Below are positions 1 to 40,630 of a stretch of 40,630 nt of DNA, in pieces; positions within the stretch are counted from its first letter, which is position 1, and each line of letters opens with the position of its first letter. The notes below the pieces were generated by a model, which had not been told where the DNA came from, did not search any database, and saw only the letters and a list, made by a program, of their open reading frames with translations. Both the position numbers and the translations under genes were made by a program. Source of the stretch: an archaeon BMS3Abin17 (GTDB lineage: Archaea; Nanobdellota; Nanobdellia; Pacearchaeales; GW2011-AR1); contig BDTJ01000007.1 of assembly GCA_002897655.1 (NCBI GenBank), positions 1-40,630 on the forward strand. The letters run 5' to 3'.

Positions 1-124
1 TTTACTTTACTCTTGCTCCCTGTAAATGGGAGGTTCAAAATTTTTAATTTTGTTACCTGTCATTTACTTTACTCTTGCTCCCTGTAAATGGGAGGTTCAA
101 AATTTTTAATTTTGTTACCTGTCA
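1..124. repeat. Tandem direct repeat, 62-nt period, two copies in window (1-62, 63-124); may continue left
   Basis: tttactttactcttgctccctgtaaatgggaggttcaaaatttttaattttgttacctgtca occurs twice back to back. Confidence 0.95.
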
Positions 125-166
125 TTTGTTTTTTCAAAGCTTTTGCTAATGCAGAAAAAAAGATAA

Positions 167-252
167 TCTGCTGTCTGGGAACAGCAGAAAACTTTCAGAG
201 AAAGTTTTCCTTTTTTTCTGACTCAGAAACTTTAAACCTAGAAAGTTTCTGA
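167..252. other. Series of strong hairpins with T-runs (structured RNA and/or terminators)
   Basis: Perfect stems 167-174/181-188, 187-195/201-209 and 223-233/242-252, the latter two followed by T-rich runs. Confidence 0.7.
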
Positions 253-446
253 TTTTTAGGTGATTTTTATGAAATTAGAACAGAAAATCTGTCCAGACTT
301 AGTCTAATTTACTCCATAAAAAAGTCATTCTCCTTTATAAATCTTTCCGCTTTAAAAAAGCATTTTACCGACGGTAAAATTAAGAAAGACTATGAATAAT
401 ACAGCAAGACAACAATATTTAAAAGATTCTATTTACATAGGATTAT

Positions 447-737
447 ATGAAAAAGAGAATGATATCACTTATAATTTTGCTCATAATTTTAGTGGGAACA
501 CTTGGTTTTATATCAAACAATCTTGCAAAAAAATACATTACTGGGAGTGCTATTGAGGATTTTCAATACTCTTACACAAAAGCAATTTGCAATGAGACAA
601 ACTTCTGCCAGGATTATGAAATTGTCTGTAAAGGAAATGGGCTTGTTAGACAGACTCCTGTAACAGGTGCGTTCTTACAGCAAGATGCTGGCTGGAAAGA
701 CCCAAGAGACAAAGATGCCATAAAAAAAATCTGCTAA
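447..737 (+). CDS. Small secreted or membrane-anchored protein
   Basis: 96-aa ORF with N-terminal hydrophobic segment (MKKRMISLIILLIILVGTLGF) and several Cys. Confidence 0.6.
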   Translation: MKKRMISLIILLIILVGTLGFISNNLAKKYITGSAIEDFQYSYTKAICNETNFCQDYEIVCKGNGLVRQTPVTGAFLQQDAGWKDPRDKDAIKKIC

Positions 738-1894
738 AGATTTGATACCTCTTCCTTTATTTTCTTCAAGGCATTGGCATAATCCTCAAATTCCTGTGGA
801 TTTTCTATTTTCATAACTTTTTTTGATATTTCAGCGCAATAATTGCAATCTCCACATCCAGAACTGCAATCATGATTTTTAAAGAACTCTAAAAAGCCAT
901 CTAATTTCTTATTATCAATCTGCATTGTTGGGACAGGTATTTCAGAGAGAACATCTCCATTTATCTTTTCATAAGCTTCAGGAAGTTTTTTCTTTAGCTG
1001 GTTAAGAAAAACTTGGGGCTTAGGAAGATAATAAAACAAATCATTAAGATTGCCTTCATACTTTTGATTAGAATATGCCTCTACTATCTTTAGAATTTTA
1101 TCAGTAGGCATTCTCCTGTCAATAATCTTAAAATACTCAATACCAAGCGCTTCATACTCTTTTAAGTCCTCTGGCCTTATCCATCTGCTTTTAATGAATT
1201 CAACAATATCTAATGCCTTGACTAGGCTACAAGAAATTTTTGGATAATCAATATAAGTTACATAACTTCCATTAGGATTTTGGCAGACATGGTTTGGGTG
1301 ACTAAGATGATAAAACATCATTGTACACTGGTTTATGCAATCAAGATTTACAAAAACACATAAATCAGACTTAACAGCTTTTTTTATTTCCTTAAGGACC
1401 TTAAAATCCCTATTACACCTTCTTCTTAAAACTATTCTACCTGCACCAAGATTCTCAAATCTCTTAGCTTCAATAGGAGTTGCAACCCCTCCTTGGACAG
1501 ATATATTAACATTTACATGGGGATACTTTTTCTTTATATGCTCAAGAAGGATAGGGATTCCTATAGTAATAGAATCAGCACCTGCTGAAACAATCCAAGA
1601 GATATACTCTGAAATCTTACTTCTTCCCGGTATTGTATATTCTTGATTCATTAATGAACCTGCATTCATAATATAATTAAATTTTATTCCCTTAGATTTA
1701 GCAAGTCTGATGTGCTCTTCAGCCTGCTCTCTTGTTACTTGTGGAAGCCCAAAAGGAGCTCTTCCTCCCGGAACAATGCCAAAGGGCAAAGACCCAAAAA
1801 CTTCATAAATATTATGGTTTTTCTCATTAATTCTTGCTAAGCCTTCAATAAGTTCATTATCCCAATTTGTAGGCACACATAATTTCATCATCAA
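734..1894 (-). CDS. Peptidase U32 family-like protein
   Basis: TIM-barrel-like pattern (NYIMNAGSL, ADSITIGIP, VNISVQGGV, RIVLRRRCNRD) and Cys clusters typical of U32 proteins; overlaps upstream gene start. Confidence 0.75.
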   Translation of the reverse strand: MMMKLCVPTNWDNELIEGLARINEKNHNIYEVFGSLPFGIVPGGRAPFGLPQVTREQAEEHIRLAKSKGIKFNYIMNAGSLMNQEYTIPGRSKISEYISWIVSAGADSITIGIPILLEHIKKKYPHVNVNISVQGGVATPIEAKRFENLGAGRIVLRRRCNRDFKVLKEIKKAVKSDLCVFVNLDCINQCTMMFYHLSHPNHVCQNPNGSYVTYIDYPKISCSLVKALDIVEFIKSRWIRPEDLKEYEALGIEYFKIIDRRMPTDKILKIVEAYSNQKYEGNLNDLFYYLPKPQVFLNQLKKKLPEAYEKINGDVLSEIPVPTMQIDNKKLDGFLEFFKNHDCSSGCGDCNYCAEISKKVMKIENPQEFEDYANALKKIKEEVSNL

Positions 1895-3135
1895 ACCTCC
1901 TTTATTCTGTGATCAATAACACTAAGTGTCTTATATCCTTTTTCCTCTAATTCAGAAATAAACTTAACTTCTAATGGAAGTAAGGCTCCTTTTTCAACAC
2001 CATCTGCCCAATTATAACTTGGAGTAATCATTAAGTTTTCCATTAACTTCACATCAACCCCTCCTTTATCTTCTCCTAATATCTTCAAAACTAATTTTGG
2101 ATATAATTTATCATCTCTTATCTCTTCATAAATATGAACCTGATAATCTTTATAACCTGAAGAGGAAACTGCCTGATCAATATTTCTTTTTAGAATATTA
2201 ATCCCCCCAACCCTAATTATATCAAATTCAATTCTTCCTAATATGGTAAATATCTTGCTACTTCCACACCCACATTCAGCTTGCCTTAAATCAACTAAAT
2301 CTCCTGTCTTGTATCTTATCAAAGGAAATGCAGAATCTCCCCATAAAGAGCTTATAATCAGTTCTCCTCTGCCAAATTCTTCAATATTCCCATTTTCAGG
2401 CAAAATTTCATATTTTAGAAATTCCTCAGAAACAACATGATAATCTTCTGTATCTTTAAAATACTTGCACTGCCAACCTAAATTAGAAAACTCAGTCATT
2501 CCAGATAGTTTTCTTATTGAAGCATTTGGATAATATTTTTTGAGTTGTTGTTTTGTTAAATCAGAAGTGCCCTCCCCTGCAAAAACAATTAATTTTATCT
2601 TATCATACCCTATTCTCTCTAAAATTTCTCCTAATTTAAGGGCAATAGCCGGGAAAGTTCTGATGCAGTTTAAATTTAATTTAAAAACCATATCTGCTGC
2701 TTGTTGCAGATTATAAATATCCCCTTCTACAAATACATAATCCTTATACGCCTCAACATGCCTTCCTGGAAAATTCAAAGGAAACAAGGACATTATTCTT
2801 GCGTCTTGAGGATAATTCTCCCTAACACTTAAATCCATTTTTTTATCTCTCATCTCAACATCTTTTTTAGAAAAGTAAATATTAAGGGATTCTTCTGTTG
2901 TCCCTGTTGTCATCTTAATCTCAGCTATCTCATCCTCAGAAACAAAAAGAAACTTTCTCCCAGGATTCTCATAATCCTTTATCTGTTTTTTTGAAATACA
3001 AGGAATATTTTTCCACTCACTTAAATCAACACCCTTATAGAACTCTCTATAAAAATCACAGGATTCATTCTTCATAACATAATCTATAATTTGTTTTTCA
3101 GATGGTTTCATATTAAAAATTCTCCCAGTTTGCAT
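1891..3135 (-). CDS. Phenylacetate-CoA ligase-like adenylate-forming enzyme
   Basis: KMTTGTTEE, FAGEGTSDLTKQQL, LSGMTEFSNLGWQC and RYKTGDL motifs as in PaaK-type AMP-binding proteins. Confidence 0.75.
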   Translation of the reverse strand: MQTGRIFNMKPSEKQIIDYVMKNESCDFYREFYKGVDLSEWKNIPCISKKQIKDYENPGRKFLFVSEDEIAEIKMTTGTTEESLNIYFSKKDVEMRDKKMDLSVRENYPQDARIMSLFPLNFPGRHVEAYKDYVFVEGDIYNLQQAADMVFKLNLNCIRTFPAIALKLGEILERIGYDKIKLIVFAGEGTSDLTKQQLKKYYPNASIRKLSGMTEFSNLGWQCKYFKDTEDYHVVSEEFLKYEILPENGNIEEFGRGELIISSLWGDSAFPLIRYKTGDLVDLRQAECGCGSSKIFTILGRIEFDIIRVGGINILKRNIDQAVSSSGYKDYQVHIYEEIRDDKLYPKLVLKILGEDKGGVDVKLMENLMITPSYNWADGVEKGALLPLEVKFISELEEKGYKTLSVIDHRIKEV

Positions 3136-4126
3136 GAGCAGCTTCTACAACTTCTTTTGCCATATCAAGATTAATAGTTATTCTGTCATTTGTATAAAGC
3201 TGATACAAGTCTCTGTATTTATCTGGTGTAAGTCTTATTGTCACGCTGGTACATCCTATACCAGTTCCATCTATCTGGCCTCCTTTCTTTAGATATTCAT
3301 AAGGTGAACATGCAGGCATACAAACACTTGGATTAATTAATCTGGAAATTCCCACTACTTTAAATGAATAAAACAAATCGCCTGCTTTTTCATTTTCTAA
3401 TTCAGTTCCTTTATTGGGTATAAATGGGCATGCACTAGCCATTGGAGTGGGTTGTAGGTTCTTTATCATTAAAATATCATTGGCTATATCTTCATCTGTC
3501 TGTCCAGGCAACCCTATGATAAAGCCTGTGCCCAAACCCAAACCAACTTTTTTTATAAGGTGTGCACAATTTAATCTTTTTTCAAGTGTAGAGTGTGGCC
3601 TGTATTTTTTGTAAAGCTCAGGATTGGATGTCTCAAATTTAAGAATATATTTATCTGCTCCAGCATCTTTTAATGCCTGATACTCTTTTTCTGTTCTTTC
3701 ACCATTGCAACAGATTATCTCGGCATCTGGCATTTCTGATTTTATCCTTTTTATTGCCGGAATCATATAATCAAGAAAAAGAGGGTCTTCTCCTGTCTGA
3801 AGAAGTATCATCTTGATATCATGATTATATCCCTTCCATGCAGACTTCACAATTTCGTCTGCACTCATTCTGTACCTGGGTAATTTTTCATTGCCGGCAT
3901 TCATAGAACAATATAAACATTTAGCTCTGCAATAATTAGATGCCTCAACAACACCCCTAACAACAAATTTTTCCATATATTTGCTTCTTACCTCTCTTGC
4001 TTTCCTAAATAATTCTTCTGCATCTTTTTCATCAAATTTAAGCATCTCTACAATATTATCTTTATCCATACTAAAAAGATTTGTGTAATGTTCAGTTTTT
4101 AGTAATTCTCTTGTTTTTTCCCTCAT
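3113..4126 (-). CDS. Radical SAM protein, HydE/BioB/PylB-like
   Basis: CRAKCLYC (CxxxCxxC) cluster motif, LQTGEDP, GFIIGLPGQTDED and a BATS-like C-terminus. Confidence 0.85.
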   Translation of the reverse strand: MREKTRELLKTEHYTNLFSMDKDNIVEMLKFDEKDAEELFRKAREVRSKYMEKFVVRGVVEASNYCRAKCLYCSMNAGNEKLPRYRMSADEIVKSAWKGYNHDIKMILLQTGEDPLFLDYMIPAIKRIKSEMPDAEIICCNGERTEKEYQALKDAGADKYILKFETSNPELYKKYRPHSTLEKRLNCAHLIKKVGLGLGTGFIIGLPGQTDEDIANDILMIKNLQPTPMASACPFIPNKGTELENEKAGDLFYSFKVVGISRLINPSVCMPACSPYEYLKKGGQIDGTGIGCTSVTIRLTPDKYRDLYQLYTNDRITINLDMAKEVVEAAHANWENF

Positions 4127-4344
4127 CTTAAAACAGCTTCACCCCCTCCACATCCTAAGTGATAAACCTGGCCAGCTTTCTTTTTTTTACAAGAACTAAT
4201 ACTTTTCACAAGTCTTTTTTTAGAAGCAGAAACACTTTCTTGACCAATATATCTTGTAATTACCTTACCCTCTTTTTTAACACTCTTATACAAATAAGGA
4301 CCGTATAATTTTCCGTTTTTTTTAATATACCTCTTATAGACCAT
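4123..4344 (-). CDS. Short protein with MVYK..YIK N-terminal module and C-terminal YHLGCGGGEAVLR (candidate modified peptide)
   Basis: 73-aa ORF, ATGA overlap with the downstream radical SAM gene; C-terminus matches neighbouring paralog. Confidence 0.7.
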   Translation of the reverse strand: MVYKRYIKKNGKLYGPYLYKSVKKEGKVITRYIGQESVSASKKRLVKSISSCKKKKAGQVYHLGCGGGEAVLR

Positions 4345-4455
4345 TATACCCTCTTGTAATAAAAGAGGTAGGGTAAACCAGCTTTATAAAGATTACTGCA
4401 TTTAAACGGATAACAATAGTAAATATGATAGAAATTAAATTATTATTTACACTAC

Positions 4456-4893
4456 CTAATCTAAAATAGCCTCTGCACCACCACAACCCTGGTAATAAGC
4501 AACAGTGCATTGTTCAACCAATGTATCAATCACCCTATCTTCTGGAGGTTTTTGCTCCCAAAATTGTGTTATATCAAGCCCCAGAACCTCAACCTTAATA
4601 ATCTTCTTTTTAAGATTATTAATAATCAATCCCAAGTTAGAATTTTGATTATCTTGTTTCTCATTAATTTGGTTTAAAGGCAATGAAAAGAGTGCTATCA
4701 CTAAAACAATTATCGGCAAAGAAATAAAGAATGTTTTAAAGAACTTTTTCAAAGAACTCTTTTTTTTCATAGACTTAGTTTCCTTACACGGACCAACATA
4801 TTCTGTAATTACCTTACCATTTTGCTTAATGCTTTTATAATAGTAAGGACCGTATAATTTTCCACCCCTCTTAATATACTTTTTATAAACCAT
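4456..4893 (-). CDS. Paralogous membrane protein with MVYK..YIK module, one TM segment, C-terminal YYQGCGGAEAILD
   Basis: Same N-terminal module and GCGGxEAxL tail as 4123-4344; TM segment FFISLPIIVLVIALFSLP. Confidence 0.7.
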   Translation of the reverse strand: MVYKKYIKRGGKLYGPYYYKSIKQNGKVITEYVGPCKETKSMKKKSSLKKFFKTFFISLPIIVLVIALFSLPLNQINEKQDNQNSNLGLIINNLKKKIIKVEVLGLDITQFWEQKPPEDRVIDTLVEQCTVAYYQGCGGAEAILD

Positions 4894-4953
4894 TTCTCTT
4901 TATATTAACAATAAGTGGTAAGGTAACTATTTAAGATTTGCGATATCTAAGAA

Positions 4954-5127
4954 TTAAGTTGTGCTTTCCTTTTTCTTTTTAGTCTTCCACCTGACTTTTC
5001 TTCTCTTCATCTTCATATTTTTTCTGCATTTTGAAGAACAAAGATAATTAATCTTTCCGTCATTCATTACAAGAGTTAATCCTCTAGGAGATTCATACTG
5101 TTGCCCGCAATAAACACATTTTGGCAT
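4954..5127 (-). CDS. rpl24e: Ribosomal protein eL24 (L24e)
   Basis: 57-aa ORF absent from supplied track: MPKCVYCGQQYESPRGLTLVMNDGKINYLCSSKCRKNMKMKRRKVRWKTKKKKESTT; CxxC...CxxxC zinc ribbon. Confidence 0.92.
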   Translation of the reverse strand: MPKCVYCGQQYESPRGLTLVMNDGKINYLCSSKCRKNMKMKRRKVRWKTKKKKESTT

Positions 5128-5230
5128 ATTTAAATTTCTTGAATTTAAATGCTCGAGAAATTGAGAATTTCTCGTTGTTTCAAAACTCCTTGCCCCTGCA
5201 TCTGTGCGAAGGCACAGTTTGGAGTTTTGA
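5128..5230. other. Three consecutive perfect hairpins between eL24 and eS28 genes
   Basis: ATTTAAATT/AATTTAAAT, CGAGAAATT/AATTTCTCG, TCAAAACTCC/GGAGTTTTGA enclosing CTGTGC-gaag-GCACAG. Confidence 0.85.
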
Positions 5231-5256
5231 ATGCACTTAACAAATTTAATTCCATC

Positions 5257-5544
5257 TTAAGTATAAGCTCCTTTTGATACTTTTGACTTAATTCTTCTTG
5301 CCTCAATTTCTGTTTCTCTAAGCATTAAAGTATCTCCAATCCTAATTGGTCCTTTTACATTTCTCCTCATGCTCCTCCCCTGATCTCTTCCTGCCTGAAC
5401 AGTGCACTTAACCTGTGTAATCTCTCCTCTAAAACCAGTTCTTCCAATAAGCTCATCAACAATTGCAGGAACGACTTCTCCTAAAATCTTATCCTTTCCT
5501 TTAGTGGATTGCTGCTGAGATTGCTTTGGTTTTTGTGATTTCAT
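5257..5544 (-). CDS. rps28e: Ribosomal protein eS28 (S28e)
   Basis: [14 protein letters not shown]...[26 protein letters not shown]. Confidence 0.92.
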
Positions 5545-5606
5545 TTTTTAATTAATTAACTCTCCCTTAAGGTAATTCTACGTTTTTAAATTGAATCATT
5601 TCCATC

Positions 5607-5906
5607 TTATTTCAATCCAGCAATATCTTTTGCTGCGTCTCCAGCCTCAATTATTACAACAGAAGATGCTGATACAGGAAGTCCAACTGAAATTCCTAAT
5701 TTTTGTTTGCTATCAACTTCCTTGCACTTAACCCCTTTTTCTTTACATAAGACTGGTATATGTTGAATAATTTCTTTTGGTTCTACATCAGAAGCATAAG
5801 CAACTAACTGAGCTGTTCCTCTCTCAATAGCTTTGGTAACCTCGTTAGTTCCTTTCTCTATTTTCCCTGTTTTCTTTGCTTTCTCTAGTATGTTATATAT
5901 ATCCAT
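5607..5906 (-). CDS. rpl7ae: Ribosomal protein L7Ae
   Basis: GTNEVTKAIERGTAQLVAYASDVEPKEIIQHIPVLCKEK; internal Met (MDIYNILEKAKK) preferred over ORF start at 5954. Confidence 0.92.
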   Translation of the reverse strand: MDIYNILEKAKKTGKIEKGTNEVTKAIERGTAQLVAYASDVEPKEIIQHIPVLCKEKGVKCKEVDSKQKLGISVGLPVSASSVVIIEAGDAAKDIAGLK

Positions 5907-6209
5907 TTTATTTAACCAGCCTTGAACCCTAAGAAAAGAACGATAAATCCTCACTTAATGTTCATCGGATAATTTATTTAGAAAAAGATGGTTTTTAAAA
6001 CTTCCGTAAGCATTGCTTTGGAAATTCTAGAAATTTTTAATTTCTAAAGTTTGCTACATAATCTTAATCACTTAAAACCAAGTCATAACGACCAATTCTT
6101 AAGAATCCTTGTACTTTTAGAGATTTAATAAAATGACTCTCATTATTTATCAAAATTAGAAAAAAAGGGTTAATATCTAAAGATAAGGGTAATTGGCCTT
6201 ATTTATATT

Positions 6210-7352
6210 TTATTTATATTTTATTTCTACTTGATCAGTACGTTGTCTAGGAACAATATCCACATTATCAATGTCTTCTGATTTAATATAATCTCTATTA
6301 TTAAATAGTATTTCCCCAGTGTATGCTACCATAGCTCCGTTGTCCTGTAAAAATTGTTTTTCAGGAACAAACAACTTAGCTCCTCTTTCTTTGCACATTA
6401 TCTTGCACATTTCTTGTAATCGGGAATTGCATGCAACACCCCCGCCAAGCAATAGTTCTTTCTTGCCTGTGTGTGCTAAAGCCCTCTCAGCAGTCTCTAC
6501 AAGCATAGCAAACACTGTTTCTTGCATTGAATATGCAAGGTCTGATAGAGTATACTCTCTATCATTTTTACCTCGCTTTGCTCGGAATTTTTTAGAACTA
6601 TTAACAGACTTTATTCCATTACGTGCGTTTTTCATTAATTGTTTTTTATCAATCTGCGAACACAAGTGAGCAGGTAACTTCTGGGTTGGGGGGGCAGGGT
6701 TAAGTTTACCAATCTTTTCCAGCTTTTGTTTTAAATTAGTTAAAATTCCAGAAAGAGCAATATCCATTCCTTTAACTTTATATGGAAGCTCAATATAGTT
6801 CTTGCCTTTCTTAGCAAGTTTTTCTATTGTTGGGCCTCCTGGAAAACCAATTCCAGCATATCTTGCAAAATTATCAATAAAATTTCCTACACCAATATCT
6901 AAAGTCTCTCCAAAAATACGATACTTGCCACTCTCGTATGCAATTATTTGAGTATTTGCACCAGAAACATAAAGCATGACCGGGTCACTTGCCTTAGTAA
7001 GCCTACCAATCTCTAAATGAGCAATACAATGATTCACAGAAACAATTGGCTTTTTTAATTTAGTTACAAGTTCTTTTGCAAATTTCATTCCTTCAATAAG
7101 GCAAGGTGCAAGTCCAGGTCCTTGGGAAAATGCAATTGCATCAATATCTTTCTCTTTAATTCCAGCATCATCAAGAGCCTCAAAATAAATCTCATGCTTA
7201 TTTTCACAATGATGTTTTGCAGATTCCATAGGGATTATTCCACCAGCCTTAGTAGTATAAGTCTTATTCTTATTAGCAATAATTTTTCCATTCCTAACAA
7301 CACCAACACCAAAGGTGTGTGCAGTTGATTCTATTCCCAATATAATTGTCAT
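6210..7352 (-). CDS. kae1: tRNA N6-adenosine threonylcarbamoyltransferase Kae1, with a lineage-specific insertion
   Basis: LGIESTAHTFGVG, HCIAHLEIGR, YVSGANTQI, GGGVACNSRL; likely start MTIILGIES. Confidence 0.92.
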   Translation of the reverse strand: MTIILGIESTAHTFGVGVVRNGKIIANKNKTYTTKAGGIIPMESAKHHCENKHEIYFEALDDAGIKEKDIDAIAFSQGPGLAPCLIEGMKFAKELVTKLKKPIVSVNHCIAHLEIGRLTKASDPVMLYVSGANTQIIAYESGKYRIFGETLDIGVGNFIDNFARYAGIGFPGGPTIEKLAKKGKNYIELPYKVKGMDIALSGILTNLKQKLEKIGKLNPAPPTQKLPAHLCSQIDKKQLMKNARNGIKSVNSSKKFRAKRGKNDREYTLSDLAYSMQETVFAMLVETAERALAHTGKKELLLGGGVACNSRLQEMCKIMCKERGAKLFVPEKQFLQDNGAMVAYTGEILFNNRDYIKSEDIDNVDIVPRQRTDQVEIKYK

Positions 7353-7402
7353 GAAAATCAATATGAAATAGGTTTTATAAAATCTGTTAACACAAACATT
7401 AT

Positions 7403-7849
7403 ATGATCCTAATTCATTTACTAATAGGAATAATCTTTGGCAAAATATTTGGAAACTATCTCTCCTTTATCCTTGGTTCAATTCTCCCAGACATAGATCA
7501 TATTTACATTATTATAAAACATAAGTTGTATAATCTAAAAAAAATTATTAATTCTATAAAATACGAGAAAAAGTTTGATATAAGATATAAAACCCCTTTA
7601 TTTCATTCTATCCTGGGATTAATTATATTCTCACTAATAGTATCTTTCTTTAGCAGAACTGGAGCAATATATTTTGCAATAGCTTATTTTATACATCTTT
7701 TAATTGATTTGGCAGACATAGATGAAAAAAATTACTTATATCCTTTAAAGGTAAAATTCAAAGGGTTTCTACCAATATGGTCAAAATTTGAAAAAATATT
7801 AACAATAATTCTTATACTAATACTATTAATTTTATATAAAATTAATTAA
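7403..7849 (+). CDS. Membrane-bound metal-dependent hydrolase-like (YdjM/DUF457 type)
   Basis: PDIDHIYI, TPLFHSILG, HLLIDLADID motifs and several TM segments. Confidence 0.6.
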   Translation: MILIHLLIGIIFGKIFGNYLSFILGSILPDIDHIYIIIKHKLYNLKKIINSIKYEKKFDIRYKTPLFHSILGLIIFSLIVSFFSRTGAIYFAIAYFIHLLIDLADIDEKNYLYPLKVKFKGFLPIWSKFEKILTIILILILLILYKIN

Positions 7850-7879
7850 TAAAAAAATAAAATAAAAATTTAAGAGGAT

Positions 7880-8050
7880 TTACCTTTTCTTTTTAGCTTT
7901 CTTCTTAACAGCTTTTTTCTTAACAGCTTTCTTCTTTTTCTTTTTTCCTCCTCTAGCCATCTTTGCTTCACAGACATTTCCCTTTCCGTCTATGTAATAA
8001 AGATAACCTTTTTGTCTCTTAACTACTCCTTTAGAAATTATTTTTCCCAT
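7880..8050 (-). CDS. Small Lys-rich basic protein
   Basis: 56-aa ORF: MGKIISKGVVKRQKGYLYYIDGKGNVCEAKMARGGKKKKKKAVKKKAVKKKAKKKR. Confidence 0.75.
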   Translation of the reverse strand: MGKIISKGVVKRQKGYLYYIDGKGNVCEAKMARGGKKKKKKAVKKKAVKKKAKKKR

Positions 8051-8096
8051 TTTTTACCTCCTTTTAATTATTATGAATTATCAACGTCCTTTCTCT

Positions 8097-8456
8097 TTAT
8101 AAATCTTTCTTATCACCGACGAGAAGTCCTATAATTTTGTTATTTTTCTTATTGATGGGAATCTCTAAAATTTTTGAGTAATTTTTTTTCACCCTAATAT
8201 AAAAATTAAAAGGTTTTACTATTTTTATCTCAATAACATTATTTTGATCATCAAGCCATAGAGCAACAAAAGGAAAAAATACAAAAAAAGAATGTATATT
8301 CTCCCTTTTTTTATTTTTAAAATCAAATAATAAACTAGGTGCGCCCTCTTTTCTCCTAAATATTAATCCTCTTGCCATCTCAAGAAGACTACAATCCCTA
8401 ACTTCAATCGTAATTTTCTTACCTTTATATCTTAAACCAATCTTTTTTTCTTTCAT
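8097..8456 (-). CDS. DUF192 family protein
   Basis: CSLLEMARGLIFRRKEGAPSLLFDF...HSFFVFFPFVALWLDDQNNVIEI. Confidence 0.7.
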   Translation of the reverse strand: MKEKKIGLRYKGKKITIEVRDCSLLEMARGLIFRRKEGAPSLLFDFKNKKRENIHSFFVFFPFVALWLDDQNNVIEIKIVKPFNFYIRVKKNYSKILEIPINKKNNKIIGLLVGDKKDL

Positions 8457-8495
8457 ATTTAAACATGATTATGGGGGGCATTATTGTGTGAATGT

Positions 8496-8900
8496 TTAAA
8501 TGCTTGAAAATCTTTGATTTTCATTGTTTTTCTCCTCTTTTATCTTTTTATATTCTTTATAACATTTATTTATATTTCTCTCGCACACAAAATCATGGTG
8601 CTTAAATCCTCCCCCAAATGATTTTGGAATGTGCATCAATTCATGAATTATAACTTTTATTTGCTCTTCTTTACTAAATTTATCAAATCTCTCTGACAAA
8701 AACTCAAGAGCATAAAACGCCTTTGTATTCATTGCTTTTTGCATTAATTTCCCTAAAGCATGACATCTTGCAATTGTTCTTCTAGACGAAGTTCCATAGC
8801 TTCTCAGACATCTAACATAACCCATTTTTATATATGGAAATAAGGATTTAGAAACTTCTTCTGCAATTGCCTGGATGTCTGGTGCAAATTCGTATTTCAT
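8496..8900 (-). CDS. Putative metallopeptidase (HExxH)
   Basis: HELMHIPKSFGGGFKHHD; start taken at MKYEFAPDIQAIAEEV rather than ORF start 9014. Confidence 0.7.
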   Translation of the reverse strand: MKYEFAPDIQAIAEEVSKSLFPYIKMGYVRCLRSYGTSSRRTIARCHALGKLMQKAMNTKAFYALEFLSERFDKFSKEEQIKVIIHELMHIPKSFGGGFKHHDFVCERNINKCYKEYKKIKEEKNNENQRFSSI

Positions 8901-8901
8901 C

Positions 8902-9111
8902 TTAAATAATCTCCACAACCTTTTTTCTAGAGGTGAGGCCTGATTTAATTTTAATTTGCTTCTTAAAATGTTTAGTGAGTAATTTAATAAGCTCTGTATT
9001 AGCCTTACCTTCACTTGCAGATTTTTTTAGATTAACTACAAACTCTTTGTTACTAATCTCTTTTATTTCTTGTCTTCCTGAATTCGGCCTCACTTTAACA
9101 TTAATTATCAT
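8902..9111 (-). CDS. DUF167/YggU family protein
   Basis: VKVRPNSGRQEI...VNLKKSASEGKANTELIKLLTKHFK...IKSGLTSRKKVVEI. Confidence 0.85.
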   Translation of the reverse strand: MIINVKVRPNSGRQEIKEISNKEFVVNLKKSASEGKANTELIKLLTKHFKKQIKIKSGLTSRKKVVEII

Positions 9112-9165
9112 ATAATCTATAAAAAATTAATAATGTTTATATAACTTACTTAACATTTAAAGATA

Positions 9166-9678
9166 ATGATAAATAAAATAAAACCAAACATATGGCAGTT
9201 CATATTCAGAGAATTTGGCTCTTGTGTATATTTAATTAAGATTAATAACCAAAATATTCTCGTAGATACAGGTTCTTCTGATAATAAACACGAACTCTTA
9301 AGTGATTTAAAAGAATTAAACATAAAACCAGAACAAATAGGCATGGTTCTGTTAACACACAATCACTGGGACCACGAGGGCAATATCAGCCTTTTCAGGA
9401 ATGCCAGAGTATATGGCAATAAAAAAGATTTTAAAGATAAGAAAATAACAGACATATATAAATTAAAGATAAAAGAAATAAAAATAATAGACACTCCAGG
9501 CCATACTCCCGGAAGTATCAGTCTTCTTTATCAGGATGTTCTATTCTCTGGAGATACCTTGTTTCACAACGGCATTGGAAGAACAGATTTTCCAGAATCC
9601 TCTCATAAAGACATGATAAAATCTTTAGAAGAACTTAGGGGGATAGACTACAAAATCTTACTCCCGGGTCATACATAA
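9166..9678 (+). CDS. MBL-fold metallo-hydrolase
   Basis: LVDTG, THNHWDHEG, DTPGHTPGSISL, LFSGDTLF, LLPGHT. Confidence 0.9.
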   Translation: MINKIKPNIWQFIFREFGSCVYLIKINNQNILVDTGSSDNKHELLSDLKELNIKPEQIGMVLLTHNHWDHEGNISLFRNARVYGNKKDFKDKKITDIYKLKIKEIKIIDTPGHTPGSISLLYQDVLFSGDTLFHNGIGRTDFPESSHKDMIKSLEELRGIDYKILLPGHT

Positions 9679-11127
9679 TCCAAACTTCTTTTTATGAATT
9701 GTTAATTTAAGTTTTCTCTTATGCCCTTCTCTTCTTATCAGGATGATGATTATGATTATCAAGATGCATAAGATAAAAATCATTAAAAGCCATATTAAAA
9801 GGGATATTTTTTCAAGTTTGAATGAATCATAACTGCTTGCACCCAACTCTCCATAAGTCACTTTTGCATAAAATACGTAATCGCCTATCCTATCATATTT
9901 TGAAGTTTCTAAAAACACTCTTTTACTAAAACTTCCATCCATTACAATAGTCTCTTTCTTAGGATTATAAGTTAAATTATTAAAATCAACAATAGAATAT
10001 TCCAAGTTCACAGTAATTTCCCCAAAATCACCTAAGTCAGTAATAATAATGTCTGCTATAACTTTATTTCCTGGAACAACATATTTTCTCAAAACCTTTG
10101 TTTCTATATCAAAAAGAGAGGATTTATCTTTTAAATCAAAGACAACATTAATATTTCTTGTAATGCTTCCTGAATTAAATTTGATTTTTCCTGTATAAAC
10201 ATCAGCCCTTTCTCCTTCAACCGCATAGATATCAAGGTAAACCTCCTTAGATTTTCCGACTCCTAAAGGAAAAGATTCTATTCTAGGAATAATAAATTTC
10301 CCTAAATTTGTTACTGTAACATTAATCACTAAATCTTCTGTTCCATTGTTAGTTATAACTAATTTTTTCTGGAAAGTATTTCCTTTTTCTATCTCAATCT
10401 CTAAAAGAGTTTCATCTAATTTAAAGTCCGGACCAATTGTTATTGGTGCAGGAGTAGTTGCTGCACCCCCATCCCCTCCACCACCTGAACTAGAACTTGA
10501 GCTTGTAGAAGAAGAACTTGCTCCCTCACTTATAGAATAATAAGTAATATTTGGACCACCAAAAGCAGTTGTAGTAAAAGTTACTGTCCCTCCTGTATTG
10601 CTCACTAATGTGCAGATGCTTGCAGGACATGTTGCCCCGTTTCTATTAATTATGGGTGTTGTGAATGCTGTATTATATAATGCGATAGTTGCCGACTTGT
10701 TAAGAGAGGCAAATAAACTAACATCAATTGTTAGATTATTACTGGAAATCTCAACATTGCTATCTAAATCAATAATCCGATTATATGCTGTCCCATTAGC
10801 ATCCTGAGTTAAATTAATTATTGGAGTAAATGTTATCTTTCCATAAGAAGAGTCTTCTAAGATTAGGCTAGAGATGGTCTCTAATGCAGCATTGCCTAAA
10901 GATGTAAAGTTGGTTGTATCTCCGTTAAATTCAGTTGCAAGAACTGTTATTTTTTGAGATTGAGTGACTGAGAAGTTAATTTGACTCGATAAAATTGATG
11001 GCGCAAAGCCTGTCATAATCTTATTGCCTAATGAAGGAATATCAAGCATATAAATATTTATCAATATGATTAAGACAAAGATTATTAAAATAAATAATAA
11101 AGACAGTTTCCCCTTTTTTTTACTCAT
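9658..11127 (-). CDS. Surface protein with Ser/Gly linker and C-terminal TM anchor
   Basis: N-terminal hydrophobic segment, SSSSSTSSSSSSGGGGDGG linker, C-terminal TM plus basic tail; paralog of 28205-29380. Confidence 0.8.
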   Translation of the reverse strand: MSKKKGKLSLLFILIIFVLIILINIYMLDIPSLGNKIMTGFAPSILSSQINFSVTQSQKITVLATEFNGDTTNFTSLGNAALETISSLILEDSSYGKITFTPIINLTQDANGTAYNRIIDLDSNVEISSNNLTIDVSLFASLNKSATIALYNTAFTTPIINRNGATCPASICTLVSNTGGTVTFTTTAFGGPNITYYSISEGASSSSTSSSSSSGGGGDGGAATTPAPITIGPDFKLDETLLEIEIEKGNTFQKKLVITNNGTEDLVINVTVTNLGKFIIPRIESFPLGVGKSKEVYLDIYAVEGERADVYTGKIKFNSGSITRNINVVFDLKDKSSLFDIETKVLRKYVVPGNKVIADIIITDLGDFGEITVNLEYSIVDFNNLTYNPKKETIVMDGSFSKRVFLETSKYDRIGDYVFYAKVTYGELGASSYDSFKLEKISLLIWLLMIFILCILIIIIIILIRREGHKRKLKLTIHKKKFGLCMTRE

Positions 11128-11179
11128 TTAATAAAAATGGAATCATATTTTAAATATCTTTCTTAATAAAAACTCTTAA

Positions 11180-11605
11180 TTAAAATGCCCTCTTAAATAC
11201 AACCTCCAGAATCCCAGAATAATTTCCATAACTTGCATCTTGGGGAGCAACAGCAGCTACGCTAATTATCTCTTTTTCCCCTGCATCTAAAGAAACTATA
11301 TTTTCAAAGATTAGGTATTCTGCAACATCTCCTTTTATCTTGAGAATAGATTTAATCGGGAAATTATAATTATTTTCAACAACAATACTTCTTTGAGCAC
11401 TTGAACCAGGAGTAATTGTCCCGAAAGTAAGAGCTGTTTCATTAACATCAAAACCGCTACTATTACCTATATTTAATTTGACATGAACTTTGTTCTTATC
11501 AAGAATAACATTACTTCTTACATTTAATAATGCTAAAAATAAGATGAGACTTATAATAAAGATAAGAACCACCAAATAATAAACTTTATCTCCTTTTTTT
11601 TGCAT
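11180..11605 (-). CDS. Secreted or membrane-anchored beta-sandwich protein
   Basis: N-terminal TM; NETALTFGTITPGSSAQRSIVVENNYNFP pattern. Confidence 0.65.
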   Translation of the reverse strand: MQKKGDKVYYLVVLIFIISLILFLALLNVRSNVILDKNKVHVKLNIGNSSGFDVNETALTFGTITPGSSAQRSIVVENNYNFPIKSILKIKGDVAEYLIFENIVSLDAGEKEIISVAAVAPQDASYGNYSGILEVVFKRAF

Positions 11606-12734
11606 TTTTAAGTAAATACCTCCTTATAAAATAAACAACTACAACTAAGAATATTGTTCCCCCTAGAACATATATCACTGTATTATCTGTTTCTTTGATA
11701 AATTCTATTTGGACTAATTTTGTTATGCTTTTTCCAACATCTTTGCCATAATAAATAACAGTTATGTTTGCATTATAAACTCCCTCTGTAAAATTACTTG
11801 TGTCAAAATATCCTGTAATTGTTTTTTCCTCCCATGCATTTAAATTTGTTGAAGTTGTCTTAAAATCAATTAGTTTATCTGAATCGTTAAATATAAAAAC
11901 TTCTGCATATGCTCCATCTATCTCTTCATTCCAACTACTTTCTAGATTAATATCAAACTTTTCAAGTCCTTTAATAAAAATCTGTCTTGTGTAATCTGTA
12001 ATATTAATAAACAAATAACCTATTCTAAAATTAGTCATTGAAATTGCTACCTTTCCATAATCTACACTAGCAATTGCAATATATTTCCCAGGATTATAAT
12101 TTGAGGTATTAAGGGTCTTAGACAATTCTAATCTTCTCTGGCTTTGTATAAAAGTTTCTCCAAGATATAATATCTCAATTGTTTTGTTATCAATAGATAG
12201 AATCTCTATTTGAGGGTTTGCAGTTATATTTTCCTTACCCTCGCTATTTATGCTTAATTCAAGATTAACTAATTCACCAATATTTACATCATTAGTTCTA
12301 AGAGAAATCTCAAGATATCTCCCAGGATAAGGAACAAATATCCTTATTATTGCTGTGATAGCAACTGAGGTTCCTATTGTTGTTCCTTTGGATTTTTCTT
12401 TATCAACTTTTTCAGTAGCAGAAATTCCAATTGTGTGCATTCCTGGTTTTTCTATAGATTGCGGTAGTTTTAATGTAACAGTAAAGCTTCCACTTCCAGT
12501 AATTTCCTTTTGGTCAATTGTTACATATTCCTTTAAATCTCCTCCAGCAGATACTGATATCTTCTTATCAGAGCCTGAACTAAAAACACTATAAGCAATA
12601 ACCTGCTCTAGTCCTGGCTCAAAATTATAATCAATCTTAGCAGGAACAATGCCTATTGCAGAAATAATATTCATTAACACAATAACTAATACTCCCAAGC
12701 ATAAGGACAAATAAAACCTCTTTTTTATTCCCAT
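11586..12734 (-). CDS. Ig-like surface protein with C-terminal TM
   Basis: Signal peptide, repeated beta-sandwich pattern, TM plus KKRR tail; paralog of 13770-14981. Confidence 0.75.
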   Translation of the reverse strand: MGIKKRFYLSLCLGVLVIVLMNIISAIGIVPAKIDYNFEPGLEQVIAYSVFSSGSDKKISVSAGGDLKEYVTIDQKEITGSGSFTVTLKLPQSIEKPGMHTIGISATEKVDKEKSKGTTIGTSVAITAIIRIFVPYPGRYLEISLRTNDVNIGELVNLELSINSEGKENITANPQIEILSIDNKTIEILYLGETFIQSQRRLELSKTLNTSNYNPGKYIAIASVDYGKVAISMTNFRIGYLFINITDYTRQIFIKGLEKFDINLESSWNEEIDGAYAEVFIFNDSDKLIDFKTTSTNLNAWEEKTITGYFDTSNFTEGVYNANITVIYYGKDVGKSITKLVQIEFIKETDNTVIYVLGGTIFLVVVVYFIRRYLLKNAKKRR

Positions 12735-12842
12735 ATCTTAATATATTAAAATATGTTTTTATATCTTACTAATAATAAAAAAATATGAGATATTCCCAGC
12801 CAATATTCTTATTGAACATAAATCTCAATGATATTCAAGAAA

Positions 12843-13472
12843 TTAAATTGTGGTTGCATTAGCAGTTATAGTAACTCCTTTTGCACCTGGTGCAGCATCT
12901 TGAGGAATTTCTAATCTTAAATCTATTCTTAAAAGGTCGCTTGCAGCATCATTACTGAGATTCCAACATGCAAGTTGAGAAGTAATATTTGCATCAGTAA
13001 AGGAAGTTATATTAGTAGCATTATTAGTTCCACCATTACTACAAGAACCCTCTTCGGCATTTGAAACATTCCATTGAAAGATTGGTCCATTACCAGCTGT
13101 CCCGCCTATAAACTGAGTTGAATTTTTATCTGCTGATAAATTTATAGTAACATCATTATTCCCGTCATTTCTAAGAGTAAGCCCTGTGCTAACAGTAGCC
13201 CAATTAGTCCCATTTATTGTATTTCCCACTGTATCTAAGACAGCAAAAGTTATTGGAGATTCATTTACATAACCACTCCCCCAACTTATATTTGAAATAA
13301 CAAAAGTAATGCTTGCTGCACCCTGAACAGTCAGGTTTGCTGTTGCTGTATCAGTTGCATAACCTGTTAAAGCCTGGATATCTCCAACCTTGTTTATTGT
13401 AACTATTAAATTAATTGCCGCAAGACTAACTGCAACAACTGCCACAATCATAAGGAGATTAGTTGACTTCAT
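12843..13472 (-). CDS. Secreted pilin-like or small surface protein
   Basis: N-terminal hydrophobic helix followed by Asn/Thr-rich beta domain. Confidence 0.65.
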   Translation of the reverse strand: MKSTNLLMIVAVVAVSLAAINLIVTINKVGDIQALTGYATDTATANLTVQGAASITFVISNISWGSGYVNESPITFAVLDTVGNTINGTNWATVSTGLTLRNDGNNDVTINLSADKNSTQFIGGTAGNGPIFQWNVSNAEEGSCSNGGTNNATNITSFTDANITSQLACWNLSNDAASDLLRIDLRLEIPQDAAPGAKGVTITANATTI

Positions 13473-13666
13473 TCTGCCCCCCCTGCAGGATTTGGCTGTA
13501 CAACCAAGCTAACACTTGCAGCCCCGTTATCCTCATCTGGGACAATATTAGGAGTTGTTGCATTTTCTAATTCATCAACACTTAAGTTAGAAGTAATTAA
13601 AACAGAAGCAACAGATAAAACTATTGCCACTAATAATAAAACAACAATAAGCTTTTCTCTATCCAT
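13469..13666 (-). CDS. Small membrane-anchored protein
   Basis: 65-aa ORF with N-terminal TM; stop overlaps next gene start. Confidence 0.55.
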   Translation of the reverse strand: MDREKLIVVLLLVAIVLSVASVLITSNLSVDELENATTPNIVPDEDNGAASVSLVVQPNPAGGAE

Positions 13667-13769
13667 ATTCCTCTTTAATATTTTAACCCCTTTGTAATAT
13701 TTACAACAAGAAAATCTTATTTATAAACTTTACTACGATTAAATAATAGATATAGAAGATATATAATAA

Positions 13770-14981
13770 TTACGTCTTTCTTCTTTTCATCATCTTTTTA
13801 ACCACAATAAACCAGATTATATTGACAACAATTAATAATATGATGACCATGATTAAGATGTTGGTTAAACTAAATGCGCCTCTTGATTTTACAGTAACAT
13901 GCCCTGTTATCCCCATGACTTTAATACTATCGTCAGTTATTTTCAATTGTATGTCTCTTTCTGTTGACCTTTCTCCGTACTTTAAGATAAGCTTTCCATC
14001 ATAGGTTCCTTTCTTAACACCTGCAGTATCCCAGTAAGCAATTATTTCCATCTTACTCAATGCACCTATCTCATAATTCGGGGATTTGAAATCAGCCATA
14101 ATCTCCCCTTCATCATTATATACGATTATATTCAGATAAACATCTTTCAAATCTTCTGACCATTTATTTTCTACAAAACTGTCAAACTTTGCAATCCCCC
14201 CTAATTCAAAATCTTTGATATTTATCTCCAGGATTTCTAAAAACATCTCTCCAACATTAAACTCTTTTGAAATACTGGTTGTTTCATCATCATATCTTAG
14301 TGTAACAACTGCCTTATATCTTCCAGGATTAACATCAAGCTTCCATTTTGCAACCATCTCTTTTCTCTCAAGACTGGCTAAAGATACTGAATCAGAGGTT
14401 ATTGTTTTTATCTTATCTCCAGCACCAGAATAAATATCTATAAGAGCTATTGCATCAACAATATCAAGCTTACCCCTGTTAATCACCGGGATTAAAAAAA
14501 TAATCTCTCTGTCTTCTGCAGATTCTATAACATTAACTTCTGCTTCTAAATATTTATTAGGATAAGGGACATAAACGTGCAATTGGGTTATAACAGCAAC
14601 AGTGGCTCCGACAAATGTTCCTTTTTGCTTTATATCCTTAGGAGTTTCCAATGCGACAATTTCTGTTTCATATTTTCCAGGCTCACTAAGTGATTGAGGC
14701 AAATCAATTGTATAAGTGAATGATTTTGATTCATCTGAGGATGAGAATTCTTCATAAACCTTTTCCAGAGTTACACTATTATTTAAATCTCCTCTTACAA
14801 AGAAAACAACAGACATATCCTTATTCTCTGAATTAATGATTGAAAAAGAAATTTCCTTGTGCAGGCCAGGCTGGAAATTAATTGTGGTTCTACCAGGTGT
14901 TATACCAAGAGCTAAAACACTATTGATACTCAAAAGTATGAATATGCCTGCAATTATTATTAATTTGAATTTAGTTTTCAT
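13770..14981 (-). CDS. Ig-like surface protein with C-terminal TM
   Basis: Signal peptide, GITPGRTTINFQPGLHKEISFSI..., C-terminal TM plus KKMMKRRKT; paralog of 11586-12734. Confidence 0.75.
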   Translation of the reverse strand: MKTKFKLIIIAGIFILLSINSVLALGITPGRTTINFQPGLHKEISFSIINSENKDMSVVFFVRGDLNNSVTLEKVYEEFSSSDESKSFTYTIDLPQSLSEPGKYETEIVALETPKDIKQKGTFVGATVAVITQLHVYVPYPNKYLEAEVNVIESAEDREIIFLIPVINRGKLDIVDAIALIDIYSGAGDKIKTITSDSVSLASLERKEMVAKWKLDVNPGRYKAVVTLRYDDETTSISKEFNVGEMFLEILEINIKDFELGGIAKFDSFVENKWSEDLKDVYLNIIVYNDEGEIMADFKSPNYEIGALSKMEIIAYWDTAGVKKGTYDGKLILKYGERSTERDIQLKITDDSIKVMGITGHVTVKSRGAFSLTNILIMVIILLIVVNIIWFIVVKKMMKRRKT

Positions 14982-15033
14982 TTTCCGATGTTTGTTTACA
15001 CCTCCTTGGGTGTTTGTATCTCATTTACAATTT

Positions 15034-15537
15034 TCATTTTTGCCTTCCCTCATATTTTGAATCTTTTTTTTCAGTCTCTTCTGAACTGCCAACCTCTAAA
15101 GTAAATTCTCCGGTAATCCCCTGGCTTTCTTTTGTGACATTTAAATCAACATTGCCTGAATTCTTTATCTCATAATTTTCTCCCCTTTCTTTCACTTCTA
15201 AGCCAACATGACTTTGTATTGTGAAATTCATCACCTCACTTTCTCTAAACCTGCTTTTAACCTTCCAGTAATATGTGCCAGGAGGCAATATAATATCTGA
15301 ATCTTCTTCAAGGATAATCGGGTCTGTAAAATCTTTATCAAAAGATAATATTACTTGCTCCCCATTTTCTATTTCAAAAACAAAATCTGGTTCTGAGATA
15401 GTCATTCCATGCAATGGGTAAATTTGATTCGGGGATAATGCAATAAACACATAAATCATAATTCCAAATACAAATACAGCTTCTGCTATAAGAATTTTTT
15501 TTGTACCCATTGTTTTTGTTAAATCTTTGATTTTCAT
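15034..15537 (-). CDS. Secreted or membrane-anchored protein
   Basis: N-terminal TM (KKILIAEAVFVFGIMIYVFIAL) and beta-rich domain. Confidence 0.6.
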   Translation of the reverse strand: MKIKDLTKTMGTKKILIAEAVFVFGIMIYVFIALSPNQIYPLHGMTISEPDFVFEIENGEQVILSFDKDFTDPIILEEDSDIILPPGTYYWKVKSRFRESEVMNFTIQSHVGLEVKERGENYEIKNSGNVDLNVTKESQGITGEFTLEVGSSEETEKKDSKYEGRQK

Positions 15538-15545
15538 TTCTCTTT

Positions 15546-18500
15546 TTATTCTGCCAGACTTGAAGTAAATGTAATTGTTGATGTTTTATTTCCTGGGGGT
15601 TCATCCAAAGGTATTGTCACTAATAAATCAATCTCAGCACTATCTGTTGCATCACTCCAGTTTATTTCTACTATTGTCATTTGAGTAGTATTAGGAACTT
15701 GTTCCCATGATGTCTGCGAAAATAACCAGTTAAAACTCCCATTTTCTAATGTGTTGTTATCAACCTTAAACTGAAAATATGATGAATTCCCTGAGATGCT
15801 CGTCCATAAATCTGTTGCATTCATTGTTATATTAGCCATACAATTACCATCATTCTGTAATAAGAAAGGTGTAGGAGAACCATCTGTTGTATTATCAGAT
15901 ACATCAGGCAACATTGAGCCAAAGCTGGTAAAATTAGTTGGCAAACTTATAATTACAACAGAACTAACATTTATTCTCCAAGGAGTGGTCCAATTTCCAT
16001 AAGTTGAACCCCCATCATCACTTGCCCGCACAGTCCAATTATAATAATCATTATTATCACTCAAGCATCTTAGATAAGGAGTTGGAGTGTAGTTTGAATC
16101 AGTAAGACCTGAATCAGTTCTTTCAGCATCTGAGCAAGTGCTTGCTCCAATCATAGTTAGATTTATCTGATAAGTCAAGCTATCACCATCTGCATCTGTT
16201 GAAGTCCAATTAAAGTCTGGTGTTCTGTCAGTAGTAAGATTATTATCTGGAGGAGTAACTAAAGTCACTGTTGGCAGGCTGTTTAAAATAGTTAAGTTGC
16301 TTGAGTTCAGCCAGGAACTATAACTTGTTCCGTCATAAATTCTTAAACTACAGCTCCAGTTCTCTGTTTTTGTTGTATTTGCATAATTCAAGATAGCACT
16401 AAATAAAGTTCCATTTGCATAACTATTGTTATAATCTAATGAAAAATCCAGGACAGTATTATTATACCATCTAACTGTAACATTCATCTTATCTAAATCA
16501 TCGTCGTCAAGTGTTGTTGAGCAATTCAGGTCAGATGTCGTGACATTCAAGGTGTCATTAGATAACAAACTAATTGCTGTTGAGTTTGAAGGGTCTGTAT
16601 TACCAAGAGCAACTGAAACAGTATCACTTGCTGTCTGGGTGATATACCCTCCTTTGCTACAAGTAGAATTCCAATCATAGCTTCCTGCTATTGAAAATGT
16701 CCTATTGACTTCCCATTTTCTCAAAGTATTATTCCATGTCATGTTATAAGAAGTTGAATCATTAAATTCTGCAATGCAGGTTACTGATTGAAGGATGTGG
16801 GCGTAGCCATTTCGGGATGCAACCGCAATATCACTAATCCCATCATTATTTATGTCAGATGTATCTATTGCAGGTGAATCTCCAAAATCATTTCCTCCTA
16901 TATTGCCTAAATTAAGTTCATAATTCCACAATAAGCTCCCAGATTTATTTAAGACCCATATGGTGTCGTCATTTTCACTGCTGAATATTATCTCATCATC
17001 CCCATCATCATTTACATCTCTAATAGATATTGACCATATAGAATCCTCATCTGCTAAACTTGAAGGAATTGTAAAGTTCCATAAATAAGTTGTGTCATTG
17101 TCAAATGCCCATATATATCCCGGACCCTGATTAATTGTTCCCCAGTCCCCAACAACAAAATCATCTTGCCAGCCATCATTATCCATATCAATTGCTGCAA
17201 TTTCACCAAAACTGCCTATTGGAATATTGTTGCTTAGTATAGCATCGCTTGCTGTATATGTCACATTATATGTCCCATTAAATTCAAAAACCCAGATATC
17301 ACTCGTTTCACCTACCACTACCTCATCTCTAAATCCATCATGGTCTAAATCAATAATCGCTAATGTATAAACAGTACCTAAATCAGTTGTATTGAATATT
17401 AAGGTTCCATTTTCTCCTATAAATGCCCAAACTCCTCCCTGAAACTCAGTAACTACAACAACATCATCTTCAAAACCATCTCTGTCTATATCTCCTATTT
17501 TAATTTCATTTAATTGACTGTAAGAGATGTCAGAAAGGTATGAACTGTTCCACAAAAGGGTCCAGTTATTGCCGTCTGACGTATTCCAGACACCAACACT
17601 ATGGTTTTGCCCATCTGCAACCCTATAAGCCACAAAAAAATCATCCTTTAAGCCATCATTATCCAAATCACCGATTTCAATATTATATACACTCGCCCCC
17701 AAATCACTGCTGTTCCATATCTTATCTCCGCTTTCATTAAATACCCATATATAACCTCCGGCATCTGCTAAAACAATATCATTTTCATAACTGTCATTGT
17801 CTAAATCTCCCACTTCAATTTCATAAATAGTGGAAATTGGTTCAGTTGCTCGTGCCAATAAACTGCCATTTGGATAATACAGCCATAAATCTCCACTCTC
17901 TCCAACAGCAACACAATCCTTCCTTCCTTTATTCTCACAATCAAAGAAGGCAACTGAAGCTACAGACGACCCAATATCACCACTATCCCAGATAACCTGC
18001 CCAATCTCATAATTATTTAATCCAATCCCCGAGACAGGCATTAAAGTTGAAGTATAATTAGCATAAAAATAAACCTGCTCACTAGTTGTTTTTCCTGTGT
18101 CATTTTCAATTACAATTGAAGTTGTATAACTTGCTACAGTAACACCACTTGCCAGAGTTTGATTATTATAACCAATAGTACTATAACAACTCACATTAAA
18201 GGAGTAAGTTCCAATTGGCATTCCGTCTCTGTGTGCTTCTGTGTTATTTACCATATAACCCCCGTCTGCAATCAATTCATACTGTGAAGTAGTTGGATTA
18301 AAGCTCATGTTTATCAAATCTTTCCAGCTTCCTGCCTTATTATGCCTAAACTCACACCAATAACTGCTTCCATTTAATGGACTCCCTGATGAATCTGTAT
18401 AATTTGCATAAAACTTAGAATAATTTGCATAAACTGTTGCTGAATCAGAATCATCCCAGATTGTTAAGCTTGATTCATTGCTCAAAACAGTATAACTTCT

Positions 18501-20981
18501 TGCCCCAGATGTATTATAATAATTATTAGTTCCATTACCCCATGAATGCCAGTAATATGTATAAGTATCATTTATCAAACTTACAGATGTATTGTAAACA
18601 CTTGCTGTAACATTTGTTGCAGTATAATTAACTCCATTTATTTCTAACCAGACAGTTCCATTTGTTGAGGTAACTGTCACATTGAACAATGCTGTCCCGC
18701 TTCCAACAAGTGTTGCATTATTATCCCAATAATTAGAAAAGATAGGATATTCTACATCATCTGCAGTCAAAGTCACACCCCAGACATCTGATTGATTATT
18801 ATTTCCGGCAGAATCATTAAAATACCATGTCCAGTTTATGTCACCCACATTAATGTTAATTGTCTTTGTCACAGAAACTTCCTGTCCGTTTGTATAAGAA
18901 GTTGCAGAATTATTTTCCCAGGTTGTTCCATTATACCAGCTAAATACATAAGTTCCAGGAGTAGTATCATTCAGGGTTATATTAAAGTAAACTAAATTTC
19001 CTTGTGGTGTAGACGCTGTTAGGTTTGTTTTATTGTTTTCCCATGTTGGATTTATTGTATCAATTGTAAATGTAACACTTGAACTGTTTTCATATCCATT
19101 AGAATCATTTGCCCAGACAGTAACATTATGCTGACCTTCTGTCCATGTTACTGATGTTATATTATTGCAGGATGTTCCTAAACTTATATTCACACTCATT
19201 GTGTCATTTGAGTACCAGCATGAATCTAAATTAGTATCAGAAGCTGTGTAATTAACATCTAAACCTGTGTTTGAACTGAAAGTATTATTCAATGGGGTTG
19301 TAATTGAAATTGAAGGCGATGTCAGAATAAGTAAGATATCCAACTGGGTGTTGGTTGTGATGTTCAACTGCTGAGAGTTTGTTGTGTAGCCACTTTTGGT
19401 TGTATTTACAGTGTAGTTAGTCCAGTATATTCTCGTGCCATTGTTTATATATTCAATAACAATAAATCTTTTTGTATTTCCGTTGGCATCAGTTAAGCTA
19501 GAATCATAGAAATCACCAGAGATATTATACAGGGAAACATTTGCGTTACTTATATTATTGCCATTGCTATCATTTACATGAACATCTAGATACCACTTTC
19601 TTATTAATTCGCTCCCAGCATCCACATACTCTTTACTCATATTACTATAACTTATATTTATGAATGTATTGTTTATGCTGTCAGCAAATGCGCCACTTAT
19701 ATAGACTGTTCTTTCAGTACAATTAGTAAGGTTAGAATCATAAAACATATTATTACTTGTACCAAGCGGAGTAACATCAAAATCATTGTAAAGAGTAATA
19801 CATCTTGAAGTATCTGATATTAAGAAATTCTTGAATGTCGAATTTTGGCAGGTATAAGCTAACCCATCTGAACTATACTTATTAGCTATCCTTGATATTG
19901 TTATGTTTTCAAATCTATTTCGTTCACAAAATCCTGAGGCCTGAATTCCAACATGACCAAATCCATTCGTTGAAATATTTATATTAGAAAAATTATTATA
20001 CGAAGACTCCTGCCATAACTTACTGATTCTCATCCCCATGTAATTATCAACAAAAGTGTTATTATCAATAACAGAATAAAATGTACTCAATAAATTTAAT
20101 CCCCGAAATTGATTATGAAGAAGATTATTATATAAGTAAGAATTATTTGCTTTGTCTAATTTTATGCCAAAACCGCCTAATGTACCATTATAATCCGCCA
20201 TACTTACATTGCAATCCTTAATTGTTGTATTAATCTGGTTAGAATAAATTCCAGTCTCATAATCATCACTTTGAATATAATAGCTATTGCAATCTAGAGT
20301 TATGTTTTGTGCAGAAATATTTATACAAGGGGATGTTAGAGTATTATTTATGATAGATTGATTCAATGTGTAATAAGTTCCTGCTATATCTAATATTTGG
20401 CATGAAGTTATGTTTACTGAATCTGCAGTCAAAGTCACACTCCAGACATCTGACTGATTATTATTTCCAGCTGTATCATTGAAATACCATGTCCAGTTTA
20501 TATCACCCACGTCAATATTAATTGTCTTTGTAACTTCAATCTCTTGTCCGTCTGTCCAACTTGTTGCTGAATTATTTGCCCAGTCTGTCCCGTTATACCA
20601 GCTGAATATGTAAGTCCCTGGATTTGTATCATTCAATGTAATGTTAAAGTAAACTAAATTTCCTTGAGGAGTTGATGCTGTCAGATTGGTTTTATTACTC
20701 TCCCATGTTGGGTAGATTGTATCCACAGTCACTGTTGAAGCACCTGCTCCGAAAAAGAAACCTAATAGATTTGTGTATAATAATGAATTTAAACTTCCAG
20801 TTATCGTTCCAATAACTATTTCAGTAGAATAATTGTTAGAACTTATATCTCCTCCTCCGCTAGAGGTAATAATCTCAGAGGTATAATTTGAGGAACTCGT
20901 GGACTGTCCGCTAACTAATGTCAAAGTGACTAATGCTAAATACAAAAAACTTAATATAATTTTCTTCATTTTATTTTCCAA
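15546..20981 (-). CDS. Giant surface protein: beta-helix (NosD-like), Ig-like repeats, FG-GAP/VCBS-like propeller
   Basis: 1811 aa; signal peptide; TWESNKTNLTASTPQGNLVYFNITLND repeats; repeated DLDNDSYEND/DLDNDGLKDD/DIDRDGFEDD calcium-loop motifs. Confidence 0.8.
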   Translation of the reverse strand: MENKMKKIILSFLYLALVTLTLVSGQSTSSSNYTSEIITSSGGGDISSNNYSTEIVIGTITGSLNSLLYTNLLGFFFGAGASTVTVDTIYPTWESNKTNLTASTPQGNLVYFNITLNDTNPGTYIFSWYNGTDWANNSATSWTDGQEIEVTKTINIDVGDINWTWYFNDTAGNNNQSDVWSVTLTADSVNITSCQILDIAGTYYTLNQSIINNTLTSPCINISAQNITLDCNSYYIQSDDYETGIYSNQINTTIKDCNVSMADYNGTLGGFGIKLDKANNSYLYNNLLHNQFRGLNLLSTFYSVIDNNTFVDNYMGMRISKLWQESSYNNFSNINISTNGFGHVGIQASGFCERNRFENITISRIANKYSSDGLAYTCQNSTFKNFLISDTSRCITLYNDFDVTPLGTSNNMFYDSNLTNCTERTVYISGAFADSINNTFINISYSNMSKEYVDAGSELIRKWYLDVHVNDSNGNNISNANVSLYNISGDFYDSSLTDANGNTKRFIVIEYINNGTRIYWTNYTVNTTKSGYTTNSQQLNITTNTQLDILLILTSPSISITTPLNNTFSSNTGLDVNYTASDTNLDSCWYSNDTMSVNISLGTSCNNITSVTWTEGQHNVTVWANDSNGYENSSSVTFTIDTINPTWENNKTNLTASTPQGNLVYFNITLNDTTPGTYVFSWYNGTTWENNSATSYTNGQEVSVTKTININVGDINWTWYFNDSAGNNNQSDVWGVTLTADDVEYPIFSNYWDNNATLVGSGTALFNVTVTSTNGTVWLEINGVNYTATNVTASVYNTSVSLINDTYTYYWHSWGNGTNNYYNTSGARSYTVLSNESSLTIWDDSDSATVYANYSKFYANYTDSSGSPLNGSSYWCEFRHNKAGSWKDLINMSFNPTTSQYELIADGGYMVNNTEAHRDGMPIGTYSFNVSCYSTIGYNNQTLASGVTVASYTTSIVIENDTGKTTSEQVYFYANYTSTLMPVSGIGLNNYEIGQVIWDSGDIGSSVASVAFFDCENKGRKDCVAVGESGDLWLYYPNGSLLARATEPISTIYEIEVGDLDNDSYENDIVLADAGGYIWVFNESGDKIWNSSDLGASVYNIEIGDLDNDGLKDDFFVAYRVADGQNHSVGVWNTSDGNNWTLLWNSSYLSDISYSQLNEIKIGDIDRDGFEDDVVVVTEFQGGVWAFIGENGTLIFNTTDLGTVYTLAIIDLDHDGFRDEVVVGETSDIWVFEFNGTYNVTYTASDAILSNNIPIGSFGEIAAIDMDNDGWQDDFVVGDWGTINQGPGYIWAFDNDTTYLWNFTIPSSLADEDSIWSISIRDVNDDGDDEIIFSSENDDTIWVLNKSGSLLWNYELNLGNIGGNDFGDSPAIDTSDINNDGISDIAVASRNGYAHILQSVTCIAEFNDSTSYNMTWNNTLRKWEVNRTFSIAGSYDWNSTCSKGGYITQTASDTVSVALGNTDPSNSTAISLLSNDTLNVTTSDLNCSTTLDDDDLDKMNVTVRWYNNTVLDFSLDYNNSYANGTLFSAILNYANTTKTENWSCSLRIYDGTSYSSWLNSSNLTILNSLPTVTLVTPPDNNLTTDRTPDFNWTSTDADGDSLTYQINLTMIGASTCSDAERTDSGLTDSNYTPTPYLRCLSDNNDYYNWTVRASDDGGSTYGNWTTPWRINVSSVVIISLPTNFTSFGSMLPDVSDNTTDGSPTPFLLQNDGNCMANITMNATDLWTSISGNSSYFQFKVDNNTLENGSFNWLFSQTSWEQVPNTTQMTIVEINWSDATDSAEIDLLVTIPLDEPPGNKTSTITFTSSLAE

Positions 20982-21002
20982 ATTTAATTGGGATAATAAA
21001 TT

Positions 21003-21242
21003 CTAACCAGTGATAGCACAAATTTCAGCAATTGATTTTGATATTATTGTTCCATTTCCATCAATCAAAGCGATGTTCCCTGTTGCCATCTGCTGTCTTA
21101 TCAATGCCATCTGCCCTTCATTCACCCCTGCATTGTATACATTTTGATTATACACTGGTAATACCATAAAATAAAAAATACCCAAAATTATTACTAAAAT
21201 CAAAATAACTATTGCAATTGTTTTTATTGTTTCTTTTTTCAT
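21003..21242 (-). CDS. Small membrane-anchored protein
   Basis: 79 aa, N-terminal TM helix. Confidence 0.55.
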   Translation of the reverse strand: MKKETIKTIAIVILILVIILGIFYFMVLPVYNQNVYNAGVNEGQMALIRQQMATGNIALIDGNGTIISKSIAEICAITG

Positions 21243-21319
21243 TTTACCCCCTTTTCAGCTATTTTCATTTTAACTGTCAAAAATGAGTGAATGAAAATAT
21301 TTTGATTTATTTTTATTTT

Positions 21320-22609
21320 TCATTCCTCCAATAACCACTTCCATAATGGAATGAATTTAATTTTTTTATTTCCTATTTTCTTTTGTTTTTCTTCATCATC
21401 CAAACTTAAGATTATTCCTTCTTTTAAATTATATTTTTTTAAAGCATTAATTAAACCATTAACTTCCCTCTTGGAATTTTCCTCATTCATATTTTCAGTA
21501 ACCTGTATCGCACTGATTACTTTATTTTTTTCTTTTATCAAAAAATCACATTCTCCATTTTCACTATAAAAATAAATTTCATTGCTCCTTCGTTTTAATT
21601 CAATAAAAACTAAATTTTCAATTAATTTTCCCCTATCTCCTGAAAACTTAAAACTAACTGCATTCAATAAACCATTATCTATACAATATATCTTTTTTAT
21701 AGAACCCAACTGTTTTGTTATTGAATACTCATATTTAATATTTTCAAAGAATAAATAGGCATCTTCAAGGTGAGAAATATATTCTATGATTGTATTTTTG
21801 CTAATGTTGAACCCCAAAGATTTTAATTTATTAGCTAGCCGATTATAAGATATCTCTTTAGTAACTGATTCAAATAATAGCTTAATCAGAATCTTTAATT
21901 TTTTAATCTCCTTTATTTTATGCCGTTCGACAATATCTTTAAAAATCATAGATTGATAATAAGATTGTAATACTTGTTCCCTTGAAACCTTATTTGTGAA
22001 AAGAGCAGGATATCCCCCCTCTTGAAGATAAGATAAAAAAGCTTTTTTAATTTGAATTTTATCTTTGCTGTGGATTAATGTTTTTAGATTATAATCTATC
22101 TCGTTCCATTTAACATATTCTTTAAAACTTAAGGGATAAACTTCCATATTTAATACTCTCCCCCTTAATTTTGTTGAAATTTCCTTGCTTAATAGTTTTG
22201 AAGAAGAACCAGTTAAAACTAGTTTTATATTTTTCTCAGTATCTGAAATTCTTCTAACCCAAGAATCCCAATTTTTAACATTTTGAATCTCATCTAAAAA
22301 AAGAAAAATATTTTGTTTTTGATTTATATTAGAAAGTTCGAGGTATTTTTCTAAAAGATTACTTAAGTCATCAGCATTTGCATTTAATAATTTTTCATCT
22401 TCAAAATTAATGTATAATATGTTTTCTTTAGAGATTCCTTCCTTGAAAAGAGAAACTATTTTCTTAAAACATAAATAAGTTTTCCCAGCTCTTCTTGGAC
22501 CTGTGATTGTTGTTATAAAATCGTGATTTAATTTTAGACTATAACTCCTAGGCAAAACCTCTGGAATCTCAAATTCCTTCCATTTTATGATTATTTTTTC
22601 ATATTCCAT
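21320..22609 (-). CDS. AAA_14/DUF4143-type ATPase
   Basis: GPRRAGKTYL Walker A, LFLDEIQNVKNW Walker B, LTGSSSKLL sensor 1, C-terminal nuclease-like ECDFLIKEKNKVISAIQVT. Confidence 0.9.
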   Translation of the reverse strand: MEYEKIIIKWKEFEIPEVLPRSYSLKLNHDFITTITGPRRAGKTYLCFKKIVSLFKEGISKENILYINFEDEKLLNANADDLSNLLEKYLELSNINQKQNIFLFLDEIQNVKNWDSWVRRISDTEKNIKLVLTGSSSKLLSKEISTKLRGRVLNMEVYPLSFKEYVKWNEIDYNLKTLIHSKDKIQIKKAFLSYLQEGGYPALFTNKVSREQVLQSYYQSMIFKDIVERHKIKEIKKLKILIKLLFESVTKEISYNRLANKLKSLGFNISKNTIIEYISHLEDAYLFFENIKYEYSITKQLGSIKKIYCIDNGLLNAVSFKFSGDRGKLIENLVFIELKRRSNEIYFYSENGECDFLIKEKNKVISAIQVTENMNEENSKREVNGLINALKKYNLKEGIILSLDDEEKQKKIGNKKIKFIPLWKWLLEE

Positions 22610-22617
22610 TTTTATCC

Positions 22618-22667
22618 ACTGAACAGTTTGTTACTAATTTGTTCAGTACACTGAACTATTTAAACCT
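22618..22667. promoter_or_regulatory. Promoter/operator of the AAA ATPase gene: TATA-like element plus ACTGAAC(A) half-sites
   Basis: ACTGAACA 22618-22625, TGTTCAGT 22640-22647, ACTGAAC 22650-22656, adjacent to TTTAAATAG (minus strand). Confidence 0.6.
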
Positions 22668-22738
22668 TCCAATTTCTTGTATTTATTCTATTATGCATTT
22701 TATTATGTTATTTGAATAGTATAGTATGTATTTTATTT

Positions 22739-23305
22739 TCATTCTTCCAATAACCTCTTTATTTTATTCACAAAATCTGCAGTCTGTCTTTGCAACCTTT
22801 TTGTCTGAGATAATTCAAAAGATTCGTCAGTTCCGTAACATGCTTTTTCTCGTAGGCTTTTAGATTCTAAAATCAAATCAATTTCATCTTTTTCCAGATG
22901 AATCTTTTCTATGAGAAAATTTATATCCTCTTCCTTAAGAATGTTATCTTGATGATAATAAAAGAGAATTATTGTTGTTATAGTAGCTAAATGGCTTTTT
23001 GAATCATACCCTATTTTTGCAACCAATGCTAAAGCAGAATGATAAATTGCATAATAATAAATTGAAATACACCAATCATAAAATGTTTTATTTGGAATTT
23101 TTTCTTTTATTGAATAATCGTGCTCTGTCAAAATAAAGTTTGCAAATTCTAAGTTACTAAGTGATTTGTTTAAGTGTTTTCCAAATAGTTTAGAATCTGT
23201 TTTTCTTAATACCCTTTTTTTTACATAATCTCTAAAAACACTTTCACAATATTTTTTATCATTAATAAGTTTTTTCATATCAACATTCATTTTAAAAATC
23301 TCCAT
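22739..23305 (-). CDS. HEPN-domain protein (putative toxin of HEPN-MNT pair)
   Basis: Helical ORF with YYAIYHSALALVAKIG HEPN-like segment and LREKACYG; overlaps MNT gene. Confidence 0.7.
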   Translation of the reverse strand: MEIFKMNVDMKKLINDKKYCESVFRDYVKKRVLRKTDSKLFGKHLNKSLSNLEFANFILTEHDYSIKEKIPNKTFYDWCISIYYYAIYHSALALVAKIGYDSKSHLATITTIILFYYHQDNILKEEDINFLIEKIHLEKDEIDLILESKSLREKACYGTDESFELSQTKRLQRQTADFVNKIKRLLEE

Positions 23306-23880
23306 AATAATGAATAGTATGCCTCTACTCCAGAGAGCAAAATTACTTTTTGCCTTATTTCTTTAGAAAAATCATGCTCTTTATTAAGAAAATTTTTTTC
23401 AAAGTTTTTGTAATTAAGATAAACCGGATTAATTTTTGTGTTGGTTCTCATACTAATTCTATTTGCAGTGTTATCTATTTTAATTTCACCTTCCACTTTT
23501 TGAAAGATTAATAAAATGTCAATATCAGAATTCTTAGTATAATTTCCTTTTGCATAAGAACCAAAAATAAGAACAATTAATGGTTTGATTTCTAATTCAT
23601 CTAAAAAATCAGAGATTGCAGCTTGTATTTTTTGGGGCAGGACAAGAAATTTTTCAGTATTTATCTGTGTTAAATAAGCAATTGTTTTTAGGCTTTTTTT
23701 TAATTTTAATTTTATTAAATTTGCATCTTTTTGTTTTTTTATGACGTTTTCTTTTTCCAGAATCTTTGCATATCTTAATACATTAGGAAGACCTGTTCTT
23801 AACAAACGGGACAATTCTCTTAAATGAATTCCTTCTTTATGTTCTTCTATCAGTCCAATCATTTTAAGTTTTGTTTCCAT
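23287..23880 (-). CDS. MNT-type nucleotidyltransferase with N-terminal winged HTH (putative antitoxin)
   Basis: LIVLIFGSYAKGNYTKNSDIDILLIF; wHTH GIHLRELSRLLRTGLPNVLRYAKILEKENVI; internal Met preferred because ORF start 23901 lies in the palindrome. Confidence 0.85.
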   Translation of the reverse strand: METKLKMIGLIEEHKEGIHLRELSRLLRTGLPNVLRYAKILEKENVIKKQKDANLIKLKLKKSLKTIAYLTQINTEKFLVLPQKIQAAISDFLDELEIKPLIVLIFGSYAKGNYTKNSDIDILLIFQKVEGEIKIDNTANRISMRTNTKINPVYLNYKNFEKNFLNKEHDFSKEIRQKVILLSGVEAYYSLLWRFLK

Positions 23881-23882
23881 TT

Positions 23883-23926
23883 TGTTATCACTTGATAACA
23901 TTATGTTATCAGTATTATTTAAACCT
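23883..23926. promoter_or_regulatory. HEPN-MNT promoter/operator with three TGTTATCA half-sites and TATA-like element
   Basis: TGTTATCA-ct-TGATAACA (23883-23900), TGTTATCA (23904-23911), TTTAAATA on minus strand just upstream. Confidence 0.65.
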
Positions 23927-24092
23927 TTTGTTTTTTATCTCCACAATTTAATTTGTATTATGACATATTTTTCCATCTCTTTTTAATGTTAGGCTTTTCA
24001 TTTTTAATCCACATTTATTCATTTTAACAACTTCCTGAATTATTTACCCCCCGAAACATAATCTGTGCCCTTTAGAGTATTTAATTTTCATT

Positions 24093-27000
24093 TTAATTTA
24101 CAAAATTAAACTGCCTCCAATCTGTTGAATTGCAAAAATAAATAGTAGTTGTGTTTCTTGCTATTAAACCTGCTTCTGCACAAGTTGGGAGAGTTATTGC
24201 AGTTAATTTTAGTAATTTATTTATTGTGATATTTCCTGATTCTAAAACATCATTGCCTGTGGCTCCGATTAAGACCTTTCCTGTTCCTACCACATTAGGG
24301 TCAATAATTAAATCTGTCCCGTTATAATATATTTTAGCGTCTCCGCCTGTTCCAAACTTTACTTGTTGATTATCGTCAAAATCCAGACTTTCTGTTCCTG
24401 CGTCAAATCTTGCAATCTCAGCTAAATCACCGTAGAAAATTGTGTCTCTGTCATTTTTATTTGTATTGAATTTAATGGATGTGTCAGCATTAAAATCAAG
24501 AGAGACTGTCCCTGCGAACCGAATGAATGTCGTTCCCCCAATACTATCCTTCAATCGCATATATCCGCCAAGAGAACCCATATCATACTTAACGCCATTT
24601 CCTGCATCCTCAAATGTCATATACCCATCTACCGGACTGAAAATATGAAATAGTGAGGTTGGAGTATTTGTTCCTATTCCTATTCTTCCATTCGTGCCGT
24701 CTATAAACAAAGCATTTGGAGCGCCTACTCCCTCAACCCTAAAATCTTTATCTGCTCCCGCTTCGTTTATCGTTACTGCTCCGTCTAAAACATAATCTCC
24801 TGTGCCTGTATCTCCTGTATTTAAAAGATAATCACTATGTGCTTGGGAATTGTTTTGACTATGGTCATAAGCTGTCTGCATTTCTAAAACAGAAGCATTA
24901 TTTGTTCCGTCTGTTAAGTTTCCTGAAACATCCAAATCAGCAAACCATCCTTTTGTAATTTTATCTGTTGAACTCCCAATTATATCTGCAAATAAAGAAT
25001 TAGCTATATTTAGATTACTCCAAACTTTTACTTCATCATTTGAACGATTTAAAATGTTATTGACTGTAATATTATCTGCACCGAGGATTAGGCTTCCCAG
25101 ATAAGATGTTCCTGTTACGTTTAAGTTTGTAAAAGTCCCCCAATCAGAAGTTGTGTTTCCTGTAACATTTAAATTTCCGGTTATTCTTAACCAGCCATTG
25201 ACAATATTATCTAAAATTCCTCCGAGAGTAAAAGTTATTTTTTCCCCCAAAGTTAAATTTGTTATATCTGAAATGTCTGCATCTGCAATTGTTCCGTCTG
25301 TTATTTCTGAACTTTCAACAGAAGTGCCAAGAGTGGAATTAATCTCTGTTCCTGTAATAATGATGCCGTCTCCTGCTGTATAAATTGTATCAGAATCCCT
25401 ATTGTCTATCGTGCTATTCAACTGAGTCTCATTAAACATTATATTTGCTGAGTCATTATAAACATATTTTCCAGAAGTTCCTTTTTGTGTATCTGAACTT
25501 AAACAGCCAGTCCCATTGCTTAGGCAAACATCTGTTAATTGGGAGCCGTTTCCAAAAAAGTAGTCTGCACTGAAATTTGCAACCTGATAGTTTGATGTTG
25601 AATCAAGGTTATCTGTAATATTGGCCCGGTAAGAGTAGGGCGTAGAAGTTAAATTAATCAAAGGAGTCATTTCAGATTCATTGTTTATCTGCACCCCTAA
25701 ATAATAATCTCCTTTGAAAGAGATATTCACAGGGCTTAAAATATGGGAGTATACTCCATTGGAATCAACAATGACTGAATTATTTGCAGACTCCCATAAC
25801 TTAGTTCCGCTTGTCGCAGCATCATAAATTCTAAAGGTCATATTAAAAGTCCCATTAACTGCACTTCCAGTACTATTAGTTAATTTTCCATGCAGATTTA
25901 TTGTCTGAGGGATAGGACCTGACGCGGAATTTCTTGCCTGTGCTTTTTGCCCTCCAAAATTAAACTCTAATACATGCTTTCCTGTTGTAAGTACTTTGCT
26001 AATCTCGTAGCTAGTTCCATTGCATGAGTAGTCTTCTACAAAAACCGAATCATTAATCCACTCGTATCCTAAAACCTCCCCACTACATTTTATTTGTAAG
26101 AATTTCAGGTCTTCATAATTATCATTGTTACTCCATGTAGTTCCTTCTACAGCACTAATTGTTAGATTTGCCATTCCATTAGTAGTAAATCTAACTGTCC
26201 AGTTGCCTCCGACTGTCGGATAACTTTGAACATTTAAGATGATAATCTCCAACTCATATGTCTGATTGCTTAAATGTGGAACAACCCATTCAATGTAATC
26301 AATCAATGAATTGTTGTTTGTATCATAAGCTTCAAAATTTGTGAGTAGTTTTGAGCCATTCACAATATGATAGAGTTTTACCAGTTTTGGGTTAGAAACT
26401 TCTTTTGGTAATTCTGTGAACGCTAAAACATTTTTGTAATGAAACTCTGAGGATATAGTTATATTTTTTTTGCTTTCAGTGGTTTTCTCAAAGGAAACAG
26501 GTCCGGGGGTTTCATACTCTATTTCAAACTCAGTTGCATTTTCCTCAATAACTACTTGCTTAATTTCTGTTGTTTCCTGAACATCTATTGCTCTTCCTGT
26601 TATTTTGCTGAATATCCTCTTAAAAAAACCCGCAATCAGAGATTTTTCTTCAGCTTCACCTAAATCAATTTCTGCTGATATTTTTCCGGAAATTACCTGT
26701 GCTGTAACTTTTATCTTGGTTTTCTTTGATTTTTTCTCCTTGCCTTCTTTTGCTTTTTCTGATTTATTAATAACCTGTTTTTCAATTGTTTCATTAGTAA
26801 CAATCCCTGTCTCATTAATCACCTCTTCTATCACTTCTTCACTCTCATTAATTGCTGGCTCTTCTGCTGTCTCGTTGATGATTGTGGTATTCTCTGCCAG
26901 CTCCTCTTTCTCCCCTCTGATTATTTTGTATACTGTAATATTTTCTGCTTGTTTTGGAATTTCAATAGTTAAATTACTGGATGACTTATTAGTCTTAATT

Positions 27001-28034
27001 TCTTTTTTCCATTTAACAGGTTTTCCTAAAATAGCATTATATTGGATTGTATTAATTGTCATATCACCAACAGAAGTTATGTTTATTACTGTCTCATTGA
27101 CAGGAGTTTCATTAACAATTGTAATATTTTGCCCTGTGATATTTGCCTCAATTGTTACATTAGTCTCATTTACTGCAGTAATATTAGTTTCTGTTGTTTC
27201 ATTCATTATAGTAATATTTGCTTCTGTCTCATTCCCCTGTGTTGTTTCATTAGGCTCAGCAGAAGGCTCAGCAGAGTTATCCTTTGAGGAGTCACCTCGT
27301 GGTGAGAGGTTCTCGTGCCCTTTTTGGGTATCCCTTGGGGAAACTGGTTCTTCAACAGGTGTTTCAGTTGGAACTTCCCCTGTTGATTCCTCTGAAATAG
27401 TTTCCTCAGCAGGAGGCTCAGTAGAGTCATCCCTAGAGGATTCTTCTTCAGCTGAAGTCTCTTCTGTTAATTCTTCAGTTGAGGTGTCTGAAGTTGTTTC
27501 GCTGGATGTCTCTGTTGGAGTTTCTTTTGGTGGAGCCTCCTCAGTTGATGATTCAGGTGCTGCTTCTGACTCAGGAGTTGGTTCGGGTTCTGGAGCAGGT
27601 TCTTCTGTAGGAGGTGCTTCAGGTGCTGCTTCTTCTGTTACAAAACCAGTTAAAAAAGAATAAACTTTTCTGGCACTACTCACTACAAAGTTTTCCTTGG
27701 ATTGCTCTATTTTCCTGCTAAATCCTGCTTCTCCTGAACTAATATTGGGAACAAGACTCTTGCTTGTTAAAGAAGTTTTTTGATTTAATACAAATAAACC
27801 AGCAGATAATAAAATAACTATTCCAATCACAAGAGATAAAAATAAGTATTTTTTGCTGAATTTTCTGGGTTGTTTTTTCACAGTTACACTACGTATTCTC
27901 TTAGATCTTTTTGGTCCAGAAATATATTTTGAGACAACATTTCCGTCCTTATCCTTGTGGCTCTCATAATAATAGGGTCCAAAAGTCTTAATCTTTCCAT
28001 TCACCTTTCTTTTAATATACCTCTTATAAACCAT
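24093..28034 (-). CDS. Giant membrane/surface protein: MVYK..YIK module, TM, Pro/Glu/Thr stalk, tail-fibre-like C-terminus
   Basis: 1313 aa; MVYKRYIKRKVNGKIKTFGPYYYES; TM FLSLVIGIVILLSAGLFVL; PET-rich stalk; GRIGIGTNTPTSLFHI tail-fibre-like pattern. Confidence 0.8.
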   Translation of the reverse strand: MVYKRYIKRKVNGKIKTFGPYYYESHKDKDGNVVSKYISGPKRSKRIRSVTVKKQPRKFSKKYLFLSLVIGIVILLSAGLFVLNQKTSLTSKSLVPNISSGEAGFSRKIEQSKENFVVSSARKVYSFLTGFVTEEAAPEAPPTEEPAPEPEPTPESEAAPESSTEEAPPKETPTETSSETTSDTSTEELTEETSAEEESSRDDSTEPPAEETISEESTGEVPTETPVEEPVSPRDTQKGHENLSPRGDSSKDNSAEPSAEPNETTQGNETEANITIMNETTETNITAVNETNVTIEANITGQNITIVNETPVNETVINITSVGDMTINTIQYNAILGKPVKWKKEIKTNKSSSNLTIEIPKQAENITVYKIIRGEKEELAENTTIINETAEEPAINESEEVIEEVINETGIVTNETIEKQVINKSEKAKEGKEKKSKKTKIKVTAQVISGKISAEIDLGEAEEKSLIAGFFKRIFSKITGRAIDVQETTEIKQVVIEENATEFEIEYETPGPVSFEKTTESKKNITISSEFHYKNVLAFTELPKEVSNPKLVKLYHIVNGSKLLTNFEAYDTNNNSLIDYIEWVVPHLSNQTYELEIIILNVQSYPTVGGNWTVRFTTNGMANLTISAVEGTTWSNNDNYEDLKFLQIKCSGEVLGYEWINDSVFVEDYSCNGTSYEISKVLTTGKHVLEFNFGGQKAQARNSASGPIPQTINLHGKLTNSTGSAVNGTFNMTFRIYDAATSGTKLWESANNSVIVDSNGVYSHILSPVNISFKGDYYLGVQINNESEMTPLINLTSTPYSYRANITDNLDSTSNYQVANFSADYFFGNGSQLTDVCLSNGTGCLSSDTQKGTSGKYVYNDSANIMFNETQLNSTIDNRDSDTIYTAGDGIIITGTEINSTLGTSVESSEITDGTIADADISDITNLTLGEKITFTLGGILDNIVNGWLRITGNLNVTGNTTSDWGTFTNLNVTGTSYLGSLILGADNITVNNILNRSNDEVKVWSNLNIANSLFADIIGSSTDKITKGWFADLDVSGNLTDGTNNASVLEMQTAYDHSQNNSQAHSDYLLNTGDTGTGDYVLDGAVTINEAGADKDFRVEGVGAPNALFIDGTNGRIGIGTNTPTSLFHIFSPVDGYMTFEDAGNGVKYDMGSLGGYMRLKDSIGGTTFIRFAGTVSLDFNADTSIKFNTNKNDRDTIFYGDLAEIARFDAGTESLDFDDNQQVKFGTGGDAKIYYNGTDLIIDPNVVGTGKVLIGATGNDVLESGNITINKLLKLTAITLPTCAEAGLIARNTTTIYFCNSTDWRQFNFVN

Positions 28035-28204
28035 TGCCCTCTTTTACCAAATACTTCTGGGAAAATGATGTAGTGTAACTATTTAAAACTTATTATTTTG
28101 AGTTTTTACAAAAAAATGAGTATGATTTAACAGAAATCTTAGAATTATATTTGCAATGCAACTCAAGAGGCAATTCTTAAACTCACTTTGCTTATCTGTT
28201 AAAC

Positions 28205-29380
28205 CTAAAATTGATTCTTACTCTCATGTATAGCTAACTTGGCTCGCCTTCTTTCTCTTTCCTTTTTAATTAAGATCATAATAATTATTATCAGGATTAT
28301 AAGAATAAATATTATTAACAACCACATTAAAAGAGATATTTTCTCAAGTTTAAACGAGTCATAACTACTGACAGTAATATCCTCATAAGTTAGTTTTGAA
28401 TAAAATATATAATCCCCTATTGGGTCTTGCTTTGAAGTCTCCAAAAATACTCTCTTACTAAAACTCTCTTCCATTACAAAACTTTCTTTTCCAGAGCCGT
28501 ATGTCACATTATTAAAATCAAGGATAGAGTATTCCAAATCTACTCTTATCTTTCCAAAATCTCCTAATTCTTTGATAACTATATCTGCCACAACTCTATT
28601 TCCAGGTACAACATATTTTCTTATAACTTTTGTCTTCATATCAAACAAAGAAGACTTCTCTTTTAGGTCAAAAACAATATTTACAGACCTGCTAACATGT
28701 CCTTCAACAAAATTAATCTTTCCAACATAAGTATCTGCTCTCTGACTTTCAAGGGCATAAATATCAAATTCAATAATTCTACTCTCGCCTATTTTTAAAA
28801 CAAAAGTTTCCATACTTGGAGAAATAAATATCCCTAAATTTGTTACTGTAACATTAATCAATAACTCTTCAGTGCCATTATTAATTACCTTAAGCTTTTT
28901 CTTAACATAACTGCCTTTTGGCAATTCAATCTCTAAGAGATTCTTATCTACATAAAAATCATAAACTTTTTTAGGGGTTACTGCAACTCCTCCGCCATCT
29001 CCTCCTCCAGCTCCACTGCTGCTTCCCCCGCCTGCTGCACAATCAGCTGAACAGCTTGAGGATGTTTCATTTGCAGAATCACAAGTGCCGTCTCCGCAAT
29101 AAGAACCACTTAAATTCAGAAATTCGCATGAAAGAGTACAGTATTGGCAAGAACCATCATAAGGGGGACTGCATGCAACTCCATTATTACCTCCCCAATC
29201 ACACTCTTCTGCTCCCTCAGTTATATTATTACTGCAATTAGAAGGAACACCAATGGTAATTGAAGAATCAACACTACTCTGCACAACATCTCCCATTATA
29301 ACATCGCCGGATATTGCAGAGACCATGCTAATCCCCAAGAAAATAAACAAAATATACAAAACCCCTTTTGTTGACATCAT
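28205..29380 (-). CDS. Surface protein with C-terminal TM, paralog of 9658-11127
   Basis: Shared RKYVVPGN(K/R)V(I/V)AD, SFSKRVFLETSK and SSYDSFKLEKISLL(I/M)WLL. Confidence 0.8.
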   Translation of the reverse strand: MMSTKGVLYILFIFLGISMVSAISGDVIMGDVVQSSVDSSITIGVPSNCSNNITEGAEECDWGGNNGVACSPPYDGSCQYCTLSCEFLNLSGSYCGDGTCDSANETSSSCSADCAAGGGSSSGAGGGDGGGVAVTPKKVYDFYVDKNLLEIELPKGSYVKKKLKVINNGTEELLINVTVTNLGIFISPSMETFVLKIGESRIIEFDIYALESQRADTYVGKINFVEGHVSRSVNIVFDLKEKSSLFDMKTKVIRKYVVPGNRVVADIVIKELGDFGKIRVDLEYSILDFNNVTYGSGKESFVMEESFSKRVFLETSKQDPIGDYIFYSKLTYEDITVSSYDSFKLEKISLLMWLLIIFILIILIIIIMILIKKERERRRAKLAIHESKNQF

Positions 29381-29392
29381 TAAAAAGCATAA

Positions 29393-30016
29393 TTATTTCT
29401 TCTTTTTATTACTTTTCTTTTTGTCTCTTAAAACATTCATAGTTAATAATAGGGCTGCTATTAATCCTAGAACAATATAGATTAAACTATAGTTTCTGCC
29501 ATAAGCAACACACTGCACAGCAATTTTCAAAGGAGCAGACACAGACATAGTAGTAGCAGAACCGCCTGTTCCACCAAGTTTAGCATCTCCAGGAACTTCA
29601 ATAATCTCTACTTCTCCATCATAAACTTGTGTTTCCTCACCCTCGCAATCTAATTCACAAATTAATTTATTAAACAAAAGGCAATCTCTTTCAAAAAGTT
29701 TTGGGGTTTTAAAACAAAATTCAACAGGAATAGCCTCAGAACTTGAGGTTTCAGCAGGAATATATTTTGGCTTTGATTCTAAATCCAATACAATCCCCTG
29801 AAGCTCCTCTGATAATCCTACTTGAGCATAAGCATCTTGTGGCCATGGATTATAAACACTATAAGTTAAACAAGTTTTAGTCTGGTCAGGAACAACAGAG
29901 CTTTCTCTGTCCCATTTTATACCTATTCCTGCTGATACAAATGAAGACAATACAACTAAGAAGATAAACCCTGCTATAGCATTATTTCCAATTTTTGTCA
30001 CCTCTTTTTTATTCAT
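29393..30016 (-). CDS. Secreted protein with C-terminal TM
   Basis: Signal-like N-terminus; C-terminal YIVLGLIAALLLTMNVLRDKKKSNKKKK. Confidence 0.65.
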   Translation of the reverse strand: MNKKEVTKIGNNAIAGFIFLVVLSSFVSAGIGIKWDRESSVVPDQTKTCLTYSVYNPWPQDAYAQVGLSEELQGIVLDLESKPKYIPAETSSSEAIPVEFCFKTPKLFERDCLLFNKLICELDCEGEETQVYDGEVEIIEVPGDAKLGGTGGSATTMSVSAPLKIAVQCVAYGRNYSLIYIVLGLIAALLLTMNVLRDKKKSNKKKK

Positions 30017-30028
30017 TTTATAATTTTA

Positions 30029-30622
30029 CTAACAGGCTGCCCCTGTATTCTTTCCAGTAAATGAAACTGTATTATTATATGTTCCTGCTGCCTGTGCAAG
30101 AGGAATATCTAACCAAAACCGATAATAGTTTACACCACCTATTGCAATATTCTTTCCTGATTTAATATTAGAGGTAGTAAATGAAGTTTCCAGTGTTACA
30201 TCTGGAATTAATCCAGTACTTGTTGTTGAATTAACATAAGATTCATTAGCTTCATGAATAGAGTTTGCACCACTTATCAAGGCACTATCTGCTTTTACAC
30301 AAAAATCAACTGCTGTACTGCTGTCTGAAGATACATTTATCCAAAAACCAGTTTGATTAGGAGCAGAACCTGAAATATTATTGTCAGTTGCATTTATATT
30401 GACAAGATTAGTAGCATTAATGCTTCCAAACTCAATTCCATTTGATAAATTACCACTTAAAGATATTGAAAAATAATATTCAATTGTTACATTTGATGTT
30501 GCTGTTGCGGAGGTTGCTTTTCCAGTAATTGTATCTATGTTTTGTATTAAAAGCAACCCTACACAAACAACTATCACTGCAACTAAAAACAAATTATACC
30601 CACTCTTTTTATTAAACCCCAT
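30029..30622 (-). CDS. Secreted pilin-like or small surface protein
   Basis: N-terminal hydrophobic helix and Asn/Ser/Thr-rich beta domain. Confidence 0.65.
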   Translation of the reverse strand: MGFNKKSGYNLFLVAVIVVCVGLLLIQNIDTITGKATSATATSNVTIEYYFSISLSGNLSNGIEFGSINATNLVNINATDNNISGSAPNQTGFWINVSSDSSTAVDFCVKADSALISGANSIHEANESYVNSTTSTGLIPDVTLETSFTTSNIKSGKNIAIGGVNYYRFWLDIPLAQAAGTYNNTVSFTGKNTGAAC

Positions 30623-30679
30623 TTTTATAAATGTATCACGATAAAATTGTTTATAAATATTTCTATAACTGTAAATATC

Positions 30680-33600
30680 TTATGGGCTTCCCCCTTCCTG
30701 CACTGTTCTTATGTCAAAAGTGTTGTTATACCACCCCGCTGGCTGTCCGCCAGGAACATCTAAAAAGAATTTTAAGTAAATTACACTTCCATCTCCGAGG
30801 GATTTTCCAATTGATGAATAACTTGTAGTCATTGTAACATTGGTTGCATTAACTAATGTGTTGTTTATTGAACTATACGCATAACTTTCATTTCCTAATC
30901 CTAAAACATCTATTCCTCCAGCTGTTATAAGATTCCCGCTTGCTTTAAGATATACATCTACCAAAGTATTTGTTGCAGATATATTCACCCAATAAGTTGT
31001 CTTGCCATTTGAATCATTATTTCCAATTGCATCTAAATCAATTACAGGCAAAGTGGTTACGTTCCACCATGCTCCAAAACTCAGATTAGGTGATAAAAGC
31101 ACTGCCCACGAAGGTGTTCCTGTAATATTAAACTCCCAAACATCTGACTGGTTGGTATAGGTTCCGTCGCTGACATTTCCCTTCCAAAAATACTTTCCAT
31201 TCTTTAATCTGTAATGATCTAATATCTCTGTTGCATTCAGAGCTCTGTTATATATTGCTACATCGTCTATAGCACCATCGAAAAATTGGACTCCCCCTGC
31301 ATGAGGAATTCTTCCAATCTCCTTGTCATTGCCTACTCCTGAATCAGTATTATATGTTCCCTCTCCAGGAGTTCTAGAAGAATAAGATGTTTCAGACCCG
31401 TCAACATATAAAGTTGCATTTTTACTGCTTGCATCCCAAACTGCAACAACATGGTGCCATTGATTATCATTAATTACTCCGTAAGAAGAATAAAAAAAGG
31501 CACTCGTAGTTGTATGATAAGCATCAAAAACTAAAGACCTATCCCCACTAGAGTTTGTGGTCATTCTGAAATTCCATCCATCAGGAACCCCAAAAGCTCC
31601 AGAAGCCTGATAACATCCAAAAATACTATCCCAACTACTAATTGAAGAATCGACATATACCCATGCAGAAATTGTAAAATTAGCTGTTGGGAGATCATTA
31701 AGTGACGAGGGTCTTCCAAGTCCAACATAATCATCCACGCCATCAAACTCAAATGCACCTGCAAACTTTCCTCCTGTCAGGTTAAACGTGGGGTCTGTTC
31801 CAGATGTTGCATTACCCAGTGTTCCATTATTTCCATTACCTGAAAAATCATAAACACAATCTGCCTGATTTCTCACAGTGCATTCGCCAAATTCACTAAG
31901 ATTATCCAAATGCCATAATCCAACCAGACTGTCTTCTGACGGTTTCACAGGCAATGCAGTCAGATTATAATTAATATCTGTTCCATTTGGAACATTATAC
32001 TGCATGTAAACCAATCCTTCAGAGAAATTCAGTCCATTAGAATTATTATTTGCAAATAAATAAACAGTCATATTATCATTGTCACCGTCAGTAACTGTTG
32101 CATTTAATAAAACTGATTCTGAAGAAATAATTGAAGCATTCTGTGGAGCTGTTAAGTTTATTTCAGGAACATAAGCATTATCTATTGTCAGCGTAACACC
32201 CCAGACATCTGACTGATTAGAATTTCCTGCAGAATCATTGAAATACCATGTCCAGTTTATATCGCCTGTATCTGCAGTTATTGTTTTAGTAACTTGAACT
32301 TCCTGTCCATTAGTATAACTTGTCGCTGAATTATTTTCCCATGCTGTTCCATTATACCAGCTAAAGATATAAGTTCCTGGATTTGTATCATTCAGTGTAA
32401 TGTTAAAGTAAACTAAATTTCCTTGGGGTGTAGACGCTGTAAGGTTTGTCTTATTGTTTTCCCATGTTGGAGGGGTTGTGTCAATTGTAACAGTTCTTTG
32501 CTCTGTCTGGTTTGTGTATCCTAATGCATCAATTACATGTGCTGTGTAATTATAATTTCCTTCAGCTAAACCTGTGAAGTTATTGAATAGCCTATATGCT
32601 CCTGCATTGTATGATGCATTGATTTCTTCAGGTGACAATGCTCTTGAGAAAATCATTACTTCGTCTATTGTTCCGTTGAGATGATACAAAGAACTTCCGA
32701 CACTACTATCCCATCTAGCACCCATCGTTACTCTTCCTGTTCCTTTATAAATGGAATTGCTCCATAAGCTTGTACTTTGTTTAATTCCATTATAATAACT
32801 TACTACAGTGGATCCATTAAAAGTAAAAGTAATGTACTGCCATTCATTAGATATAACTGATGAAATTGGTGCTAAATTTTCAGTAGCACTGGTTCCACTT
32901 GAAGAAAGAACCATCTCCAAATCACTATAAGTGCCATCGTCAAATCTTACAGCATAGCTCCACTCACTCAACCAATCTTCTCCTTTAACCAGAAGATAAC
33001 TGTAAGTTTGTGATGGCGATGAGTCTTTAGGATAAATCCACATTGATATTGTAAAATTATTTATATCCAAACTTGCATCATCACTAACACTAACATAATC
33101 ATCAATTCCATCAAAATCCAAACCCTTGCCTCTCTTACCAGTAACTATATCAGAAGTACTTAATCCTCCATTAAATGTTCCAAAATTATTCCAGGTTGAA
33201 TTATCATAAATTCCACTTGCATTATACTCATCAAACTTCCACCATCCAATCAAACTTCTGTTCCAGTCAATAAATGCAGAGTGGTTGCTTGCGTCGCTGG
33301 TTGAAACATTTACATAAACTGCTGTTGCAGACTGAACTGTATTATCCGAAGGTGTCGGGTTTGTGAAGTTTATATCAGGAGGTGTTGTATCCCCTGCACT
33401 CACATTAACCAGTAGAATACTTGAATTCAAATTTCCAAGAGTATCATTTATTGAAACATTAATATAATACTCTCCAACACTTAATGCAGATGTGTTAGTT
33501 AATACACCTGTTGATGAGACTATGCTAAAGGTTGAAGTCCAGTTAATTGCAAAACTATCTAACCCAACACCGTCGTCTGCTGCATTAATATCATAATTTA

Positions 33601-36600
33601 AACTCTGGCCAGCAGAAAGTGTTTGATTAGCCCAGTTTGTAAAATAAGGTGGTTGAGTATCAATTGTAAATGTAACACTTGAACTGTTTTCATTGTTTGC
33701 TGTATCATTTATATAAACAATAATTGTGTTGCTACCTTCACTCCAGGCTTCTCCTGTTATATTAGTTGTGCAATCTGTAAGAGAATTATTTGTTGCCCCG
33801 GCATCACTCGTCCACCAGCATGAGTCTGGACTTGTTTCTGTGTAAGTATAATTAACATCAAGTAAAGTATTAGTTGTGTTTGTATTATTTGATGGGTATA
33901 ATATTGATATTCCTGGGTAAATTGTATCTTTAAAAAATGTCACACTTGTTGAATTTTCATTGCCTGCTGTATCATTAATATATATTGTCCATGTATTTGA
34001 TCCTTCATTAGAGACTGCATTTGTGAAATTAGCCCCACAATTCACACGGCTAGAGTTAGTTGCTCCGCCATCAGTTGAATACCAGCATGAATCAGGACTT
34101 GCTTCTGTGAAAGTATAATTCAGTTCAGACACATTCACATTATAAGTTGTATTTTGAGGATAAACTATACTTATTACAGGTAGTGTTGTATCAATTGTAA
34201 ATGTTACTGAATCAGAACCTTCATTGTTATTAGAATCATTTGCCCATACAGTAACATTATGCTGTCCTTCACTCCATGTAATTGTCGTTATATTATTACA
34301 GGATGTCCCTAAACTTGTATTAATAGACATTGTATCATTAGAATACCAGCATGAATCTAAACTAGAGTCTGAAACAGTATAATTTACATCAAGTAAAGTA
34401 TTAGTTGTGTTTGTGTTGTTTGAGGGATACACAATGCTAATTGATGGAGGAGTCTGGTCATCAAACACTAAAGTCACACTCCAGACATCTGACTGATTAG
34501 AATTTCCTGCAGTATCATTGAAATACCATGTCCAGTTTATATCACCTGTATCAATATTGATTGTTTTAGTAACAGAAACTTCTTGTCCATTAGTATAACT
34601 TGTCGCTGAATTATTTTCCCATGCTGTTCCATTATACCAGCTAAATATATAATATCCTGGATTTGTATCATTCAAAGTTATATTAAAATATACTTGCTGT
34701 CCTTGAGATGTAGACGCTGTTAGATTAGTTTTGTTGTTTTCCCATGTTGGATAAGTTGTATCTATTGTAATTATCCTTTGCTCTGTTTGATTTGTATATC
34801 CTAATGCATCAATTACATGAGCAGTATAATTATAATTTCCATCTGATAAACCTGTGAAGTTGCTGAATAATCTATAACTTCCTGCATTGTATGACGCATT
34901 TATTTCTTCTGGTGATAAAACCCGATTAAATATCATTACTTCATCTATTGTTCCATTGAAATACTCGTCGTCTCCGCCTCCAACTCTACCAATTTCAAGA
35001 TTAACAGCATCATTATCAATTGTTCCCCCATTTGAAGCGCTATTTTCTAAGACCCCGTCAACATATATCATCAAATCAGTCCCATTATTAATTCCAACAA
35101 TATAATGCCAACTCCCATCACTAACTAATGTGGTTGATTCTCCTGAACTATAGAAAGTATTTGATTTAAATATACCAAATCTTACTTTTTCTGAGGCTGA
35201 AACACTATATTGAAGGAGATAGTCTCTATTAGTAGCCACATCATCTTTACTCACAATTCGTGACACAGAAGTATCTGTTGTTTTTATCCAAGCAGAAATA
35301 GTCAAATTTCCTGTTATTTGTAAAGAACTTGGATTTCCCACATCAACATAATCATCCACACCATCAAAATCAATTGCCTGTCCTCTTGCTCCAGTAACAG
35401 TTGTATTTGTCGCATGATTATATAAAGTTCCGTGATTAGAATTCCCTGACCAAATCCCTTTTTCATTTTCTCTTCTAACCAGAACAATATCATTTTCAAC
35501 ATCAACATCATATATCTTTCCATCATACTTTTCTTTTGTAATCGACTTAACTTTTATTGGATTGTTTTCTGAGTCCAGGAAGTAGATTTCATTGTTATTG
35601 TTGAATTCTGAATAAACTTCTTTTATTGGTTTTAAACTAAAGTCCTCAAGACCAAAAGATTTATATACTTGCACATCTTTCACAGAATACACAGAATTTG
35701 AATGTGTTAAAATGCCAAACATAACTTTATCAATACCAGAAGAATTGAAAAAGCAAATAGACGAACTGCCAGAGCTGAACCTTTCAGAATCCATGCGTAA
35801 ATTCTTATCTGAAAAAGTTAAAAGAGCATTATTACTTAAGAAATTAGATAAAATGCTTGAGAATTCTGAATTAACTGAAGAAGATTGTTTAAGACTTGGG
35901 GACAAGGTTAAGGAAGGTGTGTGGAAGCGATACAAGAAAGAAGGTTGGTAAAAAATGCAATTAGTTGTTGACTCTAATATACTACTATCTTTTTTTAGGG
36001 ACAATCCAGTAAGATTTATCATTATAAATTCAGATGTTTTTGGAATAAAATTATCAACCCCAGAATATGTAACTGATGAATTAAAGAAAAATGAGTCAGA
36101 TATATTAAAATATTCTAGACTCAATTCAGAGCAATTTAATGAAGCATTAATAGAGTTATCAAATTTTGTGGAGATAATTCCTAAAAAATTATTCAAACAG
36201 TTTGAATCCAAGGCCAAAGAATTAACACACAATAAAGACATTCCAATATTCGCGCTTGCATTGAAGTTAAACTGTGCAATCTGGTCTAATGAACCTAAAT
36301 TTAAGAAACAGTCTTCTGTAGAAATATTCAATACAAAAGATTTAAGGAAATTGTTCAATACCTGATTTTCTTCTCCAGTATAAACCTTATGATCTTCGCT
36401 AACCAATAAATCACTTCCATCTTCTAAGATAATCTTATACATATCATTATTATAATCAAACTCTTGGTATTCTAAAGGCATCTGATATTCTAATTCCATT
36501 GTTTCCTGATTCAATGTTGCAACCTCTTCTGTTTTATCTAATTCAAAGAAATATTTCCATCCTTCATTAGTAAGTATCTCGGTTTCATTATCATAGCAAT

Positions 36601-39600
36601 GAGTTGAATTATCATAAACTGTTCCATTGGATAAAACACTTTCAAAATTCCACCATCCTCTTAAAGTATAATTCCAGTCAATAAATGCAGAGTGATTACT
36701 TGCGTCGCTGGTTGAAACATTCACATAAACAGAAGTTGCTGATTGAGATGATGCATTTGGAGGTGTTGGGTCTGTGAAGTTTATTGCAGGAACAATTGTA
36801 TCAATTGTGAATGTAATACTTGAGCTGTTTTCATTGCCCGCTGAATCATTTGCCCAGACAGTAACATTATGCTGTCCTTCTGCCCATGTAATTGCTGTTA
36901 TATTTATGCAACTTGCTAAAGTTATATTTACAGACATGGAATCATTTGAATACCAGCAAGAATCAACACCAACACCTGCATCTGAAACAGTATAATTAAC
37001 ATTCAATCCAGTATTACTGCTGAAAGTATTATTTGAAGGATAAACAATACTTATTAATGGAGGTGTCTGGTCATCAAATACAAGTGTAACACTCCATACA
37101 TCTGACTGATTATTATTTCCTGCTGTATCATTGAAATACCATGTCCAGTTTATATCACCCACGTCAATATTAATTATCTTTGTAACAGAAACTTCTTGCC
37201 CGTCTGTATAACTCACTGCTGAATTATTCTCCCAATCTGTTCCATTATACCAGCTAAACACATAATCTCCTGGATTAGTGTCATTTAGAGTTATATTAAA
37301 GTAAACTTGGTTGCCATTAGGTGTAGACGCTGTAAGGTTTGTCTTATTGTTCTCCCATGTCGGAGATGTTGTATCAACACTAAACTCCCATACTTCACTT
37401 TCATCACTCAAACTTCCATCGCTGACATTTCCTTTCCAGTAATATTTCCCTTCTGCTAATCTGTAGTGATCTAATATCTCTGCTGCTGATAAGCTTCTGT
37501 TATAGATTGCTACTTCGTCTATCATTTCATTACAAGAAGAATCTCCAATATTTCCTCTTCCAATTTGAAGATTAGTAGCATTCTCAAGAAAACTTCCTGT
37601 TCCAGTGCAAGATTCAGAATCCTGCACTCCATTAAAATAAACATAAGAATCACTTCCATTCCATGTAACTACAAGATGTGTCCAATCATCAACTGTTAAT
37701 TCAGTAGATGTTTGAAAATTACAATCACTACCATCTGATGTATCTATAACTATTGTTAAATTATCACTACCACCAGTATTACGAATGTGGGGAGTTTGTT
37801 TAGAACCCCAGCTACCTTTACCTAAAATCACACACAAGCCTGCATCTGCAACATTCGGCTTTACCCAAAGCATAACACTAAATGCACTTGAACCATTTAA
37901 TTCATTCATAGTAGTTGTTAGAGCTTGATTATCTAATATTGAAAAATTATAAGCTCCAGCAAACTTACCTCCACTTTTATTATATGATATTGGACAATTA
38001 ATACCACAAGTTAAATTATTATCTCCCCCAGCAAAATCATAAATATTAGTATTATTCTCTCCAAACTCACTTAGATTATCAAAATGCCACAATGCAATCA
38101 ACCCACTTTCAGACGGCTTTACAGGCAGAGCAGTTAAATTATAAATCACCCCACTTCCATTGGCCACATTTTCCTGAATATAAACAAGTCCTTCTGACAT
38201 ATTCGGTCCATTACTATTATTATTAGCATAGAAATAAACTGTCATATTTTGCAAATTATCATATACAGTTGCATTTAATAAACTCCAATTTAAAGTTGTA
38301 AATGAATTATTGTCTGGTTTGTTTAAAGTGATTGAAGGAGCAGTTGTATCAATAGTAAATGTAACACTTGAACTGTTTTCATATCCATTAGAATCATTTG
38401 CCCAGACAGTTACATTATGCTGTCCTTCTGTCCATGTAACTGTTGTGATATTTATACAGCTTGTTCCCAAACTAATATTCACACTCATACTATCATTAGA
38501 ATGCCAGCATGAATCAACACCAACACCTGCATCTGAAACAGTATAATTAACATCTAATCCAGTGTTTGAACTAAAGGTATTATTTTCAGGATATACAATA
38601 CTGATTAATGGAGCAGTCTGGTCATCAAACACCAAGGTAACACTCCAGACATCACTCTGATTGCTATTTCCTGCTGAATCATTAAAATACCATGTCCAGT
38701 TTATATCACCTGTATCAATATTAATTGTTTTTGTTACTTCAATCTCCTGCCCGTCAGTATACGACGCTGCTGAATTATTTTCCCAGTCTGTTCCATTATA
38801 CCAGCTGAAAATGTAATCACCCGGATTTGTATCATTCAAAGTTATATTAAAGTAAACTTGGTTTCCTTGAGGTGTAGACGCTGTCAGGTTTGTTTTATTG
38901 TTTTCCCATGTTGGAGGGGTTGTGTCAATTGTGACTGTTCTCTGCTCTGTTTGATTTGTATTCCCAGCAACATCTATAACATGTGCTGTGTAATTATAAT
39001 TTCCGTCAGCCAATCCTGTAAAATTATTAAACAGCCTGTATGTTCCTGCATTATAACTTGAGTTAATTTCTTCTGGTGTCAGTACCCTATTGAAAATCAT
39101 TGCTTCATCTATTGAACCATTAAATCTTTCAAAATAAGATCCTGCAGGAGACATTAGGACATCTGCTCCAGTTATCTTAGTGACACTTCTTGAAACACAA
39201 TTATCTAATACTCCATTAAGATATGCACAGATATTAGTTGAATTATACGTTCCCACAAGGTAATACCACTGGTTTGTTCCTAAAATAGTGGTCCCCCCAG
39301 CAGATTCTTGTACCCCCCCTATTTTAAGAAGGAAAACATAGTTGTTTGTACTTCCACTACCAAGCCAAAGTAGATTATTGCTATCAATTTCTTGTTGAAG
39401 TACACCTACTCTGTAAAAATCTCCACTACCTGTACCATAAGAATAAACCCAAGCAGAATAAGTTCCAGATTCATTATTATCAAAGACACTATTAGCAGAG
39501 ATGCTCACATAATCATTAATCCCATCAAAATCCAAACCTTTTCCTCTTTTAGCGTCAGTTATATCAGATGTACTCTGTCCTCCATTAAATTTACCGAAAT

Positions 39601-40630
39601 TGCTCCAAGTTGAATTATCAAAGATTCCACTTGCATTATACTCATCCATCTTCCACCAACCAACCAAACTCCTGTTCCAGTCAATAAATGCAGAGTGGTT
39701 GCTTGCGTCGCTGGTTGAAACATTTACATAAACTGCTGTTGCAGACTGAACTGTATTATCCGAAGGTGTAGGGTCTGTGAAGTTTATTGCAGGAGGTGTT
39801 GTATCTCCTGCACTCACATTAACCAATAAGATTGAAGAATTAAGATTGTTTAGGGTATCATTTATTGAAACATTAATATAATACTCTCCAACACTTAATG
39901 CAGATGTGTTAGTTAATACACCTGTTGATGAGACTATGCTAAAGGTTGAAGTCCAGTTAATTGCAAAACTATCTAACCCAACACCGTCGTCTGCTGCATT
40001 AATATCATAATTCAAGCTCTGACCAGCAGAAAGTGTTTGATCAGCCCAATTTGTAAAATATGGTGGTGTTGTATCTACAATAAAAGTCACAGACGATGAA
40101 TTTTGATTATTGCTTGAATCATTTGCCCAGACAGTAACATTATGCTGTCCTTCTGCCCATGTAACTGTTGTTATATTTGAGCAGGTTGTTCCTAAACTTA
40201 TGTTCAACAACATTGTATCATTAGAATACCAGCAAGAATCTAATGAAGTTTCATCTGTTGCTGTGTAATTTACATCAAGTAAAGTATTAGTTGTGTTTGT
40301 GTTGTTTGATGGATACACAATGCTAATTGATGGAGCAGTTGAATCAACAAAGAAAGTTACAGAACTGCTGTTTTCATTACCTGCAGTATCATTTATATAA
40401 ACTGTCCAGGTTGAACTTCCCTGTCCTGAGTTGAGCCCTGTAACATTTTGTCCGCAAGTTATAGTAGTATTTGAAGCCCCACTATCTAAGGAATACCAGC
40501 AAGTATCTGAATTTATTTCTGTGTAAGTGTAATTTAATGTTGTTTGAACAGAAGTATAAGTTGTATTTAAGGGGTTTGTCAGATTTATTTCTGGGAAAAT
40601 TGAATCTATGAAAAAAGTTACACTCTCTGT
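30680..40630 (-). CDS. Giant surface adhesin, 5'-truncated by window edge; Ig-like repeats and five LamG-like domains, third split by an intein
   Basis: Frame stays open from 40318 to window end; repeated TWENNKTNLTAST...WYNGT and GWWK(M/F)DEYNASG...DNSTW LamG starts. Confidence 0.9.
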   Translation of the reverse strand, partial: TESVTFFIDSIFPEINLTNPLNTTYTSVQTTLNYTYTEINSDTCWYSLDSGASNTTITCGQNVTGLNSGQGSSTWTVYINDTAGNENSSSVTFFVDSTAPSISIVYPSNNTNTTNTLLDVNYTATDETSLDSCWYSNDTMLLNISLGTTCSNITTVTWAEGQHNVTVWANDSSNNQNSSSVTFIVDTTPPYFTNWADQTLSAGQSLNYDINAADDGVGLDSFAINWTSTFSIVSSTGVLTNTSALSVGEYYINVSINDTLNNLNSSILLVNVSAGDTTPPAINFTDPTPSDNTVQSATAVYVNVSTSDASNHSAFIDWNRSLVGWWKMDEYNASGIFDNSTWSNFGKFNGGQSTSDITDAKRGKGLDFDGINDYVSISANSVFDNNESGTYSAWVYSYGTGSGDFYRVGVLQQEIDSNNLLWLGSGSTNNYVFLLKIGGVQESAGGTTILGTNQWYYLVGTYNSTNICAYLNGVLDNCVSRSVTKITGADVLMSPAGSYFERFNGSIDEAMIFNRVLTPEEINSSYNAGTYRLFNNFTGLADGNYNYTAHVIDVAGNTNQTEQRTVTIDTTPPTWENNKTNLTASTPQGNQVYFNITLNDTNPGDYIFSWYNGTDWENNSAASYTDGQEIEVTKTINIDTGDINWTWYFNDSAGNSNQSDVWSVTLVFDDQTAPLISIVYPENNTFSSNTGLDVNYTVSDAGVGVDSCWHSNDSMSVNISLGTSCINITTVTWTEGQHNVTVWANDSNGYENSSSVTFTIDTTAPSITLNKPDNNSFTTLNWSLLNATVYDNLQNMTVYFYANNNSNGPNMSEGLVYIQENVANGSGVIYNLTALPVKPSESGLIALWHFDNLSEFGENNTNIYDFAGGDNNLTCGINCPISYNKSGGKFAGAYNFSILDNQALTTTMNELNGSSAFSVMLWVKPNVADAGLCVILGKGSWGSKQTPHIRNTGGSDNLTIVIDTSDGSDCNFQTSTELTVDDWTHLVVTWNGSDSYVYFNGVQDSESCTGTGSFLENATNLQIGRGNIGDSSCNEMIDEVAIYNRSLSAAEILDHYRLAEGKYYWKGNVSDGSLSDESEVWEFSVDTTSPTWENNKTNLTASTPNGNQVYFNITLNDTNPGDYVFSWYNGTDWENNSAVSYTDGQEVSVTKIINIDVGDINWTWYFNDTAGNNNQSDVWSVTLVFDDQTPPLISIVYPSNNTFSSNTGLNVNYTVSDAGVGVDSCWYSNDSMSVNITLASCINITAITWAEGQHNVTVWANDSAGNENSSSITFTIDTIVPAINFTDPTPPNASSQSATSVYVNVSTSDASNHSAFIDWNYTLRGWWNFESVLSNGTVYDNSTHCYDNETEILTNEGWKYFFELDKTEEVATLNQETMELEYQMPLEYQEFDYNNDMYKIILEDGSDLLVSEDHKVYTGEENQVLNNFLKSFVLNISTEDCFLNLGSLDQIAQFNFNASANIGMSLLCVNSLALDSNCLNNFLGIISTKFDNSINASLNCSELSLEYFNISDSFFFNSSVTYSGVDNFIPKTSEFIMINLTGLSLKKDSSILESTTNCIFYQPSFLYRFHTPSLTLSPSLKQSSSVNSEFSSILSNFLSNNALLTFSDKNLRMDSERFSSGSSSICFFNSSGIDKVMFGILTHSNSVYSVKDVQVYKSFGLEDFSLKPIKEVYSEFNNNNEIYFLDSENNPIKVKSITKEKYDGKIYDVDVENDIVLVRRENEKGIWSGNSNHGTLYNHATNTTVTGARGQAIDFDGVDDYVDVGNPSSLQITGNLTISAWIKTTDTSVSRIVSKDDVATNRDYLLQYSVSASEKVRFGIFKSNTFYSSGESTTLVSDGSWHYIVGINNGTDLMIYVDGVLENSASNGGTIDNDAVNLEIGRVGGGDDEYFNGTIDEVMIFNRVLSPEEINASYNAGSYRLFSNFTGLSDGNYNYTAHVIDALGYTNQTEQRIITIDTTYPTWENNKTNLTASTSQGQQVYFNITLNDTNPGYYIFSWYNGTAWENNSATSYTNGQEVSVTKTINIDTGDINWTWYFNDTAGNSNQSDVWSVTLVFDDQTPPSISIVYPSNNTNTTNTLLDVNYTVSDSSLDSCWYSNDTMSINTSLGTSCNNITTITWSEGQHNVTVWANDSNNNEGSDSVTFTIDTTLPVISIVYPQNTTYNVNVSELNYTFTEASPDSCWYSTDGGATNSSRVNCGANFTNAVSNEGSNTWTIYINDTAGNENSTSVTFFKDTIYPGISILYPSNNTNTTNTLLDVNYTYTETSPDSCWWTSDAGATNNSLTDCTTNITGEAWSEGSNTIIVYINDTANNENSSSVTFTIDTQPPYFTNWANQTLSAGQSLNYDINAADDGVGLDSFAINWTSTFSIVSSTGVLTNTSALSVGEYYINVSINDTLGNLNSSILLVNVSAGDTTPPDINFTNPTPSDNTVQSATAVYVNVSTSDASNHSAFIDWNRSLIGWWKFDEYNASGIYDNSTWNNFGTFNGGLSTSDIVTGKRGKGLDFDGIDDYVSVSDDASLDINNFTISMWIYPKDSSPSQTYSYLLVKGEDWLSEWSYAVRFDDGTYSDLEMVLSSSGTSATENLAPISSVISNEWQYITFTFNGSTVVSYYNGIKQSTSLWSNSIYKGTGRVTMGARWDSSVGSSLYHLNGTIDEVMIFSRALSPEEINASYNAGAYRLFNNFTGLAEGNYNYTAHVIDALGYTNQTEQRTVTIDTTPPTWENNKTNLTASTPQGNLVYFNITLNDTNPGTYIFSWYNGTAWENNSATSYTNGQEVQVTKTITADTGDINWTWYFNDSAGNSNQSDVWGVTLTIDNAYVPEINLTAPQNASIISSESVLLNATVTDGDNDNMTVYLFANNNSNGLNFSEGLVYMQYNVPNGTDINYNLTALPVKPSEDSLVGLWHLDNLSEFGECTVRNQADCVYDFSGNGNNGTLGNATSGTDPTFNLTGGKFAGAFEFDGVDDYVGLGRPSSLNDLPTANFTISAWVYVDSSISSWDSIFGCYQASGAFGVPDGWNFRMTTNSSGDRSLVFDAYHTTTSAFFYSSYGVINDNQWHHVVAVWDASSKNATLYVDGSETSYSSRTPGEGTYNTDSGVGNDKEIGRIPHAGGVQFFDGAIDDVAIYNRALNATEILDHYRLKNGKYFWKGNVSDGTYTNQSDVWEFNITGTPSWAVLLSPNLSFGAWWNVTTLPVIDLDAIGNNDSNGKTTYWVNISATNTLVDVYLKASGNLITAGGIDVLGLGNESYAYSSINNTLVNATNVTMTTSYSSIGKSLGDGSVIYLKFFLDVPGGQPAGWYNNTFDIRTVQEGGSP
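33258..33598. repeat. Near-identical internal duplication with 39672-40012 (offset 6414)
   Basis: 98-nt identical run (33258-33355 = 39672-39769) and 158-nt identical run (33441-33598 = 39855-40012). Confidence 0.9.
35661..35698 (+). promoter_or_regulatory. Candidate vapBC promoter inside the Hint C-terminal coding region
   Basis: ttatata at 35661-35667 after purine-rich aaaag, ~45 nt before the vapB ATG; direct repeat cacagaat(a/t) at 35681-35689 and 35690-35698. Confidence 0.45.
35712..35951 (+). CDS. vapB: VapB-type ribbon-helix-helix antitoxin, antisense within intein
   Basis: MPNITLSIPEELKKQIDELPELNLSESMRKFLSEKVKRALL... RHH-like N-terminus; 3 nt upstream of the PIN gene. Confidence 0.85.
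   Translation: MPNITLSIPEELKKQIDELPELNLSESMRKFLSEKVKRALLLKKLDKMLENSELTEEDCLRLGDKVKEGVWKRYKKEGW
35955..36365 (+). CDS. vapC: VapC-type PIN-domain toxin, antisense within intein
   Basis: MQLVVDSNILLSFFRD (PIN motif 1), STPEYVTDELKKNE, NKDIPIFALALKLNCAIWSNEPKFKK (later acidic motifs). Confidence 0.88.
   Translation: MQLVVDSNILLSFFRDNPVRFIIINSDVFGIKLSTPEYVTDELKKNESDILKYSRLNSEQFNEALIELSNFVEIIPKKLFKQFESKAKELTHNKDIPIFALALKLNCAIWSNEPKFKKQSSVEIFNTKDLRKLFNT

Follow-up and report, generated by a model that had tools for sequence, protein, structure and literature searches.

Antisense toxin-antitoxin operons occupy the place of the homing endonuclease in a clade of inteins found mainly in DPANN archaea

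Textbooks explain the persistence of inteins by homing endonucleases, and the penultimate residue of an intein is usually His. Mini-inteins likewise consist of splicing halves without an endonuclease, but the inteins described here keep a long insert that codes for a toxin-antitoxin (TA) module on the other strand. These nested modules share families, gene order and adjacent or overlapping genes with the type II TA systems VapBC, RelBE/ParE and COG2442(DUF433)-PIN, from which they differ by lying antisense inside a still-readable open reading frame, whereas the described systems of these kinds are, to our knowledge, all free-standing. In the same lineage as the inteins reported here, the LAGLIDADG inteins of Desulfonema magnum (L069) and of viral contigs (L078-L081) possess homologous Hint halves, a CYDDETEILT start, and the same penultimate Gly and terminal Asn. 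Their insert is located at the same site between the two halves, but it encodes a homing endonuclease on the sense strand and never an antisense TA module, and their junction ends in CGN followed by T, compared to WSGN followed by S in the TA-bearing clade. Pairs of PIN and COG2442 genes are described as TA loci in an earlier study (PMC3834315). Finally, TA modules located on plasmids, ICEs, prophages, integrons and transposons also combine a selfish element with a possible maintenance device; a 2025 review on TA systems in mobile elements (PMC12548467) lists these carriers and makes no mention of inteins. The first-pass annotation of the locus knew of no intein with an antisense TA module, and a search of 5.39 million open-access papers, a coverage with which priority is not certain, found no report of a TA module within an intein either.

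The window, a stretch of 40,630 nucleotides from the archaeon BMS3Abin17, contains at 30680-40630 (-) a giant adhesin-like open reading frame of 3316 codons, whose 5' end is open and exits the contig, and whose LamG-type repeats are visible both in the translation and by self-comparison. Within it, the intein spans 35441-36598 (-) and comprises 386 residues without any stop, the host frame being continuous across the whole insertion. It starts with CYDNETEIL and ends with WSGN, then Ser (Cys1 at 36596-36598, terminal Asn386 at 35441-35443, +1 Ser codon at 35438-35440). The N-terminal Hint half, with blocks A and B, lies at 36380-36598 (-), where it matches our Hint profile with 124 bits and the NCBIfam model TIGR01445 (intein_Nterm) with 28.8 bits for a cut-off of 24.5. 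The C-terminal half, with blocks F and G, lies at 35438-35641 (-), the +1 extein Ser included, and matches the profile with 116 bits, while the intein as a whole matches the Pfam family Intein_splicing with E=1.4e-7, under the gathering score. In line with these matches, AlphaFold predicts an intein fold made of residues 1-80 and 317-386, mostly at pLDDT 80-94, interrupted by a disordered linker of 236 residues (81-316, pLDDT about 28). The top Foldseek matches of this model in the PDB are inteins and Hedgehog/Hint domains, six of them with E<=0.001, down to 3e-4. Across 12 aligned inteins of the clade, Cys1 and His70 are invariant, and the terminal Asn and the +1 Ser are found in all aligned members whose end is included. 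The penultimate residue is Gly, which is common to the endonuclease-bearing cousins. The splice-junction residues of the window intein are intact, and it presumably splices.

The linker itself, encoded at 35651-36358 (-), is the antisense reading of a vapBC operon and its promoter, and contains no endonuclease: a profile search revealed no LAGLIDADG in the intein, and Pfam no HNH match. As for the insertion site, an alignment with paralogous LamG repeats from elsewhere in the host protein runs without gap across the joined junction (DNSTH followed by SNHG), and self-comparison gives two such intein-free repeats, at 32996-33289 (-) and 39431-39703 (-). The window intein is thus a precise in-frame insertion whose empty site is present in the paralogous repeats. 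The first-pass annotation, made from the letters alone, had already proposed the two Hint halves in the minus frame, the lack of a homing endonuclease, the antisense nature of the insert and the existence of intein-less LamG repeats, all of which are borne out here.

The nested vapBC operon, at 35712-36365 (+), occupies the homing-endonuclease site of the intein. The antitoxin gene comes upstream (35712-35951 (+), 79 amino acids) and is separated by 3 nt from the toxin gene (35955-36365 (+), 136 amino acids), as initially described, and an archaeal TATA-box-like element, TTTATATA, is found at 35660-35667 (+), 52 nt upstream of vapB. An 8/8 match was recorded at 19 of 26 nested antitoxin genes, compared to 7.9% in shuffled sequences. 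Of the two families that had been proposed, the PIN toxin is firmly recovered (PIN_2, 76 bits, E=4e-21, cut-off 22.4), and D6, E42 and D95 are conserved in all 14 nested VapC sequences aligned. The RHH antitoxin is more weakly matched: VapB hits NCBIfam NF050799, an archaeal VapB family, with E=3e-6, below the cut-off, and RHH_1 with E=0.03, and a fold search with its monomer model returned no significant match, although the helices of this model suit an RHH protein. The RHH assignment is likely, though weak by itself. Taken as a pair, the two window genes are presumably active. The same genome has a second, free-standing VapBC (G000:C14:13356-13745, L002), whose VapC is 30% identical. Elsewhere in the window, a 352-codon open reading frame at 26605-27663 (+), without Pfam match, runs antisense to a 1313-codon one at 24093-28034.

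Searching 184 genomes of the same family as the window genome with the Hint part alone uncovered many relatives, in which the Hint halves stand 0.2-1.4 kb apart in giant open frames, and almost all of these loci, once read, turned out to contain TA operons in antisense orientation. A wider scan of 85,462 species genomes extended the hosts to Pacearchaeota and other Nanoarchaeota MAGs, Aenigmarchaeota LH_S7, Euryarchaeota ND3_Bin_21 and a Hydrothermota bacterium; the TA-bearing inteins reside mostly in DPANN archaea, plus one bacterial MAG. The screen of inteins for antisense open reading frames that the first-pass annotation had suggested thereby yielded, in the lineage of the window intein, 21 frame-intact inteins holding 28 TA modules: 15 VapBC, nine RelBE/ParE-like and four DUF433-DUF5615. 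All 28 are antisense, and no LAGLIDADG was detected by profile search in the fetched loci of these 21 inteins. The inteins near that of the window carry antisense TA genes (a tRNA in L039) and are devoid of LAGLIDADG, whereas the more distant ones have a sense-strand LAGLIDADG and are devoid of antisense TA genes, with the exceptions of L082, which shows neither, and of L085, which is truncated. Since TA-bearing inteins served to build the Hint profile, the search could be biased toward their clade; this concern is limited since 24 endonuclease-bearing cousins were still recovered.

TA genes account for 73% of the insert length in the 21 frame-intact inteins. No other protein cargo was recognised there, since what remains of antisense open reading frames of at least 60 amino acids is either an antitoxin gene, in L037, or attributable to chance, and neither the 184-genome nor the 85,462-genome search found a cargo-free clade member. 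The cargo recurs at three positions: one follows CYDNETEIL, another is the classical endonuclease site, and the third separates the last Hint strand from WSGN. Regarding the families, PIN_2 was matched by 14 of 14 nested VapC tested, DUF433 with E=8e-23, DUF5615 with E=5e-13 and ParE_toxin slightly above its cut-off, while several RelB-like and RHH-like antitoxins without a Pfam match of their own were named by position and mutual similarity. VapC is abundant in these genomes, with 112 matches in 62 of the 184. Among viral contigs, no VapC relatives were found. Phage and plasmid collections were covered as well: the former gave 45 matches, all below 60% identity, and the latter a single one, in a radical SAM protein for which the record mentions an intein homing domain.

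A striking property of the nested genes is that both strands are kept readable. Over 59 nested TA genes, no host-frame stop was counted, whereas 97.7 were expected from resampling synonymous codons at the genomic usage of the window; as a single codon table served for all genomes and the 59 genes are not independent, this difference is an effect size rather than an exact probability. The absence of stops where about 98 were expected nevertheless implies that the reading frames are maintained on both strands. In the window taken singly, the openness of the antisense frame comes as no surprise (P0 of 0.60 for vapC and 0.99 for vapB), and the idea that this openness is special to the window pair is therefore unsupported; what is surprising is the openness across the family. 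VapC, VapB, RelB and DUF5615 share one antisense phase, and RelE and DUF433 use another. Stops are far scarcer in the phase that VapC occupies (2.0 per 100 codons) than in the others (8.5-12.9), which accounts for the antisense orientation of the cargo. Only 14 of 95 free VapC genes lack a stop in the corresponding phase, and among 24 RelE genes in loci without Hint match, 21 have 1-7 stops, the three stop-free ones being an extein-nested copy (L305) and two free cassettes (L301 and L302). Synonymous shuffling within a gene is too conservative as a test of the open frame because the nested RelE and DUF433 genes wholly lack TTA, CTA and TCA.

In a tree of the Hint parts, the 21 TA-bearing inteins and the single tRNA-bearing one form one clade of 22 rows with a support of 99/97, and 24 of the 25 rows outside this clade have LAGLIDADG, L082 being the one without. 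The VapC tree (110 sequences) looks very different: the clade VapCs require 16 changes between nested and free states, which is close to random placement, at least 14 of these changes being forced by well-supported branches, and the inheritance of the nested TA modules as a single vertical clade is thereby ruled out. Together, the Hint clade and the VapC changes argue that there was probably a single switch from endonuclease to TA, followed by recurrent capture from, or exchange with, the free pool. Traffic in the other direction is suggested by two RelBE modules located outside any intein (L301, G032:C26, and L302, G078:C19), which are 72-78% identical to a nested one and whose antisense frame is still fully open; TA modules would therefore have moved both into and out of inteins. 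Co-resident inteins whose Hint parts are 55-74% identical mostly carry different TA families. Taken as a proof of addiction, this pattern was set aside, as it is not significant (P=0.06-0.19) and only suggestive.

Antisense TA modules are also found beyond this clade. In L091 (G157:C29, 312-1391), an antisense VapBC sits in a second, unrelated intein family (CVAEDSLISM...IANGIVAHN followed by T), which matches Intein_splicing with 80 bits as well as TIGR01445 and TIGR01443. Decayed inteins were observed too: intein remnants flank still-complete VapC coding sequences in G046 (L193 and L214, decayed copies of the second family in which VapC is kept) and in G070, and a degraded intein fragment does so in G112. 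In G122, both inteins (L047 and L048) are broken at the same spot of the N-half, after ELQLPTERQI, with their TA genes open. Given that some inteins have decayed around intact TA genes, the TA modules may guard the DNA from deletion rather than splicing from decay. Antisense nesting is moreover not exclusive to inteins, since in L038 (G155:C8, 3025-4370) a VapBC and a RelBE lie antisense and host-frame-open in the extein of an adhesin, where there is no intein; they adjoin duplicated segments (FLSDFIPxATSKEKEYxSFxDITNKV). Besides, a sense-strand tRNA-Leu(CAA) gene is present in four inteins (L038 9871-9956, L039 778-862, L040 3327-3413 and L047 679-761), with a recognisable remnant in the intein of L048, and these genes are read through in the host frame. 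L039 is the clade member in which the tRNA is the only cargo. The tRNA as an essential cargo is rejected for G034 and G155, each of which has a second tRNA-Leu(CAA) elsewhere.

How, then, could these inteins persist? The first-pass annotation had suggested maintenance by addiction, and we consider this the best-fitting explanation, with a probability somewhat better than even. According to this model, a clade of inteins would have lost its homing endonuclease and taken up antisense type II TA operons instead. The nested operon would be transcribed from its own promoter, and the lack of host-frame stops would allow the host protein to be translated through and spliced, the cassettes having been recoded over evolution so that it stays translatable and spliceable. 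A precise loss of the intein, for instance when an intein-free LamG repeat overwrites it by gene conversion, would remove the antitoxin gene, and the stable toxin would outlast the antitoxin and poison the cell; persistence would in this way depend on addiction instead of homing. That these inteins amount to a new class of selfish element, an "addiction intein" which has abandoned homing, whose loss kills or stalls the cell, and which swaps unrelated recoded antisense TA cassettes, is a broader claim to which we give even chances. Addiction is favoured because no empty members were found and no other protein cargo was recognised, and it is further backed by the repeated recruitment of three unrelated kinds of TA and by the clade-wide absence of the endonuclease. 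Also counted in its favour are the single Hint clade, the many nested/free changes of VapC, the stop-free host frame, the TATA boxes, the conserved acidic residues of the PIN toxins, the precise empty site and the complete TA genes kept by decayed inteins. The original suggestion gains indirect support from an exclusive and recurrent TA cargo in an endonuclease-free clade, and is limited by the extein TA genes of L038 and by the decayed inteins with intact TA. The points against it comprise L038, the tRNA-only L039 and the penultimate Gly; in addition, with so many TA modules in these genomes, some capture is to be expected.

This last consideration leads to the main rival, a neutral safe harbour, in which mobile and abundant TA modules simply accumulate in inteins, where they are harmless since they are spliced out; the module would benefit, and the intein would have no need of it. 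The abundance of the modules, the intermixing of nested and free VapC on the tree, the antisense TA genes in the extein of L038 and the RelBE cassettes that lie outside inteins and still have their antisense frame open all fit such an accumulation. It accounts poorly for the failure to find an empty clade member, when no member should be easier to detect than one without cargo, for the lack of any non-TA protein cargo and for the endonuclease missing throughout the clade, and we regard it as possible but doubtful. Distinctly unlikely, in our opinion, is that the antisense TA module controls adhesin expression, through antisense transcription or through antitoxin binding at the promoter within the adhesin gene, or that it is a stress or anti-virus device located incidentally in an intein. 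TA systems have established roles in stress and against phages, and here their promoter is internal to the host gene, in opposite orientation, yet neither the precise tie to one intein clade and the missing endonuclease nor the unrelated TA kinds at equivalent sites would be explained. An assembly artefact or chance open frames would be extremely improbable: every clade member does lie on a draft or metagenome-assembled contig, and the open antisense frame of the window is by itself not improbable, but the host frame is stop-free in 59 of 59 nested genes, and a misassembly, about which the first-pass annotation had been cautious, is contradicted by the same architecture in about 20 genomes, over several phyla and sites.

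Inteins and TA systems are each well known, and it is their combination that appears to be new; were addiction confirmed, it would count as a new kind of element. A clade of inteins devoid of endonuclease needs another answer to the question of persistence, and addiction is one that can be directly tested. Inteins join the mobile elements known to carry TA modules, and the present loci provide many natural examples of protein-gene pairs in which one gene is fully nested antisense in the other and both strands keep their reading frames, useful for studying the evolution of overlapping genes. Finally, the TA families that tolerate such a second frame may serve as tools for stabilising an inserted sequence against loss.
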